DNA of 64,000 nucleotides from Pseudomonas sp. Choline-02u-1 (lineage in GTDB: Bacteria; Pseudomonadota; Gammaproteobacteria; Pseudomonadales; Pseudomonadaceae). The stretch lies in the NCBI RefSeq assembly GCF_002836515.1, contig NZ_PJBC01000001.1:62001-126000 (forward strand), given 5' to 3'. The notes beneath the pieces were generated by a model. The model had not been told where the DNA came from. It saw nothing but the letters and a program-made list of their open reading frames with translations, and searched no databases. Below are positions 1 through 64,000 of this stretch, piece by piece (within the stretch, counting starts at the first letter, position 1; the number at the start of each line of letters is the position of its first letter). The translations under genes were made by a program, and so were the position numbers.

Positions 1-514
1 GGCCGCAGTATTCACGCACGACGCTGAAGCCCTCCGCCTCCGCCAGGCTCTGGATCGCATGACCGATATCGCCCAGCGTTGCGCCCGGTTTCACTGCGCG
101 AATGCCCGCACACATGGCTTCGTAGGTGGTCTTGATCAGGTGCTGCGCTTCAGGAGTCGCCTCACCGACGACGTACATGCGGCTGGTATCACCGAACCAG
201 CCATCCTTGATCACGGCGATATCGAGGTTGACGATGTCGCCGTCCTTCAATGGGGTGCCCGACGGAATCCCGTGGCACACCACGTCATTGACCGACGCAC
301 AGACGGTTTTCGGAAAGCCGTGATAACCGACGTTGGCCGGCACGGCTTTCTGCACATTGACGATGTAGTCGTTGCACAGCCGATCCAGCTCATCGGTGGT
401 CACCCCGGCCTTCACATGCGGCACCAGCATCGCCAGCACTTCGGCGGCGAGTTTGCCGGCGGCGCGGGATTTTTCAATGTCGGCAGGCGTGTTGATTTTG
501 ATCTGGTTTCTCAT
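1..514 (-). CDS. map: Type I methionine aminopeptidase (5' part, gene runs off the window)
   Basis: Removes the initiator methionine from new proteins in the cytoplasm, using a two-metal centre. The reverse strand reads MRNQIKINTPADIEKSRAAG and continues through the family segment around GIPSGTPLKDGDIVNLD, which holds the first metal-binding Asp. About 171 residues are visible out of a usual ~260, so the C-terminal His and Glu ligands lie left of base 1. The ATG overlaps the TGA of the upstream ParD-like gene (ATGA), which suggests translational coupling and fixes the start. The motif match is clear. Confidence 0.95.
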   Translation of the reverse strand, partial: MRNQIKINTPADIEKSRAAGKLAAEVLAMLVPHVKAGVTTDELDRLCNDYIVNVQKAVPANVGYHGFPKTVCASVNDVVCHGIPSGTPLKDGDIVNLDIAVIKDGWFGDTSRMYVVGEATPEAQHLIKTTYEAMCAGIRAVKPGATLGDIGHAIQSLAEAEGFSVVREYCG

Positions 515-738
515 GCGCTGACGGCTTCCTGAGTCAGTTGTTGCAAATCCAGGCCGCCGTTCTGTTCGGCGCGGATCAGCAGGCGGCAAATGGCGCTGTG
601 GTCGAGGTTGGGGTGCAGCTCGGCGAGCATGCCGATGCGCATCCAGTGCTCGGCCTGCGCGTTGATCGAGCGGCTGAGGGCGTTGCTGGAGATGCGCAGA
701 TTCTCGTGCATGTCCTCTGAAATTTTTACGATGCCCAT
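511..738 (-). CDS. ParD-like family protein
   Basis: A 75-residue protein beginning MGIVKISEDMHENLRISSNA, with the look of the ParD_like family (ribbon-helix-helix-type antitoxin relatives). It lies directly upstream of map and overlaps its start by ATGA, an arrangement I know from other Pseudomonas. No toxin gene is adjacent, so an antitoxin role is not supported here; a small DNA-binding or auxiliary protein is as likely. The region just upstream (about 749-776) is A+T-rich and holds repeated GTATA half-sites, which could be its promoter and an autoregulatory site. The function is inferred. Confidence 0.7.
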   Translation of the reverse strand: MGIVKISEDMHENLRISSNALSRSINAQAEHWMRIGMLAELHPNLDHSAICRLLIRAEQNGGLDLQQLTQEAVSA

Positions 739-830
739 ATCTGTTTCCGATACGAAATGTATATGGAACGTATACTAGCCAAGCTTCGCCCAGGATTGCA
801 AATACCCGGCATGAAAGCACGCGCCCCCTA

Positions 831-860
831 TAGGAGCTGCCGAAGGCAGATTCGGCTCCC
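831..860. repeat. Copy of the TAGGAGCTGCCGAAGGC intergenic repeat
   Basis: Starts with TAGGAGCTGCCGAAGGC, the same core as the copies at 5291 and 58130. It is followed by TTCGGCTCC, so the copy can fold weakly on itself. It lies between the ParD-like promoter and the cobalamin riboswitch. Confidence 0.5.
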
Positions 861-889
861 CTTGAGCGCCCTGATCGACTACCATGCCC

Positions 890-1058
890 GCGCCGGTTTC
901 CACACGGAATTAACAGGGAATCCGAAATGCTTGCACAGCATCAATCGGAACTGCCCCCGCAACTGTAGGTGCCGAGCCTGCTCCTCGACTGCCACTGGGT
1001 CATTCCCGGGAAGGCCGGAGCACGGCGATGACGCATCAGTCAGGAGACCTGCCGGCAC
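890..1058 (+). promoter_or_regulatory. Cobalamin (adenosylcobalamin-type) riboswitch
   Basis: The conserved blocks of the cobalamin aptamer occur in order. There is a left arm with CCGGTTTC, then AACAGGGAA and TGCCCCCGCAACTGTA. These are followed by the B12 box GCCACTGGG...GGGAAGGC (about 991-1014) and the closing GTCAGGAGACCTGCCGGC. It sits about 150 bases upstream of the start of a BtuF-like gene on the same strand. It should repress the downstream importer when cobalamin is abundant. The expression platform was not resolved; the leader at 1059-1210 can form several hairpins. Confidence 0.93.
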
Positions 1059-1210
1059 AGTGACTGACTAACCGGCGGGGTGTCCGGGAAGGACATCGTG
1101 CCGTGTGTGTTTTCACAATGCCGGCCTTGCGCTGTTTCCACGACCGCGCCCGAGGTGTGTTTCCAAACCGTACCCGCCCGCTCCCGTACGGTTCCCCTGG
1201 AGACTGCCCC

Positions 1211-2224
1211 ATGCTGCTGCCCCGCGTTGCCACCCTGCTGACCTGTCTGAGCCTTTGCACCCTGGTTCAAGCGGCACCGACTGCGTATCCGCTGACCGTC
1301 GAAAACTGCGGCAGCAGCCTGACCTTTCAACACGCACCCACTCGCACAGTGACCATCGGCCAGGCCGGCACCGAAATGCTCTACGCCTTGGGTCTGGGCG
1401 ACAAGGTCGTCGGCACTTCACTGTGGTTCAACGACGTGCTGGGCATATACAAAGCGCAGAACGACAGGATCGAGCGCCTCGCCGACAACGAGCCGAGTTT
1501 CGAAGCGGTGATCGCCAAACGCCCGGAGCTGGTTGCCGTCGAGCTGGAATGGATGGTCGGCCCGCATGGCGCGGTCGGCAGTCGCGAGCAGTTCCATGAA
1601 TTGAAGATTCCCACCTACCTGCTGCCCTCCGATTGCGAAGCCAAGGACAACCTCGTCGGCTCCGACGGCACGCGGCTGGCGCCGTTCCGCATCGACAGCA
1701 TCTACAAAGGCGTGAGTCAACTGGCGGCGATTTTCGATGTGCAGGCGCGTGGCGAACAGCTCAATGAACAGCTCAAGGCCAGCCTCGCGCGGTCGATCGC
1801 CACCGCGAAAAAACAGCAGCGCAAAGACGTCAGCGCCCTGGTGTGGTTCTCCAGCGCCGAGATGGACATCGAGCCGTTCGTGGCCGGGCACAAAGGCGTT
1901 CCCGATTTCATGCTCAGCACCCTCGGCGTGCGCAACGTCGTCGAGTCGGATGAAGAATGGCCGACCGTTGGCTGGGAAACCATCGCCAAGGCCAACCCGA
2001 CGTTTCTGGTCATCGCGCGCATGGATCGTCGACGTTTCCCGGCGGACGACTATCAGAAAAAACTCGCCTTCCTGCGCCGTGATCCGGTGACGCGCAACAT
2101 GGACGCGGTCAAGCACAACCGCATTATCGTCCTCGACGCCATGGCCATGCAGGCCAGCCTGCGCACCTTCGACGGCCTCGAACAATTGGCCAGCGCCATC
2201 AACGGCTACGACCTGTCGCAATGA
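1211..2224 (+). CDS. Periplasmic cobalamin-type binding protein of an ABC importer (BtuF/FecB-like)
   Basis: Binds a corrinoid (by context) in the periplasm and delivers it to the permease encoded next. The 337-residue product starts with MLLPRVATLLTCLSLCTLVQA, a signal peptide, with cleavage expected before APTAYP. The body has the PF01497 layout: a FQHAPTRTVTIG first strand and AGTEMLYALGLGDKVVGTS early in the N lobe. I chose the ATG at 1211 because it gives the signal peptide and has a TGGAG box in front; the open frame extends further upstream but without a plausible start. It is preceded by the cobalamin riboswitch and overlaps the permease by ATGA. A siderophore role is excluded mainly by the riboswitch. 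Confidence 0.88.
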   Translation: MLLPRVATLLTCLSLCTLVQAAPTAYPLTVENCGSSLTFQHAPTRTVTIGQAGTEMLYALGLGDKVVGTSLWFNDVLGIYKAQNDRIERLADNEPSFEAVIAKRPELVAVELEWMVGPHGAVGSREQFHELKIPTYLLPSDCEAKDNLVGSDGTRLAPFRIDSIYKGVSQLAAIFDVQARGEQLNEQLKASLARSIATAKKQQRKDVSALVWFSSAEMDIEPFVAGHKGVPDFMLSTLGVRNVVESDEEWPTVGWETIAKANPTFLVIARMDRRRFPADDYQKKLAFLRRDPVTRNMDAVKHNRIIVLDAMAMQASLRTFDGLEQLASAINGYDLSQ

Positions 2225-3237
2225 GCAGACACCTGATTCGGTCGCTGCAGGTCCTGTTGACGCTGTCGGTCGCGCTGATCGGCGGCGTGGCCATTGGCGA
2301 GACCTCGATCGAGCCAAGCGTGGTGTTGCAGGTGCTGGCCAACAAACTGTGGGGCGCCGGTCATGTGCTCGACCCGATCGACGAAGGCATCGTCTGGAAT
2401 TATCGCCTGACTCGCGCTTTGGTCGCGGCGGCCTGCGGTGCCGGCCTGGCCACGTGCGGGGTGATCCTGCAGTCGTTGCTGCGCAATCCGTTGGCCGATC
2501 CGTATTTGCTGGGAATTTCCGCTGGCGCCTCGACCGGCGCGGTGATGGTCGCCCTGCTTGGCGTCGGCGCCGGGGCTATTTCATTGTCGGTCGGTGCCTT
2601 TGCCGGTGCGGTGACGGCATTCGTGCTGGTGATCCTGTTGGCACGGGTCAGCGGCTCGGCCAGCGGCACCGGGCAGATCATCCTGGCCGGCATCGCCGGG
2701 TCGCAGTTGTTCAACGCCCTCACGGCGTTTCTGATTACCCGCTCAGCAAGCTCGGAGCAAGCGCGCGGGATCATGTTCTGGCTGCTGGGCAATCTCGGCG
2801 GCGTACGCTGGCCGTCGGTGTGGCTGGCGGTGCCGGTAGCGCTGTTGGGGTTGGTGGTGTGCCTGTGGCATCGGCGTGCGCTGGATGCGTTTACCTTTGG
2901 CGCGGATTCGGCAGCGTCTCTGGGCATTGCCGTGCGTCGCGTGCAGATTCTGCTGATCGGCTGCGCCGCGCTGGTGACGGCGGTGATGGTGTCGATTGTC
3001 GGCTCGATCGGTTTTGTCGGCCTGGTGATTCCCCACGCCGCACGGTTGTTGCTCGGTACCGGCCATGCGCGTCTGCTGCCCGCCAGCGCACTGGGCGGCG
3101 CGGTGTTTCTGATCGCCGCCGATGTGCTGTCACGCACCCTGATCAAGGGTCAGGTGATTCCGGTCGGTGTGATCACCGCGCTGGTCGGCGCGCCGGTGTT
3201 CGCGCTGATTCTGGTGGGCCGGAGATCGGCGCGATGA
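2221..3237 (+). CDS. FecCD/BtuC-family ABC permease
   Basis: Inner-membrane channel of the importer, probably a homodimer. It has 338 residues, mostly hydrophobic, consistent with ten membrane helices. Family landmarks are WNYRLTRALVAAACGAGLA near the N terminus, LLRNPLADPYLLGISAGAS in the first third, and GFVGLVIPHAARLLLGT in the second half, the region of BtuC that contacts the ATPase. It begins inside the stop of the binding-protein gene and ends inside the start of the ATPase gene (ATGA at both ends), so the three genes are one operon. Confidence 0.92.
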   Translation: MSRHLIRSLQVLLTLSVALIGGVAIGETSIEPSVVLQVLANKLWGAGHVLDPIDEGIVWNYRLTRALVAAACGAGLATCGVILQSLLRNPLADPYLLGISAGASTGAVMVALLGVGAGAISLSVGAFAGAVTAFVLVILLARVSGSASGTGQIILAGIAGSQLFNALTAFLITRSASSEQARGIMFWLLGNLGGVRWPSVWLAVPVALLGLVVCLWHRRALDAFTFGADSAASLGIAVRRVQILLIGCAALVTAVMVSIVGSIGFVGLVIPHAARLLLGTGHARLLPASALGGAVFLIAADVLSRTLIKGQVIPVGVITALVGAPVFALILVGRRSAR

Positions 3238-3998
3238 ACACGGTTCTGAGTTGTGCGGGTGTGGGCTTCAAAGTGCGCGGTGCCGAGTTGCTCAACAGTG
3301 TCAGTCTCGATGTTCAGCGCGGCGAGACCCTGGGCATTGTCGGGCCGAACGGTTCGGGTAAATCCACGCTGCTGAAACTGCTCGCCGGCCTGCGCGAACC
3401 GAGCGCGGGCCATGTGCAGCTCGGCGGTCAGGCGCTGGGCAAGATGTCACGGCGCAGCATCGCGCAGACGCTCGCGGTGGTTGAGCAACAGGCCGATACC
3501 GACGATGGCATCCGCGTGTTCGACGCGGTGGCGCTGGGGCGCACGCCATGGTTGTCGGCGCTGCAACCGTGGTCGCCGGCCGATGACGCCATCGTCGGGC
3601 AAGCGTTGGTTGACGTCGACGCCGTGCACCTGCGCAACCGCCTCTGGCGCAGCCTCTCCGGCGGCGAACGCCAACGCGTGCACATCGCCCGCGCACTGGC
3701 CCAGCGCCCGCAGATCCTGCTGCTCGACGAGCCGGCCAACCACCTCGACATCCAGCATCAGTTGAGCATTCTGCAAGTGGTGCGTGCGCTGCCGGTGACG
3801 ACGCTGATCGCCCTGCACGACCTCAATCAGGCGCTCAAGTGCGATCGTCTGGCGGTGCTGGAACGCGGCCGTCTCGTGGCATTGGGTGAGCCGTTGCAAG
3901 TGCTGACGCCGGAGCGTTTACAGACGACTTTCGGGGTCAGGGCGCACTACCTGACGGACCCGTTCGATGGGGCGCAGATATTGCGTTTTCTTACCTGA
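3234..3998 (+). CDS. ABC transporter ATPase of the corrinoid-type importer (BtuD/FecE-like)
   Basis: Cytoplasmic ATPase that powers the permease. It has 254 residues with Walker A GPNGSGKST at about 37-45, the signature LSGGERQR, Walker B ILLLDEP and the switch His in ALHDLNQA. The start is the ATG overlapping the permease stop; a longer open frame upstream is only the permease read in another frame. It is the last gene of the riboswitch-controlled operon. No TonB-dependent BtuB gene is nearby, so the outer-membrane step must be encoded elsewhere. Confidence 0.92.
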   Translation: MNTVLSCAGVGFKVRGAELLNSVSLDVQRGETLGIVGPNGSGKSTLLKLLAGLREPSAGHVQLGGQALGKMSRRSIAQTLAVVEQQADTDDGIRVFDAVALGRTPWLSALQPWSPADDAIVGQALVDVDAVHLRNRLWRSLSGGERQRVHIARALAQRPQILLLDEPANHLDIQHQLSILQVVRALPVTTLIALHDLNQALKCDRLAVLERGRLVALGEPLQVLTPERLQTTFGVRAHYLTDPFDGAQILRFLT

Positions 3999-4019
3999 CG
4001 CATGTGTAGCTGACGGACC

Positions 4020-4041
4020 GCTTTCGCGAGCAAGCCCGCTC
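4020..4041. repeat. Single REP half-element
   Basis: TTTCGCGAGCAAGCCCGCTCC, the standard Pseudomonas REP core. It lies about ten bases past the stop of the truncated metE and 22 bases past the ATPase stop, exactly where the missing metE half would be. Confidence 0.75.
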
Positions 4042-4051
4042 CGACGAAGGG

Positions 4052-5176
4052 CTACGCGCGCAGCGCTTGCGGCTCGCTGACCGTTTGGGCGAGCACAGCC
4101 ACCTCTTCATACTTTTGTCGGGCGAACGCCAGCCAGCTTTTCATTTCGGCATCTAACTGGTCTTCTCGGCCTGGATCGACCGGACTGTGCAGCAACGAGC
4201 AGGACGGCGCCACCCACAAACGATCACCCAGACGCTCATGAGCGTGACGCAGCGTCGCCAATGCGTTTTGCAGATCGCAGCGCCAGACGTTACGACCGTT
4301 GACCACACCCAGCGACAGCACTTTATAGGCTGGCAGGCGATCAAGAATGGTCGGGTACTGATCCGGCGCGCGCACCAGATCGATGTGCAGGCCGTCGACC
4401 GGCAGGTTCGCCGCCAGACCGAGGTTTTCTTCCAGACCACCGAAGTAGGTAGCGAGCAGTTTTTTCAGCGGATCGCGCTGGATCTGGTTGTAGGCGCGTT
4501 CGAAAGCATTCTTCCAGTCCTGCGGCAGATCGAGGACCAGAATCGGCTCATCGATCTGCACCCACTCCACACCCAATGCCGCCAGCCGCGCGAAGATCTG
4601 TCCGTACAGCGGCAGCAGGCGATCGAGCAAATCGAGCTTGTCGAAGTCGGCGTCTTTGGTTTTGCCCAGCCACAGATAGGTCAACGGGCCGAGGATCACC
4701 GGTTTGACGTTGTGCCCCAGCGCGCGGGCCTCTTCGGTTTCTTCAAACAGCTGCTCCCAACCCAGCTGGAAGTGCTGATCGGCGCTGAATTCCGGTACGA
4801 GGTAGTGATAGTTGGTGTCGAACCACTTGGTCATTTCCTGAGCCTGGCCGTCGCTGCAGCAAGCATTGCTGACGCCTCGGGCCATGCTGAACAGGGTTTG
4901 CAGCGTGGCTTTGCCGTCATGCGGGCGGAAGCGCTCGGGGATCACGCCGAACATCAGCGAGTGGCTCAGCACTTGGTCATACCAGGCGAAGTCGCCGACC
5001 GGCAACAAATCGATGCCGGCGTTCTTCTGCAAGTCCCAATGGACCTTGCGCAGCTCACGCCCGACGTCACGCAGGCCCGCCTCATTCAGTTCTCCCTTCC
5101 AGAACGCCTCTTGCGCTTTCTTCAGTTCACGGTCGCGACCGATGCGCGGAAATCCAAGGGAATGGGCCAGTGCCAT
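4052..5176 (-). pseudogene. metE: Truncated cobalamin-independent methionine synthase: N-terminal domain only
   Basis: Intact MetE (about 750-770 residues) methylates homocysteine with 5-methyltetrahydrofolate polyglutamate without B12. Here only 374 residues remain. MALAHSLGFPRIGRDRELKK is the normal MetE start, and the match continues to WLAFARQKYEEVAVLAQTV, where the linker to the second barrel would begin; the frame then stops at TAG. The zinc ligands (His641, Cys643, Glu665, Cys726 in E. coli MetE) all belong to the missing C-terminal half, so the product cannot catalyse the reaction. The domain itself has no internal stops. The ATG at 5176 is preceded by GGAG; a TTG three codons earlier is less likely. 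A REP core lies just past the stop. Confidence 0.85.
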
Positions 5177-5290
5177 GACAAACAACTCCAGGTGCTTATT
5201 CGATGGCGGCCATTGTCGGAAACGAAGCTTGATGAAACAAACTCAATAAATTCTAGATCATCACAAGTTCCACTCATGCACATACACCCC

Positions 5291-5318
5291 TGTAGGAGCT
5301 GCCGAAGGCTGCGATCTT
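5291..5318. repeat. GTAGGAGCTGCCGAAGGCTG repeat, single arm
   Basis: Matches base for base the arm at 58130-58157 (GTAGGAGCTGCCGAAGGCTG then CGATCTT). In that copy the arm pairs with an inverted partner; here the partner is absent. Confidence 0.65.
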
Positions 5319-5348
5319 CAGACCGTAGGGATGCAGAACATCCCCGAC

Positions 5349-5377
5349 TGCATTCCCACGCGGAGCGTGGAACGATC
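5349..5377. repeat. Small palindromic intergenic repeat
   Basis: CATTCCCACGCGGAGCGTGG then AACGATC: a seven-base stem CCACGC(g)/GCGTGG with a tiny loop. This is a known-looking dispersed palindrome of fluorescent pseudomonads. It could terminate transcription coming from either side, but no T-run follows. Confidence 0.45.
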
Positions 5378-5541
5378 AGAACGCCTCAGGGCAACTTGCC
5401 AGTTTTCGTTCTATGGTTAGATCCAAATGGCTGGATTTGCGAAGGATTAAAGGTTGCGAGGGGAAGATGTCTGCGCCTAAGTTGCACGCGAGTCTTTTAC
5501 CCGCGATTGGAACGCGATCAACACCATAAAGAGGTGAAGAA

Positions 5542-6918
5542 ATGTCGAAGGAATCACGCCCTGCCGTACTTGGGCTGATAGGCAATACTCCGCTGGTTCA
5601 GGTCACCCGCTTCGATACCGGACCGTGCACGCTGTTTCTCAAACTCGAATCGCAGAACCCCGGCGGCTCGATCAAGGATCGTATCGGTCTGGCGATGATC
5701 GACGCGGCTGAACGCGACGGCCGCCTGCAACCGGGCGGCACGATCGTCGAGGCCACCGCCGGCAATACCGGTCTCGGCCTGGCGCTGGTCGGCCGTGCCA
5801 AAGGCTATCGCGTGGTACTGGTGGTGCCGGACAAAATGTCCACCGAGAAAGTCCTGCACTTGAAGGCCATGGGCGCCGAAGTGCATATCACCCGCTCCGA
5901 CGTCGGCAAGGGCCATCCCGAGTATTACCAGGACGTTGCCGCGCGTTTGGCCAAGGACATTCCCGGCGCGTTTTTCGCCGACCAGTTCAATAATCCAGCC
6001 AACCCGCTGGCCCACGAATGCAGCACCGCGCCGGAAATCTGGGCGCAGACCGAACATGACCTGGACGCCATCGTTGTCGGCGTCGGATCGGCCGGCACGC
6101 TGACCGGGTTGAGTCGCTTCTTCAAGCGCGTGCAGCCGAATCTGGAAATGGTCCTCGCTGATCCGGTCGGTTCGGTGATGGCGCAATATAGTCGCGACGG
6201 CACCTTGCCGACTCCCGGTTCGTGGGCCGTCGAGGGCATTGGCGAAGATTTCATTCCATCGATCACCGACCTTTCCAGCGTGCGTCACGCCTACTCGATC
6301 AGCGACGCAGAAAGCTTCGATCACGCCCGCCAGTTGCTCAAGGCCGAAGGCATCCTCGGTGGCTCATCGACCGGAACCCTGTTCGCTGCCGCGCTGCGTT
6401 ATTGCCGCGAACAGACCGAGCCGAAACGGGTGGTCAGTTTTGTCTGCGACACCGGCACGCGCTACCTGTCGAAGGTCTACAACGATCAGTGGATGACCGA
6501 TCAGGGCCTGCTGCAACGCAAGGGCTACGGCGATCTGCGCGACTTGATCGCCCGACGTTTCGAGGACGGCCGGGTGATCAGCGTCGGCCCCGATGACACC
6601 CTGCTTACCGCATTCCAGCGCATGCGTCTGGCGGATGTTTCGCAATTGCCGGTGTTGGTCGAAGGCAAGCAACTGGTGGGCGTGATCGACGAGTCCGACA
6701 TCCTTCTCGGCGTGCACGAAGATGCCGCGCGCTTCAGCCAGCCGGTGTCCAGCGTGATGACCGACAAACTGCAAACCCTCGCCCCGGCCGCGAGCCTGGC
6801 CGAGCTGGAATCGGTGCTCAGCCGTGGCCTCGTCGCCATCATCGCCGACGCCTCCGGCTTCCATGGCCTGATCACCCGCACCGACATGCTCAATCAATTA
6901 CGGAGATCCCTTGCATGA
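5542..6918 (+). CDS. Cystathionine beta-synthase with C-terminal CBS pair
   Basis: PLP enzyme that condenses homocysteine and serine to cystathionine, the first step of reverse transsulfuration. The 458-residue protein has the cysteine synthase fold at about 8-325, with GLIGNTPLVQ at the start and the PLP lysine in NPGGSIKDR (Lys45). EATAGNTGLGLA is the substrate loop and GSSTGT the phosphate-binding turn. Residues about 340-455 form two CBS motifs (DDTLLTAFQRMRLADVSQLP and the VSSVMTDKL segment), which can bind adenosyl ligands. A GAGG ribosome site precedes the ATG. It overlaps the next gene by ATGA, and that partner favours cystathionine synthase over cysteine synthase activity. Confidence 0.88.
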   Translation: MSKESRPAVLGLIGNTPLVQVTRFDTGPCTLFLKLESQNPGGSIKDRIGLAMIDAAERDGRLQPGGTIVEATAGNTGLGLALVGRAKGYRVVLVVPDKMSTEKVLHLKAMGAEVHITRSDVGKGHPEYYQDVAARLAKDIPGAFFADQFNNPANPLAHECSTAPEIWAQTEHDLDAIVVGVGSAGTLTGLSRFFKRVQPNLEMVLADPVGSVMAQYSRDGTLPTPGSWAVEGIGEDFIPSITDLSSVRHAYSISDAESFDHARQLLKAEGILGGSSTGTLFAAALRYCREQTEPKRVVSFVCDTGTRYLSKVYNDQWMTDQGLLQRKGYGDLRDLIARRFEDGRVISVGPDDTLLTAFQRMRLADVSQLPVLVEGKQLVGVIDESDILLGVHEDAARFSQPVSSVMTDKLQTLAPAASLAELESVLSRGLVAIIADASGFHGLITRTDMLNQLRRSLA

Positions 6919-8087
6919 GTCAGCACGACGTTAAATCCCAAGGCTTCGCCACCCGGGTGATCCACGCCGGACAAGCGCCCGACCCGACCACCGGCGCGCT
7001 GATGCCGCCGATCTACGCCAACTCCACCTACCTGCAAGACAGTCCCGGTGTGCACAAGGGTTTCGACTACGGCCGCTCGCACAACCCGACGCGTTTTGCC
7101 CTGGAACGCTGCGTCGCCGACCTCGAAGGTGGCACCCGCGCGTTCGCCTTCGCCTCGGGTCTGGCGGCGATTTCCACGGTGCTGGAACTGCTCGATGCCG
7201 GCTCGCATATCGTTTCCGGCAACGACTTGTACGGCGGTACCTTCCGCCTGTTCGACAAGGTTCGTCAGCGCAGTGCCGGGCACCGTTTCAGCTTCGTCGA
7301 CCTGACCGATCTGTCGGCGTTCGAAGCGTCGCTGCAGGACGACACGCGCATGGTCATGGTCGAGACCCCGACCAACCCGCTGCTGAGCCTGTCGGATCTG
7401 GCCGCGATTGCGCGCATCTGCCGCGCTCGCGGGATCATCTGCGTGGCCGACAACACGTTCGCCAGCCCGTATATCCAGCGCCCGCTGGAGCTGGGTTTCG
7501 ACATCGTTCTGCACTCGACCACCAAATATCTGAACGGCCACTCCGACGTGATCGGTGGCATTGCCGTGGTCGGGCAGAACGCCGAGTTGGCGGAAAAACT
7601 CGGTTTTCTGCAAAACGCCGTCGGCGCGATTTCCGGGCCATTCGATGCGTTCCTCACCCTGCGCGGGGTGAAAACCCTGGCGCTGCGCATGGAGCGACAT
7701 TGCAGCAACGCCCTGGACCTGGCGCAGTGGCTCGAGCAGCAACCGCAGGTCAAGCGCGTTTATTACCCGGGGCTGGCTTCGCATCCGCAGCATGAACTGG
7801 CCAAGCGGCAGATGCGTGGTTTCGGCGGGATGATTTCCGTCGATCTGAACAGTGACCTGGCCGGCGCACGGCGCTTTCTGGAGAACGTGCAGATCTTCGC
7901 CCTGGCGGAAAGTCTGGGTGGTGTGGAAAGTCTGATCGAGCATCCGGCAATCATGACCCACGCGACCATCCCGGCCGAAACCCGCGCAAAACTCGGGATC
8001 GGCGATGGGCTGGTGCGGCTGTCGGTAGGCGTTGAAGACGTCGAAGACCTGCGTGCCGACCTCGCCAGGGCACTGGCGAACATCTAG
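6915..8087 (+). CDS. Trans-sulfuration PLP enzyme, cystathionine gamma-lyase type
   Basis: Should cleave cystathionine to cysteine, ammonia and 2-oxobutyrate, completing reverse transsulfuration. It has 390 residues of the Cys/Met metabolism PLP family (PF01053). Visible features are YGRSHNPTR (phosphate grip from the partner subunit), ETPTNP, VADNTFASPYIQRP, the PLP lysine in HSTTKYLNGHSD (Lys204) and SLGGVESLIEHPA. Translational overlap with the beta-synthase gene makes the lyase direction likely, although gamma-synthase and methionine gamma-lyase enzymes look very similar and sequence alone does not separate them. Confidence 0.85.
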   Translation: MSQHDVKSQGFATRVIHAGQAPDPTTGALMPPIYANSTYLQDSPGVHKGFDYGRSHNPTRFALERCVADLEGGTRAFAFASGLAAISTVLELLDAGSHIVSGNDLYGGTFRLFDKVRQRSAGHRFSFVDLTDLSAFEASLQDDTRMVMVETPTNPLLSLSDLAAIARICRARGIICVADNTFASPYIQRPLELGFDIVLHSTTKYLNGHSDVIGGIAVVGQNAELAEKLGFLQNAVGAISGPFDAFLTLRGVKTLALRMERHCSNALDLAQWLEQQPQVKRVYYPGLASHPQHELAKRQMRGFGGMISVDLNSDLAGARRFLENVQIFALAESLGGVESLIEHPAIMTHATIPAETRAKLGIGDGLVRLSVGVEDVEDLRADLARALANI

Positions 8088-8094
8088 CACTGCA

Positions 8095-8129
8095 CTGACG
8101 TAAAGCCTGAAGATCGGACTTTACGTCAG
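8095..8129. terminator. Bidirectional hairpin between the lyase and kinase genes
   Basis: CTGACGTAAAG and CTTTACGTCAG form a perfect 11-base stem around a 13-base loop. The right arm includes the TAA stop of the convergent histidine kinase gene. There is no long T-run, so termination may be weak or Rho-assisted. Confidence 0.6.
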
Positions 8130-9761
8130 AACGTTTTCGGCGGATTCGCCTCGTCGATCGCGCAGCCCGCGCAGCCCGCGCAACGTCGCGCGCAACTCGG
8201 CCGGGTGCACCGGTTTCGACAGAATCGCAATCTGTCGGTCGTGCAAGGCTGCCTGAATCCTTTCGACGTCGTGGCCGCTGATGATCATCGCCGGCACTGC
8301 CCAGCCGCGCTGCCTGCGCACCTCATCGATGCATTCGATGCCAGTGGCGTGGGTGCCGAGGTCATAGTCGGCGACGATGATGTCGCAGTCAGTCACCAGA
8401 TCCTCAGCCGAGCACTCGGCCTGAACCACGCAGCCCCAGCGCTCAAGCAACGCCGAAGTGGCCAGCAGCACGTTGTGATCATCCTCCACCAGACACACCT
8501 TCAGCCCCGTCAACAAACCCACTTGTCGCGCTTCACTGCGGACAACCCGTGACTGCGGCGCCGCTACGATTGGCAAACCGCCAAGGGTCACCGCCGTGCC
8601 GCACCCTACCCGCGAGCGCAGAGCAACGTCCACATCGATCAGTTCACCCAGACGCTTGATAATCGACAGGCCCAGCCCGACACCCTCGACGTCTTTGTCG
8701 CGTACCTGCCGCACCCGATAAAACTCCTCGAAAACCTTGTGCTGATGCTCTTCGGCAATGCCGTTGCCGCAGTCATAAATGACGATGGCCAGCCCTGCCC
8801 CGCGTTTACGCACGCCGAGCAATACCGGCCGCTGTGCGCCGTATTTGAAACAGTTGGAAAGCACGTTTTGCACCATGGTCGCCAGCAACGCCGGATCAGT
8901 TCTGACCCAGTGCTTGCACGGTCGCAGCCGCAGCTCGACGCCTGCCCAACGCGCCGCTTCCTCGTGTTGCCGGACGATGTCCGCGAGCCATTCACCGAGG
9001 TCCAGCGTCTGCATTTTCGCTTCGACCCGACCGTTATCGAGGGTGTAGAGGTCGAGAATCGAGCGGAACAACTGCGAGACGTTGAGCAGAGAACGGTCGA
9101 TGTTATCGACCAGCCGCCGCTCGTCAGCGCCCAGGCGCGACTCGCGCAGACACGCGGTAAACAGTCCTATGGAATGAATCGGCTGACGCAAATCGTGACT
9201 GGCCTGTGCCAGAAACCGGGACTTTTCAAGGTTAGCCGCCAGTGCTTCTTCGGAGGCCTTGCGCGTACGCTCCAACAGCAAGTGCGCATAAAACGGAATC
9301 ACCGTGCTGGTGATCAGCAGCATCAGCACCATGAACGGCTGCGCCTGCCAATACGGCGTCAGGCGATAGACCACCAGCAGCGCCGCCAGCGCCAGGCCGG
9401 TGGCAATCGCCAGATAGCGCGAGCCGTAGCGCATGCCGTTGCCAAGATTGACCCAGACCATGACCGCATACAGCGGCAGCGCCGCCTCACCGCCGATCAC
9501 CAGACCGAAACAGGTGCCGGTGTAATCGTGAAGCATGGCAAAAATCCGCCGCGCCGGATAATGCCCGGGCCAGCGCGCAATGGCCTGACGGAACACGATG
9601 GAAGCCAGCAGAAACAGACTGATGTAGGTAATGACCGGCAGGTAGGTCTCCAGCCGATGACCCGGCAGAAAAACCAGCACGACCATGTAAACCACCGCGA
9701 TGGCAGCGATGATGATGCGCAGATTGGCCTGGTCGAGTTCGGTGTTTTTCTCGAATTTCAT
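8121..9761 (-). CDS. Hybrid sensor histidine kinase with C-terminal receiver
   Basis: A 546-residue membrane kinase. Residues about 15-165 contain roughly five or six hydrophobic segments with no obvious periplasmic domain. A dimerisation/phosphoacceptor helix follows with His189 in AQASHDLRQPIHSIG, then an ATPase domain with the N box VLSNCFKYG, the G1 box DCGNGIA and G2 GVGLGLSI. A receiver at about 420-535 has its acceptor Asp in IIVADYDLG. It is divergent from a LuxR-type response regulator 113 bases away, its likely partner. The signal is unknown. The layout resembles the RpfC/NahK-like hybrid kinases that sense through the membrane segment. Confidence 0.88.
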   Translation of the reverse strand: MKFEKNTELDQANLRIIIAAIAVVYMVVLVFLPGHRLETYLPVITYISLFLLASIVFRQAIARWPGHYPARRIFAMLHDYTGTCFGLVIGGEAALPLYAVMVWVNLGNGMRYGSRYLAIATGLALAALLVVYRLTPYWQAQPFMVLMLLITSTVIPFYAHLLLERTRKASEEALAANLEKSRFLAQASHDLRQPIHSIGLFTACLRESRLGADERRLVDNIDRSLLNVSQLFRSILDLYTLDNGRVEAKMQTLDLGEWLADIVRQHEEAARWAGVELRLRPCKHWVRTDPALLATMVQNVLSNCFKYGAQRPVLLGVRKRGAGLAIVIYDCGNGIAEEHQHKVFEEFYRVRQVRDKDVEGVGLGLSIIKRLGELIDVDVALRSRVGCGTAVTLGGLPIVAAPQSRVVRSEARQVGLLTGLKVCLVEDDHNVLLATSALLERWGCVVQAECSAEDLVTDCDIIVADYDLGTHATGIECIDEVRRQRGWAVPAMIISGHDVERIQAALHDRQIAILSKPVHPAELRATLRGLRGLRDRRGESAENVLT

Positions 9762-9874
9762 GTAAACGTCCTTGTGCAGCGTTCGTCAGTTTCGGAAGCA
9801 GCCTACAGGCAGCCTTCGCGTCCGATGCTAAGGTGCCGGCCTTGATTAACGCTTGACCCAGGGAGGGTCGCGCC

Positions 9875-10471
9875 ATGGCATGCCGGATCATCATAGCCGA
9901 CGATCACCCACTGTTTCGCGAGGCGATGCTGCGCACTGTGCAGCGGTTACTTCCCGAGGCGACCATCGAGGAGGCGGGAGACCTCGACGCTGTCACCGCA
10001 CTGCTGGGCAGCGAGCCGGACACACTGATGCTCGATCTGCGTTTTCCCGGGCTGACCTGCATCACCCAGCTCGCCGACCTGCGCCAACGATTACCGCGCA
10101 CCACGCTGATTGTGGTGTCGATGGTCGACGACCAAGCGTTGATCAGTGAAGTCATGGCAGCAGGGGTTGATGGTTTTATCGGCAAGAACATTGCGCCGGA
10201 GGAAATCGGCCAGGCGATTCTGGCGATCCGTGAGGGTGAAGTGTTGGTGAAATCGGCGCCGTCCGGCTTGTTGCCGCTGGAAACTGCGACGGCGCTGACG
10301 CCGCGTCAGCAGGATGTGCTGCGCTTGATCGCGCAAGGCAAGACCAACAAGGAAATCGCCCGTGAACTGGATATTTCGCCGTTCACGGTGCGTATCCATG
10401 TGTCGTCGTTGTTGCGCACACTGGACGTACCGACGCGGGCGGCGGCGGCGGTCAAGTACTCGGGGTTGTGA
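9875..10471 (+). CDS. LuxR/NarL-family response regulator
   Basis: A 198-residue transcription factor. The receiver occupies about 1-120, with acidic pocket ADDHP and acceptor Asp54 in LMLDLRF. A LuxR-type helix-turn-helix lies at about 133-195 ([20 protein letters not shown]). GGGAGG lies eight bases before the ATG at 9875, which fixes the start. It is transcribed away from the hybrid kinase gene, so the two probably form one phosphorelay. The regulon cannot be read from the window; no neighbour shares its strand. Confidence 0.9.
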
Positions 10472-10477
10472 AGCGCT

Positions 10478-11476
10478 TTACGGGTCAACCTGCGCCATCA
10501 GATCCGGCACCGACTCCGGCCGTTTCGCATAACGCTGCGCCAGCACCGCGCAGACCATCAGTTGAATCTGGTGGAACAACATCAGCGGCAAGATCAGCAC
10601 GCCGATGGTGCTGCCGGCAAACAGCACCTGAGCCATCGGCACGCCAGTGGCCAGGCTCTTTTTCGAGCCGCAGAATAGAATGGTGATGCGGTCTTCCTGA
10701 TTGAAGCCGAACGCTTTGCTCAACAAAGTCGATGCCACCAGAACCAGCGTCAGGAGGATGCAGCAGACCACCACTAGGCCAAGCAACTCGAACAGCGGAA
10801 TCTGCTGCCAGATGCCTTCGTTGACCGCTTCGCTGAACGCGCCGTAAACCACCAGCAGGATCGACCCCTGATCAACGAATTTCAGCCAGTTTTTGTTGCG
10901 CCCTACCCACGCGCCGATCCAGCGTCGAGCGATCTGCCCGGCAATGAACGGCAGCAGCAATTGCACGCTGATTTTCACGATCGCATCGAGGGTCGAGCCG
11001 CCGTCGCCATGAACGTTGAGCAGCAGCGTCACCAGCAAGGGAGTGAGGAAAATCCCGAACAGGCTGGACGCCGCCGCACTGCAGATCGCCGCCGGAATAT
11101 TGCCTCGCGCCAGCGAAGTGAAAGCGATGGCAGACTGCACGGTGGCCGGCAATGCGCACAGGTAAAGCATGCCCATGTACAACTGATCGCCAATCAGCGG
11201 TGACAACAACGGTTTCAACGCCAAGCCGAGAATCGGAAACAGTACGAAGGTCAGGCCAAACACCAGCAGATGCAAACGCCAATGGCCGGCGCCGGCGATG
11301 ATCGATTCGCGGGACAGCTTGGCACCGTGCAGGAAAAACAGCAGGGCGATGGCGATATTGGTCAGCCAGCCGAAGCCGACCGCGACCTGGCCGCTGGCAG
11401 GCAGAAAGCTGGCCAGAAGGACAACGCCGATCAACGTCAGCGTGAAGTTATCGGGCAAAAAACGTGGGCGCGTCAT
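10478..11476 (-). CDS. SBF-like (bile acid:sodium symporter fold) transporter
   Basis: About 332 residues with around ten membrane helices, of the SBF_like family (PF13593). Landmarks are MTRPRFLPDNFTLTLIG at the N terminus, FLHGAKLSRE, ALPATVQSAIAFTSLARGN (the discontinuous helix of the fold) and FCGSKKSLATGVPMA. It probably exports or imports an organic anion; the substrate is unknown. I prefer the ATG at 11476 because related proteins start with this MxRPRFLPDNF segment; a further ATG at 11485 is possible. It converges on the response regulator with six bases between stops and is divergent from an AraC regulator. Confidence 0.82.
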   Translation of the reverse strand: MTRPRFLPDNFTLTLIGVVLLASFLPASGQVAVGFGWLTNIAIALLFFLHGAKLSRESIIAGAGHWRLHLLVFGLTFVLFPILGLALKPLLSPLIGDQLYMGMLYLCALPATVQSAIAFTSLARGNIPAAICSAAASSLFGIFLTPLLVTLLLNVHGDGGSTLDAIVKISVQLLLPFIAGQIARRWIGAWVGRNKNWLKFVDQGSILLVVYGAFSEAVNEGIWQQIPLFELLGLVVVCCILLTLVLVASTLLSKAFGFNQEDRITILFCGSKKSLATGVPMAQVLFAGSTIGVLILPLMLFHQIQLMVCAVLAQRYAKRPESVPDLMAQVDP

Positions 11477-11558
11477 GAGATTCATCCGGGGGTTGCCAGT
11501 GCGTGCCGACGACTCTAACGTGACTGGCAATTACCGACTAACGCCGAAGAGCCGCAAG

Positions 11559-12347
11559 ATGCCGCCTAAAGGACATGCCAAAAGCGTCCGTCGCAGCGTT
11601 CCCGGGCTGCCCAGCCTGCCGCGCCCCGTGTATGGACGCACCGAATCGCTGCCCAATCGCGCCCTCACCCGCCGCCACAGTCATCCGTGGGTGCAGTTGT
11701 CCTATGCGATTCAGGGCGTGCTCGAAGTGCAGACCAGCGCCGGCCGCTTTGTCGCGCCGCCGGAGCGTGCGGTATGGATTCCTGCCGGCGTGCCCCATCG
11801 CGTCTTCAGCGCGCCACACACGGAAATGCGCAGCCTGTACATCGACAGCAGCGTCACCGGTTGGGCGGCCGAACATTGCCATGTGCTCGGCGTCAGCGAT
11901 TTGCTCAGGGAGTTGATCCGCGCCTTCAGTCAGGTGCCGGTGGAATACGACGAAGGTGGCCCCGATGGACGCCTGGCTCAGGTGATCCTCGATCAATTGG
12001 CCGACGCGCCGACCATCGACTTGATGCTGCCGCTGCCGCAAGACGCTCGCCTGAAGCAGATCTGCCAGAGCCTGGAGCAACACCCGGAACAGCAGACCAC
12101 TCTGAGCCACTGGAGCGACCAGTTCGGCGTCACCGAAAAGACCCTGACGCGCCTGTTTCTGCGCGACACCGGCCTGACCTTTCGCGCCTGGCGCCAGCGC
12201 CTGCGCCTGCTGGGTGCGCTGACGCCGCTGGAACAAGGTGAGCGCGTGACCGATGTCGCGCTGGCGTGCGGTTACGACTCGACATCGGCGTTTATCGCCG
12301 CGTTTCGCCAGCAATTTGGTGAGACCCCGGGGGAGTTTTTTCGCTGA
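11559..12347 (+). CDS. AraC-family regulator with N-terminal cupin
   Basis: A 262-residue regulator. The N-terminal half is a cupin-like arm with RRHSHPWVQLSYAIQG and GRFVAPPERAVWIPAGVPHR. The C-terminal half (about 165-262) carries the two AraC helix-turn-helix units, ending RVTDVALACGYDSTSAFIAA and FGETPGEFF. The ATG at 11559 has GAAGAG in front and gives the usual length; the frame is open further upstream. It is divergent from the SBF-like transporter gene 82 bases away and probably controls it. Confidence 0.87.
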   Translation: MPPKGHAKSVRRSVPGLPSLPRPVYGRTESLPNRALTRRHSHPWVQLSYAIQGVLEVQTSAGRFVAPPERAVWIPAGVPHRVFSAPHTEMRSLYIDSSVTGWAAEHCHVLGVSDLLRELIRAFSQVPVEYDEGGPDGRLAQVILDQLADAPTIDLMLPLPQDARLKQICQSLEQHPEQQTTLSHWSDQFGVTEKTLTRLFLRDTGLTFRAWRQRLRLLGALTPLEQGERVTDVALACGYDSTSAFIAAFRQQFGETPGEFFR

Positions 12348-12471
12348 CACTTCGTTTTTGCCGAACTGTCAGTCAGAAATAAACGATTTTTCTTAGTCAC
12401 AAATCCGTCGCTAGCATGGCCCCGTCTGACTTGATCAAGCCATGAACACAACTCCCAGCCAACGGTGATCC

Positions 12472-12540
12472 CTGTGGGAGCGGGCTTGCTCGCAAATGCA
12501 GTCTGTCAGTCAACACTCGCGAGCAAGCCCGCTCCCACAG
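12472..12540. repeat. REP pair (REPIN)
   Basis: CTGTGGGAGCGGGCTTGCTC and its inverted partner GAGCAAGCCCGCTCCCACAG enclose about 30 bases. The element fills most of the gap between the AraC and TerC genes. Confidence 0.9.
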
Positions 12541-12596
12541 GTTTCTGTGCCGGAGCCGGGAACGGTGATAACGCTGCAAAAGACAGGGAGCGTGAC

Positions 12597-13571
12597 ATGC
12601 CTGCCACGAACATCAATATCGGCGAACCCTGGATGTGGGGCGCCTTCATCGTCTTCGTTCTCGCCATGCTGGCCCTGGACTTGTTTGTCTTCGGTGGGCG
12701 CAAGGCGCACCGGGTGTCGGTGCGGGAAGCGTCGGCCTGGGTGGTTGCCTGGTGCCTGCTGGCGCTGAGTTTTGCCGGGTTGCTCTGGTGGTATCTGCAC
12801 GGCGAATTCGGCGGTGAAATCGCCCGGCAGAAAACCCTGGAGTTTCTCACCGGTTATCTGATCGAGCAGTCGCTGTCGATCGACAACATGTTCGTCTTCG
12901 TGATGATTTTCAGCTATTTCGCCGTGCCGCCGGAATTGCAACGACGCGTGCTGCTGTACGGCGTGCTGGGCGCGATTGTCATGCGCGCGATCATGATCTT
13001 TGCCGGTGTGTGGCTGGTGTCACAGTTCGAATGGCTGCTCTATGCCTTCGGCGTATTCCTGATCATTACGGGGATCAAGATGCTGGTGTTCGCTGATCAT
13101 CAACCGGATCTGGACAAAAACCCGTTGTTACGCTGGGTTCGCGGGCATATGCGCATCACCAGCAGCTTTCACGGCGAGAAGTTTTTCATCCTGCAGAACG
13201 GCGTGCGCTGGGCAACGCCGATGTTTCTGGTGCTGGTGCTGATCGAGGCCAGCGACTTGATGTTCGCGGTCGACAGTATCCCGGCAATCTTCGCCGTGAC
13301 CACCGACCCGTTCATTGTTTTTACCTCAAACATCTTCGCGATCATGGGCCTGCGCGCGCTGTACTTCCTGCTGGCGGACATGGCTGATCGCTTTCACCTG
13401 CTCAAATACGGGCTGGCGATCGTGCTGGTATTTATTGGCGGCAAGATGGTGCTGATGCCATGGTTCCACATGCCCGTGGAATGGTCGCTGGCGGTGGTGG
13501 GTTCGGTGATTCTCGGGTCGGTACTGTTGAGTCTGGTGACCAGCCGCGAGGCAGAACGCCGCACCGAATGA
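12597..13571 (+). CDS. TerC-family integral membrane protein
   Basis: A 324-residue protein with about nine membrane helices. It holds the TerC signatures LDLFVFGGRKAHRV near the N terminus, IEQSLSIDNMFVFVMIF and the second acidic helix IEASDLMFAVDSIPAIFAVT. The conserved Asp residues in these helices are those proposed to handle metal ions. Alx/MntX-type members export manganese, others are linked to tellurite resistance; neither ter genes nor a manganese riboswitch were recognised here. CAGGGAG precedes the ATG at 12597. REP pairs flank it on both sides, so it is a single-gene unit. Confidence 0.88.
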   Translation: MPATNINIGEPWMWGAFIVFVLAMLALDLFVFGGRKAHRVSVREASAWVVAWCLLALSFAGLLWWYLHGEFGGEIARQKTLEFLTGYLIEQSLSIDNMFVFVMIFSYFAVPPELQRRVLLYGVLGAIVMRAIMIFAGVWLVSQFEWLLYAFGVFLIITGIKMLVFADHQPDLDKNPLLRWVRGHMRITSSFHGEKFFILQNGVRWATPMFLVLVLIEASDLMFAVDSIPAIFAVTTDPFIVFTSNIFAIMGLRALYFLLADMADRFHLLKYGLAIVLVFIGGKMVLMPWFHMPVEWSLAVVGSVILGSVLLSLVTSREAERRTE

Positions 13572-13585
13572 CACCACCTGACACC

Positions 13586-13678
13586 TTGTGGGAGCGGGCT
13601 TGCTCGCGAAGGCGTCGGATCAGTCAACATTTACACCGACTGCCACTGCGCTTTCGCGAGCGAGCTCGCTCCCAAAGG
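13586..13678. repeat. REP pair (REPIN)
   Basis: TTGTGGGAGCGGGCTTGCTC and the inverted GAGCGAGCTCGCTCCCAAAG around a ~50-base spacer. It lies between the convergent TerC and PotF-like genes and may act as a transcription barrier. Confidence 0.88.
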
Positions 13679-13697
13679 GTTTTCGTACAGCCGATAC

Positions 13698-14798
13698 TTA
13701 TTTATCGGACTTGATACTGGTCCACACCCGCGTGCGCACCCGCTCCATTTTCTGCGACAACGGCTGCACCACATACAGGGTTTTCAGCGCTTCGCTGGTC
13801 GGGGTCAGGTTGGGGTTGTCGGTGATGTCCTTGTTGACCAGCGGCATCGAGTCCTTGTTGGCATTCGGATAGCCGAGGAAATCGCTGATCGGTGCGATCA
13901 CTTTCGGGTCGAGCAAGTGATTGAGGAACTCATGCGCCTCGGCGACGTTCTTCGCGCTCTTGGGAATGGCGAACGTGTCGAACCAGATCGGTGCGCCCTC
14001 CTTCGGCAAACGCCAGTCGACCACGACGCCGTTGCCCGCCTCTTTGGCGCGATTGCCGAACTGGTAGAAGCTGCCGGAATAACCGATCGCCACGCAGATG
14101 TCGCCGTTGGCAATGTCGGTCATGTACTTGGCCGAGTTGAAATAGGTCACGTACGGGCGAATCTTCATCATCAAGGCCTTGGCCTTTTCATAATCCGCCG
14201 GGTTCTGGCTGTTCGGATCGAGGCCCAGATAATGCAGGGCCAGCGGCAGGATTTCCGACGGCGAATCGAGCATCGCCACGCCACAGGCCTTGAGCTTTTC
14301 CATGTTCTGGGGCTTGAACACCAGATCCCAACTGTCCACGGGTGCGTTATCGCCCAATGCAGCCTTGACCTTGGCCGGGTTGAAGCCGATCAGCACGGTG
14401 CCGTACATGTATGGCATGCCGTACTGGTTGCCGGGGTCGTTGGCGTCGAGCAATTTGAGCAGGGCTGGATCCTGGTGCTGCCAGTTCGGCAGTTTCGACT
14501 TGTCGAGTTTCTGGAACACGCCGGCCTTGATCTGGGTTTCGAGGAACTGGTTGGACGGCACCACGAGGTCGTAACCGGAGTTGCCGGTGAGCAGTTTGGC
14601 TTCAAGGGATTCATTGGTGTCGAAGGTGTCCCAGGTCACTTTGATCTTGCTTTGCTCGGCGAAATCCTTGGGCACTGACGGCAGGATGTAATCCGCCCAG
14701 TTGTACACCCGCAGTTCGCGCTGCTCGGCCTGGACGGCGCTGGCCAGCAGCGTCAAGCCACACACGGTGGCGCCCAGAATACGTTTGATCGTGACCAT
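13698..14798 (-). CDS. Periplasmic polyamine-type binding protein (PotF-like)
   Basis: A 366-residue binding protein of the PotD/PotF group. It has a signal peptide (MVTIKRILGATVCGLTLLAS, cut near AVQA) followed by ELRVYNWADYILPS, the typical first strand, and YDLVVPSNQFLETQ, IGYSGSFYQFGNRA and WFDTFAIPKSAKN, which line the polyamine pocket in the family. I chose the ATG at 14798 because it starts the signal peptide. No permease or ATPase gene is adjacent, so it either serves a transporter encoded elsewhere or has a signalling role. A role for the nearby NCS1 cluster is possible but no shared operator was seen. Confidence 0.87.
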   Translation of the reverse strand: MVTIKRILGATVCGLTLLASAVQAEQRELRVYNWADYILPSVPKDFAEQSKIKVTWDTFDTNESLEAKLLTGNSGYDLVVPSNQFLETQIKAGVFQKLDKSKLPNWQHQDPALLKLLDANDPGNQYGMPYMYGTVLIGFNPAKVKAALGDNAPVDSWDLVFKPQNMEKLKACGVAMLDSPSEILPLALHYLGLDPNSQNPADYEKAKALMMKIRPYVTYFNSAKYMTDIANGDICVAIGYSGSFYQFGNRAKEAGNGVVVDWRLPKEGAPIWFDTFAIPKSAKNVAEAHEFLNHLLDPKVIAPISDFLGYPNANKDSMPLVNKDITDNPNLTPTSEALKTLYVVQPLSQKMERVRTRVWTSIKSDK

Positions 14799-15001
14799 GG
14801 TTGTTTCCCCGAATGCGACGTGAGATCGATGGTTTTTATGTTCTGTACACGGCAGTGGCTGTAAGGATAGCCAAGGGCAAAAAAGGTCGAGCCTGTTGTT
14901 ATGGTTTCGATTCTTGCTGACAGCGTAGCGCGTTGACAGTAGGCGGCAGGCCAAAAGGGGATCGATATGGCCAATTTCCGTGACCGCTGAAATACGCACA
15001 C

Positions 15002-15029
15002 AAAAATGCCCGGCGCTGGGCCGGGCATT
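15002..15029 (-). terminator. Rho-independent terminator of the NCS1 permease gene
   Basis: On the minus strand the stem ATGCCCGGC/GCCGGGCAT is followed by TTTTTG. It lies about 20 bases past the permease stop. Confidence 0.8.
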
Positions 15030-15047
15030 GCTGTGTTGCCGTTTGGA

Positions 15048-16460
15048 TCAGTCGGTATAGCCGAGTCTGGCCGCCCTGCTCTGCTGCGCCTGACCGCGAG
15101 TTGCCAGGCAGTAATACAGCGGCACGGTGACCACCAGGCCAACCAGCCACGACAGGTCGGCGCCCTCGACCAGATTGGCGTACGGCCCGACGTACAGCGA
15201 GGTGTTGGCAAAGGGCAGCTGCACGATGATGCCGATGCAATAGGCAATGATTGCGTGCAGGTTGAAACGCCCGTAGATGCCGCCGTCGGCGCGGAAGATA
15301 GAGGTGATGTCGTAGTTGCCGCGCTTGATCAGGTAGAAGTCGATCAGGTTGATCGACGCCCACGGCACCAGCACCAGCAACAGCGCCAGAATCAACCCGA
15401 TGAATTCGGAAATGAAATCCGCCGAAGCGCCGAGGGCGACCACGCAGCATCCAGCCAGGATCACGCTCGACAGCACCACGCGCACCTTGATGCTGGGCGT
15501 CCACTGGCTGGCGAAAGTCTGGATCGAGGTGATGATCGACAGCACCGCGCCATACAGATTCAGCGCGTTGTGGCTGATGATGTTGAGCAGAAACAGCACC
15601 ATCAGAATCGGCCCCAGCCAACCGGTGGACTGTTTGACTGCCGCCATCGCTTCGGTGCCTTCCGGCGTCGCCAGCACGGCCACTGCGCCAAAGCTGAACG
15701 ACAGAATCGTGCCCAGCGTCGCGCCCAGATACGTCGCCCAAAAGGGTTTGGCGATGCCGATGTCTGCCGGCAGATAACGCGAGTAGTCGGAGACGTAGGG
15801 CGAGAAACTGATCTGCCAGATGATCCCCAGCGACACTGTCGCCAGCCAGCCGGAGACATTGAAGCTGCCGCGCGTCAGAAAGTCTGCCGGCAAGTCATGG
15901 GCGAAAATGTAGATGAACCCGGCGAGCAACGCGCCGCCCATCACCCAGGTGCCGATGCGGTTGAGCGTGTGAATGAAGTTGTAGCCGATCACGCCGATCG
16001 CTGTAGCGGCCAGCGCGCCGATCAGAATGCTCAGCGGCGCTGGCACCGAGGGCGCAATGCCGACAATGGATTTGCCGGCCAGCACGATGTTGGAAATGAA
16101 AAAACCGATGTAGATGATCGCCGCGAAGAACACGATCAGCAGCGCGCCATAACGGCCGAACTGGCCGCGACTCTGGACCATTTGCGGAATGCCCATGCGT
16201 GGGCCCTGGGCGGAGGCCAGCGCGATCACCACGCCGCCGATCATGTGCCCCAGCGCAATCGCCAGCAGCCCCCAGAACAGATTGAGATGGAACACCTGAA
16301 CCACCATGGCGCCGGTGACGATGGGCAGTGGCGCGATGTTGGTGCTGAACCAAAGAGTGAACAGATCGCGGGCCTTCCCGTGGCGTTCCGCGAGTGGGAC
16401 GTAATCGACCGTATGATTCTCGATCAACGGATCTTGCCGGGACATCTGGGACATATGCAT
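15048..16460 (-). CDS. NCS1-family permease (cytosine/purine/hydantoin type)
   Basis: A 470-residue inner-membrane symporter with about twelve helices. Family marks are LFTLWFSTNIAPLPIVTGA in the first helix, GMIPQ-like GPRMGIPQMVQSRGQFGRYG, FSPYVSDYSRYLP (the conserved mid-protein loop) and WASINLIDFYLI. NCS1 members import nucleobases, allantoin, hydantoins or thiamine with a proton or sodium. The upstream region carries a TGGTATTCCA box at 16545-16554, close in sequence to boxes in front of the flavin reductase and the monooxygenase/chemoreceptor pair. I infer that it imports the compound oxidised by those enzymes. ATG at 16460 or 16454 are both possible. Confidence 0.85.
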   Translation of the reverse strand: MHMSQMSRQDPLIENHTVDYVPLAERHGKARDLFTLWFSTNIAPLPIVTGAMVVQVFHLNLFWGLLAIALGHMIGGVVIALASAQGPRMGIPQMVQSRGQFGRYGALLIVFFAAIIYIGFFISNIVLAGKSIVGIAPSVPAPLSILIGALAATAIGVIGYNFIHTLNRIGTWVMGGALLAGFIYIFAHDLPADFLTRGSFNVSGWLATVSLGIIWQISFSPYVSDYSRYLPADIGIAKPFWATYLGATLGTILSFSFGAVAVLATPEGTEAMAAVKQSTGWLGPILMVLFLLNIISHNALNLYGAVLSIITSIQTFASQWTPSIKVRVVLSSVILAGCCVVALGASADFISEFIGLILALLLVLVPWASINLIDFYLIKRGNYDITSIFRADGGIYGRFNLHAIIAYCIGIIVQLPFANTSLYVGPYANLVEGADLSWLVGLVVTVPLYYCLATRGQAQQSRAARLGYTD

Positions 16461-16544
16461 GAACTCGAGTTTGTCTGTTTTTATCTTTGTATGAAGCCAA
16501 ACCGGGAGGACTCTTGGGTCGCCCCTCAGATGCAGACCATATTA

Positions 16545-16554
16545 TGGTATTCCA
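16545..16554. promoter_or_regulatory. Operator-like box A (TGGTATTCCA)
   Basis: TGGTATTCCA inside ATTATGGTATTCCAAAC, 85 bases upstream of the permease start. It differs by one base from the perfect palindrome TGGTATACCA at 19350. The form fits GntR-type operators, but the regulator is not in the window. Confidence 0.6.
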
Positions 16555-16717
16555 AACTTTGCACAAGCCTGATCCGCTGATTCTGTCCCTCTCTGATCCG
16601 CTATCCTCGCTGATCCCGCCCCTGCACGGCTAGCTGAAAGCCCCGTAAACATTGAGTTTCCGACGAAAGTCGCACGTTTATCGGTTCATCGGAAAAGCCC
16701 TTGCAAGATATGTATTA

Positions 16718-16727
16718 CGGTATACCA
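16718..16727. promoter_or_regulatory. Operator-like box B (CGGTATACCA)
   Basis: CGGTATACCA inside GTATTACGGTATACCATCAG, 50 bases upstream of the flavin reductase start. The flanking TATTA matches box C (GTATTATGGTATACC). Confidence 0.65.
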
Positions 16728-16777
16728 TCAGACCTACAAACCATAAAAACCGCGTCACACCACCCGAGGACCACCCA

Positions 16778-17263
16778 ATGATCGATGCTGCCATTTACAA
16801 ACAAGTCATGGGCTCGTTCCCGTCAGGCGTCACCGTTATCACCACGCTGGACGACGACGGTCAGATCGTCGGCCTGACCGCCAGCGCGTTCAGCTCGCTG
16901 TCGATGGACCCGGCGCTGGTGCTGTTCTGCCCCAACTACAGCTCCGACTCCTACCCCGTGCTGATCAAGAACAAGCGCTTTGCGATTCACCTGTTATCAA
17001 GCGTGCAGCAAAGCGAGGCCTATGCCTTCGCCCGCAAAGGCAAGGACAAGGCGCAGGGCATCGAGTGGACGTTGAGCGCACTGGGCAACCCGATCCTCGC
17101 CAATGCGACGGCGGTGATCGAGTGCGAGTTGTGGCGTGAATACGAAGGTGGCGACCACGCCATCATGGTCGGCGCGGTGAAGAACCTGATCGTCCCCGAG
17201 CAGGTCGCCGGGCCGCTGGTGTATTGCCACGGCAAGATGGGCGCGTTGCCGGTTGTGGCGTAA
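16778..17263 (+). CDS. Flavin reductase (RutF/HpaC-like)
   Basis: A 161-residue protein of the flavin reductase-like split-barrel family (PF01613). Typical marks are the start MIDAAIYKQVMGSFPSGVTV, GLTASAFSSLSMDPALVLFC (flavin-contacting strand) and GDHAIMVGAVKNL. It reduces FMN or FAD with NAD(P)H and supplies the reduced flavin to a monooxygenase partner. The luciferase-family oxygenase encoded 2.2 kb away under the same type of operator box is the natural partner. CGAGGA precedes the ATG at 16778. A strong hairpin with a T-run follows the gene. Confidence 0.87.
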   Translation: MIDAAIYKQVMGSFPSGVTVITTLDDDGQIVGLTASAFSSLSMDPALVLFCPNYSSDSYPVLIKNKRFAIHLLSSVQQSEAYAFARKGKDKAQGIEWTLSALGNPILANATAVIECELWREYEGGDHAIMVGAVKNLIVPEQVAGPLVYCHGKMGALPVVA

Positions 17264-17288
17264 GTCCATCGGCGCTCAGAGATCCAAT

Positions 17289-17322
17289 GTGGGAACGAGC
17301 TTGCTCGCTCCCACGTTTTTTT
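17289..17322 (+). terminator. REP-derived terminator after the flavin reductase
   Basis: GTGGGAACGAGC, TT, GCTCGCTCCCAC forms a 12-base stem with one mismatch, followed by GTTTTTTT. It is a compact REP-like palindrome acting as an intrinsic terminator. Confidence 0.75.
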
Positions 17323-17342
17323 GGATTGCTGGTGGTTACGGA

Positions 17343-19289
17343 CTACGTACGAAACCGGCTCACCAGCTGATTCAAGGTCTGCGACAAGGCCGTCAAATTC
17401 TGCGCATCCTGCCGAGTCGAATCCGCCAGGCTCGCCACCAACTGCGCATCACCATGAATCTGGCTGATGTGCCGATTGATGTCCTCTGCCACTTGATGCT
17501 GTTCCTCCGCCGCCGTGGCGATTTGCGTGTTCATGTCGCGGATCACGTCGACCGATTCACGGATCAATTCAAAACTCGCCCGCGCCTCGTTGATCGACAC
17601 CACGGTTTGCTGCGAGACCTCGAGGCTGGCGTGCATTTGCTTGCCCATCTGATGGGTGCGCCGCGCCAGATTACCCAGCAGTGCGTCAATCTCACCGGTT
17701 GAATCCGACGTGCGTTTGGCCAGCGCGCGAACTTCATCCGCGACCACGGCAAAGCCCCTGCCCTGTTCACCGGCGCGCGCGGCTTCGATGGCGGCGTTGA
17801 GCGCGAGCAGATTGGTTTGCTCGGCAATCGAGCGGATCGTGCCGAGAATCGACTGAATGTCGTTACTGTCCTGCTCCAATTGCTGCATCGACTCGGCGCT
17901 GTGGCCGATCTCCTGACTCAAGCGCCCGACGTTGCTCACCGCCGCGTCGATCTGTTGCTGCCCGGTGTGTGCCTGGCGCTGACCGTTGTCTGCCGAGTCG
18001 GCGGCCTGACTGCACGAGCGCGCAACCTCATTGGAGGTGGCGACCATTTCGTGGAACGCGGTCGACACCATGTCCACCGCCTCACGCTGACGCGAAGCGA
18101 CGTCGGCCATTTCCGCCGAGACTTCGGTGGCGCTGCCGGAGCTGCTGTGAATCTGCCCCGCTGCCTGGCCGATGCGCTGAATCAACGTGCGAATTGCTTC
18201 GAGAAACTGGTTGAACCAGCCGGCCAGTTGCGCGGTTTCGTCCTGCCCGCGCACCTCCAGTCGCGCAGTGAGATCGCCCTCGCCTTGTGCGATGCCTTCG
18301 AGACCACTCGCCACGCCGCGAATCGGCTTGACCATCAGCCCGGCGAACCAAGCACCAGCCATCGCAAACAACAGTGCGCAAACCACAGCGATCGCGCCGA
18401 TCAGCCAGGTCAAACGCGTCGCCCCAGCCATCACTTCACTGGCTTTTACCAAGCCCACAAAGCGCCAGCCCAATGCCTGCGACGGCCAGACCAGCGCCAT
18501 GTAATCCTCGCCGGCCAACTGCACCTCAACCAGCCCTTTGCCCGCCTCGGCCAGTTGCTGATAACCATCGCCGAGATCGCTGAGTTTCTTGAAGTTGTGC
18601 GCCGGATCGCTAGGGTCCACCAGCACGGTGTTATTGGCTTCCATCAGCATCAGATAACCGCTCTCGCCGAGGCGGATCTGCTTGACCAGATCGGTCAATT
18701 GCTTGAGCGACACATCGATGTTGACCACACCGGCATTGCTCCCCAACTGGTTGTTGAAGCTGCGCACGGTGCTCACCAGCACCACGTCATCCGCCACCCA
18801 GTAATAGGCCTCGGTGCGCAGGGTTTGGCCAGGATTGGCCATCGCGGTTTTGTACCAGGGGCGGGTGCGCGGATCGTAGTTGGCCAACTTCGCATCGCCC
18901 GGCCAGAACAGATAACCGCCCTGCTCGGTGCCGACAGACAGATAGGTATAGGCCGGGTGCGCCTTGGCCAGGCCGTCGAACAGCTTGAACAGCTGTTGAT
19001 CCTGCGGCCCCATCGGCACTTGCGCGGCCTCGCTGCTCAGGTAGCGTTTGAGGCTGGCGTCGATGCTTTGCAATTGCGGATGCTCGGCCAGATAAGCAAC
19101 GTTTTGGCTGATGCCTTCGAAAAACAGCTGCATCGCGTTTTCCACCTGACGCACTTCGCGCCCGGTGCTGTCGGTAAAGGTGTCGCGCGCGCCCTCGCGG
19201 ACATTGAGGATGATCAGCGCTGCCACCAGTAACACCGGCAGGCTGGCGATTACCGCAAACGCCAAAGTCAGTTTTTGTTTTATGTTCAT
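17343..19289 (-). CDS. Methyl-accepting chemotaxis protein with dCache sensor
   Basis: A 648-residue chemoreceptor. A helix at about 8-29 is followed by a periplasmic double-Cache domain to about 275, with [18 protein letters not shown] and [15 protein letters not shown] in the membrane-distal pocket. A second helix, a HAMP domain ([20 protein letters not shown]) and a long signalling coil with the tip [20 protein letters not shown] follow. It lacks a C-terminal CheR-tether pentapeptide. The distal pocket resembles amino acid or purine dCache sensors but the full amino acid motif is not met. It is divergent from the monooxygenase gene across operator box C, so it probably senses the compound taken up and oxidised by this cluster. 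Confidence 0.88.
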
Positions 19290-19349
19290 TGCTTGCGCCT
19301 TCCTTGTTCGAAGTGTCGGTCAGAAATATTTTGCGGATATTCCGTATTA

Positions 19350-19359
19350 TGGTATACCA
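19350..19359. promoter_or_regulatory. Operator-like box C (TGGTATACCA)
   Basis: A perfect palindrome TGGTATACCA within GTATTATGGTATACCAATAT, midway between the divergent chemoreceptor and monooxygenase genes. It is the best-formed of the three boxes in this cluster. Confidence 0.7.
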
Positions 19360-19492
19360 ATATTCAATCAACCGAACAGCCGTCCTCGAAGGCGCGCTTG
19401 AATGGTGAGAAGACTCGCGAGCGCACAGCGCTCACGTCAGTTCGACAGGCCCGCACACGACCGGCCAATTACAAAAGACTCGAGGTAGCGTC

Positions 19493-20536
19493 ATGAAATT
19501 TTCCCTGTTCGTACACATGGAACGCTGGGACGAAAGCGTCAGCCACCGCCAACTGTTCGAAGACCTGACCGAACTGACCCTGATGGCCGAGGCTGGCGGT
19601 TTCAGCACCGTGTGGATCGGCGAACACCACGCCATGGAATACACCATTTCCCCCAGCCCGATGCCGCTGCTGGCCTACCTCGCAGCGAAAACCACGACCA
19701 TCCACCTCGGCGCCGGCACCATCATCGCGCCGTTCTGGCACCCGCTGCGTGTCGCCGGCGAATGCGCCCTGCTCGACGTGATCAGCAACGGCCGCATGGA
19801 AGTCGGTCTCGCGCGCGGCGCCTATCAGGTTGAATTCGACCGCATGGCCGGCGGCATGCCCGCCTCCAGCGGCGGCCAGGCCCTGCGCGAAATGGTCCCG
19901 GTAGTCCGCGCCCTGTGGCAAGGCGACTACGCCCACGACGGCGACATCTGGAAATTTCCCACCTCCACCAGCGTGCCGAAACCGATCCAGAAACCCAACC
20001 CGCCGATGTGGATCGCTGCCCGCGACCCGGATTCGCACAACTTCGCCGTGGCCAACGGCTGCAACGTGATGGTCACGCCATTGATGAAGGGCGACGAAGA
20101 AGTCCTCGACCTGAAGAACAAATTCCAGACCGCACTGGACAACAACCCAGACGTACCGCGCCCGCAATTGATGGTGCTGCGCCACACCCACGTTCACACC
20201 GCCGACGACCCGGACGGCTGGCAAGTCGGCGCCAAAGCTATCTCACGTTTCTACCGCACGTTCGATGCGTGGTTTGGCAACAAGCAAACGCCGGTCAATG
20301 GCTTCCTCGCGCCGAGCCCGGAAGAGAAATTTGCCGGGCGTCCGGAGTTTGAGCTGGAGAGCCTGCACAAGACCGCGATGATCGGCACGCCGGAAGAGAT
20401 CATTCCGCGGATCAAGTACTACCAGGAACTGGGCGTGGATGAGTTCAGTTTCTGGTGCGACAACAGCTTGCCGCATGAAGAGAAGAAGAAATCGCTGGAG
20501 TTGTTTATCAAGCATGTGGTGCCGGCGTTTCGCTAG
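19493..20536 (+). CDS. Luciferase-like flavin-dependent monooxygenase
   Basis: A 347-residue LLM-class enzyme (PF00296). The N terminus MKFSLFVHMERWDES leads into EAGGFSTVWIGEHHAMEYTISPSP and IHLGAGTIIAPFWHPLRVAGECALLDVIS, the flavin-binding TIM barrel; ISNGRMEVGLARGAY is the usual phosphate-contact segment. Such enzymes oxidise substrates with reduced FMN supplied by a separate reductase, here probably the RutF-like protein. CGAGGTAG precedes the ATG. The gene is divergent from the dCache receptor and is followed by a strong terminator. RutA (uracil ring opening) is a distant relative; similarity is not enough to name the substrate. Confidence 0.87.
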   Translation: MKFSLFVHMERWDESVSHRQLFEDLTELTLMAEAGGFSTVWIGEHHAMEYTISPSPMPLLAYLAAKTTTIHLGAGTIIAPFWHPLRVAGECALLDVISNGRMEVGLARGAYQVEFDRMAGGMPASSGGQALREMVPVVRALWQGDYAHDGDIWKFPTSTSVPKPIQKPNPPMWIAARDPDSHNFAVANGCNVMVTPLMKGDEEVLDLKNKFQTALDNNPDVPRPQLMVLRHTHVHTADDPDGWQVGAKAISRFYRTFDAWFGNKQTPVNGFLAPSPEEKFAGRPEFELESLHKTAMIGTPEEIIPRIKYYQELGVDEFSFWCDNSLPHEEKKKSLELFIKHVVPAFR

Positions 20537-20556
20537 AAACCTGCCAATCCTTGGAC

Positions 20557-20599
20557 ATTGAAAAAGGGCGACTCCGCTGGGAGTTCGCCCTTTTTCAAT
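20557..20599 (+). terminator. Rho-independent terminator after the monooxygenase
   Basis: ATTGAAAAAGGGCGACTC pairs with GAGTTCGCCCTTTTTCAAT (one bulge) and ends in a T-run. The A-run on the other side makes it usable in both directions. Confidence 0.88.
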
Positions 20600-20755
20600 T
20601 CTGTAATGTCGAGCTGAAATACTCACCGAGCAACCTAAGACACTTCTCTTGCGCCAAACCAGCACTTGCGTACAAGTGTCCTTCGCGTTTTGCGCGGATA
20701 GTAGCCGTTGCCATTCGGCATCCATTCAAGCCCATAGACATCACAAGGAGTTTGC

Positions 20756-21574
20756 ATGAGCACCTTCAAGACCCAAGACGGCACCGAGATCTATTACAAG
20801 GACTGGGGCAGCGGCGAGCCCGTGCTGTTCAGCCACGGCTGGCCGCTGGATGCCGACATGTGGGAATACCAGATGGAATACCTGAGCAGTCGCGGCTACC
20901 GCACCATCGCCTTCGACCGCCGTGGTTTCGGCCGCTCCGATCAACCATGGACCGGCTACGACTACGACACCTTTGCCGATGACATCGCAGGTTTGATCAA
21001 CCATCTGGACCTGCGCGACGTGACCCTGGTCGGTTTTTCCATGGGTGGCGGCGACGTCAGCCGCTACATCGCCCGCCACGGCAGCGAGCGTGTTGCCGGC
21101 CTGGTATTGCTCGGTGCGGTCACGCCGCTGTTCGGCAAGAAAGCCGACTTCGCCGACGGCGTCGACAAATCGGTATTCGACGGCATCAAGGCTGGCCTGC
21201 TGAAGGATCGTGCGCAGTTCATCGCCGACTTCAACACGCCGTTCTACGGCATCAATCAGGGCCAGAAAATCTCTGACGGCGTGCTCACGCAAACCCTGAA
21301 CATCGCGCTGATGGCATCGCTCAAGGGCACCGTCGATTGCGTGACCGCGTTCTCGGAAACCGACTTCCGCCCGGACATGGCCAAGATCGACGTGCCGACC
21401 CTGGTGATCCATGGCGACGGCGACCAGATCGTGCCCTTCGAAACCACCGGCAAGAAGGCGGCCGCGCAAATCAAAGGCGCCGAGTTGAAGGTTTACGCCG
21501 GCGCGCCGCACGGGTTTGCCGTCACCCATGCGCAGGCGCTGAATGAGGATCTGCTGGCGTTCCTCAAGCGCTGA
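20756..21574 (+). CDS. Alpha/beta hydrolase, PFE-type arylesterase / perhydrolase
   Basis: Hydrolyses small aryl and alkyl esters and, like the P. fluorescens PFE enzyme, may show perhydrolase activity. The 272 residues follow the PFE pattern almost throughout: FSHGWPLDADMWEYQMEYLS, FDRRGFGRSDQPWTG, the nucleophile elbow GFSMGGG (Ser95), the acid in LVIHGDGDQIVP (about Asp222) and His in APHGFAVTH. An AAGGAG box precedes the ATG. It stands alone between terminators. It is next to the NCS1/monooxygenase cluster, but the terminators and lack of an operator box argue against co-regulation. Confidence 0.92.
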   Translation: MSTFKTQDGTEIYYKDWGSGEPVLFSHGWPLDADMWEYQMEYLSSRGYRTIAFDRRGFGRSDQPWTGYDYDTFADDIAGLINHLDLRDVTLVGFSMGGGDVSRYIARHGSERVAGLVLLGAVTPLFGKKADFADGVDKSVFDGIKAGLLKDRAQFIADFNTPFYGINQGQKISDGVLTQTLNIALMASLKGTVDCVTAFSETDFRPDMAKIDVPTLVIHGDGDQIVPFETTGKKAAAQIKGAELKVYAGAPHGFAVTHAQALNEDLLAFLKR

Positions 21575-21612
21575 TTTCCACCCGGTGAAATCGAGCAGTA
21601 CACGCTGATGAC

Positions 21613-21643
21613 CAAGGCCCGCGCGATGCGGGCCTTGTGTTTT
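21613..21643 (+). terminator. Rho-independent terminator after the arylesterase
   Basis: CAAGGCCCGC, GCGAT, GCGGGCCTTG, then TGTTTTG: a ten-base stem with a short T-rich tail. Confidence 0.85.
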
Positions 21644-21692
21644 GCGCTATGGTATTTTTTCTGCGTCCGACATCTGGAGACAAGGAGATCCC

Positions 21693-22316
21693 ATGCTGCG
21701 AATACTCGGCAAAGCCTCATCGATCAATGTGCGCAAAGTGCTGTGGACCTGTGCCGAACTGAACATCCCGTTCGAGCGTGAAGACTGGGGTTCGGGTTTC
21801 AAGTCGCCAAACACGCCTGAGTTTCTCGCGCTCAACCCCTGCGCCATGGTGCCGGTCATTCAGGATGGCGATTTCACTTTGTGGGAATCCAACACGATCA
21901 TTCGTTATCTGGCGACGCGTTACGGCGGCGCGCATTTGTATCCCGCTGAGCCGATCGCCCGGGCGCGGGTTGATCAGTGGATCGATTGGCAGGCCTCGGA
22001 GCTGAATCGCTCGTGGTCGTATCCGCTGATGGCGCTGGTGCGCAAGTCGCCGGATTATCAGAATCGCGACGCATTGGCCGCCGGTTGCCGGGACTGGACG
22101 CGGAACATGGAAATCCTCGATCGCCAACTGGAGAAAACCGGCGCTTACGTCGGTGGCGAGCAGTTTTCCCTGGCGGATATCCCGATCGGGCTGTCGGTCA
22201 ATCGCTGGTTCGAAACGCCGCTCGATCATGCGGATTTTGCTGCGGTGCGGGCCTACTACGATCGTTTGAACCAGCGCGATGGTTGTCGTTTGTATGGGCG
22301 CAATGGCACGCCATAA
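21693..22316 (+). CDS. Glutathione S-transferase family protein
   Basis: A 207-residue cytoplasmic GST. The N-terminal thioredoxin-like domain ([20 protein letters not shown]) carries the usual cis-proline region [19 protein letters not shown] with the Glu-Ser glutathione contact. The helical domain follows from about 90, with [21 protein letters not shown] lies just before the ATG at 21693. The substrate is unknown. It converges on the ptrR-like gene with 12 bases between stops. Confidence 0.88.
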
Positions 22317-22328
22317 AGACACGCTTGA

Positions 22329-23213
22329 TCAGGCTTGCTCGCGCACCACGCCACGCTCCTCAAGCAAACGCACAAACATGCTCAGACTGCGCGACACCGT
22401 ACCCCGGCGCCACACCAGCCAGGTGGTCAGATAGCGGAAGTCCGCGGTCAGCGGCCAGACGCTGACCGTCGCGCTGCCGGGCATGCTCTGCAGCATTTTG
22501 CGCGGCATCAGTGCCAAGCCGGCACCGGCGCTGACGCAGGCGAGCATGCCGTGGTAGGACTCCATTTCGAAAATCTTGCCCGGTACGGCGGCGTCGCTGC
22601 CAAACCATTTTTCGAAATGATGACGGTAGGAACAGTTGGATCGGAAAGCGTAGATATTTTCACCGTTCACATCCGCCGCGCGCTCGACCGGTGAATGATT
22701 GAGCGGCGCGATGATGACCATTTCCTCTTCGAAGGCCGGCACGCCTTCCAGCGCCGGATGCAGCACCGGGCCGTCGACAAATGCCGCAGCCAGACGCCCG
22801 GACAGCACGCCGTCGATCATCGTCCCCGATGGCCCGGTGGAAAGATCGAGGTCGACCTTCGGATGCTGCTGGTTGTACGCCGCCAGCAGTTCGGGAATGC
22901 GGACAGCTGCGGTACTTTCCAACGAGCCCAACGGGAACGCGCCCTGGGGCTCCTCACCCGCCACAGTGGCTCGGGCTTCCTGCACCAGATCGAGAATGCG
23001 CCGCGTGTACTCGAGAAAGCTCCACCCGGCCGGCGACAGACGCAGACGACTTTTCTCACGGATAAACAGATCGACGCCGAGGTCCTGCTCCAGCTGTTTG
23101 ATCCGCGTTGTCAGGTTCGACGGCACGCGATGGATCTGCGTGGCGGCAGCGCTGATGCTGCCGTGTTCGGCCACAGCCTTGAAGATTTCCAGTTGCACCA
23201 GATCCACAGTCAT
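22329..23213 (-). CDS. ptrR: LysR-family regulator, PtrR-like
   Basis: A 294-residue LysR protein. The helix-turn-helix is at about 4-62 ([30 protein letters not shown]) and an effector-binding domain follows. It is divergent from a Sad-type aldehyde dehydrogenase gene, the arrangement of ptrR-sad in enterobacteria, where PtrR controls putrescine and succinate semialdehyde use. I place the start at the ATG at 23213 because it gives the normal short N-terminal arm [11 protein letters not shown]. Confidence 0.85.
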
Positions 23214-23310
23214 TCTCCAATCGTGAAGGAAACGATCTTTATTATTCAGTTTCAAGAAAACAAACGCCACCCTACTCTAGGCCCATCCGACGAACCTGCA
23301 GGACAAAGTC

Positions 23311-24702
23311 ATGAGCCAGATTGCCAGCCAGACCCACGCCATCTCGATCAACCCCGCCACCGGCGAGCAGATCGGTCACTACGCGTTCGAATCCGCCGCT
23401 GCCCTTGATGCAGCACTGACCCGGGCCGCCTATGGCTTCGGCAAGTGGAAGCGCAAGCCGCTGCAGGACCGTTCGCGCCTACTGACCGCCCTCGCCGGCG
23501 CGCTGCGTGAAACCGCCGAAGCCATGGCGACGATGATCACTCGGGAAATGGGCAAGCCGATCGCTCAGGCTCGTGGCGAAATCGAGAAGTGCGCCAAGCT
23601 CTGCGAGTGGTACGCCGAACACGGCCCGGCCATGCTCGACGCCGAGGCCACTCAGGTCGAAGGCGGCAAGGCGCGCATTGAGTACCGCCCGCTGGGACCG
23701 ATTCTGGCAGTGATGCCGTGGAACTTCCCGATCTGGCAGGTGCTGCGCGGCGCGGTGCCGACGCTGATCGCCGGCAACACCTACGTGCTCAAGCACGCGC
23801 CGAACGTGATGGGCAGCGCTTACCTGTTGCGCGATGCGTTTGTTCGCGCCGGTTTTCCCGAGGGCGTGTTTGAAGTGATCAACGTCACCCAGGAAGGCGT
23901 TTCCAGCGCCATTGCCGATTCGCGCATCGCCGCTGTGACGCTGACCGGCAGCGTCCGCGCCGGTATGGCCATCGGCGCTCAGGCCGGTGCGGCGTTGAAG
24001 AAGTGCGTGCTGGAACTCGGCGGCTCCGATCCGTTCATCGTGCTCAACGATGCTGATCTGGATGAGGCGGTGCACGCGGCGGTGGTCGGTCGCTATCAGA
24101 ATTCCGGCCAGGTTTGCGCGGCTGCCAAACGTCTGATCATCGAACAAGGCGTGGTCGAGGAATTTACCCGCAAGTTCGTTGAAGCGACACGCCAGTTGAA
24201 GATGGGCGATCCGCTCAACGCTGATACTTACATCGGGCCGATGGCGCGGTTCGATCTGCGTGATGAATTGGATCAGCAAGTGCGTGACACCCTTGAAGAA
24301 GGCGCGACGCTGCTGCTCGGCGGCAGCAAGGTTGAGGGTTCGGGCAACTACTATGAGCCGACGGTACTGGCCGATGTCACCGACCGCATGACTTCGTTCA
24401 AACAAGAACTGTTCGGCCCGGTCGCCTCGATCATCACCGCCCGCGATTGCGCACACGCCGTAGCCTTGGCGAACGACAGCGATTTCGGCCTGACTGCCAC
24501 GATCTACACCGCCAACGTGGCGCTGGCCGAGCAACTGACCAGCGAACTGGAAACCGGCGGTGTATTCATCAACGGCTACTCCGCCAGCGACCCGCGTGTG
24601 ACCTTTGGCGGCGTGAAGAAGAGCGGCTTCGGTCGTGAGCTGTCGCACTTCGGCGTACGGGAATTCTGCAACGCGCAGACCGTGTGGCTGGATCGTAAAT
24701 AA
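23311..24702 (+). CDS. sad: Succinate semialdehyde dehydrogenase, Sad type
   Basis: Oxidises succinate semialdehyde to succinate with NAD(P)+ at the end of GABA and putrescine breakdown. The 463 residues carry the aldehyde dehydrogenase landmarks: GPILAVMPWNFPIWQV (oxyanion Asn), the Rossmann segment VTLTGSVRAG, the general-base Glu in LELGGSDPFIVL and the catalytic Cys in QNSGQVCAAAKR, ending FGGVKKSGFGRELS. The short length and N-terminal ISINPATGEQIGHY are typical of Sad rather than GabD. It is divergent from ptrR with about 100 bases between starts. A REP array follows. Confidence 0.9.
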   Translation: MSQIASQTHAISINPATGEQIGHYAFESAAALDAALTRAAYGFGKWKRKPLQDRSRLLTALAGALRETAEAMATMITREMGKPIAQARGEIEKCAKLCEWYAEHGPAMLDAEATQVEGGKARIEYRPLGPILAVMPWNFPIWQVLRGAVPTLIAGNTYVLKHAPNVMGSAYLLRDAFVRAGFPEGVFEVINVTQEGVSSAIADSRIAAVTLTGSVRAGMAIGAQAGAALKKCVLELGGSDPFIVLNDADLDEAVHAAVVGRYQNSGQVCAAAKRLIIEQGVVEEFTRKFVEATRQLKMGDPLNADTYIGPMARFDLRDELDQQVRDTLEEGATLLLGGSKVEGSGNYYEPTVLADVTDRMTSFKQELFGPVASIITARDCAHAVALANDSDFGLTATIYTANVALAEQLTSELETGGVFINGYSASDPRVTFGGVKKSGFGRELSHFGVREFCNAQTVWLDRK

Positions 24703-24704
24703 TC

Positions 24705-25220
24705 CAGACACGCTGAAGGCCTGCTCGCGAGAGCGTCCCGTCAGTCACCGCTGCATCGCCTGACATACCCTCTTCGCGAGCAAGCCCGCTCCCACCCGGG
24801 AACCGCAGCGTCTATTGGGGCGCAACATATTTCCATTGTGGGAGCGGGCTTGCTCGCGAAAGCATTCGGTCAGTCACCGCTGCATCGCCTGACATACCCG
24901 CTTCGCGAGCAAGCCCGCTCCCACCCGGGAACCGCAGCGTCTATTGGGGCGCAACACATTTCCATTGTGGGAGCGGGCTTGCTCGCGAAAGCATTCGGTC
25001 AGTCACCGCTGCATCGCCTGACATACCCTCTTCGCGAGCAAGCCCGCTCCCATCCGGGATCCGCAGCGCTTATTGGGGCGCAACACATTTCCATTGTGGG
25101 AGCGGGCTTGCTCGCGAAAGCATTCGGTCAGTCACCGCTGCATCGCCTGACATACCCTCTTCGCGAGCAAGCCCGCTCCCACCCGGGAACCGCAGCGTCT
25201 ATTGGGGCGCAACATATTTC
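24705..25220. repeat. Tandem array of four 129-bp REP-pair units
   Basis: The CATTGTG boundary recurs at 24834, 24963, 25092 and 25221, an exact 129-base period. Each unit has a REP core GGGAGCGGGCTTGCTCGCGA, a spacer with GTCAGTCACCGCTGCATCGC, the inverted REP core, and a tail ending GGGGCGCAACA. The first unit (from about 24705) is degenerate at its left end; the others differ from each other at only a few positions. The array fills the gap between sad and the first pqiA gene. It also creates an accidental open frame with 43-residue repeats. Confidence 0.93.
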
Positions 25221-25310
25221 CATTGTGCGAGCAACTCGTCAGCATCGAGGTTGCCCATCGGCTCCAGCCTTCTATAGTGAACAGGTCCGCCTTGCCCTTG
25301 AGCGCTGTCC

Positions 25311-25907
25311 ATGGTCACCACCGAACACCTGATCATCTGCGAGCACTGTGACTGCGTGTACGAAAAGGTCGTGCTCGCCAAGCATCAGAAAACCCTGTGC
25401 GTGCGTTGCGGTGGTGTACTGCAGCGCTTCAACGGGCTGACCATCGAGCAGCGTCTGGCGCTGACGTTCACGGCGGCGATGCTGTGGCTGTTCGCCAATT
25501 TCTACCCGGTGATGAGCATCAGCCTCAAAGGCATGAAAAACAGTGCGACGCTGTGGGATTCGGTGCTCGCGCTGAGCCAGGGACCGATTACTTTCATCGC
25601 CATGGTCGCGGCGATTGCAATCATCATTGCCCCGGCCTTTCAGCTGGTGTTGCTGATCTGGGTGCTGAGTTTTGCCCTCGGCCTGCGCAGGGCACCGGGG
25701 TTCAATCTGTGCATGCGCTGGCTGGAAACCCTGCGGCCGTGGAGCATGCTTGAAGTGTGTCTGCTGGGGGCGATGGTTGCGGTGTTCAAACTGGCCGGCC
25801 TGCTCGATGTGCTGCCCGGGATCGGCCTGTTCGCCCTGGCGGTGCTGAGCCTGATGATGATCCGCATTGCCGGCCGCGACATCCGCGAACTCTGGGACAT
25901 TTTATGA
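25311..25907 (+). CDS. pqiA: PqiA-family membrane protein (first of two)
   Basis: A 198-residue inner-membrane protein corresponding to one half of E. coli PqiA. It has a zinc-ribbon-like N terminus (ICEHCDCVYEK and LCVRCGG, two CxxC pairs), then four hydrophobic segments including LWLFANFYPVMSISLKG and LETLRPWSMLEVCLLGAMVA. In E. coli PqiA works with the MCE protein PqiB in lipid transport across the periplasm. It overlaps the next gene by ATGA. The ATG at 25311 has only a weak ribosome site. Confidence 0.88.
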   Translation: MVTTEHLIICEHCDCVYEKVVLAKHQKTLCVRCGGVLQRFNGLTIEQRLALTFTAAMLWLFANFYPVMSISLKGMKNSATLWDSVLALSQGPITFIAMVAAIAIIIAPAFQLVLLIWVLSFALGLRRAPGFNLCMRWLETLRPWSMLEVCLLGAMVAVFKLAGLLDVLPGIGLFALAVLSLMMIRIAGRDIRELWDIL

Positions 25908-26590
25908 AGCGTCCACCGACTGCCAGCGAACTCAACCTGTGCCTGTGTCACAGCTGTGGCCTGGCCTGTGACATGACCGACGAGCCACACGAATGCCCGC
26001 GCTGCGACGCGCCGCTGCATCGGCGCAAGACCAATTCGCTGACGCGCACCTGGGCGTACATGCTCGCCGCGCTGGCCTTTTATGTTCCAGCCAATCTGCT
26101 CCCGGTGATGAACACGGTGATGCTCGGCAACGGCGCCGACAGCACGATCATGAGCGGCGTGCTGGAGTTCTGGGAGGCCGGGGCGTGGGACATTGCCTTG
26201 ATCATTTTCATCGCCAGCATCGCGGTACCGGGAGTCAAATTCGTCGCCCTGACCTTGCTGCTGGTCACGGTGCAGCGAAACAGCGATTGGGCGCGCAAGG
26301 AGCGTTCGAAGCTGTACCGCTTCGTCGAGCTGATCGGCTATTGGTCGATGCTCGACGTGCTGGTGGTCGCACTGGTCGCAGCGCTGGTGAAATTCCAGGC
26401 GCTGGGCGATATCGAGCCACGACCGGGAATCCTGTTCTTTGGCCTGGTCGTGGTGTTCACCATGCTCGCTGCGATGAGTTTCGACCCGCGTCTGATCTGG
26501 GACAAGGACACCAGCGACACGATCAGCGACGCAGCGTCTCCAACAACACCTGCAACGGATGACGCAGCGCCTGAGCCGACTGGCGCTTGA
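25904..26590 (+). CDS. pqiA: PqiA-family membrane protein (second of two)
   Basis: A 228-residue protein matching the other PqiA half. CLCHSCGLACDM and CPRCDAP form the second metal-binding motif. Four hydrophobic segments follow, with YVPANLLPVMNTVMLGNGAD and YWSMLDVLVVALVAALVKF. The last ~25 residues are a low-complexity Ser/Thr/Pro/Ala tail encoded inside a 68-base overlap with the convergent ydiJ gene. The usual third gene, pqiB, does not follow, so the MCE partner must lie elsewhere or be absent. Confidence 0.88.
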   Translation: MKRPPTASELNLCLCHSCGLACDMTDEPHECPRCDAPLHRRKTNSLTRTWAYMLAALAFYVPANLLPVMNTVMLGNGADSTIMSGVLEFWEAGAWDIALIIFIASIAVPGVKFVALTLLLVTVQRNSDWARKERSKLYRFVELIGYWSMLDVLVVALVAALVKFQALGDIEPRPGILFFGLVVVFTMLAAMSFDPRLIWDKDTSDTISDAASPTTPATDDAAPEPTGA

Positions 26591-29549
26591 CCTGGCTGCG
26601 GCAGGAATAGCCGGTCGCCAACGCCTCGCCCTGCTCCGCCACTGCTTGGATCTGACGCGCCCACGACTGCTCATAGATGAGCGCTGAAGTCTGCCGGTTG
26701 CGCGCTTCATGGCCGTAAGTGCCGGACATGCCGCAGCAACCGGTGGCTTGTGTGGCGAGCTTCAGACCAGCACGTTCGAAGACCTGTTCCCACTGGCGGG
26801 TCGCGGCCGGCGCGTTGGTTTTCTCCGTGCAATGGGCGAGCAGACGGAACGCTTTGGGCTGAACCTCAGGCGCCTGCTCCGGCATGACCTTGAGTAACCA
26901 TTCCTGCACCAGCGCGACTTCTGGACATTCATTCAGGCCCGGCACTTTCAGGTATTCCTGGCGATAGACCAGAGTCATCGCCGGATCCAGCCCCAGCAAG
27001 GGCACTCCGGACTGCGCCAGCGCCTGCAATTGCCCAGCGTTGCGCAACGCCGCGCGATTGAACGCCGAGAGAAAGCCCTGCACATGCAGCGGTTTGCCAT
27101 TGGCGCTGAACGGTGCGAGATAGACCTGATAACCCAGACGCGAAATCAGCTCGACCAGATCCGCCAACAGCGGCGCTTCGAAGTAGCGGGTGAAGGCGTC
27201 CTGCACGATCACCACGCTGCGTTCGCGTTGCTGCGGGGTGAGCGCCGACAGCGCCGCAACGGTCGCGGGCTGCACCCGCCAACGGCGCAGCGCAGCGTGG
27301 AAATCGAAGCGGCTGAGCAACGGCACATCGACCATGCCCCCGACCCGCGCCAAGGCACTGCGCACCCGGTCCGCGCCCATCAAACCGTTGTACAGCGCCG
27401 GAATCCGCGCCATGTACGGGATGGTGTACTCCAGCGAGGCGATCAGATAATCCCGTGCCGGACGCAGGTAGCGGCTGTGATACAGCTCGAGAAAGCGCGA
27501 GCGAAATTCCGGCACGTTAACCTTCACCGGGCACTGCCCCGCGCAGGATTTGCAGGCCAGGCAACCGGCCATGGCGTCGTACACTTCATGGGAAAAGTCT
27601 GCCGACGGATCGCGACTGTTGCGCCAGCGCTGCCACAGCGTGCGGAAAAACGCCGGTTTGCGGATCGCATCCGACAGCACGTCGACACCCGCCTCGCCCT
27701 GCAACCGCAGCCATTCGCGAATCAGCGAGGCACGCCCCTTGGGCGACTGCGCACGTTCGCGGGTGGCTTTCCACGACGGGCACATGGCGTCATCAGGATC
27801 GAAGTTGTAGCAGGCGCCGTTGCCATTGCAGTGCATGGCCGCGCCGTAGCTTTGCCAGACTTTCTCGTCGATTTGCCGATCAAGCTCACCGCGCAGAGTC
27901 ACTTCATCGATCTTCAGCAGCGCTGCACCGCTGTTCGCTGGCGTGGCGATTTTACCCGGGTTGAACTGGTTGAACGGGTCGAACGCCGCTTTCAAGGCTT
28001 GCAGCGCCGGGTACAACTCGCCGAAGAATGCCGGCGCATACTCCGAACGCAGGCCCTTGCCGTGTTCACCCCAAAGCAGGCCGCCGTAGCGCTGGGTCAG
28101 TGCGGCGACGCCATCGGACACCGGGCGCACCAACGCCGCTTGCAGCGGGTCTTTCATGTCGAGAATCGGCCGCACGTGCAGTACGCCGGCGTCGACATGG
28201 CCGAACATGCCGTACTGCAAATCATGGCTGTCGAGCAGGTCGCGCAGCTCAGCGATGTATTCAGCCAGGTGCTGCGGCGGCACGGCGGTGTCTTCGACGA
28301 AAGGCTGCGGACGGGCCTCGCCGGCGACGTTGCCAAGCAGGCCCACCGCACGTTTGCGCATGCCGTAGACCTTGTTTACCGCTGCTTGACCGACCGCCAG
28401 CGTATGGCCCAGACGCTCCACCGTGCGGTCGTTTTGCAAGTGTTGGATGAACGCTTCAACGCGGTGCTGCAAATCTTCCAGGTCATCGCCACAGAACTCG
28501 ACCAGGTTGATGCCCAGCGTCGGGCGCTCGGCACTTTCTGGAAAATATTCGGCAACGCCGTGCCAGACGATGTCCTGCATCGCCAGCAGCAAGACCTTGG
28601 AATCGACGGTTTCAATCGACAACGGCTTGAGCGCCATCAACGCCCGCGCATCGCGCAGCGCATCCATGAACCCGGCGTAGCGGATATTGACCAGCATCGT
28701 GTGCTTGGGAATCGGCAGCACGTTCAATCGCGCTTCGACGACAAAACCCAGCGAGCCTTCCGCGCCACAGAGCACGCTGTTGAGATTGAAGCGCTGATCG
28801 TCCTCACGCAGGTGCGCCAGGTCATAACCGGTCAGGCAGCGGTTGAGGTCGGGGAAGCGTGCCTTGATCAACTCGCCCTGCTCATCAATGATCTGCCGAG
28901 CGCAACGGTAGACCTCGCCGACCCGATCGGCGCGAGCGCACTGTGCTTCAAGCTCGTTTTCTTCCAGCGGCAGACCGTGCAAACGCTCGCCGCCGCGCAG
29001 AATCATCTGCAGCTCCAGCACGTGGTCGCGGGTCTTGCCGTAGGTGCAACTGCCCTGGCCGCTGGCGTCGGTATTGATCATGCCGCCGACCGTGGCGCGG
29101 TTCGAGGTCGACAGCTCAGGGGCGAAGAACAGCCCGGCGGATTTCAATGCGGCGTTGAGCTGGTCCTTGACCACCCCGGCCTGCACGCGCACCCAGCGTT
29201 GTTCAACGTTGATTTCCAGAATGCGGTTCATGTGCCGCGAGAGGTCGACGACGATACCGTCCGTCAGCGATTGGCCATTGGTGCCGGTGCCACCGCCGCG
29301 CGGGGTGATCACCACTTTCTCGTACGCCGGTTCGGCAATCAGCCGCGCCACCCGCGCGACGTCTTCGGCGTCCAGCGGAAACACCGCCGCTTGCGGCAAC
29401 CGCTGATAGATCGAATTGTCGGTAGCGAGCACCACGCGGCTGGCGTAATCGGCGCTGATTTCACCGCGAAAGCCGCTGTTTTTCAGGGCGGCAAGGAATT
29501 GTCGGTAATCGCCGGTCAGGGCTTTGGCGGGCGATAGCTGGGCAATCAT
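26523..29549 (-). CDS. ydiJ: D-2-hydroxyglutarate dehydrogenase, YdiJ type (FAD and Fe-S)
   Basis: Oxidises D-2-hydroxyglutarate, a by-product of serine synthesis, to 2-oxoglutarate, passing electrons to the respiratory chain. It has 1008 residues, close to E. coli YdiJ (1018). An FAD_binding_4 domain comes first (TPRGGGTGTNGQSLTDGIVV, STSNRATVGGMINTDASGQG), then an FAD-linked oxidase domain to about 560. An Fe-S segment with CLACKSCAGQCPVKV and a CCG-type C terminus (LLAHCTEKT, QATGCCGMSGTYGHEA) follow. It converges on pqiA with a 68-base overlap and is divergent from a LysR gene. Confidence 0.93.
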   Translation of the reverse strand: MIAQLSPAKALTGDYRQFLAALKNSGFRGEISADYASRVVLATDNSIYQRLPQAAVFPLDAEDVARVARLIAEPAYEKVVITPRGGGTGTNGQSLTDGIVVDLSRHMNRILEINVEQRWVRVQAGVVKDQLNAALKSAGLFFAPELSTSNRATVGGMINTDASGQGSCTYGKTRDHVLELQMILRGGERLHGLPLEENELEAQCARADRVGEVYRCARQIIDEQGELIKARFPDLNRCLTGYDLAHLREDDQRFNLNSVLCGAEGSLGFVVEARLNVLPIPKHTMLVNIRYAGFMDALRDARALMALKPLSIETVDSKVLLLAMQDIVWHGVAEYFPESAERPTLGINLVEFCGDDLEDLQHRVEAFIQHLQNDRTVERLGHTLAVGQAAVNKVYGMRKRAVGLLGNVAGEARPQPFVEDTAVPPQHLAEYIAELRDLLDSHDLQYGMFGHVDAGVLHVRPILDMKDPLQAALVRPVSDGVAALTQRYGGLLWGEHGKGLRSEYAPAFFGELYPALQALKAAFDPFNQFNPGKIATPANSGAALLKIDEVTLRGELDRQIDEKVWQSYGAAMHCNGNGACYNFDPDDAMCPSWKATRERAQSPKGRASLIREWLRLQGEAGVDVLSDAIRKPAFFRTLWQRWRNSRDPSADFSHEVYDAMAGCLACKSCAGQCPVKVNVPEFRSRFLELYHSRYLRPARDYLIASLEYTIPYMARIPALYNGLMGADRVRSALARVGGMVDVPLLSRFDFHAALRRWRVQPATVAALSALTPQQRERSVVIVQDAFTRYFEAPLLADLVELISRLGYQVYLAPFSANGKPLHVQGFLSAFNRAALRNAGQLQALAQSGVPLLGLDPAMTLVYRQEYLKVPGLNECPEVALVQEWLLKVMPEQAPEVQPKAFRLLAHCTEKTNAPAATRQWEQVFERAGLKLATQATGCCGMSGTYGHEARNRQTSALIYEQSWARQIQAVAEQGEALATGYSCRSQVKRQSAQALRHPLQVLLETLRR

Positions 29550-29706
29550 CGGTCAGGTTATCTCGGTCAAATCGGGCGGCGTGGCGGTGAACAGTTGTGC
29601 GCAACGAATGATTGCGTCAGGCTCCGCCATCTGAATGCGCCCATGTTATTTGCTGAAGAACCATGGAACAAGCGTAAATTCGACCCGCTATCGATGAGTT
29701 TTACGA

Positions 29707-30591
29707 ATGAATCCGCGCTCGCTCACGCCGTCCATGTCGCTGTTGCTCGCTTTCGAAGCCGCCGCTCGGCACGAAAGTTACACCCGCGCCGCCCATGAAC
29801 TGTCGTTGACGCAGAGTGCGGTCAGCCGTCAGGTACAGATTCTCGAGAAGATGCTCGGCATGCGCCTGTTCAGCCGCGAAGGCCGGCAGGTGGCGCTGAC
29901 CGATGTTGGACGCATGTATCAACGTGAGCTCACCGAAGCCCTCGGGCAGATTCGCAGCGCCACTTTGCAGGCGATGGCGTTTGGTTCGGGCATTCACAGC
30001 CTGCGCCTGGCAACGCTGCCGACCTTCGGTTCGAAATGGCTGCTGCCACGGCTGAAGGATTTCTATACGGCGCACCCGGGCATGACCGTGCACCTGCATT
30101 CGCGGATCGAAACCATCGATTTCGATATCAGCGAAATCGACGCGGCCATCTGTGTCGGCGGCGGTGATTGGCCGGGCCTGACCGCCCTGCCCCTGCACAC
30201 CGAAGAACTGGTGGCGATTGCCAGCGCGCAGCTGTCGGCGACTGAACGCGACGAGGCCGAGCGGCACATCAGCGAGCAGTTGCTGCTCAATGTCAGCAGT
30301 AACGCCCAGGCGTGGGCGGAATGGTTCAGCCACTACCAGCTGCCGCATCGCCGCATGAGGATCGGGCCGAGCTTCGAAATGACCTCGCACTTGATTCAAG
30401 CGGTACGCGCCAATATAGGCGTGGGCCTGGTACCGCGCATTCTGGTCGAGGAAGAATTGTTCAAGGGCGAATTGCTGCAATTGGGCGAACCGATTACCAG
30501 CCGGCGCAGTTATTACCTGGTGTATCCGCCGCGCAATGAGAATTTGCCTTCGCTGAAGGCGTTCAGGGATTGGCTGCTGGAGACGCTTTGA
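29707..30591 (+). CDS. LysR-family regulator, GcvA-like
   Basis: A 294-residue LysR protein of the GcvA/AmpR-like group, with SMSLLLAFEAAARHESYTRA and ALSLTQSAVSRQVQ-type helix-turn-helix (here ELSLTQSAVSRQVQILEKML) and the GcvA-like LRLATLPTFGSKWLLPRL at the start of the effector domain. It is divergent from ydiJ across 157 bases and may control it; nothing else nearby faces it. Start at the ATG at 29707. Confidence 0.85.
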   Translation: MNPRSLTPSMSLLLAFEAAARHESYTRAAHELSLTQSAVSRQVQILEKMLGMRLFSREGRQVALTDVGRMYQRELTEALGQIRSATLQAMAFGSGIHSLRLATLPTFGSKWLLPRLKDFYTAHPGMTVHLHSRIETIDFDISEIDAAICVGGGDWPGLTALPLHTEELVAIASAQLSATERDEAERHISEQLLLNVSSNAQAWAEWFSHYQLPHRRMRIGPSFEMTSHLIQAVRANIGVGLVPRILVEEELFKGELLQLGEPITSRRSYYLVYPPRNENLPSLKAFRDWLLETL

Positions 30592-30596
30592 TTCGT

Positions 30597-30630
30597 GGGC
30601 CTTTTCGCGGGCAAGCCCGCGATGGGGCCC
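30597..30630. terminator. REP-like hairpin between lysR and gudD
   Basis: GGGCCTTTTCGCGGGC pairs with GCCCGCGATGGGGCCC around a short AA loop. It sits between convergent stops and lacks a clear T-run. Confidence 0.6.
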
Positions 30631-30642
30631 GTCCCGACGCGA

Positions 30643-31917
30643 TCAAAACCTCGGCTTGACCGCCCGCCAATCCGCCTTGTAACGCTGCATCTGCCGCACA
30701 TCATCCCTCTGGCGAATCCCGCACGTCAGGTACTGATCATGCAGCTTGGCCAGTTGTTCGGGGTCCAGTTCCAACCCCAGCCCGGGCGCGCGAGTGATCT
30801 TCACGCAGCCATCGACAATCGGCAGCTTGCCGCCCTTGATCACCTCCTCGTCCGGCTCCTGCCACGGGTAATGGGTGTCGCAGGCGTAATCCAGATTCGG
30901 CACCGCCGCCGCGACGTGGGCCATGGCCATCAGGCTGATGCCCAGGTGCGAGTTGGAATGCATCGACACACCGAGGCCGAACACGTCGCACATTTTCGCC
31001 AGTGCCTGCGTATCACGCAGGCCACCCCAATAATGGTGGTCGGCGAGGACGATCTGCACGCTGTTCTGCGCAACGCTGCGGCGGAACTCGTCGAAATCGG
31101 TCACCACCATGTTGGTCGCCAGTGGCAAACCCGTGCGCTTGTGCAGTTCGGCCATGCCATCAAGGTCGGGCGTCGGGTCTTCGTAGTACTGCAGATCATC
31201 GCCGAGCAATTCGGCCATGCGAATTGCCGTCTCCAGCGACCAGTTGCCGTTCGGGTCGATGCGCAGCGGAAAACCCGGAAAGGCTTTTTTCAGCGCTTTG
31301 ATACATGCCACTTCATGCTCCGGCGGCAAGGTGCCGGCCTTGAGCTTGATGCTCTTGAATCCGTACGCCTCAATCATCCGCGCGGCCTGCGCCACGATCT
31401 GCTGCTCGCTCAGCGCCTCGCCCCAGTTGTCGGGTTTGTAGGGCGAGTCGATATGTTCGGCGTATTTGAAAAACAGGTAAGCGCTGAACGGCACTTCATC
31501 GCGGATTGCACCGCCGAGCAGATCCACCAGCGGCACATTGAGGTAATGCGCCTGCAAATCGAGAAACGCCACTTCGAACGCCGAGTAGGCGTTGCTCACC
31601 GCTTTGCTGGCGTGGGAACCGGGAGCCAGTTCGGCGCCAGCGACGCTGGCGGGTTTATTCGCTGCCACGGTGGCCTGCACGATCGCGCGCAGTTGATTGA
31701 GGTTGAACGGATCAAGGCCGATCAACTGGCTCTTCAATTGCTGCTGGATCGCCAGCGCCGGGGCATCGCCGTAGCTCTCGCCGAGGCCGATGTAGCCATT
31801 GTCACTTTCAATCTCGATGATCGAGCGCAGGGCAAAGGGCTCATGGATGCCACTGGCATTGAGCAGTGGCGGATCGCGGAAGGCGATCGGGGTGACGCTG
31901 ACACGGGTGATTTTCAA
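30643..31917 (-). CDS. gudD: Glucarate dehydratase (TTG start)
   Basis: Enolase-superfamily enzyme that dehydrates D-glucarate to 5-keto-4-deoxyglucarate. It has 424 residues with the GlucD pattern: SIKLKAGTLPP (catalytic Lys of the KxK motif), RIDPNGNW, YYEDP, ATNMVVTD (metal ligands), VLADHHYWGGL and SMHSNSHLGISL (the His-Asp base side). The frame begins at TTG, with GGAG eight bases before it; no in-frame ATG lies between that site and the conserved N terminus (KITRVSVTPIAF). It follows the MFS gene by 30 bases on the same strand. Confidence 0.93.
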   Translation of the reverse strand: MKITRVSVTPIAFRDPPLLNASGIHEPFALRSIIEIESDNGYIGLGESYGDAPALAIQQQLKSQLIGLDPFNLNQLRAIVQATVAANKPASVAGAELAPGSHASKAVSNAYSAFEVAFLDLQAHYLNVPLVDLLGGAIRDEVPFSAYLFFKYAEHIDSPYKPDNWGEALSEQQIVAQAARMIEAYGFKSIKLKAGTLPPEHEVACIKALKKAFPGFPLRIDPNGNWSLETAIRMAELLGDDLQYYEDPTPDLDGMAELHKRTGLPLATNMVVTDFDEFRRSVAQNSVQIVLADHHYWGGLRDTQALAKMCDVFGLGVSMHSNSHLGISLMAMAHVAAAVPNLDYACDTHYPWQEPDEEVIKGGKLPIVDGCVKITRAPGLGLELDPEQLAKLHDQYLTCGIRQRDDVRQMQRYKADWRAVKPRF

Positions 31918-31947
31918 GATAACGCTCCTGACAGATCAACAATCGAT

Positions 31948-33315
31948 TCAGTGGCTCGCAGCCGGACGAGCCGGCGCCACAACGGCGGCTTCGGCACTTG
32001 GCTTCGCCGGGGTTTGGCCTTTGGCGCCAGGCGCCGTGCGGGCGAAGAAGATCACCACAGCGGCGATCAGCGATGTCGCCGCCAGGCCATACAGGCCGCC
32101 CTCGATGGAGCCTGTGGTTTGTTCGAGAATGCCGAACGCCGTCGGCGCGACGAAGCCGCCAAGGTTGCCGATGGAATTGATCAGCGCGATCACCGCCGCA
32201 GCGATGCGCGCATCCAGATAGCTCTGTGGAATCGGCCAGAAAAGCGCCGACGCCGCTTTGAAGCCGATGGCCGCGAAGCAGATGGCAACGAAGGCAAACA
32301 CCGGCCCGCCAGTGGTCGACATGAACATGCCGAAGGCTGCGATCACCAGCGTCAGCGCGACCCAGGCCTGCTGGAATTTCCATTTACCGGCCATCGCTGC
32401 GAAACCGTACATGGCGATAATCGAGATGATCCACGGAATGGAGTTGAGCAGCCCGACCTGGAAGTCGCCGAGGTTGCCCATCTTTTTGATCATGCTCGGC
32501 AGCCAGAACGTTGCACCGTAAATGGTCAGCGCGATAGAGAAATAGATGAAGCAGAACAACGCGATCTGCCGGTCGGCCAGCAGCTTGAACATCGACGGCC
32601 TGGCGACCTGCACTGCTTCTCGGGCGCGCTGTTCTTCGGCGATCGCCGCAACAAGCGCTTCACGCTCCTCCTCGCTCAGCCATTTGGCTTGACGCGGGTG
32701 CGATTGCAGCCAGAACCAGACGAATGCGCACAACACCACCGACGCTGCGCCTTCGATCAGAAACATCCACTGCCAACCGTGCATGCCCAACCCGCTGACA
32801 TGCAACAGCGCACCGGACACCGGGCCGGAAATGACCGAGGCAATCGCCGAACCGCTGAGAAACACCGCCATGGTTTTGCCGCGCTCGGACGCTGGCAGCC
32901 ACTGGGTGAAGTAATAAATAATTCCCGGGAAGAACCCGGCCTCGGCCGCGCCGAGAATAAAGCGCAGCACGTAGAAGCTGGTTTCACCTTGAACAAACGC
33001 CATCGCCATGGCCGCAGCGCCCCAGGTGAACATGATCCGGGTCAGCCAGACCCGCGCGCCGTAGCGCTGCAACAGCATGTTCGACGGCACCTCGAACAAA
33101 GCGTAACCGATGAAGAACAGCCCGGCGCCAAGTCCGTAAGCCGCTGCGCCGATACCCAGATCGGTCTCCAGATGGCTGCGCACGAAGCCGATGTTGACCC
33201 GATCGATGTAATTGACGATGAACATCACCACGAACAGCGGCAGCACGTGGCGTTTGACCTTGGCGGCGGCGCGGGCGAGTACCGTGATGTCAGGCGGACT
33301 TTGAACGGTTTTCAA
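31948..33315 (-). CDS. MFS transporter of the anion:cation symporter group, probable glucarate importer (TTG start)
   Basis: A 455-residue major facilitator with twelve helices. NYIDRVNIGFVRSHLETDLG and the GxLADRxGxR-like loop mark the ACS family (GudP, GarP and relatives). Position directly upstream of gudD in one operon points to glucarate or galactarate uptake. The start appears to be a TTG at 33315 with GGGAG seven bases upstream; the next in-frame ATG would remove the first conserved segment. The C-terminal tail is rich in Ala and Pro. The operon is divergent from a LysR regulator. Confidence 0.87.
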   Translation of the reverse strand: MKTVQSPPDITVLARAAAKVKRHVLPLFVVMFIVNYIDRVNIGFVRSHLETDLGIGAAAYGLGAGLFFIGYALFEVPSNMLLQRYGARVWLTRIMFTWGAAAMAMAFVQGETSFYVLRFILGAAEAGFFPGIIYYFTQWLPASERGKTMAVFLSGSAIASVISGPVSGALLHVSGLGMHGWQWMFLIEGAASVVLCAFVWFWLQSHPRQAKWLSEEEREALVAAIAEEQRAREAVQVARPSMFKLLADRQIALFCFIYFSIALTIYGATFWLPSMIKKMGNLGDFQVGLLNSIPWIISIIAMYGFAAMAGKWKFQQAWVALTLVIAAFGMFMSTTGGPVFAFVAICFAAIGFKAASALFWPIPQSYLDARIAAAVIALINSIGNLGGFVAPTAFGILEQTTGSIEGGLYGLAATSLIAAVVIFFARTAPGAKGQTPAKPSAEAAVVAPARPAASH

Positions 33316-33434
33316 GGGGCGACTCCCGATCTTGTTTTTTTAGGGATGACTTGAAGCGATGGGCTGATCATGGATGTCGCGCATTGATCCCGTCTAATCT
33401 AAACTGGCATTCGATTGATACCCGGATTAAATCA

Positions 33435-34334
33435 ATGTTCGAGCTCACCCAGCTGCGCTGCTTCACCACGGTCGCCACCGAACTCAACTTTCGCCGCGCC
33501 GCCGAACGGCTGAACATGACCCAGCCGCCGCTGAGTCGGCAGATTCAGCTGCTGGAGCATCACCTCGGTGTAGAGCTGTTCACCCGCAGCACCCGCAGCG
33601 TTGCGCTGACGGCGGCGGGCCGGGCTTTTTTTGTCGAAGCGCAGAACCTGCTGGAGCGTGCCCAGCAAGCGGCAATCACCGCCCGCCGGTTTGCCGAGGG
33701 TGACATCGGCTCGGTGAATATCGCGTTCGTCGGCAGCGCGGTGTATGAGTTTCTGCCCAAGGTGATCGCCGAAGCGCGACTGAAACAGCCGCAAGTGAAA
33801 ATCGATCTGGCAGAAATGAACACCTATCAGCAGCACGAGGCCTTGCGCGCCCGCCGTATCGACTTGGGCATTGCCCGGGCGCCATTGCAGGAACCGGGTT
33901 ATGCCACCGAATGTTTGGTGCGGGAACCGTTCGTGCTGGCGGTGCCGAGCGGGCATCGATTGGCAAACACGGCTGACGTGTCAGTGGGTGATCTGGATAA
34001 ACAGCCGTTCCTGATGTACTCCCACGAAGCCTATCCACCGTTCAACGAACTGTTGACCGGCACCCTGCGTTCAGCGCGGGTGGCACCGGATTACGTGCAG
34101 TGGCTGGGCTCATCGCTGACGATTCTGGCGTTGGTCAACGCTGGCATGGGCCTGGCGCTGGTGCCGCGCTGCGCAACCAGCGTGGTGTTCAGGAATGTAG
34201 TGTTTCGCGAAATCGATCTGGGCGAAGGAGTGCAGAGCGAACTGCATCTGATCTGGCGGGAGAACAATGACAACCCGGCATTCGCGATGTTGCTGGAGGC
34301 GATTCGCCGGGCGGTGGCGCTGGGTTGGGGCTGA
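33435..34334 (+). CDS. LysR-family regulator of the glucarate operon
   Basis: A 299-residue LysR protein: helix-turn-helix at about 1-60 (MFELTQLRCFTTVATELNFR, MTQPPLSRQIQLLEHHLGVE) and an effector domain with IAFVGSAVYEFLPKVIAEAR, of the BenM/CatM-like type. It faces away from the MFS-gudD operon with 119 bases between starts, so it most likely controls glucarate use. The ATG at 33435 is preceded by an A+T-rich stretch without a strong ribosome site. Confidence 0.86.
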   Translation: MFELTQLRCFTTVATELNFRRAAERLNMTQPPLSRQIQLLEHHLGVELFTRSTRSVALTAAGRAFFVEAQNLLERAQQAAITARRFAEGDIGSVNIAFVGSAVYEFLPKVIAEARLKQPQVKIDLAEMNTYQQHEALRARRIDLGIARAPLQEPGYATECLVREPFVLAVPSGHRLANTADVSVGDLDKQPFLMYSHEAYPPFNELLTGTLRSARVAPDYVQWLGSSLTILALVNAGMGLALVPRCATSVVFRNVVFREIDLGEGVQSELHLIWRENNDNPAFAMLLEAIRRAVALGWG

Positions 34335-34337
34335 GAG

Positions 34338-34478
34338 TTATCGTGGCAGTCCATATTTGAGCGGCGGCGGAGCGCTCGGTGCTTTGATCAGCGGCTCCTC
34401 TAGCGGTTTGCCGTCCGGCCCTTTGAAAAGACGTTCGTATTGTTTTGGCATTAGCTGCGGCGCTCTGGCGGGTGTCAT
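34338..34478 (-). CDS. Small protein, 46 residues, coupled to the DUF6338 remnant
   Basis: Starts MTPARAPQLMPKQYERLFKG, continues with PDGKPLEEPLIKAPSAPPPL and ends KYGLPR. The ATG overlaps the TGA of the DUF6338 remnant (ATGA) and an AGAGGG box lies upstream. It is proline-rich and soluble, with no membrane segment. I do not recognise a family. The overlap suggests it was made together with the DUF6338 protein when that gene was intact. Confidence 0.55.
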   Translation of the reverse strand: MTPARAPQLMPKQYERLFKGPDGKPLEEPLIKAPSAPPPLKYGLPR

Positions 34479-34919
34479 GATGAACCCTCTGATACCGGGC
34501 TGAACTCAACCCACTTGACTTGCGCGGAATCTATCAGCAAAAGTTCGGCGCCAAAAGGCGCAGACTGGCCGTCGTCATTGACCCAACGTGGATTCTGCAT
34601 CACGAACTGCCCGCAGCCGGACTCGGATGGCCATAAAGCCCAAAGCCTTTGTGCCCGGGCATCCCAGGTGCCTGCAGAAAATCCCTTCGAGCCAATCCAC
34701 AGACAAAGTTGCCCACCGCCAACACCGCGCCCTGAATCACAAACGTAAACATCAGCGCCTGCACGATCTGACCAAACGTATCCGGTCGCTTGAACGCCGT
34801 AAGTGAATAGAAGACCCAGGTCGCTTGAACGCCGTAAGTGAATAGAAGACCCAGGCCGATAGAAACCCGGGAATGAGGTACTGCAACAGCGGAATGATTT
34901 CCTTGACCAGATCATCCAT
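34475..34919 (-). pseudogene. Broken DUF6338-family gene with internal duplication
   Basis: The N terminus MDDLVKEIIPLLQYLIPGFL (then SAWVFYSLTAFKRP) and the C terminus FVMQNPRWVNDDGQS...LLIDSAQVKWVEFSP are the two ends expected of DUF6338 proteins, but they lie in different frames. A 35-base unit is repeated in tandem at 34785-34854, shifting the frame after TAFKRP. A second shift occurs near LAVGN/LCLWIGSKGF. A central piece seems to be lost where DARAQRLWAL runs straight into WPSESGCG. DUF6338 function is unknown. The lesions make a full product impossible. Confidence 0.75.
34785..34854. repeat. 35-bp perfect tandem duplication
   Basis: Two identical, adjacent 35-base copies (34785-34819 and 34820-34854), each starting GTCGCTTGAACGCCGTAAGT. 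The length is not a multiple of three and breaks the DUF6338 frame. Perfect identity suggests a recent event. Confidence 0.9.
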
Positions 34920-35051
34920 GATCCGAGGCTCCTTTTCGTCATGCCGGCCCATCACCGGCCGACATTCAAAGCCTAGTCGAGGATTTTGCAGCGCCGCGCA
35001 GGCAACTGTCACAGACCATTGCGGCGGTCAGCCGGAGCCTCCATCCCATGA

Positions 35052-35089
35052 AAAAAGGCAGACACCGGGCTTCGGTGCCTGCCTTTTTG
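35052..35089 (-). terminator. Terminator after the small lipoprotein gene
   Basis: AAAAAGGCAGACACCG, GGCTT, CGGTGCCTGCCTTTTT: a 16-base stem with one mismatch, flanked by A- and T-runs, 16 bases past the lipoprotein stop. Confidence 0.85.
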
Positions 35090-35105
35090 CGAATCAAGCA
35101 GCTGC

Positions 35106-35441
35106 CTACAGGCAGTCACGCACCGATTGGCGCAGCGACCCGGACTTGGCCCATGGCGGCCCCTGGTAAAGGGACACTTTGCTGCCGTCCTTGTACTTGA
35201 CGATATCGAGAATCTCATCGGCGGTGATGATGCTTGGCGCGGTAATCCGGTAGCCATTGGAAATCGACATCTGCGAGGTCCTGGCGACGTCCTTCTGCCA
35301 CAACGGTAACAAACAAGCGGCATATTCACGGGGAGGCTTTTCACTGGTCTTGCTCAGGTTTGGCTCGCCCGGCACCAACGATGCGGGTAATGAGCAACCC
35401 GCCAACAAGGCCAGGGTCAAGGTGCTGATCCATACGCGCAT
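35106..35441 (-). CDS. Small lipoprotein of unknown function
   Basis: A 111-residue protein starting MRVWISTLTLALLAGCSLPA; LAGC is a lipobox, so the mature form should be anchored to a membrane through its Cys16. The rest is polar, with a sequence around ISNGYRITAPSIITADEILD that could be a small beta-rich domain, and ends with a Cys. No family was recognised. The ATG at 35441 was chosen because it begins the signal peptide; the frame is open upstream. A terminator follows. Confidence 0.75.
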   Translation of the reverse strand: MRVWISTLTLALLAGCSLPASLVPGEPNLSKTSEKPPREYAACLLPLWQKDVARTSQMSISNGYRITAPSIITADEILDIVKYKDGSKVSLYQGPPWAKSGSLRQSVRDCL

Positions 35442-35625
35442 GCTGTTTACCTGTTCAGAAAAAACGTGAATGTACCGTTTAACTGCCCGCACATCCATCG
35501 TGGCACCCCGCCGTTACGGGCGACTGGACAATTATTTACATCCATTCAGCCGAGCGTCAGATGACCTGGCTGCATCTGGAAAAATGCGGCTACTCTTTTC
35601 TACCGAGAATGTTCTGGAGGTGATC

Positions 35626-35865
35626 ATGCGGCTCAATGAATACGAACACGAACTTCAACGGGATTTGCAAAGCGTGGCATCCGATCTGAGATGGTCGGCA
35701 GTCGATCTCAAGCGCATCGCTGAACAACTGCGCAAATCCGGCAACGAGGCAGACGCCCAGACTGTATTGCGGTCTTGCGAAATTCTGCAAAGCGACGAGG
35801 AAAGATTGCAGATTTATGCCAGGGAGGTAAAAGCCCGGACGATCAGCCGAATCAAGGTTCACTGA
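35626..35865 (+). CDS. Small helical protein of unknown function (79 residues)
   Basis: MRLNEYEHELQRDLQSVASD begins a highly charged, probably all-helical protein with heptad-like spacing (LRWSAVDLKRIAEQLRKSGN). GGAGG lies five bases before the ATG at 35626, and a clear terminator follows the stop, so this is a real, independently expressed gene. There is no recognisable family, signal peptide or membrane segment. Confidence 0.72.
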   Translation: MRLNEYEHELQRDLQSVASDLRWSAVDLKRIAEQLRKSGNEADAQTVLRSCEILQSDEERLQIYAREVKARTISRIKVH

Positions 35866-35878
35866 CACGCCTTAAACA

Positions 35879-35907
35879 AGAAGCCCCGGTCGAAACCGGG
35901 GCTTTTT
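35879..35907 (+). terminator. Rho-independent terminator
   Basis: AAGCCCCGGT, CGAA, ACCGGGGCTT then TTTCG: ten-base stem with a stable tetraloop, 13 bases past the stop of the small helical protein. Confidence 0.9.
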
Positions 35908-35919
35908 CGTTACAACGCG

Positions 35920-36117
35920 TCAACTACCATCGTGGGTTTGCACCTGCCGGGAACGCTTTTTGTAACCGGGAAGCGCCGCGGCGTAGGCCATCGCCTCCTC
36001 CCTGCTGGTGAATGACGCCAATCGGTCGCCCTGCGTGCAAACCCGCCATGGGCCGTTGTTCACGCTGAGCACGTCATACCCGTTCATGTGCAGCTTGTTC
36101 AGCATTGGAATGCTCAT
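35920..36117 (-). CDS. Small protein resembling DUF2188-type sequences (65 residues)
   Basis: MSIPMLNKLHMNGYDVLSVN leads to GPWRVCTQGDRLASFTSREE and AMAYAAALPGYKKR. The pattern of a short beta hairpin with a central Trp followed by SREEAMAYA is typical of DUF2188-like stress-associated small proteins. AAGGAGG five bases before the ATG at 36117 decides the start; a GTG two codons upstream is less likely. A similar layout occurs in the gene at 56046. Function unknown. Confidence 0.65.
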   Translation of the reverse strand: MSIPMLNKLHMNGYDVLSVNNGPWRVCTQGDRLASFTSREEAMAYAAALPGYKKRSRQVQTHDGS

Positions 36118-36333
36118 GAGCACCTCCTTTTTGCCAACGGTGTCTGGGGTACGTACTCACCTTACACCCGGTCCCCGCTCCGGTGTAAACCCGATTGCCA
36201 CCTGACCCTGTCAATTGACTGGCACTTTTTGCGCTGCAAATAGCTCCCACTTCAAGAGGAACCTTTAAATCCGCCTGCGGCTCGAATATTGCAGTTCAAT
36301 TACAGTTTTATGACACGCATCTACAAGGTATTC

Positions 36334-36696
36334 ATGAAAGTACGCGCTACCGTCATTTGCGAACAGGACCGCCATATCCTCCTGGTGCGCAAACCCCGCC
36401 ATCACTGGTCACTGCCCGGCGGCAAGGTTGAGCCCGGGGAAACTCGCGCGGCCGCAGCCGTGCGCGAGTTGCAGGAGGAAACCGGGCTGAATGCCGAGGA
36501 AGTGCTGTACCTGATGGATCTGCAGGCGGGCAGTACGCAGCATCATGTTTATGAGGCTTCGGTGGCCAACCTCGATGATGTACGCCCGCAGAACGAAATT
36601 GTCGACTGCATCTGGTACCCGCTCGATGCCGTGCACAATCTCGAAACCAATGACGCGACACGGCGCATCGTGCAGGCCTTTCAACGGCGTTTATAG
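36334..36696 (+). CDS. NUDIX hydrolase
   Basis: A 120-residue pyrophosphohydrolase acting on a nucleoside diphosphate-linked substrate. The NUDIX box [20 protein letters not shown] followed by ETGLN is complete (G x5 E x7 REUxEExGU) and holds the metal-binding glutamates. The substrate is unknown. I prefer the ATG at 36334 ([12 protein letters not shown]); an in-frame ATG at 36310 would add eight residues. The upstream 200 bases are A+T-richer and carry no gene. Confidence 0.88.
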
Positions 36697-36699
36697 AGG

Positions 36700-36942
36700 T
36701 CAGCCGGCGAAGGCCCGGCGTCCAGCGCTCATTTCAGTGCGCAACTCGGCGATGAAATTGGAAACATCCCGAATCGTGACCAAGTGCTCGGGAGAAACGC
36801 CATCAAGCAAGAGTTCGACACGCCCGCTGCCCGGCTCATACACCTTGATTCGCAACAGACCCTGTCCGTTCGGTGTGCAATCACACTTGTACGTGGGAAA
36901 GCCTGACTCGACGATGCGGCAAATATCGGCAATGGCAAGCAT
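36700..36942 (-). CDS. DUF1652-family protein (80 residues)
   Basis: MLAIADICRIVESGFPTYKC, then CDCTPNGQGLLRIKVYEPGS, GRVELLLDGVSPEHLVTIRD and FIAELRTEM. This is the DUF1652 pattern, a small Pseudomonas-restricted family with a conserved ISELIAELRxE end (here VSNFIAELRTE). Function unknown. It converges on the NUDIX gene with three bases between stops. The ATG at 36942 gives the family's usual length. Confidence 0.82.
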   Translation of the reverse strand: MLAIADICRIVESGFPTYKCDCTPNGQGLLRIKVYEPGSGRVELLLDGVSPEHLVTIRDVSNFIAELRTEMSAGRRAFAG

Positions 36943-37048
36943 GGACGGACGCCTCGCAGGCGGAGAATTGACCCATCGAGCATAGTTGCACGACGTGTTA
37001 TTTGCCCGGCCCGCAAATGCCAAGCCGGTCACAAATTGCGCGCTCCAC

Positions 37049-37948
37049 TCAGTGCGCGTCCTGATCCCAAATCCAGTTCCACATGCCGGGCAGAGTCACG
37101 GGTTCAGCGCTTTGCTGGACCGTACGCGCCAGCGCTGCTTGTTCCAGCGCAGCCTGATCGTCGTAGAACGGCTTGTCCGCCAGCTTGACACCGGTCGCCG
37201 CGGCGCTATCGAGCAGAATCTGCAGATACTCTCGCGTGTGTCGTGCCGTGTAGCGATTGAGATCATGGAACGTCACCACCACCGGAATCACACCATCCAC
37301 GGTCGGCAGTTGGCCAACAGCGATGCGTTCCCGTACTTCGGATAACTGCCGCAACATGTTTGCGCGGCGCCGCGGGCTGGCGTTAAAACCCCAGATCTTG
37401 CCGTCGTTGGCACTCAGGTCGGTGAGCAGGACGTGCAAGCCATGTTTCTGATAAGCCGCAAATGTCCGTTTGTCGTAGTTCCAGAATGGCGGGCGCAACA
37501 GCTTGGGCGGAGCCCCGGCGATAGCGGCGATATCAGCGCTGCCATCGGTCAGCGACTGCTCCAGTTCTTGTGGGTCAAGCAAGCGATGGTTGGTGTGCCA
37601 ATGCGTTGCGGTGTGAAAAGCGAGAATATGCCCCTCGGCGTGTTCACGACGCATCAGGCTGCGGCCGATCTCGCTGTTACCTGCCCTCGGCGCTCGGGTC
37701 TGCACGAAAAACACTGCTTTGATGTTTGCCTGCGCTGGATTGCTTTTAAGGCTGTCGAGCACCGTGGCCGTCGGGTTCCACAATCCCGAAGCGCTGGGGC
37801 CATCATCAAACGTCAGGAGAAAACGTACGGGCGGTCGGGATTGCAGGCGTGTTTCGGTTTGCGCGGTCATCTCGATCGGCGCGGCGATGCAGCCAGCCAG
37901 ACCCAACGCGATGAGCGCAGCACAAAAAAATTTGCATCCGGATGTCAT
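37049..37948 (-). CDS. Polysaccharide deacetylase lipoprotein
   Basis: A 299-residue NodB-domain protein that should remove acetyl groups from an envelope or matrix glycan. MTSGCKFFCAALIALGLAGC is a lipoprotein signal with lipobox LAGC. Motif 1 is FLLTFDDGPSASG (catalytic base and metal Asp), motif 2 AFHTATHWHTNH (metal His; the usual HTxxH is HTATHWH) and motif 3 LRPPFWNYD. Late in the protein VVVTFHDLNRYTA is the final His motif. It stands alone between convergent and same-strand neighbours. Confidence 0.88.
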   Translation of the reverse strand: MTSGCKFFCAALIALGLAGCIAAPIEMTAQTETRLQSRPPVRFLLTFDDGPSASGLWNPTATVLDSLKSNPAQANIKAVFFVQTRAPRAGNSEIGRSLMRREHAEGHILAFHTATHWHTNHRLLDPQELEQSLTDGSADIAAIAGAPPKLLRPPFWNYDKRTFAAYQKHGLHVLLTDLSANDGKIWGFNASPRRRANMLRQLSEVRERIAVGQLPTVDGVIPVVVTFHDLNRYTARHTREYLQILLDSAAATGVKLADKPFYDDQAALEQAALARTVQQSAEPVTLPGMWNWIWDQDAH

Positions 37949-38081
37949 GTTTTGCCCTGAGTCCGGCCGCAGCCGTCGTGTTGTCGAATGGCAAAACTCC
38001 TTCGCCCTTGTCCCTCCCCGCGCCGCTATCGGCGAGCGCAGGTTGGATAAGGTACACAGGGTTTGGTTCCAGTGCTGGTTT

Positions 38082-39029
38082 TCAGCGCGTCAAGGCGTTT
38101 TGAAATGAAGTGTCGATAATGCCCGCCGTGGCCAGCGGGGCCGGTAGTGCCTTGACTTTGAACAGGAAGTCCGCCGTGCTCTGCAAATCCGCTGCCGCCT
38201 GCTGATCCACCGGCCCGACGGTCATGTGCGCCTGGCGCAACCAGTGCCGCGAGACTTGTTGATCGAGATTGGCCTTCTTCGCCCAGAGGTCGGCGTACTC
38301 GTCGGTGTGGTTATCCACCCAGGCGCGCGCCTGTTTCAATCGTGCGAGAAAATCGGCAATCGCCGCACGCTTGCTGTCGATGGAAGGCGTCGACGCAGCG
38401 ATGGCGCTCAACCCCGGCATCAGGTTTTTCGCGGTCAGAATCGGTCGAGCGCCGGAGAACACGATCTGTTGCGAGATATACGGCTCCCACACTGGAAAGG
38501 CGTCGATGCTACCCTGCGGCAGAGCGGCGGCCGCGTCGATCGGCATCAGCTTGACGAAATCAACGTAGTTTTCCGGCAGACCGCCCTGCTCCAGCGCACG
38601 CAGGGTCAATTGCTGACTCCAGGCTCCGGGCCAGTAAGCGACTTTTTTGCCCTTGAGGTCGGCGATGGTTTTCACTGGCGAATCCTTGGGCACCAGCAAG
38701 GCAATGGTGTCGGGGTTCTGCCGCGATACGCCGATCAGTTTCACGGGTGCCTGCCTGGCAGCAAGGAACAGGAAGCCTGAATCGCCGAGAAACCCCAGAT
38801 CCAGCGAGCCGGCCTGCAACGCCTCGGCGAGCGGTGCGGCAGCCTGGAAATGTTTCCAGTCAACCGTGTAAGGCGCGTCCTTCAACACACCTGATGCCTC
38901 AATCGAAGCGCGGATGTTGTAGTAGTTTTGATCGCCCACATGCAGGACCACTGGCTCCGCAGCGTAGGCAAGTGGGGAGGTCAACAAGGCAGCGCTCAGC
39001 ACGCGGCGGAGCACACGAGAAAGCTTCAT
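38082..39029 (-). CDS. Aliphatic sulfonate-type ABC binding protein (SsuA-like)
   Basis: A 315-residue periplasmic binding protein of the SsuA/TauA/NMT1 group. The signal peptide MKLSRVLRRVLSAALLTSPL ends near AYA, followed by LHVGDQNYYNIRASIEASGV, DLGFLGDSGFLFLAA and AYWPGAWSQQLTLRALEQGG. AGGAC lies six bases before the ATG at 39029, favouring it over an upstream ATG at 39056. The A+T-rich 150 bases upstream may bind a sulfur-control regulator. No permease or ATPase gene is adjacent. Confidence 0.85.
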   Translation of the reverse strand: MKLSRVLRRVLSAALLTSPLAYAAEPVVLHVGDQNYYNIRASIEASGVLKDAPYTVDWKHFQAAAPLAEALQAGSLDLGFLGDSGFLFLAARQAPVKLIGVSRQNPDTIALLVPKDSPVKTIADLKGKKVAYWPGAWSQQLTLRALEQGGLPENYVDFVKLMPIDAAAALPQGSIDAFPVWEPYISQQIVFSGARPILTAKNLMPGLSAIAASTPSIDSKRAAIADFLARLKQARAWVDNHTDEYADLWAKKANLDQQVSRHWLRQAHMTVGPVDQQAAADLQSTADFLFKVKALPAPLATAGIIDTSFQNALTR

Positions 39030-39184
39030 GGCGAGTCCTGCAGAAGTGGTTTGCATAGACCTTAACGCTCTTGATTTTTATTTTTAAATTCTAATTTCGC
39101 ATAACGTAAGCTCGTTATTTTCACATTGATAAAGGCGATGTTCGGGCGCGACTAGACTGAAAACTCCTTGAGGAGATTTCAGCC

Positions 39185-39865
39185 ATGTGCGCAAGACTCA
39201 CCCAGTACTGCGGGATTCATGATTTCGTCGCGGTGCTGAACATGCCCGACGCGTTGATCAATCACGTTGGTGACGCGCCGCTGAATCGCTACAACGCAGC
39301 GCCCACCACTGCGCTGGCGGTTCTGCATCAACACGAACAGTCCGTTCATGCCAACGATCTGCGCTGGGGCTGGCGCCCGCACTGGGCGAAGAATCGTGCC
39401 GCGCCCATCAACGCTCGGGGGGAAAAAGTCGGCCACGGCGCGTTTTTCAGGGCGATCTGGCGGCAGCGGCTGATCGTGCCCGTCGACAACTGGTTTGAGT
39501 GGGTTGATAGCGGGGAAAAATCCCGACAGCCCTGGTTGATTCGTCGGGCGGATCACGCCCCGGTTTTCTGTGCTGGCATCGGCCAATTTCCTGCACCGGG
39601 AGTTCTACCAAGGGAGGACGACGGATTCGTCATCATCACCGCCGACAGCCTGGGCGGCCTGCTCGATATTCATGATCGCCGTCCCGTGGTCTTCGATGCG
39701 CAACATGCTCGTGAATGGCTTGATCCGGCTACGTCACACGAGCGCGCCGAGCAGATGCTGCTTTTTGAAGGCGAGCCCAGTGATGCCTTCGAATGGCACA
39801 AAGTCGGCAAAGCGGTCGGTAATACGCGTAATCAAGGTGCGCATTTGATAGAACGCGTCGACTAG
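39185..39865 (+). CDS. SRAP-domain abasic-site protein (YedK/HMCES)
   Basis: Forms a stable thiazolidine cross-link with abasic sites in single-stranded DNA and so shields them at replication forks. The 226 residues hold Cys2 directly after the initiator Met (MCARLTQYCG), the DNA-contact Asn in YNAAPTT, the catalytic Glu in DNWFEWVDSG and the His in IHDRRPVVF. All the required residues are present. AGGAGATTTCAGCC precedes the ATG at 39185. It is a single-gene unit. Confidence 0.92.
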   Translation: MCARLTQYCGIHDFVAVLNMPDALINHVGDAPLNRYNAAPTTALAVLHQHEQSVHANDLRWGWRPHWAKNRAAPINARGEKVGHGAFFRAIWRQRLIVPVDNWFEWVDSGEKSRQPWLIRRADHAPVFCAGIGQFPAPGVLPREDDGFVIITADSLGGLLDIHDRRPVVFDAQHAREWLDPATSHERAEQMLLFEGEPSDAFEWHKVGKAVGNTRNQGAHLIERVD

Positions 39866-40051
39866 ATCATTCCACCATCCCAGCGTTGTTCAAACGAGCC
39901 CACTGCAGAATCCCTCGCGTTACAAAAAGTGTTTCAACCGCGAAACAACAACTCTTGAACGCCCTTCGATCTGGCTAACCGCCTGTCTGACATTTCGACA
40001 GTCATACATACATTTTCGCGCGCTGCGGATAGCATGCGCGCCGCCTTTCCG

Positions 40052-40065
40052 ATTGGTATACCAAT
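40052..40065. promoter_or_regulatory. Perfect 14-bp palindrome ATTGGTATACCAAT
   Basis: ATTGGTATACCAAT lies 63 bases upstream of a GTG-start gene of unknown function. Its ten-base core is identical to box C of the NCS1/monooxygenase cluster. Whether one regulator binds both cannot be told from sequence. Confidence 0.6.
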
Positions 40066-40127
40066 TGACCAAAGAGTCAAAGAAATCAGGAATCCATCAA
40101 CAACTTTCAAGCCTTGCAGAGAAATAA

Positions 40128-40400
40128 GTGAGCGACGATTTTGCAATCAAACAGGTCAGCGGCCTGAAGTGTGTCCATCTGTCCAAGACAGAACGCCTGG
40201 AACTCGACTGTTTTATCGGCCATTACATCAAGACCCGAAACTTGCACAGCGTGCCCGACATCGAACGCACCCTGCGCAACGCCCTCGAGGGTTATCCCGG
40301 CCACCCGCCGGTGATGGTCAATGAGCTCAATGCTTGGATCGACAGGACGTTGGGGTACCGAGCAACTTACCCGGACTTCACGCAGCTGGAAGACCTCTGA
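40128..40400 (+). CDS. Hypothetical protein, 90 residues, GTG start
   Basis: The GTG-initiated frame reads (V/M)SDDFAIKQVSGLKCVHLS, then ERLELDCFIGHYIKTRNLHS and IERTLRNALEGYPGHPPVMV. It is a small soluble protein, probably alpha-helical, with no signal peptide or membrane segment and no family that I recognise. A weak AGAGA box precedes the start. A strong terminator right after the stop and a palindromic operator candidate upstream argue that it is a real, regulated gene. Confidence 0.62.
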   Translation: MSDDFAIKQVSGLKCVHLSKTERLELDCFIGHYIKTRNLHSVPDIERTLRNALEGYPGHPPVMVNELNAWIDRTLGYRATYPDFTQLEDL

Positions 40401-40402
40401 AA

Positions 40403-40436
40403 TGCAAAGAGCCCCGCTGATGCGGGGCTCTTTGCA
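40403..40436. terminator. Strong bidirectional hairpin
   Basis: TGCAAAGAGCCCCGC, TGAT, GCGGGGCTCTTTGCA: a perfect 15-base stem just past the stop of the GTG-start gene and before the convergent 47-residue gene. Confidence 0.88.
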
Positions 40437-40444
40437 GGTGCAAT

Positions 40445-40588
40445 TCAAGGCTTGAGCGGACGCTCCTGATCGCGGTCAGACAGCTCGCGACTGTCGTCGT
40501 GCTTCCAGGTTTTTTCCTGCCTCTTTTGCCGCTCGATCTCTTCCTCTGTTGGCTCATCCTGATTCGGACGCGTTTGCTCGTTTGCCAT
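40445..40588 (-). CDS. Small highly charged protein (47 residues)
   Basis: MANEQTRPNQDEPTEEEIER followed by QKRQEKTWKHDDSRELSDRD and QERPLKP. It is almost wholly polar and likely disordered. GAGGTGGAC sits directly before the ATG, a good ribosome site, and the codons are typical of the genome. I know similar short, acidic-basic proteins in other Pseudomonas but no function. It shares the hairpin terminator with the convergent gene. Confidence 0.6.
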   Translation of the reverse strand: MANEQTRPNQDEPTEEEIERQKRQEKTWKHDDSRELSDRDQERPLKP

Positions 40589-40717
40589 GTCCACCTCACT
40601 CAGAACAGTTGATCATCCCTGAAAGGGTAGAACATTTTCCCACGCCGGAATTCACCCACGATTTCAGCTCCGCACGGCGTACCATAGCGCTCTCAGAACT
40701 TACGTCAGGAAGACGCC

Positions 40718-41104
40718 ATGCTGTACCGAATCGCCGCCGACGGGCTGGTGCTGTTTCACTTGTGTTTCATCTTGTTCGTGCTGTTCGGCGGGCTGCTGGT
40801 GCTGCGCTGGCCACGGCTACTGTGGCTGCACCTGCCAGCGGCCGCCTGGGGCGTGGCGGTTGAGGTGCTGCACTTGAACTGCCCGCTGACCTATTGGGAA
40901 AACCTGATGCGCCACGCGGCCGGGCAGACCGAATACGCTGGCGGTTTTATCGAGCATTACATCTGGCCGATCATCTATCCGGCAGGTCTGACGCCGCAGA
41001 TTCAATTGGCCCTCGGCAGTGTGGTGCTGGCGGTCAACCTGCTGGTATACGCACGACTGCTTCGTTCGTGGAAACTGCGCCGCGCCCGGCGCATTCCGTT
41101 TTAA
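40718..41104 (+). CDS. DUF2784-family membrane protein
   Basis: A 128-residue integral membrane protein with three or four helices: FHLCFILFVLFGGLLVLRWP, then LHLPAAAWGVAVEVLHLNCP and LTYWENLMRHAAG, YIWPIIYP. The CPLTYWE segment is the DUF2784 signature. Function unknown. AGGAAGACGCC precedes the ATG at 40718. The stop overlaps the stop of the convergent DUF3087 gene by four bases. Confidence 0.85.
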   Translation: MLYRIAADGLVLFHLCFILFVLFGGLLVLRWPRLLWLHLPAAAWGVAVEVLHLNCPLTYWENLMRHAAGQTEYAGGFIEHYIWPIIYPAGLTPQIQLALGSVVLAVNLLVYARLLRSWKLRRARRIPF

Positions 41105-41628
41105 CGCGAAGCCGTTTTTAACGTCTCCAGCCACTGCGGATCGAAGCGTGGTTGGTCTGGATCAAGACCCAGCGCCTGCATTCGCGCCTTGTGCTGTTCG
41201 ACTTCCTCACGCAATTGGCCGTGATCGCTGGAATTGCCGTCCAGCTCGTGCATCTGCAGCAATCCGAGGTGGTAGAAACGCAACACCTTCATCGCTGTAG
41301 GATCGTTGCGTTGCACCGCGGCGGTTACTTGATGCATCACGTTAGTGATGCTCATCAGGTTGCGTTTGAGGCGCCAGCTGTACACCGCCGGGGCCATCCA
41401 GGTCTGGTGCCAGAAACGCCCGCGCAACAGCGCCGCCGTCAGCAGGAATGCCACAAATACGCCGCCAACATTGAAGCGCAGATTATCCCCGTCCGGTTCA
41501 CCAAACAGAGCCACAGCGACAGACGAAAACAACATGGCCAACAGCAAAAACAGCACAGCGATGATGACTGTGCTGCGGCGGGTCTGCTGACGAAAGGTAG
41601 CGGGGTCCATCGGCTGAATCTCGAACAT
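41101..41628 (-). CDS. DUF3087-family membrane protein
   Basis: A 175-residue protein with two N-terminal helices (STVIIAVLFLLLAMLFSSVA and FNVGGVFVAFLLTAALLRG) and a soluble helical tail with MSITNVMHQVTAAVQRNDPT and LRFYHLGLLQMHELDGNS, as in DUF3087. Function unknown. I start it at the ATG at 41628 (MFEIQPMDPATFRQ); the frame continues upstream without a good site. Confidence 0.83.
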   Translation of the reverse strand: MFEIQPMDPATFRQQTRRSTVIIAVLFLLLAMLFSSVAVALFGEPDGDNLRFNVGGVFVAFLLTAALLRGRFWHQTWMAPAVYSWRLKRNLMSITNVMHQVTAAVQRNDPTAMKVLRFYHLGLLQMHELDGNSSDHGQLREEVEQHKARMQALGLDPDQPRFDPQWLETLKTASR

Positions 41629-41851
41629 CAAAAATGACTTCCCTGAGTGACAAAAGGCGCAACGCAAAAAACTCGCCGACGCATTATCGCATCGCACAGG
41701 GTTTTAGCTATGCTGGGGCTCCTTTTCATCTTTTCAGCGTCCAACGGGGACATGGCGGTACAGCGCAGATCGTGCCATCTTCATTCATGGATACACACTA
41801 TTCGGGTGCTCTTCGCTGCGTTGCGGATGGCATCGTTTTAAGGATCACTGC

Positions 41852-43225
41852 ATGACCCAACGACACGTAATCAATGCCTCGGTCAGCCCGAAAGGCAGCC
41901 TGGAAACCCTTTCTCAACGTGAAGTTCAGCAACTGAGCGAAGCCGGATCCGGCAGCACCTACACCCTCTTCCGCCAGTGCGCCCTGGCTATCCTCAATAC
42001 CGGCGCGCATGTCGACAACGCCAAGACCATCCTCGAAGCCTACAAGGACTTCGAAATCCGTATTCACCAGCAGGATCGCGGTGTACGCCTTGAGCTGCTG
42101 AACGCTCCGGCCGACGCGTTCGTCGATGGCGAGATGATCGCCAGCACCCGTGAAATGCTCTTCAGCGCCCTGCGCGACATCGTCTACACCGAGAACGAAC
42201 TCGACAGCCAGCGCATCGATTTGAGCAACTCCCAAGGCATCAGTGACTACGTGTTTCACCTGCTGCGCAACGCCCGCACCCTGCGCCCGGGCGTCGAACC
42301 GAAGATCGTGGTGTGCTGGGGCGGCCACTCGATCAACACCGAAGAATACAAATACACCAAGAAAGTCGGCCACGAACTGGGCCTGCGCAGCCTCGACATT
42401 TGCACCGGTTGCGGACCGGGCGTGATGAAAGGCCCGATGAAAGGCGCAACCATCGCCCATGCCAAGCAGCGCATCCATGGCGGTCGCTACCTCGGTCTGA
42501 CCGAGCCAGGCATCATTGCCGCCGAAGCGCCTAACCCGATCGTCAATGAGCTGGTGATCCTGCCGGACATCGAAAAGCGCCTGGAGGCCTTCGTCCGTGT
42601 TGGCCACGGCATCATCATTTTCCCGGGCGGCGCCGGTACTGCCGAAGAGTTCCTGTACCTGCTCGGCATCCTGATGCACCCGGACAACGCAGGCCTGCCC
42701 TTCCCGGTCATCCTCACGGGACCGAAGCATGCCGCGCCGTATCTGGAACAGCTGGATGCGTTTGTCATTGCGACCCTCGGCGAAGCGGCCAAGCAGCATT
42801 ACGAGATCATCATCGATGACCCGGCCGAAGTAGCGCGCCAGATGAATCAAGGCCTGAAAGCGGTGAAGCAGTTCCGCCGCGAACGTAACGATGCGTTCCA
42901 TTTCAACTGGCTGTTGAAAATCGATGAGGGCTTCCAGCGTCCGTTCGATCCGACCCACGAAAACATGTCCAACCTGAAACTGCACCGCGACCAGCCACCG
43001 CATGAACTCGCGGCCAACCTGCGCCGGGCGTTCTCCGGGATTGTGGCCGGCAACGTCAAGGACAAGGGCATTCGTCTGATCGAAGAGCACGGGCCGTATC
43101 AGATCCGTGGGGATGCGGCGATCATGCAGCCGCTCGATGCACTACTCAAAGCCTTCGTCGCTCAGCACCGGATGAAACTGCCGGGTGGCGCGGCGTATGT
43201 GCCGTGTTACCAGGTCGTCGCATAA
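41852..43225 (+). CDS. ppnN: Nucleotide 5'-monophosphate nucleosidase PpnN (YgdH)
   Basis: Cleaves purine and pyrimidine nucleoside monophosphates into base and ribose 5-phosphate; E. coli PpnN is activated by (p)ppGpp. The 457 residues carry an N-terminal domain (VINASVSPKGSLETLSQREV), a LOG-type lysine decarboxylase-like fold with GCGPGVMKGPMKGA and the active-site PGGAGTAEEFLYL, and the C-terminal domain found in the long YgdH group. The length matches E. coli (454). A REP pair follows. Confidence 0.93.
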   Translation: MTQRHVINASVSPKGSLETLSQREVQQLSEAGSGSTYTLFRQCALAILNTGAHVDNAKTILEAYKDFEIRIHQQDRGVRLELLNAPADAFVDGEMIASTREMLFSALRDIVYTENELDSQRIDLSNSQGISDYVFHLLRNARTLRPGVEPKIVVCWGGHSINTEEYKYTKKVGHELGLRSLDICTGCGPGVMKGPMKGATIAHAKQRIHGGRYLGLTEPGIIAAEAPNPIVNELVILPDIEKRLEAFVRVGHGIIIFPGGAGTAEEFLYLLGILMHPDNAGLPFPVILTGPKHAAPYLEQLDAFVIATLGEAAKQHYEIIIDDPAEVARQMNQGLKAVKQFRRERNDAFHFNWLLKIDEGFQRPFDPTHENMSNLKLHRDQPPHELAANLRRAFSGIVAGNVKDKGIRLIEEHGPYQIRGDAAIMQPLDALLKAFVAQHRMKLPGGAAYVPCYQVVA

Positions 43226-43249
43226 CACCAGGCTGTCACACAAACCCAA

Positions 43250-43339
43250 TGTGGGAGATGGCTTGCCAGCGATAGCGGTCTCTCATTCAACAGAGACGTT
43301 GAATCAGATGACGCTTTCGCGAGCAAGCTCGCTCCCACA
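43250..43339. repeat. REP pair (REPIN)
   Basis: TGTGGGAGATGGCTTGCCAG and the inverted TTTCGCGAGCAAGCTCGCTC then CCACA, around a central spacer that itself contains an inverted repeat (CAACAGAGACGTTGAAT). Confidence 0.8.
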
Positions 43340-43385
43340 GGGTTTATGGTGTGGCGTAAATTGTATCCACAACCTCAATCCCCCC

Positions 43386-43413
43386 TCCGGGAGCAGGCTG
43401 CTCGCGAAAAGGC
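43386..43413. repeat. Single REP half-element
   Basis: TCCGGGAGCAGGCTGCTCGC then GAAAAGG, a degenerate REP core about 13 bases past the stop of the FAD/NAD(P) oxidoreductase gene. Confidence 0.6.
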
Positions 43414-43426
43414 CCAACAGGATCCC

Positions 43427-44830
43427 TCATTCTTTCAGGCTATTCACCAAGCGCCCAGCCAATGCCTTGGCCTGCAACGCCACATCCGTCACCGCCGTAC
43501 TCTCCCACCACATCCCACGCAATGGCGGGCCCATCGCAAACAGCTGAGAACTCACGCGCCCTTCGGCATCGACTACCGCACCGTCCACCGCTGCGATGCC
43601 TAACGCCAGAGGCCCCGGCTGCACCAGTCCGCGCGCCAGTAATTGCTGCGGCAATGGCCGAGCGACCCGTCGCCAGTCATATTCGATGCCGCTGGAGTTG
43701 ATCAGCGCCGCACCGCTTACGACGCAAGTTTCGGCCTCACCGCGCGGACGAATACCAATCCTCACAGCATCGTCAGTGCCGGGCTCAAGCCCTGTGAACG
43801 ACGCGGCATGAATGCGCAAGCGCCCTTCGTTGTGCAGCCGCTCGATCAATTCGGCACTCAGCGGTGGCGAGCGGTGATGGTGACTCTCCCACCACGGCCG
43901 CACATGCCGTACGAATTGTCGACGCTGCACGTCGGTCGCCTGACTCCACAGACGTGCAATATGCGCCCGAACCGTGTCCAGTGGCGCCTGCCAATCGATA
44001 CCCTGAGCGATGGCGTCGCGACAGTGCCGACGCAGTTCGCGCAACAGCTGGCGGGGTGTGCGGATGCGCTCATCCTGCGCCAGAAAATCTGCCCAGGCCG
44101 GCGGTTGCCGGCGCACATGCGGCAGCAGGCCATGCCGGGAGAAGACCTCGATCGGCCCGCGATGCCCGGCCTGCTCCAGCGACACCACGGCATCGACCAT
44201 GGTCAGACCGGAACCGATGATCAACACGGTGGATTGCGGGGCGAGTTGGCGCATGGTCGCGACATCCCAAGGATCGAGCGCAGCTGCGTTAAGGCCACTG
44301 GACTGTGTCTGTGGCGTGCGAGCGGCGGGAAACATGCCGGTGGCCAACACGGCCCGGGATCCGCGCAAAATCCGTTCATCGCTCAAGGTGAGCTGCACTG
44401 AACCAGCATCGACTTGCAGGTCGACGGCCTCCGCACGGACGTGTTCAACGAACGAACCTTGCTGCGCGCCGACCGCCCGTGCCTCAGCCAGACGCTGTTG
44501 CACATAGACCCCGAACAAACCACGCGGAGGAAACAGTTCACTGACTGGCACATCCTGCTCAGCCGACTCCGGCCAGCCGCCGGCCGCAATATGTTCCCTC
44601 AACCACTGTGTCAGGTCGTCGGGATTATCCGGGTCGACGCTCATCCGCGCCGCGTTGCCGTTCAGGGTATGCCCCAGCTCGACCGCGCTGTAAGCCTCAC
44701 CACGTCCCAGTTCATCACGCGGCTCGATGAGCAGAATCCGCCGTTGCCCAGGCAGGCGTAACAATTGCACCGCCAGCATCGTGCCGCTGAGGCCGCCGCC
44801 GATGATCAGGATGTCGTCAGGCTGCTCCAT
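43427..44830 (-). CDS. FAD/NAD(P)-binding oxidoreductase (PF13454 type)
   Basis: A 467-residue flavoprotein. The N-terminal FAD site is ILIIGGGLSGTMLAVQLLRL, then NGNAARMSVDPDNPDDLTQW. A second dinucleotide motif IIGSGLTMVDAVVSLEQAGH binds NAD(P). Such proteins are annotated as hydroxyacylglutathione-like or HcaF-type oxidoreductases without firm function. It begins immediately after the stop of the XRE-cupin regulator gene (TGAATG), so the two are one transcript. Confidence 0.83.
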   Translation of the reverse strand: MEQPDDILIIGGGLSGTMLAVQLLRLPGQRRILLIEPRDELGRGEAYSAVELGHTLNGNAARMSVDPDNPDDLTQWLREHIAAGGWPESAEQDVPVSELFPPRGLFGVYVQQRLAEARAVGAQQGSFVEHVRAEAVDLQVDAGSVQLTLSDERILRGSRAVLATGMFPAARTPQTQSSGLNAAALDPWDVATMRQLAPQSTVLIIGSGLTMVDAVVSLEQAGHRGPIEVFSRHGLLPHVRRQPPAWADFLAQDERIRTPRQLLRELRRHCRDAIAQGIDWQAPLDTVRAHIARLWSQATDVQRRQFVRHVRPWWESHHHRSPPLSAELIERLHNEGRLRIHAASFTGLEPGTDDAVRIGIRPRGEAETCVVSGAALINSSGIEYDWRRVARPLPQQLLARGLVQPGPLALGIAAVDGAVVDAEGRVSSQLFAMGPPLRGMWWESTAVTDVALQAKALAGRLVNSLKE

Positions 44831-45394
44831 TCAGATCACCACATTGCGCACGAACCACGCTGCGACTTCGCCATCGTTGCGGTAGGAGTGCGGTTGATTA
44901 CTGGCGAACATGAAAAACTCTCCTTTATGGATGTGCTGCGGCTGATCGCCCAGCATCAGCGTCAGGCAACCTTCAAACACGTAAATCTGCTCGCTCCAGC
45001 CATCGGCATCCGGTTGCGAGGGGTAGACCTCACCCGGTTGCAGGCACCATTCCCACTGTTCGACTTCACGGGTCGCGGTGGCTTTGGACAGTAGCACGGC
45101 TCTGCTGCCCGCTATAGTGCCCGCCCAGGCCACCTCGTTGATCCGGCTCGGATCGCGCGCCTCGGGCGCCTGAATCAGATCGCTGAAGGCCACCTCGAGC
45201 GCTTCGGCAACTCGATCAAGCGTGGTCAGACTGACGTTCTTTTCGCCCGCCTCGATCGCCACCAGCATCCGTCGGCTGACCCCGGATTTTTCTGCCAGCG
45301 CGGTCTGGCTCATGTCCGCAGCATGGCGCAGGCGCCGGACGTTCTGGCTGACGTGTTGCAGGACGGAGGCTCGCTGAGTTGAATCTTTGTGCAC
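44831..45394 (-). CDS. XRE-family regulator with C-terminal cupin (GTG start)
   Basis: A 187-residue regulator. The helix-turn-helix at about 15-70 reads VRRLRHAADMSQTALAEKSG then VSRRMLVAIEAGEKNVSLTT; the cupin at about 110-187 has QPGEVYPSQPDADGWSEQIY and HKGEFFMFASNQPHSYRND. Such proteins sense a small ligand through the cupin. I place the start at the GTG at 45394 because it begins the conserved domain; no ATG fits. It is divergent from an EamA exporter across a region with a palindrome, and probably controls both directions. Confidence 0.83.
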   Translation of the reverse strand: MHKDSTQRASVLQHVSQNVRRLRHAADMSQTALAEKSGVSRRMLVAIEAGEKNVSLTTLDRVAEALEVAFSDLIQAPEARDPSRINEVAWAGTIAGSRAVLLSKATATREVEQWEWCLQPGEVYPSQPDADGWSEQIYVFEGCLTLMLGDQPQHIHKGEFFMFASNQPHSYRNDGEVAAWFVRNVVI

Positions 45395-45419
45395 TATATT
45401 GCTCACTCGATGGGGTTGG

Positions 45420-45431
45420 GCAGTATACTGC
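45420..45431. promoter_or_regulatory. 12-bp palindrome GCAGTATACTGC overlapping a -10 box
   Basis: GCAGTATACTGC includes TATACT, a good -10 hexamer for the EamA gene, so a repressor bound here would block it. Half-sites of the type TTGTGC/GCGCAA recur at 45387, 45429, 45447 and 45469. Confidence 0.55.
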
Positions 45432-45479
45432 GCAACGTTGGCGGCATTGTGCGGCCTCCCTTTTACAGTGCGCAAGGTC

Positions 45480-46415
45480 ATGATGTCGCCGAACATTTCT
45501 CCCTCCCGAATCCGCTTTTCCCGTTTCAGCAAAGCCGAGTGTGTGCTGGTACTGATCACCATGATCTGGGGCGGCACCTTTCTGCTGGTGCAGCACGCCA
45601 TGACTGTCAGCGGCCCGATGTTTTTCGTCGGCCTGCGCTTTGCCGCAGCGGCGGCGATCGTCGCGCTTTTTTCCTGGCGCCACCTGCGCGAGTTGACCTT
45701 GTTCGAAGTGAAAGCCGGGTCGTTCATCGGTGTAGCGATCATGCTCGGTTACGGCTTGCAGACGGTCGGGCTGCAAAGTATCCCGAGCAGCCAGTCGGCG
45801 TTCATTACTGCGCTGTATGTGCCTTTTGTGCCGCTGCTGCAATGGCTGGTAATGGGAAGGCGCCCGGGATTGATGCCAAGCATCGGGATCATGCTGGCGT
45901 TCACCGGGTTGATGTTGTTGTCGGGCCCTTCGGGTGCGTCCTTGAATTTCAGCCCAGGGGAAATTGCGACACTGATCAGCGCCGTAGCGATTGCTGCCGA
46001 AATCATTCTGATCAGCACGTTCGCCGGGCAGGTGGACGTGCGACGCGTGACCGTGGTGCAACTGGCCGTGACCGCGGTGTTGTCGTTCTTGCTGGTGGTG
46101 CCGACCGGTGAAGTGATTCCGGATTTTTCCTGGTTGTTGCTCGCGACGGCTTTAGGCCTGGGCGCAGCCAGTGCGGCGATTCAAGTGGCGATGAATTGGG
46201 CACAGAAAAGTGTTTCGCCGACTCGCGCGACGTTGATCTATGCCGGTGAACCAGTATGGGCGGGAATCGTCGGACGGATGGCCGGGGAACGGTTGCCGGC
46301 CATTGCGCTGGTGGGTGCCGGGCTGATTGTTGTGGCGGTGATTGTCAGTGAGCTGAAGACCAAAGGAAATATGGTTCAAGCCCAGGATGAGCGGGAGCGG
46401 AAAACGCTTGGCTAG
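45480..46415 (+). CDS. EamA/DMT-family exporter
   Basis: A 311-residue transporter with ten membrane helices in two EamA repeats: LVLITMIWGGTFLLVQHAMT starts the first, AVAIAAEIILISTFAG the second. ATLIYAGEPVWAGIVGRMAG is the typical last-repeat motif. It likely exports an amino acid or metabolite. Start at the first of two adjacent ATG codons, behind AAGGTC. It is divergent from the XRE-cupin/flavoprotein operon and probably shares its regulator. Confidence 0.86.
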   Translation: MMSPNISPSRIRFSRFSKAECVLVLITMIWGGTFLLVQHAMTVSGPMFFVGLRFAAAAAIVALFSWRHLRELTLFEVKAGSFIGVAIMLGYGLQTVGLQSIPSSQSAFITALYVPFVPLLQWLVMGRRPGLMPSIGIMLAFTGLMLLSGPSGASLNFSPGEIATLISAVAIAAEIILISTFAGQVDVRRVTVVQLAVTAVLSFLLVVPTGEVIPDFSWLLLATALGLGAASAAIQVAMNWAQKSVSPTRATLIYAGEPVWAGIVGRMAGERLPAIALVGAGLIVVAVIVSELKTKGNMVQAQDERERKTLG

Positions 46416-46432
46416 GTTGCGCGCCCCTTTAA

Positions 46433-46491
46433 TATCGCGAGCAGGCTCATTCGACGCGTTGCATATAGCAGGAGTGATCCTGCTCGCGATA
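46433..46491. repeat. REP-like inverted repeat
   Basis: TATCGCGAGCAGG and CCTGCTCGCGATA form a perfect 13-base stem around a ~33-base spacer, between the EamA gene and the antiporter operon. Confidence 0.8.
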
Positions 46492-46638
46492 AGGCGATCA
46501 ACGGTAAATTCGCCTCGTTGAAACAACACTAAACATAAAATTTGAGACTACTTTGTAGGATTCTGAGACATCCTCGCATTTGGTGATCGGGGAGCTGGCA
46601 CGTATGATGCTTCACAAACTTCCGCAGATTAGAAGCCT

Positions 46639-49557
46639 ATGTCCCTGATAGTTCTACTGCTTCTGCCATTCGTTGGCAGCTGTCTGGCAGCTGTCCTGCC
46701 GCACAATGCGCGTAATGCCGAATCCCTGCTGGCGGGCCTGGTCGCTTTGATCGGCACCGTTCAGGTCGCGTTGCTGTACCCGCAAATCGCCCACGGCGGC
46801 GTGATCCGCGAAGAATTCATGTGGTTGCCCAGCCTTGGGCTGAACTTCATTTTGCGCATGGATGGCTTTGCCTGGCTGTTCTCGATGCTGGTGCTGGGCA
46901 TCGGCACACTCGTCTCTTTATATGCCCGCTATTACATGTCGCCGGACGATCCGGTGCCGCGCTTTTTCGCGTTCTTCCTAGCGTTCATGGGCGCCATGCT
47001 TGGCCTGGTGATTTCCGGCAACCTGATTCAGATCGTGTTTTTCTGGGAGCTGACCAGTCTCTTCTCGTTCCTGCTGATCGGCTACTGGCATCACCGCGCC
47101 GATGCGCGGCGCGGTGCTTATATGGCGTTGATGGTCACCGGTGCAGGCGGGTTAAGCCTGCTGGCGGGGGTCATGATCCTCGGCCATGTCGTAGGCAGCT
47201 ACGACCTCGACAAGGTCCTGGCCGCCGGCGATCTGATTCGCGCACATGCCCTCTACCCCGTTCTTCTGCCGCTCATCCTGATTGGCGCGCTGAGCAAAAG
47301 CGCACAATTCCCCTTTCACTTCTGGCTGCCCCACGCCATGGCAGCGCCGACGCCTGTCTCGGCATATTTGCACTCAGCGACCATGGTCAAGGCCGGGGTC
47401 TTTCTCCTTGCACGATTGTGGCCATCGCTGTCCGGCAGTGAAGAATGGTTCTACATCGTCAGCGGTGCCGGCGCGTGTACGCTGTTGCTCGGCGCGTACT
47501 GCGCGATGTTCCAGAACGATCTCAAAGGTCTGCTGGCCTACTCGACCATCAGCCATCTCGGCCTGATCACTTTGCTCTTGGGCCTCAACAGTCCACTGGC
47601 TGCGGTCGCAGCGGTTTTTCACATTCTCAATCACGCCACGTTCAAAGCTTCGCTGTTCATGGCCGCCGGCATCATTGACCACGAAAGCGGCACCCGCGAC
47701 ATCCGCAAACTCAGTGGCCTGATCAAACTGATTCCCTATACGGCGACGCTGGCCATGGTCGCCAGCGCCTCAATGGCCGGGGTGCCGTTGCTTAACGGTT
47801 TCCTGTCTAAGGAAATGTTCTTCGCCGAAACCGTATTCATCAACGCCACCGCATGGGTGGAAACCAGTCTGCCGATCGTCGCAACCATCGCCGGCATGTT
47901 CAGCGTCGCGTACTCGCTGCGGTTCACTGTCGACGTATTCTTCGGCCCCACCGCCACCGACCTGCCGCACACCCCGCACGAGCCGCCACGCTGGATGCGC
48001 GCCCCAGTAGAATTGCTGGTCTTCACCTGTCTGCTGGTGGGGATTTTTCCGGCGCAAATCATCGGGCCATTGCTTGCGGCTGCGGCACTGCCGGTGGTTG
48101 GGGGCGTGTTGCCGGAATACAGTCTCGCCATCTGGCACGGCCTGAACGCACCGATGATCATGAGCCTGGTCGCCATGACCGGCGGCATCCTTCTGTATTT
48201 GTTGCTGCGCAAGCAGTTCAAGCTCGGTCGCTTCAAGTACCCACCATTGGTGGGGCGCTTCAACGGCAAGCGGCTGTTCGAGCGCAGTCTGGTGGTGATG
48301 ATGCGCCTCGCCCGGCGCGTCGAAAGGAGACTGGGTACCAAGCGACTGCAGATGCAGCTCTTTCTGATGGTATTGGCCGCCGTGCTCGCCGGTCTGATCC
48401 CGATGCTGCACAGCACTCTCACTTGGGGCGAGCGACCGAAAATCCCTGGTTCCATCGTCTTCGTGACCCTGTGGCTGCTGGCGATCGCTTGTGCGCTCGG
48501 CGCCGCATGGCAAGCCAAGTATCACCGTCTCGCCGCCCTGACCATGGTCAGCGTTTGTGGCCTGATGACCTGCGTGACTTTTGTCTGGTTCTCGGCCCCT
48601 GATCTGGCGCTGACGCAACTGGCGGTCGAAGTGGTGACCACGGTGTTGATCCTGCTCGGCCTGCGTTGGTTGCCGCGACGCATTGAAGAGGTTTCTCCGC
48701 TGCCAGGCAGCCTGCGCAAGGCGCGCATTCGGCGTCTGCGCGACTTGCTGCTGTCGATTGCGGTCGGTGCGGGTATGGCGCTGCTGTCCTACGCCATGCT
48801 TACCCGGCAGACGCCTAACCACATTTCGTCGTTCTACCTCAGCCGCGCCCTGCCCGAGGGCGGCGGCAGCAACGTGGTGAATGTGATGCTGGTGGACTTC
48901 CGTGGTTTCGACACCCTTGGCGAAATCACCGTACTGGTCGCCGTGGCGCTCACCGTGTTCGCGCTGCTGCGCCGCTTCCGCCCGCCGAAAGAAAGCCTGC
49001 AATTGCCGGCCCAGCAACGCTTGCTGGCACCCGACGTGGTGACGGATCTGGTCAACCCGCGTTCGGCCAGTGACACCGCGCTTGGCTTCATGATGGTGCC
49101 GGCGGTGCTGGTGCGTCTGCTGCTGCCCGTCGCACTGGTGGTGTCGTTCTATCTGTTCATGCGCGGGCACAATCAACCGGGCGGCGGCTTTGTCGCCGGG
49201 CTGGTGATGTCGGTGGCTTTTATCCTGCAGTACATGGTCGCAGGCACGCAGTGGGTGGAGGCGCAAATGAGCCTGCGCCCATTGCGCTGGATGGGCACCG
49301 GGCTGTTGTTCGCCACTGCCACCGGTCTCGGTGCGATGCTGGTGGGCTATCCGTTTCTGACCACTCACACGTGGCACATCAGCGTGCCGTTGCTCGGCGA
49401 TATTCATATCGCCAGTGCGCTGTTTTTCGACATCGGCGTGTACGCCGTGGTGGTCGGGTCGACACTGCTGATCCTCACCGCCCTCGCCCACCAATCGGTG
49501 CGCGGACACAAGACTGCATCGCTGCCCAAATCCGTCGCCAGCAAAGGAGCCGTCTGA
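46639..49557 (+). CDS. shaA: Monovalent cation/H+ antiporter, fused subunits A and B
   Basis: Largest subunit of the multi-subunit Mrp/Sha/Mnh antiporter, which exchanges sodium or potassium for protons and sets pH and salt tolerance. The 972 residues include an NADH-quinone oxidoreductase-like channel (FFWELTSLFSFLLIGYWHH, HFWLPHAMAAPTPVSAYLHS, the proton-path Lys/His helices). A MrpB-like C-terminal part holds LVDFRGFDTLGEITVLVAVA and GHNQPGGGFVAGLVMSVAF. A-B fusion is the normal form in Pseudomonas. It overlaps subunit C by one base. Confidence 0.95.
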   Translation: MSLIVLLLLPFVGSCLAAVLPHNARNAESLLAGLVALIGTVQVALLYPQIAHGGVIREEFMWLPSLGLNFILRMDGFAWLFSMLVLGIGTLVSLYARYYMSPDDPVPRFFAFFLAFMGAMLGLVISGNLIQIVFFWELTSLFSFLLIGYWHHRADARRGAYMALMVTGAGGLSLLAGVMILGHVVGSYDLDKVLAAGDLIRAHALYPVLLPLILIGALSKSAQFPFHFWLPHAMAAPTPVSAYLHSATMVKAGVFLLARLWPSLSGSEEWFYIVSGAGACTLLLGAYCAMFQNDLKGLLAYSTISHLGLITLLLGLNSPLAAVAAVFHILNHATFKASLFMAAGIIDHESGTRDIRKLSGLIKLIPYTATLAMVASASMAGVPLLNGFLSKEMFFAETVFINATAWVETSLPIVATIAGMFSVAYSLRFTVDVFFGPTATDLPHTPHEPPRWMRAPVELLVFTCLLVGIFPAQIIGPLLAAAALPVVGGVLPEYSLAIWHGLNAPMIMSLVAMTGGILLYLLLRKQFKLGRFKYPPLVGRFNGKRLFERSLVVMMRLARRVERRLGTKRLQMQLFLMVLAAVLAGLIPMLHSTLTWGERPKIPGSIVFVTLWLLAIACALGAAWQAKYHRLAALTMVSVCGLMTCVTFVWFSAPDLALTQLAVEVVTTVLILLGLRWLPRRIEEVSPLPGSLRKARIRRLRDLLLSIAVGAGMALLSYAMLTRQTPNHISSFYLSRALPEGGGSNVVNVMLVDFRGFDTLGEITVLVAVALTVFALLRRFRPPKESLQLPAQQRLLAPDVVTDLVNPRSASDTALGFMMVPAVLVRLLLPVALVVSFYLFMRGHNQPGGGFVAGLVMSVAFILQYMVAGTQWVEAQMSLRPLRWMGTGLLFATATGLGAMLVGYPFLTTHTWHISVPLLGDIHIASALFFDIGVYAVVVGSTLLILTALAHQSVRGHKTASLPKSVASKGAV

Positions 49558-49901
49558 TGGAAGAAGTCATCGCAATCGCCATCGGCATTCTGGCCGCGTC
49601 CGGAGTCTGGCTGATCCTGCGCCCGCGAACCTTTCAGGTGGTCATGGGCCTGTGCCTGTTGTCCTATGCCGTCAACCTGTTCATTTTCAGCATGGGCAGC
49701 CTGTTTATCGGCAAGGAGCCGGTGATCAAGGACGGCGTAACCCAGGATCTGCTGCACTACACCGACCCTTTGCCCCAGGCGCTGGTACTGACGGCCATCG
49801 TCATCAGCTTCGCCATGACCGCGCTGTTTCTCGTCGTACTGCTCGCCTCGCGCGGCTTGACCGGCACCGACCACGTCGACGGCCGGGAGCCTAAAGAATG
49901 A
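49557..49901 (+). CDS. shaC: Antiporter subunit C
   Basis: A 114-residue NuoK-like subunit with three helices: ILAASGVWLILRPRTFQVVM, GLCLLSYAVNLFIFSMG and ALVLTAIVISFAMTALFLVV, with the conserved DPLPQALVLTAIVI. It begins in the last base of the A/B stop codon and overlaps subunit D by ATGA. Confidence 0.94.
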   Translation: MEEVIAIAIGILAASGVWLILRPRTFQVVMGLCLLSYAVNLFIFSMGSLFIGKEPVIKDGVTQDLLHYTDPLPQALVLTAIVISFAMTALFLVVLLASRGLTGTDHVDGREPKE

Positions 49902-51577
49902 TGGTGATGACTCACTTGATCGCCGCTCCGATCCTGCTGCCGCTGCTGACCGCCGCGATCATGCTGATGCTGGGCGAGAAGCATCGGCCGCTGAAGGCCA
50001 AAATCAACCTCTTCTCCAGCTTCCTCGGCCTGTTCATTTCGGTGATGCTCCTGCAATGGACGCAGACCACCGGTGTGCCCGGTTCCATAGGCGTTTATCT
50101 GCCGGGCAACTGGCAGGCCCCCTTCGGCATCGTTCTGGTGGTTGATCGTCTGTCGGCAATGATGTTGGTGCTGACCGGCGTGATCGGCGTCAGCGCGCTG
50201 ATGTTTGCCATGGCTCGCTGGGACGGCGCCGGCTCAAGTTTCCACGCGTTGTTCCAGATTCAATTGATGGGTCTGTATGGGGCGTTTCTGACGGCGGATC
50301 TGTTCAACCTGTTCGTGTTCTTCGAAGTGTTGCTTGCCGCATCCTACGGCTTGTTGCTGCACGGCTCGGGCCGGGCGCGAGTGTCGTCGGGGCTGCATTA
50401 CATTTCGATCAACCTGTTGGCATCGTCACTGTTCCTTATCGGCGCGGCGTTGATTTACGGCGTGACCGGCACGCTGAACATGGCCGATCTGGCGATGAAA
50501 ATCCCGCTGGTGCCGGAAGCCGACCGTGGTTTGCTGCATGCGGGGGCAGGGATTCTTGCGGTGGCGTTTTTGGCGAAGGCTGGCATGTGGCCGCTGAATT
50601 TCTGGCTGGTGCCGGCTTATTCCTCGGCCAGCGCGCCGGTGGCGGCAATGTTCGCGATCATGACCAAGGTCGGTGTTTATACGCTGCTGCGCCTGTGGAC
50701 CCTGCTCTTTTCAGGTCAGGCCGGCGCTTCGGCGTTCTTTGGCGGCGACTGGCTGATTTATGGCGGCATGGCGACCATGGCCTGCGCAGGGCTGGCAGTT
50801 CTTGCCGCGCAACGCCTTGAGCGCATGGCCAGCCTGAGCATTCTGGTGTCGGCGGGCATCCTGCTCTCGGCGACCGGTTTCGCCCAACCAAACCTGATTG
50901 GCGCTGCATTGTTCTATCTGGTCAGCTCTACCCTGGCGCTGAGCGCGCTGTTCCTGCTCGCCGAACTGATCGAGCGCTCGCGCTCGGCCAATGAAATTCC
51001 ACTTGAGGACGAAAGCGAACTGCTGCCGCGTCCGCAGGAATCGCTGCAGCCGCCCAAGGGCATCAACCTCGACGACGAACAGAAAGCCGTGGTCGGCCAA
51101 GTCATCCCGTGGACCATGGCCTTTCTCGGTTTGAGCTTTATCGCTTGCGCCCTGTTGATCATCGGCATGCCACCGCTGTCCGGCTTCATTGGCAAGCTCA
51201 GTCTGATCGGCGCATTGCTCAACCCCTTGGGACTGGGTACCGAGGCGCCACTGTCTCCCGGCGCATGGGGACTGTTGGCGCTGTTGATCCTGACTGGTCT
51301 GGCCTCCCTGATGGCTTTCTCTCGCCTGGGCATCCAGCGTTTCTGGACGCCGGAAGAGCGTCCGTCACCGTTGCTGCGCAAACTCGAATGCGCGCCGATT
51401 TTCCTGTTGCTCGGGCTGAGCATCGCCTTGACTTTCAAGGCTGAACCGCTGCTGCGCTACACCCAGGCCACGGCCGAAGCGCTGAACAATCCGCAGCAAT
51501 ATGTGCTGGCGGTCCTTGGCACTCGAGCCGTACCGAGCCCGCAAGCCAGAGTCGACATGCTCGAGGTGCAGCCATGA
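49898..51577 (+). CDS. shaD: Antiporter subunit D
   Basis: A 559-residue NuoM/N-like channel subunit. Landmarks are VVDRLSAMMLVLTGVIGVSA, LFNLFVFFEVLLAASYGLLL (channel Glu) and GMWPLNFWLVPAYSSASAPV (channel Lys region). A hydrophilic insert of about 45 residues (ERSRSANEIPLEDESELLPR onward) divides the later helices. It overlaps both neighbours by four bases. Confidence 0.94.
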   Translation: MMVMTHLIAAPILLPLLTAAIMLMLGEKHRPLKAKINLFSSFLGLFISVMLLQWTQTTGVPGSIGVYLPGNWQAPFGIVLVVDRLSAMMLVLTGVIGVSALMFAMARWDGAGSSFHALFQIQLMGLYGAFLTADLFNLFVFFEVLLAASYGLLLHGSGRARVSSGLHYISINLLASSLFLIGAALIYGVTGTLNMADLAMKIPLVPEADRGLLHAGAGILAVAFLAKAGMWPLNFWLVPAYSSASAPVAAMFAIMTKVGVYTLLRLWTLLFSGQAGASAFFGGDWLIYGGMATMACAGLAVLAAQRLERMASLSILVSAGILLSATGFAQPNLIGAALFYLVSSTLALSALFLLAELIERSRSANEIPLEDESELLPRPQESLQPPKGINLDDEQKAVVGQVIPWTMAFLGLSFIACALLIIGMPPLSGFIGKLSLIGALLNPLGLGTEAPLSPGAWGLLALLILTGLASLMAFSRLGIQRFWTPEERPSPLLRKLECAPIFLLLGLSIALTFKAEPLLRYTQATAEALNNPQQYVLAVLGTRAVPSPQARVDMLEVQP

Positions 51578-52062
51578 ATCGACTGTTTCCGGCGCCGTGG
51601 TTATCGCTGGCCCTGTGGATTCTGTGGCTGACCCTGAACCTGTCGGTCAGCCCGGGCAACCTGTTACTCGGCGCCGCACTGGGTTTCGCCGCGCCGCTGA
51701 TGATGCGCAAGTTGCGACCAAAACGTGCGCGCATCCGTAACCCCATGGCCATCCTGCGCCTGTTCCTCCTGGTCGGCCGTGACGTGATCATGTCCAACCT
51801 GATCGTCGCCTGGGGCGTACTTAACGCCGGACGTCGCCCGCCCAACTCACGCTTTATCAAGGTGCCGTTGGACCTGCGCGATGCTCATGGCCTGGCGGCG
51901 CTGGCGATGATCTGCACCGTGGTACCCGGCACCGTGTGGTCGGAACTGGCGCTGGACCGCAGCGTTCTATTGCTGCACGTCTGGGACCTGAACGACGAAG
52001 CGCAGTTCATCGAGCACTTCAAGAGCACTTACGAGCGCCCGCTGATGGAGATTTTCGAATGA
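51574..52062 (+). CDS. shaE: Antiporter subunit E
   Basis: A 162-residue subunit with two N-terminal helices (LSLALWILWLTLNLSVSPGN, LLLGAALGFAAPLMMR) and a cytoplasmic domain with KVPLDLRDAHGLAALAMICT and VPGTVWSELALDRSVLLLHV, the MrpE pattern. It overlaps D and F by four bases each. Confidence 0.93.
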   Translation: MNRLFPAPWLSLALWILWLTLNLSVSPGNLLLGAALGFAAPLMMRKLRPKRARIRNPMAILRLFLLVGRDVIMSNLIVAWGVLNAGRRPPNSRFIKVPLDLRDAHGLAALAMICTVVPGTVWSELALDRSVLLLHVWDLNDEAQFIEHFKSTYERPLMEIFE

Positions 52063-52337
52063 GCCCATTGCTGTCGAATGCGATCCTGCTGACGCTGTTC
52101 CTGTACTGCGTAGCGATGGCGCTGACCCTGGTGCGTCTGTTCAAGGGACCGTCAGCTCAGGATCGTGTACTGGCCCTGGATTACCTGTACATCGTCGCCA
52201 TGCTGATGATGCTGACGCTGGGCATTCGTTACGCCAGTGATACCTATTTCGAAGCGGCGCTGCTGATCGCTCTGTTCGGCTTCGTCGGCTCGTTTGCACT
52301 GGCAAAATTCCTGCTGCGTGGAGAGGTCATCGAATGA
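52059..52337 (+). CDS. shaF: Antiporter subunit F
   Basis: A 92-residue subunit with three helices. KGPSAQDRVLALDYLYIVAM is the MrpF signature, followed by YFEAALLIALFGFVGSFALA. The ATG at 52059 overlaps the stop of subunit E; an earlier in-frame start would only re-read E. Confidence 0.93.
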   Translation: MSPLLSNAILLTLFLYCVAMALTLVRLFKGPSAQDRVLALDYLYIVAMLMMLTLGIRYASDTYFEAALLIALFGFVGSFALAKFLLRGEVIE

Positions 52338-52714
52338 ATGCCGAATTGTCTTTATGGATCGAGATTCCGGTGGCGACTCTGCTGGTGCTCAGCGGCTTGT
52401 TCACGCTGCTGGGCGCGACCGGATTGCTGCGCATGAAGGACTACTTCCAGCGCATGCATCCGCCAGCACTGGCCTCGACAATCGGCGCCTGGTGTGTGGC
52501 GTTGGCGTCGATCATCTGTTTTTCAGCGCTGAAGTCCGCGCCGGTGGTGCACGCCTGGCTGATCCCGGTCCTGTTGGCCATCACCGTGCCGGTGACCACC
52601 CTTTTGCTGGCGCGGGCAGCGTTGTTCCGCAAGCGTATGGCTGGAGATGATGTGCCGGCTGAGGTTAGTAGCCGTCGGACTGAGAGCGGTAGCTCGCCAA
52701 GGTTTGGGCCGTGA
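52334..52714 (+). CDS. shaG: Antiporter subunit G
   Basis: Last gene of the operon, 126 residues. LVLSGLFTLLGATGLLRMKD then YFQRMHPPALASTIGAW is the MrpG signature; three helices are expected. The C-terminal tail is hydrophilic and longer than in many homologues. The stop is followed within 25 bases by the convergent DUF3995 gene. Confidence 0.92.
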   Translation: MNAELSLWIEIPVATLLVLSGLFTLLGATGLLRMKDYFQRMHPPALASTIGAWCVALASIICFSALKSAPVVHAWLIPVLLAITVPVTTLLLARAALFRKRMAGDDVPAEVSSRRTESGSSPRFGP

Positions 52715-52739
52715 TCGGACGATCGCTTGCTCCTGCCTT

Positions 52740-53180
52740 TCAGACCCAAGCCACCGCCAAAAGCCCCGCTCCTAAAAGCGCACACAACGGCGAGTACACC
52801 CACGTGTCCAGTCGCGCAAATCGCGAATCCTTCACTTCCTTGAAAAAGCCGACCAGATTCGAGTCACCGATGGCTCGGGCAAACATCAGCAAAGCAATCG
52901 CGCTGATGACCCATTGCAGTGCCTTGTGCCGCACAGCCGGCATTCCCCAACCGACCCGCATGCAAACCAGCGCCGCGATCACCAGCAGCGCAGCCGCCAC
53001 TAACAAGGTCAGCCCGCCTGACGGCTTGAACGCCGGGCGCACTGTGGCAACGAAGCCCGACACCGGCACTTGCGGTACCACCACAGCAGCCGCCCATTGC
53101 CCACCCAAAGCCCAATACACGTGCATCAGGCCGATTACTGCGAAGACAGCTACCAGCCATTGAGCCAACACAAAGGTCAT
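52740..53180 (-). CDS. DUF3995-family membrane protein
   Basis: A 146-residue protein with four helices: VLAQWLVAVFAVIGLMHVYW, ALGGQWAA, then LVAAALLVIAALVCMRVGWG and LCALLGAGLLAVAWV. The HVYWALGG loop is the DUF3995 mark. Function unknown. AAGGATTTCAACC precedes the ATG at 53180. Confidence 0.82.
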   Translation of the reverse strand: MTFVLAQWLVAVFAVIGLMHVYWALGGQWAAAVVVPQVPVSGFVATVRPAFKPSGGLTLLVAAALLVIAALVCMRVGWGMPAVRHKALQWVISAIALLMFARAIGDSNLVGFFKEVKDSRFARLDTWVYSPLCALLGAGLLAVAWV

Positions 53181-53272
53181 GGTTGAAATCCTTCAAAGGG
53201 ATTTGAACAAACCATCGTAGTCGGGTTTTCCAACCATGCACGACCGGTCGGCGGTACGGTGGCCTGACCGTG

Positions 53273-54289
53273 TTATTTCAGATCAGCCGTCACTTTGTCA
53301 GCCACATCCTTGGGCAGCCACGCCTGCCACACATCCGGATGCGCCTTCATGAAGGCTACCGCCGCCTCACGGGGCGCGGTGTGCTTGTCACTCATGTCTG
53401 CCAGTGCTTTGTTCAGTGGCTCGATTGGAAAATCAACCTTGCTGAAGAACTCGGCGATCTGCGGATTCTGCTTTTGGAACGGCGTAGACACACCAATCGA
53501 CAGCTTCGATGCCAGCGAGCGGGTCGGTTCAGGATTGGGATTATCGGCGTCGGTCAGCGTCTTCCACGCTTCGGCGTCGAACGGCGGCTCTTCCAGTTGC
53601 ACCAGTTTGAATTTGCCAAGCAGAGGCGTCGGCGACCAGTAATAGAACAACACGGGTTTGCCGCGACGAATCGAAGAGCTGATTTCGGCATCCAGCGCGG
53701 CACCCGAACCGCTGCGGAAGTTAGTGTAATCGTCCTGCAAGCCATACGCGGTGAGCTTCTGCTTGTTGACCACTTCCGACGTCCAGCCGATAGGGCTATT
53801 GAGGAAACGCCCTTTGCCCGGGCTTTCAGGATCCTTGAACACGTCTTTGTATTTCTTCAGATCAGTGACACTGCGCAGATCTGGCGCCAGCGGCTTGATG
53901 CCTTTGGCCGGGTCGCCCTTGATTACATATTCCGGCACCCACCAACCTTCAGTGGCGCCTTTTACCGTATCGCCCAGGCCAACGACTTTGCCCTCGGCCT
54001 CGGCCTTTACCCAGACCGGACTGCGCCCGGCCCACTCTTCGCCAATTACCTGAATGTCATTATTCGCCAGTGCGGTCTCAAGGGTAATGGTAGTGCCCGG
54101 CAGTGTATCGGTCGGCAAGCCGTAGCCTTTCTCGACAATCACCCGCAGCACCTCGGTAATAAGGCTGCCGCTTTCCCAGTTAAGGTCGGCAAAGTGGATC
54201 GGCGTCTGTGCCGCCTGCAGCGATTGCGCCGACGTCAGCAAACCGAAGGTGGCCACGCTGGCGGCCAGTAACCGTCGAAATCCGTTCAT
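53273..54289 (-). CDS. Glycine betaine/choline-type ABC binding protein (ProX/OpuAC)
   Basis: A 338-residue periplasmic binding protein. The signal peptide MNGFRRLLAASVATFGLLTS ends near SLQA. It has OpuAC features: IHFADLNWESGSLITEVLRV, VIGEEWAGRSPVWVKA, GWWVPEYVIKGDPAKGIKPL and PVLFYYWSPTPLLG (aromatic cage residues). It should bind a quaternary amine such as glycine betaine. GAGGTGCG precedes the ATG at 54289. No permease or ATPase gene is adjacent; an upstream osmolyte role alongside the cation antiporter operon is only suggestive. Confidence 0.86.
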   Translation of the reverse strand: MNGFRRLLAASVATFGLLTSAQSLQAAQTPIHFADLNWESGSLITEVLRVIVEKGYGLPTDTLPGTTITLETALANNDIQVIGEEWAGRSPVWVKAEAEGKVVGLGDTVKGATEGWWVPEYVIKGDPAKGIKPLAPDLRSVTDLKKYKDVFKDPESPGKGRFLNSPIGWTSEVVNKQKLTAYGLQDDYTNFRSGSGAALDAEISSSIRRGKPVLFYYWSPTPLLGKFKLVQLEEPPFDAEAWKTLTDADNPNPEPTRSLASKLSIGVSTPFQKQNPQIAEFFSKVDFPIEPLNKALADMSDKHTAPREAAVAFMKAHPDVWQAWLPKDVADKVTADLK

Positions 54290-54414
54290 GCATCGCACCT
54301 CGTGCTGTTCACAGCAATGGCAGTTGGCCTGACAGAAACGCAAGCCTCTGAATGACTCAGTCAACTGACTTTAGCCGAGGTTCCTGCTTTTTTCGGGATG
54401 GGATGCGCGCAAGG

Positions 54415-54612
54415 TTACGTTTCAGACTTTTCCTGCAGGCTGTGCAGCTCACGTCTGACCATGCTGGCGTAAGCCGCCGGTTGCAATGCATAAATTTGCG
54501 TCGCCACCCAATTCAGCCAGGCACCTTGCAAATCGGCCTTTCGGGCGAACAACCGCTGCGCTTCTTCGCGTGCGCTGTCGAGGTTTTGCAAATGGAAGTC
54601 TGCTCGATTCAC
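54415..54612 (-). CDS. Hypothetical protein, 65 residues, GTG start, coupled to the upstream gene
   Basis: The GTG at 54612 overlaps the TGA of the upstream gene (GTGA). It reads (V/M)NRADFHLQNLDSAREEAQ, RLFARKADLQGAWLNWVATQ and IYALQPAAYASMVRRELHSL: a soluble helical protein. Sequence is reminiscent of phasin-like or coiled-coil small proteins but I cannot assign a family. Coupling with the 54609-55058 gene is the main clue. Confidence 0.6.
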   Translation of the reverse strand: MNRADFHLQNLDSAREEAQRLFARKADLQGAWLNWVATQIYALQPAAYASMVRRELHSLQEKSET

Positions 54613-55058
54613 TCGCTGGCCTTGAAGGTCACCAGTTCGCCCTTGCGCCATTTGGCGGCTTTGGCGGTAACCGCTTTCAAGGTCTTGGTCAGGCCGTCCT
54701 GCAGCTGCTCATTGGCGGCGAACACGGTAACGACACTATGGCCTTCCTTGAACAGGATCGCGTGACCGTCGGCCGTACTGACAAACGCGTAGTCGCCCAA
54801 TCCGTAAACCGACAGCTTGATGTCGCGAAAGCGAATGTCCAACTTGCCGCCTTCACGACTAGGGAGGACCGATGCAATGAAATGGTCGCCTACCTTTAGT
54901 TTGAGTCCCGGTTTGTCATCGACCACCAACGCACTTTCGGTATCGATTTCGGCGATGTAAATGCCTTCGGCGTTTTGCTCGGTGATGTAAACAAAACGTG
55001 ATTGGAATTGCTTGACCAGCTTTGCACGCAAATCACCCAGCACGAACAAAGCATGCAT
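54609..55058 (-). CDS. Hypothetical protein, about 149 residues
   Basis: Probably beta-rich: MHALFVLGDLRAKLVKQFQS, then FVYITEQNAEGIYIAEIDTE, KPGLKLKVGDHFIASVLPSR and DYAFVSTADGHAILFKEG. No signal peptide or membrane helix, and I recognise no family. The start at the ATG at 55058 is uncertain: there is no good ribosome site, and the frame is open to about 55166. It is followed by the GTG-start gene with a GTGA overlap. The region upstream is lower in GC than the rest of the window. Confidence 0.6.
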   Translation of the reverse strand: MHALFVLGDLRAKLVKQFQSRFVYITEQNAEGIYIAEIDTESALVVDDKPGLKLKVGDHFIASVLPSREGGKLDIRFRDIKLSVYGLGDYAFVSTADGHAILFKEGHSVVTVFAANEQLQDGLTKTLKAVTAKAAKWRKGELVTFKASE

Positions 55059-55476
55059 ATCGAGGTTACTGACTGCCAAAGAAACATCCCCACATTTGAA
55101 AAACCGCTGCGAAAAACGCCCACGGCAAAGAAACGGCAAGGCCGATGAAAATTGCAAAACACTCAAAAACCTGACGCGAGCAAAGCGCTCTCCAATCGCG
55201 AGGTTCGTAGACTACTGGATTGTCATGAGTGAAATCTGCTCTGAAATCGCCAAAGCCTGAAGGAAAAAGCCTCAAGTACGACTAGAGCAAATCTGACTAC
55301 GAACTTTAGGGAAATTTCTCACGAAAAAAAGCACTTTTCCGACATATCGCTGGCGAAAAATTGCTTTAGATAAGCCACGTCGTCAGCAGGTTCTGGCGAT
55401 TTTAGAGCAGCGATGCTCATTACGACTACCCGCAACGGCCGCTAATTCCCGGCCCGACTGATGAAAAGGACTTCAT
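55059..55476. other. A+T-richer gap without a confident gene
   Basis: About 420 bases. A minus-strand open frame ending at 55066 encodes a hydrophobic stretch (FECFAIFIGLAVSLPWAFFA) and stops seven bases before the ATG at 55058. It has no ATG or ribosome site, only TTG starts, so it is not called. The rest (55261-55476) holds A-rich promoter-like DNA. Confidence 0.5.
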
Positions 55477-55749
55477 ATGTGCACTTTGACTCATTTTGCC
55501 ACGTCGGCTGACGCGCGAATCAACCCATCTCTGGCAATGCAAGTAACCGACCTCCATAACCCACCGACATCTTCTAACAATCAGCAGACTCCGCACTTTC
55601 AGGTGGTGCCGGCGGGCATCGCCTTCTTTCATATCAAGGAAATATCCACCGGCCGTGTCAGAGGTTTCCGCGGCAATCACAACGAAGCATGCGCCCTCGC
55701 CCGCTCGCTTGAATCAAAAATCGAACTCCACGCCAGCACCTGCCTCTGA
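55477..55749 (+). CDS. Hypothetical protein, 90 residues
   Basis: MCTLTHFATSADARINPSLA, then HFQVVPAGIAFFHIKEISTG and RVRGFRGNHNEACALARSLE. The second half reads like a compact domain with a beta hairpin and a helix, similar in style to DUF2188-like small proteins. AAAAGGAC precedes the ATG at 55477. The GC content is lower than that of neighbours. No family recognised. Confidence 0.6.
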   Translation: MCTLTHFATSADARINPSLAMQVTDLHNPPTSSNNQQTPHFQVVPAGIAFFHIKEISTGRVRGFRGNHNEACALARSLESKIELHASTCL

Positions 55750-55800
55750 TAAGGGGAGTGAAATGAACAAGCCGCACCGGCACCGACCCAGGAGTAGATG

Positions 55801-56040
55801 ATGGAACTGCCAACCGAGCTCAACCTGACCACCCTTTTCGAACAGCTGGGCCTACCGTCTGATGAAGCGTCGATCAACGATTTTGTCGAGGCCCATCCAT
55901 TGGACCAGGACACGAAACTCATTGATGCCGATTTCTGGACGCCCCAGCAGGCGCAATTGCTCAAGGAATGGCTGCGTGCGGATGGCGAAGAAGCGCCGAT
56001 CGTCGATGAGCTGAACGTACGTTTGCATCGCGGCAAATAA
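55801..56040 (+). CDS. DUF2789-family protein
   Basis: A 79-residue protein: MELPTELNLTTLFEQLGLPS, DEASINDFVEAHPLDQDTKL, then DADFWTPQQAQLLKEWLRAD. The LFEQLGLPS and FWTPSQ-type segments mark DUF2789, a small proteobacterial family of unknown function. Two adjacent ATG codons exist; the second (55801) has the better spacing from GGAGTAG. Confidence 0.85.
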   Translation: MELPTELNLTTLFEQLGLPSDEASINDFVEAHPLDQDTKLIDADFWTPQQAQLLKEWLRADGEEAPIVDELNVRLHRGK

Positions 56041-56045
56041 GGCGA

Positions 56046-56249
56046 TCAGTGCAGGCTGTCGCCGGGCTCGATGTTCATTTGTTCGAGCCAGGCAGCCTTG
56101 CACTCCTCCGCCTCATCGCGACTGGCGAACGCTGTGCCGCGTCGCTCACCATTGAGCAAAACCACCCAGCACACACTGCGCCCCATCGCTCGTAATCCGG
56201 CCGGAACACCGCTGCCGATCATCACTGCCACGTCTAACCTGCACTGCAT
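56046..56249 (-). CDS. Hypothetical protein, 67 residues
   Basis: MQCRLDVAVMIGSGVPAGLR, then SVCWVVLLNGERRGTAFASR and DEAEECKAAWLEQMNIEPGD. A Trp-containing hairpin followed by a DEAEECKAAWLE helix gives the same general plan as the small gene at 35920. GGAGAAG precedes the ATG at 56249. Function unknown. It converges on the DUF2789 gene with five bases between stops. Confidence 0.68.
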   Translation of the reverse strand: MQCRLDVAVMIGSGVPAGLRAMGRSVCWVVLLNGERRGTAFASRDEAEECKAAWLEQMNIEPGDSLH

Positions 56250-56358
56250 GTCTTCTCCGAAGTAATTAGCTACCTAACTAAGTCGGAAGATTAATGCTTT
56301 CCTGCGGATGGAAACAGCAATCGCCGCGCACAGATTCATTGCGTCAACGGTAATAATC

Positions 56359-57960
56359 TCAGCGCGGGGCTTCAGGTTTGTAGCCCAGCCGCAACCCGCC
56401 CCAATGCCGGCCCTTGATCGTGATCGGCACTGACAAATCATGCATCAGTTCACCCGTGTCACGCGTGTAAGTCTGCAACAGCACCGGTTGCTGATGGCTG
56501 CCGCAGCGGATGCCGGTGCGGTCGGCAAATTTGCGTTTGGTGCGATTGTTCACTGTGTCGATCTGAATATCACCGGTCAGCGGCTGGCTGAATGCCTGGT
56601 TATGCGTCGGAACATACCCCTGCTGCGTGCAGGCGATCGCGAACACCAAACCTTCATGACGCGCTAACAGAGGCTCTTGAATTGCCGGCAAGACCTGATC
56701 GGTGTATCGATCAAACCGGGTCTGAAACCTGGCTGGCTCGGTGCCCGGGATCGGCTGGTAACTGCGATCGAACAAATCATCAAGGCTGACTCGGCCCTGC
56801 TCGACATCTGCCTCGAAGCGCGCTGCGATCTGGCTCGCACCTTCGCGGGCCAGGTCATAGATGCGCTGGTGATAATCGTCCAGCCCCACCTCGGCCAGAC
56901 GCTCACTGATGGTCTCCGCCTGCCCTTCCATCTGCACCGCTGCCTCGGCGAGGCGGCGGGTCTGTTGATCGCTGATCGCCAAATCGCCGCGCATTTGCTC
57001 AATCGCGTTGAACAGCGCGTCGAGCTGCTCGCGATTGGTTTGCGCGCCCCGGGCGATTTCGCTGACTTGGGTTTCAACGCCGGCCGCCAGTCGTGCAATG
57101 TTCTCAAGATGCTGACCGGTGTGCTCGACCTGTTCTACGCCAGTGTGCAGATCACTCGACAGCTCGCGAATCTGCGCCACCACTTGCGCGGTGCGTTGCT
57201 GAATGTCGGCAACCATCTCCCCGACTTCGCCCGTTGCCGCCGCCGTGCGCGCGGCCAATCCGCGCACTTCATCGGCGACCACAGCGAAACCGCGACCGTG
57301 CTCACCGGCCCGGGCTGCTTCGATCGCAGCGTTTAATGCCAACAAATTGGTCTGGCTGGCAATCGACTGAATTACCAGCGTCACGCGCTGAATGTCGTCG
57401 CTGCGCACACTCAAGGCTTCGATCAGCTCGCGACTGGCATTGGCGCGTTGACTGAGTTGCTGCATGCGCGAAATCGAATCGAGCAGCTCGCTACGCCCCG
57501 CCGCGCTGCTGTGATGCGCTTCGCTGGCGGCATCGAGCGCCTCGCGGCTGAGCTGTGAAGTCGCCTGTTCGGTAGCGATCATCACCTCGGCGTTGCTGAC
57601 GATCTGCGCCGCCGCGTCGAGTTGCGATTCAAGCTTGCTCGCCAGGGCCTTGACCGAGAACGCGACGCCGGCCGCAGACAGTGCGTTGTGACTGGTGGTG
57701 TAGGAAAGATCACGAGTCAGTGCAGATAATTCGCCGGCAGTATCGACCGGCGCTGCATCAGCAACCCTGCGCGAACGCAGGCGCGGCAGCCAGACGATCA
57801 GCACCGCCAGCGGCATGCCGATGTACAGCGACCATTCGGCCATGGCCATGCCAGCGAGCAATAGCATCAGGGCGATGCTTTGCAGGGTTGGCGCAATCCA
57901 GCGGTTTTTCGGCAAAAGCACTGGTGCAGGCAGCACCCCAACCAGAGATCCGTCTCTCGT
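56359..57960 (-). CDS. Chemoreceptor with membrane anchor first and a C-terminal sensor-like domain
   Basis: About 533 residues. Two close membrane helices ([20 protein letters not shown] and [14 protein letters not shown]) anchor it without a periplasmic domain. A signalling domain follows, with the tip [20 protein letters not shown]. The last ~170 residues form an extra domain: [60 protein letters not shown] and a final [11 protein letters not shown]. It resembles a Cache-like fold and may sense a cytoplasmic ligand. No HAMP is obvious. I choose the ATG at 57960, eight bases after GGGG; others lie at 57969. Confidence 0.85.
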
Positions 57961-58102
57961 CATGTTCATCACCCCACGCTCGTTGTCATTGTTGTGACTG
58001 CATTAAACGCCACTACAACGCCATTATCCATGGTCCGTTAGTCGTGGGGGTTTGTGGCAGGTCAATGAAAACCGCTTGGGCAAAATGCAGACGAGCAAAA
58101 AC

Positions 58103-58157
58103 AAAGATCGCAGCCTTCAGCAACGCCCGTGTAGGAGCTGCCGAAGGCTGCGATCTT
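58103..58157. repeat. Inverted repeat with 16-base arms
   Basis: AAAGATCGCAGCCTTC and GAAGGCTGCGATCTTT enclose about 23 bases including GTAGGAGCTGCC. It lies past the stop of the DksA-like gene and could end its transcript. Single arms occur at 5291 and (degenerate) 831. Confidence 0.85.
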
Positions 58158-58195
58158 TTCAAGGTGCCCTCTTTTGAGAGGGTCACCCCACAGAA

Positions 58196-58600
58196 TCAGG
58201 CCTGACGCTGGTGCTTATCGATCTGCTCGTGACGTTCTTGAGCTTCGATGCAGTATTTGGTGGTCGGGCTGATCAGCAGGCGCTTCAGGCCAATGGCCTC
58301 GCCGCTGTCGTCGCACCAGCCAAAGCTGTCGTCCTTGATGCGCTCAAGGGCTTGTTCCAACTGCGGCAGCATGCGCTGGTCGCGATCGATCGCGTTGACC
58401 AGCCAGGTGCGCTCTTCTTCAACCGAAGCCGCATCCGCCGGGTCAGCCGGGGTGTCCAGGCTTTCAATGGCGATACGATTTTGCTCAATGCGCTCGTGGG
58501 TTTCGACTTTCATGTTCTGCAACAGCTCAGTGAAGAAAGCGTGTTGCTCAGCATTCATGTAGTCATCTGCCGGCATGGCCAGCAACTTGTCCTTTGTCAT
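58196..58600 (-). CDS. TraR/DksA-family protein, two-cysteine type
   Basis: A 134-residue RNA polymerase secondary-channel binder. The coiled-coil part has MKVETHERIEQNRIAIESLD and TPADPADAASVEEERTWLVN, which carries the DxxDxA-like acidic tip (ADPADAAS). The C-terminal domain has FGWCDDSGEAIGLKRLLISP then TTKYCIEAQERHEQ: only two of the four zinc cysteines remain. P. aeruginosa DksA2, induced in low zinc, has a comparable non-zinc finger. It should modulate rRNA and amino acid promoters with ppGpp. Start at the ATG at 58600. Confidence 0.87.
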   Translation of the reverse strand: MTKDKLLAMPADDYMNAEQHAFFTELLQNMKVETHERIEQNRIAIESLDTPADPADAASVEEERTWLVNAIDRDQRMLPQLEQALERIKDDSFGWCDDSGEAIGLKRLLISPTTKYCIEAQERHEQIDKHQRQA

Positions 58601-59005
58601 TGATATCTCTATAAAAAAACGTGCATTAAGGCGAATAAGGGAGCGTTTCGGCGAACCGTGTCGGGCCGTCGAAAAGGCATCGTTTTATTGCAAACGCCAC
58701 CCGGCACTCAATTTACGAGGGGCGGCAGTCTAAGGCCCGATCAAAGCCTCAGCAACTGTAAATACAGGGAATTTGTCCGACAGGACCCGGAAACTGCTCT
58801 GACACAGGTGCCACACGGCCATCGGAGTGCGTTTATAGCAAGAAATTCAGTCGAGCGGCTGTATATAGAAGACAAACGGCTAACCGTAACGCAGGATAGC
58901 CAGCACTGCCTGCGCTTCGCACGCCAACGAACACCAGGGACTGACAATTGCCTCAGGCTCGACTAGGTTATGCCTTCCCACCGGTTCGACTTGAAGGAAC
59001 GCGTC
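58601..59005. other. Intergenic region without recognised elements
   Basis: About 405 bases between the divergent DksA-like and GST genes. It is A+T-richer near both starts. No zinc-regulator (Zur) box, RNA gene or repeat was identified with confidence. Confidence 0.5.
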
Positions 59006-59611
59006 ATGAAACTGATTGGCATGCTCGACTCCCCTTACGTGCGCCGCGTAGCAATCTCCGCCAAATGCCTAGGGATCGACCTCGAACACGAGTCGGTCTC
59101 GGTGTTCCGCCACTTCGAACGATTCCAGCAGATCAACCCTGTGGTCAAGGCGCCCACATTGATCCTCGACGACGGCGTGGTCCTGATGGACTCGACCCTC
59201 ATCCTCGATTACCTCGAAGCCAGCTCCGGCAAAAGCCTGCTGCCAAGCGATCTCAAACAACGCGCTCAAGCCCTGCGCATGATCGGCCTCAGCCTCACCG
59301 CTTGCGAAAAAGCCGTGCAGCTGTATTACGAACGCAACCTGCGGCCGGCCGAGATCCAATATCAACCTTGGGTTGAACGCGTTGAAGGCCAACTCGCCGC
59401 CGCGTTTACCGCGCTGGAAAAAGAGCTTGAACACAGCGACTTGCCTGTCGACGGCTCCCTCGCCCAGGACGGCATCAGTCTGGCGGTTGCCTGGAGCTTC
59501 ACGCACCTTGTCGTGCCGGATCAGATCGACGCCGCGCGCTATCCACGTATCGCCCAATACACCGCCTACGCAGAAGGCACCGACGCGTTCGTCAGCACTC
59601 CGATGAACTGA
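59006..59611 (+). CDS. Glutathione S-transferase family protein
   Basis: A 201-residue GST. MKLIGMLDSPYVRRVAISAK is the thioredoxin-like start with the active-site Ser-Pro-Tyr; NPVVKAPTLILDDGVVLMDS contains the cis-Pro and the Asp-Ser glutathione contact. The helical domain follows. GAAGGAACGCGTC precedes the ATG at 59006, which I prefer over an upstream in-frame ATG. It is two bases upstream of alkC on the same strand, suggesting a shared transcript for handling electrophiles. Confidence 0.88.
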   Translation: MKLIGMLDSPYVRRVAISAKCLGIDLEHESVSVFRHFERFQQINPVVKAPTLILDDGVVLMDSTLILDYLEASSGKSLLPSDLKQRAQALRMIGLSLTACEKAVQLYYERNLRPAEIQYQPWVERVEGQLAAAFTALEKELEHSDLPVDGSLAQDGISLAVAWSFTHLVVPDQIDAARYPRIAQYTAYAEGTDAFVSTPMN

Positions 59612-59613
59612 CC

Positions 59614-60717
59614 ATGAGCACCACCGACACCGCCGCCCCGGCGTTAAAGGAAATCTTCAACGCCGAGCGCTTGCAGCACATCGCTGACGAAATGAGCGCG
59701 GTGTACCCGGCGTTCAAGGCCAAGACGTTTCTCAAACACGCCCAGGACGGACTCGCTGAACTATCAGTAATGCAACGCATGGCGCGTGTCAGCAAAAGCC
59801 TGCATGCCGTGCTGCCGCTGGACTACGAAGATTCCCTTGAAGTGCTGTTCGAACTCGCGCCACGGCTGAACAGCGGCTTCGTCAGCATGTGCCTGCCACA
59901 CTACGTCGCGAGCTACGGCGCCCATGCGTTCGACACCTCAATAGACGCGCTGAAGTACTTCACCGCCTTCGGCTCCTCCGAATTCGCCATCCGCTACTTT
60001 TTGCGCAGCGACCTCGAGCGCTCGCTGGAACGAATGCATGACTGGACCCGAGACGAAAACCACCACGTCCGCCGCCTCGCCAGCGAAGGCAGCCGCCCTC
60101 GCCTGCCGTGGTCGTTCCGCCTGGAAGCGGTGCAGGCTGATCCGCAGCTGGCCGCCGGGATACTTGATCAGTTGAAGGCGGATGAGAGCTTGTACGTGCG
60201 CAAGTCCGTGGCAAATCATTTGAATGACGTGACGAAGGTGCATCCGCAGTGGGTGTTGGACACGATTGAAGGTTGGTCGCTGGAGAACAAGCACACGGCC
60301 TGGATTGCCAAGCATGCGCTGCGCAGTTTGATCAAACAGGGCGACGTGCGCGCGCTGACGGTGATCGGCGCAGGGGCGAAGGCTGAGGTTGAGTTGTTGG
60401 ATGTGCGGGTTGAGCCTGCGGTGGTGAGGTTGGGGGAAGCGATTACTTTGTCGTTTACGGTGAAGTCCATGGTGGCGCACGAGCAAAGGCTGGTGATTGA
60501 TTATGCGATTGAGTATGTGAAGGCGAATGGCGGGGTTTCGAGGAAGGTTTTCAAGTTGAAGACTTTGGGATTAGCGGGTTTCGGGACTGAGGTAGTGCGA
60601 CGGAATCAAGTCATCAAGGATTTTACTACGCGCAAGCATTTTGCCGGGCGACATGGGGTGCAGGTGATGGTTAATGGGGAGGTGTTGGGTAGTGCGGCGT
60701 TTGAGGTTTTGATTTGA
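59614..60717 (+). CDS. alkC: DNA glycosylase AlkC with C-terminal Ig-like domain
   Basis: Removes 3-methylcytosine and related alkylated bases without flipping them out; P. fluorescens AlkC is the studied example. The 367 residues comprise a HEAT-like repeat domain at about 1-270 with LKYFTAFGSSEFAIRYFLRS, MHDWTRDENHHVRRLASEGS and RPRLPWSFRLEAVQADPQLA, including the catalytic acidic residue in TRDENHHVRRLASEG. An immunoglobulin-like tail of about 95 residues (VEPAVVRLGEAITLSFTVKS to the end) is the feature that separates AlkC from AlkD. Third-position base choice changes from C-rich to G/T-rich at about 60200. Confidence 0.9.
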   Translation: MSTTDTAAPALKEIFNAERLQHIADEMSAVYPAFKAKTFLKHAQDGLAELSVMQRMARVSKSLHAVLPLDYEDSLEVLFELAPRLNSGFVSMCLPHYVASYGAHAFDTSIDALKYFTAFGSSEFAIRYFLRSDLERSLERMHDWTRDENHHVRRLASEGSRPRLPWSFRLEAVQADPQLAAGILDQLKADESLYVRKSVANHLNDVTKVHPQWVLDTIEGWSLENKHTAWIAKHALRSLIKQGDVRALTVIGAGAKAEVELLDVRVEPAVVRLGEAITLSFTVKSMVAHEQRLVIDYAIEYVKANGGVSRKVFKLKTLGLAGFGTEVVRRNQVIKDFTTRKHFAGRHGVQVMVNGEVLGSAAFEVLI

Positions 60718-60825
60718 GGCGTGAGTTGTTTATTTACCAAAACAGCCGGTAGCGGATCAGTGCACTGGCAGCCGTGCTTCGACATTGCGCGCGGCGGCAC
60801 AGTGGACGACTCACGGCTTCAGCGC

Positions 60826-61479
60826 TTACCAACTTCCGTACGGGATGCCGAATTTCTCGATATAGCGCTTGGACTTTTCGCTGACGGGATAGGCGTAGCG
60901 TCCTTGGTTCTTACCCTGACTCGGTCCTAAAGGCTCGATCTCTGCCTGTGCTCTGGCGACTTTGATCGGATGGTGGCACTCGTCTCTGACCCAAACCTGC
61001 ACAACGCCGCCAGGCGCCAGGCCCAGATAGACCGATGAAATATAGGTACTCCGCCGCTCTGGTGTTTTCGCGCAGCGCTGCGCGACCGAAGTCCGCATCA
61101 TTTGCCTGGCTTCTTCGGGTATATCTACCCAAGCCCGATAAGTTTGAGGCTCTACGATGGACTGCCAGCGAACAAAAATTCTTTTTGGGAGATCAGCGCC
61201 GACCACGGCTTTTGCGGACGCGCCCACTCCGCCCCAACCACGGGCCGATTCGGTGCCGTCTTCAGGTTGCCCGCCCGATGCCGATCCACCACCGGTACGC
61301 AGAAATGTTTTTCCCTTTATATCTTCCACAGCAGTGTCTTCAACCCAGACCTTCATGTAGTTGGGTTCGGTGAAACCGAGTTCCCACCAAGGGGATTTAG
61401 GGTCGTTTTTTGCTGACAGCGGGTCGGCATTACAACCAGCCACAAAAAGCGTACACAGCAGTGCTGTAAATAACTTCAT
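60826..61479 (-). CDS. DUF2931-family lipoprotein, probable Tle1 immunity protein (Tli1)
   Basis: A 217-residue lipoprotein: MKLFTALLCTLFVAGCNADP has the lipobox FVAGC. The rest carries DUF2931 features such as PKRIFVRWQSIVEPQTYRAW and PGGVVQVWVRDECHHPIKVA. DUF2931 lipoproteins are the immunity partners of Tle1 lipase effectors and act in the periplasm. The ATG shares one base with the tle1 stop (TAATG), so effector and immunity are co-translated. Confidence 0.85.
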   Translation of the reverse strand: MKLFTALLCTLFVAGCNADPLSAKNDPKSPWWELGFTEPNYMKVWVEDTAVEDIKGKTFLRTGGGSASGGQPEDGTESARGWGGVGASAKAVVGADLPKRIFVRWQSIVEPQTYRAWVDIPEEARQMMRTSVAQRCAKTPERRSTYISSVYLGLAPGGVVQVWVRDECHHPIKVARAQAEIEPLGPSQGKNQGRYAYPVSEKSKRYIEKFGIPYGSW

Positions 61480-63107
61480 TACCAAAGCGTCCAGTCAGGT
61501 ACGTGTGGGTGCTTTACTCGGATTGCATCTTCCGTGGGGGCGTTGATGTAAACAGCTCTGATGCCACTCCCATCTCTCCTGCCAAGCGGATGGTTCCAGT
61601 TGGCGGACGTGTGAATGTACTTGAGTTTGAGTATTTGCTCCTCCTCTGGCGTGGTGCTGTAGTCGCCGGAGACAAAACGATCACACATGGGCTTGAGTTC
61701 TTCAGGAACGGCGAAGTCTGGCGTCTCGGGAATGTCTTCGAAGAGAACGCCTTTAGCTCTGGCGAGTTGATGCATCACGCGCAGGCTCACTCTCGACAGT
61801 AATCCACTCACCGGACACTTGAGTTGGACGGCCGCATAGACTCGCTTGACTTGAGGACTAAGTCGATCCTGAGGGCTGACCGGGAGCAGTAATGGCGGTG
61901 GCGTAACGATCTCGAGATTTTCGAGCGGCCAACCCTTGGCTAGCCACTGATTTCTCACATTGATCGCATCCTGGTAGATCGATGTGGTAGCGACGTCAGT
62001 ATACGTACCGACCTCTAGCGTCTGCATTGGGCTAACGAGAACACACTCTTCAGCGTCCTCAAGGTAACCCCCTCCCACATCGGAATGCACACCCGGCAAG
62101 ACGATTTCCGGATGATCCATCGCTACTCGATTGAGAGCAAAGTTAGCCCTGCATTCATCCCGCGCAGCCAACTGCACAACGTCGGTGAAATAACGTCGAT
62201 CGAGATAGAGTTTGACCCCCGTTGCGACTGCGCTTTTTATGTTGCCCAGATTGGACCATCCAGCAATCGACGGTACCGTGTCGAACAGCCCAATGAAGCC
62301 CACGTTGATGTCGCTGTGATACTGATCAACAAAGGTCGAACTGAGGGCATCGGACATACTGCGGAGAATGTCGCCTAAAGGCCCTTGTTTGCCACGCACT
62401 ATCTCGTTGGCGAAATGTCTGGCGGCTGCGGCACCGCGACTAAAGCCAAACGTGTCGAAAGTCAACGAAGCAATTTCACTACCGGGATTTTTGTCCAATA
62501 CTTCAGTGATACGCTGCTCGATCACCGCGAAACAGGATTGGACTCGCCCTGCAACGCCGGTTTCACCACGTCCTGTACCGGCGCCGAATTTACTGTCTTC
62601 TTCACCTGAACGGGTACCTATACCTTCGACGTAGACCATACCGAAAGCTCTCTTTCGTGGCCCTTCTCCCTCAGCGAGTCGTGTTGCTCCATACAGTTCG
62701 CTCAGCTTCTTCACATTGCTGACATCGTTGCCATAACTACTATCCGGATCACCCATATAAGGCTGGCAACTGGCGGGAATATCTTCAGGCGCAATCGGAT
62801 GCTGAGCGCCACACAACAACCCCGCAGCAGAGTTGTTCGCATTGTTGCCCGTGCCATCAAAGAACACCCCGATCCTCAACGCAATCCCGATTTTCTCAGG
62901 TTCGCGCGCAGGCTCTTTCCCATGCTTCTCATACTCGGCCCAATGCTGGGCGTGTATGTCGACGGGTTTGGCTTCTTCGTAGCGATAGTTTTTCGGCGGG
63001 TTTGGAACGTAGCCACTCAATCCTTGATTCCTTCTGATCCTTGAAGAACGGCCAGAAGGGTGACAGCCGGGAGGGAGCGGTGCAAGCCGTGGCGGTGTGC
63101 CAGCCAT
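61479..63107 (-). CDS. tle1: T6SS lipase effector of the Tle1 family (DUF2235)
   Basis: A 542-residue antibacterial phospholipase delivered by a type VI secretion system. RIGVFFDGTGNNANNSAAGL opens the DUF2235 domain (from about 75). The nucleophile elbow is DTFGFSRGAAAARHFANEIV (GxSxG Ser), the acid side is FIGLFDTVPSIAG, and the His region is LPGVHSDVGGGYLEDAEE. The N-terminal 70 residues are proline-rich and basic. No vgrG, hcp or PAAR gene is next to it. The ATG at 63107 overlaps the edge of a REP core, so the exact N terminus is less certain. Confidence 0.87.
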   Translation of the reverse strand: MAGTPPRLAPLPPGCHPSGRSSRIRRNQGLSGYVPNPPKNYRYEEAKPVDIHAQHWAEYEKHGKEPAREPEKIGIALRIGVFFDGTGNNANNSAAGLLCGAQHPIAPEDIPASCQPYMGDPDSSYGNDVSNVKKLSELYGATRLAEGEGPRKRAFGMVYVEGIGTRSGEEDSKFGAGTGRGETGVAGRVQSCFAVIEQRITEVLDKNPGSEIASLTFDTFGFSRGAAAARHFANEIVRGKQGPLGDILRSMSDALSSTFVDQYHSDINVGFIGLFDTVPSIAGWSNLGNIKSAVATGVKLYLDRRYFTDVVQLAARDECRANFALNRVAMDHPEIVLPGVHSDVGGGYLEDAEECVLVSPMQTLEVGTYTDVATTSIYQDAINVRNQWLAKGWPLENLEIVTPPPLLLPVSPQDRLSPQVKRVYAAVQLKCPVSGLLSRVSLRVMHQLARAKGVLFEDIPETPDFAVPEELKPMCDRFVSGDYSTTPEEEQILKLKYIHTSANWNHPLGRRDGSGIRAVYINAPTEDAIRVKHPHVPDWTLW

Positions 63108-63111
63108 GGAG

Positions 63112-63145
63112 CGCCAGTGCGAGCAGGCTCACTCCCAAAAAGGAA
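63112..63145. repeat. Degenerate REP core upstream of tle1
   Basis: GCCAGTGCGAGCAGGCTCAC then TCCCAAAAAGGAATGAG, matching the GGGAGCGGGCTTGCTCGC element with substitutions. It lies in the 61-base gap between arsH and tle1. Confidence 0.5.
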
Positions 63146-63168
63146 TGAGCCTGGCTGGGGATGGCGGG

Positions 63169-63867
63169 TCAAATCGACCGCTGATTCACCCGCGCCATCA
63201 ACTGTTCAGCACTTTCCTTGCGCTCGGAATAGCGGTCCACCAGGTGCGCCTGCTGCCCACGCAGCAGCACGGTGAACTTGACCAGTTCTTCCATCACATC
63301 CACCACACGGTCGTAGAACTGCGAGGGTTTCATCCGCCCTTCTTCGTCGAATTCCATATAGGCCTTCGGCACCGAGGATTGGTTGGGGATGGTGAACATG
63401 CGCATCCAGCGGCCGAGGACGCGTAGTTGGTTGACCACGTTGAACGACTGCGAGCCGCCGCAGACTTGCATCACCGCCAGGGTTTTGCCTTGGGTCGGGC
63501 GCACAGCGCCGAGTTCCAGCGGGATCCAGTCGATCTGTGCTTTGAACACGGCGGACATCGCGCCGTGGCGTTCTGGCGAGCACCAGACCTGGCCTTCCGA
63601 CCACAACACCAGATCGCGCAATTCCTGGACCTTGGGATGGTCGACCGGGACGTCGTCGGGCAATGGCAAACCGGATGGGTTGAAGATCCGCGTTTCGGCG
63701 CCGAAGTGTTCGAGCAGGCGCGCGGCCTCTTCCACCAACAAGCGGCTGAAGGAGCGTTCACGGGTCGAGCCGTAGAGAAGAAGGATGCGCGGTTTGTGTT
63801 CGCCGACATTCGATGGCTTAACAGCGTCGATCAGGCTGGCGTCGAGGTTGGGCAAATGATTTGTCAT
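63169..63867 (-). CDS. arsH: NADPH-dependent FMN reductase/organoarsenical oxidase ArsH
   Basis: A 232-residue flavoprotein that oxidises trivalent methyl- and aryl-arsenicals using NADPH. It has the ArsH pattern: [20 protein letters not shown] (FMN phosphate loop), [40 protein letters not shown] and [25 protein letters not shown] lies just before the ATG at 63867. It follows arsC by nine bases in one operon. Confidence 0.95.
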
Positions 63868-63876
63868 GAAGCCTCC

Positions 63877-64000
63877 TTACAGCGTGCCGATGCGATCGAG
63901 TTCGGCTTTCAGTTGCTCACGACTGAGCGAGTGAAACGGCAGATCGAGGAAGGCTTGGCAGCGTTCACCGATGCGCATCAGAGTGGCTTGGAATGCCCCG
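63877..64000 (-). CDS. arsC: Arsenate reductase ArsC, C-terminal end
   Basis: Only the last 41 residues are in the window: AFQATLMRIGERCQAFLDLP then FHSLSREQLKAELDRIGTL. This tail is characteristic of the thioredoxin/glutaredoxin-type arsenate reductases of Pseudomonas (low-molecular-weight phosphatase fold). The catalytic cysteines lie outside the window. It is upstream of arsH in the same operon. Confidence 0.85.
   Translation of the reverse strand, partial: GAFQATLMRIGERCQAFLDLPFHSLSREQLKAELDRIGTL

Follow-up and report, generated by a model that had tools for sequence, protein, structure and literature searches.

A putative GntR operator marks a probable trigonelline-type regulon in Pseudomonas

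What brings a permease, a flavin reductase, a chemoreceptor and a flavin-dependent oxygenase under a single type of operator? The four genes lie in the 64,000-nucleotide stretch of Pseudomonas sp. Choline-02u-1 DNA analyzed here (the window), and the kinds given to them by the first-pass annotation agree with their Pfam domains. The NCS1-family permease, proposed to import the substrate, is encoded on the minus strand at 15048..16460 (PF02133, E 1.6e-42), and the 161-aa flavin reductase, the proposed FMNH2 supplier, on the plus strand at 16778..17263 (PF01613, E 5.2e-43). A dCache_1 chemoreceptor (MCP; PF02743, PF00672, PF00015) occupies the minus strand at 17343..19289, and a luciferase-like flavin-dependent oxygenase, the proposed counterpart of the ring-cleaving TgnB, the plus strand at 19493..20536 (PF00296, E 1.2e-54). 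The probable answer is that these genes form the right-hand half of one GntR-governed regulon, whose pathway would be a diverged version of that for trigonelline (N-methylnicotinate).

Three GGTATnCC boxes, all on the plus strand, front the four genes at the places first claimed for them. ATTATGGTATTCCA (16541..16554) precedes the permease gene and is of a transporter type, with the extended form ACCATATTATGGTATTCCAA; ATTACGGTATACCA (16714..16727) precedes the reductase gene, and ATTATGGTATACCA (19346..19359) lies in the divergent gap between MCP and oxygenase. The count of four promoters is less sure in that gap: its single box stands 71 bp ahead of the MCP gene and some 146 bp ahead of the oxygenase gene. 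Within the window, GGTATnCCA yields 7 strand matches (two palindromic sites being counted on both strands, and one match, at 20874, being intragenic) against 0.54 expected, and 0 of 100 shuffles reach 7; ATTAnGGTATnCCA with up to 2 mismatches yields 5 matches against 1.14 expected. The intragenic match, GGTATTCCA, is no promoter site and lies inside an alpha/beta hydrolase coding sequence (20756-21574). When the motif is sought genome-wide, exact TTAnGGTATnCCA occurs 6 times in 5.97 Mb, always within the 31 kb of C3:50441-81359, against 2 occurrences of a reversed control pattern. Each of the six boxes precedes a unit of the same gene set, the other three being situated directly left of the window.

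This left-hand stretch contains the GntR-type regulator that had been placed outside the window. The FCD/GntR gene (C3:54508-55272) is found 6.7 kb to the left, within a box-headed operon, and encodes a GntR winged helix (PF00392, E 1.4e-17) and an FCD domain (PF07729, E 1.2e-24). The operon starts at C3:50495-53429 with genes for a DUF1185 protein (PF06684), a hydrolase (PF00561) and an aldehyde dehydrogenase (ALDH; PF00171). The stretch further includes a second reductase, a CMD protein, a Nudix protein, a DUF1330 protein, a second RibBA and an ABC transporter. The window reductase is 75% identical to this second copy and corresponds to a TgnA-like domain that lacks the C-terminal Nudix part. 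The alpha/beta hydrolase matched in the window was considered as the pathway hydrolase and rejected, since its identity to those of the clusters is only 21-30%.

Across the genus, boxes and genes occur together. Among 149 same-genus genomes, at least three exact box matches (strand matches, so that a full palindrome may count twice) are present in 84/84 oxygenase-positive and 1/65 oxygenase-negative genomes; the sole exception, G076, has a contig that ends past the reductase gene. The 84 include two genomes with a partial or broken gene (G046, G080) and exclude two with only a 43% paralogue (G044, G119). The corresponding Fisher test (6e-42) overstates independence, because the genomes counted are related. 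The regulator gene is present in all 84 oxygenase-positive genomes and in one other. The boxes, the gene set with its synteny and conservation, and the co-occurrence of the regulator gene are all direct observations.

Upstream regions were surveyed in 24 genomes, namely 23 of the 84, chosen across the identity range, plus G076, with the units fetched varying per genome; at least three separate box sites are found in the stretches read from each of the 24. Taking the first gene of each unit, a box is present in the 320 bp before DUF1185 in 23/23 cases, NCS1 in 16/16, reductase in 20/21, ABC in 18/19, DUF1330 in 19/21, RibBA in 17/19 and MCP in 3/3, where NCS1 and reductase share one gap and DUF1330 and RibBA another, so that one box could serve two genes. 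Eight internal operon genes have none before them. Only 7 of the 23 same-genus oxygenase genes examined have a box within 320 bp, the remainder being mostly located downstream of the reductase gene. In most of the 84 genomes the oxygenase has no MCP beside it; at least 17 have the two side by side, and in these 17 the box between them is exact in 16 and has one mismatch in the last. Boxes also travel with scattered genes, as in G019, with the oxygenase at 2.68 Mb and DUF1185 at 3.92 Mb.

The route had been presented as undescribed, which is not supported: its core gene set has a match in Acinetobacter baylyi, the species in which the trigonelline pathway was solved. That pathway, TgnA-F, was reportedly described by Perchat in 2018, and we take the A. 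baylyi cluster, read in type strain DSM 14961 (L064) and not in ADP1, to encode it. The cluster contains DUF1330, GntR, DUF1185, hydrolase, reductase, oxygenase, ALDH, NCS1 and CMD proteins at 35-75% identity (oxygenase 50%, reductase 37%, ALDH 52%, hydrolase 36%, DUF1185 55%), together with a further ALDH read as a succinate-semialdehyde dehydrogenase (SSADH). Given these shared core parts, what the regulon most likely encodes is a trigonelline-type pathway that has diverged, with trigonelline as the probable substrate. Published work states that the trigonelline ring is opened by TgnA and TgnB (PMC8269262), describes TgnB as a trigonelline monooxygenase with a luciferase domain (PMC11354265), and relates TgnF by homology to a protein of the DUF1185 family (PMC7913881). 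The regulon has the two-component oxygenase (PF00296 and PF01613) and genes for ALDH, alpha/beta hydrolase and a TgnF-type DUF1185 protein. None of its proteins exceeds the SSADH family cut-off (regulon ALDH 414 vs. 646 bits), and the sole genome protein to do so is encoded on contig C34 (771 bits). The regulon is therefore named Tgn-like rather than Tgn proper, having no SSADH within the cluster.

The operator extends beyond the genus. A match to TGGTATACCA in at least 9 of 10 bases stands before DUF1185 in 84/87 non-genus clusters (shuffle mean 0.54), a count that excludes a second S. meliloti record (L013) and stretches with less than 200 bp upstream (86/89 with all included); L009, L124 and L134 do not have it. 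These clusters comprise the 80 top-scoring hits of an Acinetobacter-led alignment plus plasmid records (385-467 matched, eleven regions examined), and the sample leans to the Acinetobacter-led clade because it was chosen by that alignment. In other taxa the helix region of the regulator is conserved at a median identity of 59%, versus 29% for the FCD effector domain. From co-occurrence and the conserved helix region, the FCD/GntR protein would bind a palindrome close to GTATTATGGTATACCATAATAC, and it is probably a repressor. The Arthrobacter cluster is without the box, and its permease is only 27% identical. In Chimaeribacter, a chemoreceptor beside the cluster was rejected as the same receptor, being only 29% identical to the window MCP, and an annotated NUDIX gene gives no match to the regulon Nudix at E 1e-8.

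One operator type and one joint function for transporter, receptor, reductase and oxygenase, as originally proposed, are supported by these data, and a function directed at a nitrogen heterocycle is probable. That the shared box arises by chance, or serves several unrelated GntR regulators, is scarcely credible. Such a reading could draw on the 8-bp palindromic core GGTATACC, which has 15 sites genome-wide (23 for its reversed control), on a differently flanked copy at 40054 (ATTGGTATACCAAT, left out of the box set as it is without the TTA flank), and on the one or two flanked-box matches in 11/65 oxygenase-negative genomes. The flanked box, however, is confined to the regulon set and conserved with its genes in the genus and beyond; the core by itself is not special, and the TTA flank carries the specificity. 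Equal abundance by chance, named at the outset as a ground for refutation, is rejected by the genome-wide count and by the co-occurrence with the gene set in the genus and in other taxa. A pathway for pyrimidines or other nucleobases, resembling Rut, is very improbable. Rut-type systems comprise luciferase-type oxygenase, flavin reductase, alpha/beta hydrolase and NCS1-type permease classes, and three of these, the permease, the oxygenase and the reductase, do favor that view. The label "RutF-like" is nevertheless loose: a flavin reductase it is, but the RutF model gives 65.5 bits where the cut-off is 254.75, and the RutD model 95.4 where it is 238.5. The structure model of the oxygenase (pLDDT 86.8) is nearer to RslO1 (Z 35.3) and bacterial luciferase (Z 33.6) than to RutA (Z 27.9), making the likeness to Rut superficial. 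Of 30 family models matching the oxygenase, the top 25 do not include RutA. Moreover, no RutB- or RutC-like gene is recognized in the regulon, and the Tgn-type set fits part by part.

It is unlikely, though a more serious consideration, that the same regulon handles another pyridine or pyridinium substrate (pyridine, nicotinate, N-methylnicotinamide or another N-methylpyridinium), its specificity having shifted together. The ligand could differ because the oxygenase is 50%, the hydrolase 36% and the regulator effector domain a median 29% identical. The oxygenase, DUF1185, ALDH and GntR proteins of the genus are each set apart from Tgn-type proteins; the same-genus and Arthrobacter oxygenases (79% identity to Arthrobacter dokdonellae) form their own clade with support of 100/99, and 22 positions are fixed differently between the two clades (24 sequences). 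Against this, the NCS1 permease is 51-58% identical to Tgn-type permeases (52-58% for four Acinetobacter clusters), nearly as close as permeases of different genera are to each other (56-65%, except two pairs at 77% and 80%). For the CMD protein, identity to the A. baylyi counterpart is 75% (44% in one cluster), and the ABC binding protein shares 55-64% with its Tgn-type counterparts. At a threshold of E 1e-90, the matches listed for the 149 genomes include no oxygenase of 50-79% identity, so that the window-type set fills that place. A pyridine (PyrA) plasmid, sought as an outside yardstick, was not among the best 60 of 385 plasmid matches.

On the trigonelline-type reading, the FCD/GntR protein would govern all box-headed units, responding to a putative effector. 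The ABC transporter and NCS1 permease would import the substrate, the two small flavin reductases would provide FMNH2, and the luciferase-like oxygenase would open the ring. In the order of reactions that we infer, the aldehyde dehydrogenase would oxidize the ring-opening product and the alpha/beta hydrolase would release amine, formate, CO2 and succinate semialdehyde, perhaps with the help of the CMD (decarboxylase-family) protein. An SSADH encoded outside the regulon would finish the succinate semialdehyde. DUF1185 would occupy the place of TgnF, RibBA and Nudix would probably raise the FMN supply, and the chemoreceptor, in strains that have it, would guide cells to the source. Besides the sequence divergence, this reading has against it the lack of an SSADH in the regulon, the chemoreceptor's likeness to a presumed proline/GABA receptor and its absence beside the oxygenase in most genomes, and the boxless Arthrobacter cluster.

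The Nudix domain takes two forms. The catalytic Nudix box (Gx5Ex7RExxEExG) is intact in 24/24 stand-alone Nudix proteins of the genus and in 0/85 fused reductase domains. The additional domain carried by the fused reductases goes unrecognized as NUDIX by Pfam, even at E 0.05; only profile-profile and fold comparison match it. A more tentative proposal is that one conserved GntR operator runs a seek-import-break-open program for trigonelline-like plant betaines. Within it, a chemoreceptor would have been recruited, and FMN would be supplied inducibly by a second RibBA and a free, catalytically intact Nudix making FMN from FAD; the fused Nudix elsewhere would be dead and possibly substrate-sensing, with a regulatory role.

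The chemistry itself is probably already known. What looks new is the operator, the conserved regulator and the enlarged regulon with chemoreceptor and flavin supply, as does the contrast between a free, intact Nudix domain here and a fused, degenerate one elsewhere. The portions of the literature on trigonelline and GntR consulted describe no trigonelline operator. A table in a 2021 review places nodD, apparently in its regulator column, against trigonelline (PMC9151330); another paper reports that several amine-type dCache domains do not bind trigonelline (PMC10104139), and a third proposed a role in amino-acid metabolism for DUF1185 (PMC2954203). Trigonelline belongs to the plant betaines. 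If one short operator marks its pathway across Acinetobacter, rhizobia and roseobacters, the regulon could be recognized in many genomes, and its regulator could be tested for use in a small-molecule switch. A common chemistry would also connect the DUF1185 family with a chemoreceptor and a Nudix domain.

Compared with known systems, the Rut pyrimidine pathway is alike in enzyme classes only, and no Rut family cut-off is reached by regulon proteins. The MCP sensor domain is strongly similar, over 260 residues, to its nearest solved domain (6mni, E 2.4e-106), presumably that of the PscC-type dCache proline/GABA receptor of Pseudomonas syringae; unlike PscC-type receptors, the window MCP lies under the regulon box and adjoins the oxygenase. 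The pSymA cluster of Sinorhizobium meliloti (L010) shares five enzymes, a GntR gene and 9/10 operator-core bases, and its PotD-type ABC transporter is 48-61% identical to that of the regulon. It sits between nodulation and nitrogen-fixation genes, its reductase is fused (the protein of structure 3rh7, SMa0793), and NCS1, RibBA and MCP are unmatched in the 25-kb stretch. The A. baylyi cluster likewise has 9/10 operator-core bases in the gap before DUF1185. It is a single contiguous cluster with one fused reductase, a second, SSADH-like ALDH and a porin-like gene, whereas the regulon is divided into separate box-headed units, has two short reductases, and adds RibBA, an intact Nudix, a PotD-type ABC transporter and a chemoreceptor.

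The box, an operator-type palindrome with a GGTATnCC core and a TTA flank, occurs in the window at 16541, 16714 and 19346. The first-pass annotation had placed all three copies correctly, and had rightly named the kinds of the four window genes, an NCS1 permease, a flavin reductase, a dCache chemoreceptor and a luciferase-family oxygenase (19493-20536). The nine-base core is well over its shuffled level in the window, and the whole-genome search that the annotation had proposed is the stronger test: exact TTAnGGTATnCCA has six sites in 5,965,550 bases, all confined to 31 kb of contig C3, and its reversed control has two sites in the same genome. Three of the six lie in the window and three at 4.4 to 11.6 kb to its left. 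Fifty distinct box sites give the consensus gTATTAtGGTATACCAtcAtAC, which is close to a 22-bp palindrome, and an extended form, AtCATATTATGGTATTCCAAacTTT, is common to both transporter units (NCS1 and ABC). Another palindrome, ATTGGTATACCAAT, precedes a small ORF at 40049-40063; because it lacks the TTA flank, it probably belongs to another regulator.

The stretch adjoining the window on the left (C3:42001-62000) was also read for genes. The box at C3:50441 heads an operon encoding a DUF1185/AA_synth protein, an alpha/beta hydrolase, an aldehyde dehydrogenase (ALDH), a second flavin reductase (75% identical to that of the window), a CMD-family protein, an FCD/GntR regulator and a Nudix hydrolase. 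The regulator, said by the annotation not to be in the window, is thus encoded 6.7 kb outside it, within a box-headed operon. The box at C3:56203 is located between the DUF1330 and RibBA genes, the latter being the genome's second DHBP synthase, and that at C3:57552 precedes a PotD-type binding protein, two permeases and an ATPase. No SSADH over the family cut-off was found in the regulon, and one was found on contig C34. Elsewhere the window has a cobalamin riboswitch (877-1070; Rfam RF00174, 109 bits), followed by a gene for what looks, by eye, like the binding protein of a cobalamin-type ABC transporter. A LysR gene at 22329-23270 exceeds the cut-off of the putrescine utilisation regulator PtrR (478.7 vs. 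400 bits), and 13698-14798 encodes a PotF-like binding protein that falls short of its own cut-off.

This gene set is a real, well-conserved regulon. Among 149 same-genus genomes, at least three strand matches to the exact box occur in 84/84 genomes carrying the oxygenase at 80% identity or more, vs. 1/65 oxygenase-negative genomes, the exception (G076) being a fragmented draft whose contig stops just beyond the reductase. One or two matches occur in 11 further oxygenase-negative genomes. Besides all 84, the GntR gene is present in one further genome, G058, in which the only neighbouring match to DUF1185 is a 98-residue fragment. Counted gene by gene in 24 genomes, the box is no more than 320 bp away from the gene that heads each unit: DUF1185 (23/23), NCS1 (16/16), reductase (20/21), ABC binding protein (18/19), DUF1330 (19/21), RibBA (17/19) and oxygenase (7/23). 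Divergent neighbours have a common gap, in which a single box can serve both genes. None of eight internal genes is preceded by the box in these genomes (0/18 to 0/24 each). In several genomes (e.g., G019 and G057) the units are far apart, yet bear the box. No description of this operator and enlarged membership was found in the open-access papers searched, the key trigonelline-pathway paper not being part of it.

At least 17/84 genomes have the chemoreceptor next to the oxygenase, and the receptor is therefore an added rather than a core member. Of these 17 gaps, 16 contain an exact copy of the box, and the remaining one, beside a broken oxygenase, a copy with one mismatch. The sensor domain is closest to structure 6mni, reportedly the domain of P. 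syringae PscC that binds proline. Perception of GABA and proline by this species is the subject of PMC9452764, and some amine-type dCache domains did not bind trigonelline (PMC10104139).

Outside the genus, at least 9 of the 10 bases of TGGTATACCA are found upstream of DUF1185 in 84/87 clusters (shuffles: mean 0.54, maximum 3), and are near-absent before the hydrolase (3/88), reductase (2/88), oxygenase (0/90), ALDH (0/90), NCS1 (0/28) and ABC binding protein (1/24); there, therefore, the box marks only the cluster head. GntR is divergent from DUF1185 and within 700 bp of it in 75/85 clusters, and directly upstream on the same strand in 6. Median identity to the regulator described here is 59% in the DNA-binding part and 29% in the effector part (50 proteins). 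This pattern is compatible with one operator kept by one regulator lineage, which would bind it.

A full-length extra C-terminal domain is present in 85/88 reductase ORFs of other taxa; in two more the domain is a little shorter, and one ORF has none. The domain goes unrecognised as Nudix by Pfam but is homologous to the regulon's free Nudix protein (hhalign 99.6%, E 4.7e-24). The catalytic Nudix box is intact in 24/24 free proteins and in 0/85 fused domains. A model of the Acinetobacter baylyi reductase (pLDDT 80.9, pTM 0.59) aligns over its two domains with 3rh7 (S. meliloti SMa0793, the pSymA cluster reductase; 675 bits, all 312 residues) at Z 24.8, with an rmsd of 16.5 over 265 residues, the domain arrangement not being reproduced. 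The C-terminal part of the model is similar to NUDIX 3cng (Z 16.3, rmsd 2.3, 130 aligned). A joint function of reductase and Nudix is suggested by the fusion; it is our guess that the free enzyme converts FAD to FMN, and equally a guess that the dead fused domain senses substrate. A fused reductase also occurs in a related, separate cluster (G048:C2:335001-355000), with an oxygenase 44% and a DUF1185 53% identical, and by eye ALDHs, a hydrolase and a glycine-betaine-type ABC transporter. It contains no regulon box and is possibly a route for another pyridine betaine; its kind of oxygenase is among the matches listed in 4/149 genomes (G044, G048, G119 and G129).

The same gene order is found on plasmids of rhizobia, roseobacters, Enterobacterales and Acinetobacter. 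Chimaeribacter arupi carries DUF1330, GntR, DUF1185, hydrolase, reductase, oxygenase, ALDH, "cytosine permease," chemoreceptor (only 29% identical to that of the window) and NUDIX in one stretch. Arthrobacter dokdonellae plasmid pDCT5 bears a cluster whose oxygenase is 79% identical to that of the window but whose permease reaches only 27%; it also encodes SSADH, riboflavin kinase, NUDIX and two DUF1185 proteins, with no box in front of DUF1185. On Sinorhizobium meliloti pSymA a Tgn-type cluster, with homologs on many rhizobial plasmids, lies between nodL/noeB and nifT; trigonelline catabolism (trc) genes were reportedly mapped to this species' symbiotic plasmid in 1990.

Trigonelline degradation was reportedly solved in A. 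baylyi by Perchat in 2018. The ring is opened by TgnA/TgnB (PMC8269262), of which TgnB, a luciferase-domain protein, is given as the trigonelline monooxygenase (PMC11354265). TgnF, homologous to a DUF1185-family protein, stimulates the SSADH TgnE (PMC7913881); an earlier structure paper proposed a role for DUF1185 in amino-acid metabolism (PMC2954203). The named genomes scanned (the 80 best of 555 relatives) included A. baylyi DSM 14961, whose cluster matches DUF1330 (46% identity), GntR (35%), DUF1185 (55%), hydrolase (36%), reductase (37%), oxygenase (50%), ALDH (52%), NCS1 (52%) and CMD (75%), and has an additional second ALDH, read as SSADH. By family and order, rather than locus tags, these would be the named Tgn proteins. 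The regulon is thus most likely a divergent trigonelline-type pathway. In a tree of 52 rows, the oxygenases of the genus group with that of A. dokdonellae in a single clade, distinct from the Tgn-type one (100/99 support), and DUF1185, ALDH and GntR are also apart, which leaves some room for another pyridine compound as the substrate, an unlikely choice; the permease, CMD and the ABC binding protein lie nearer the Tgn type, and with both sets of genes considered the substrate is probably trigonelline itself.
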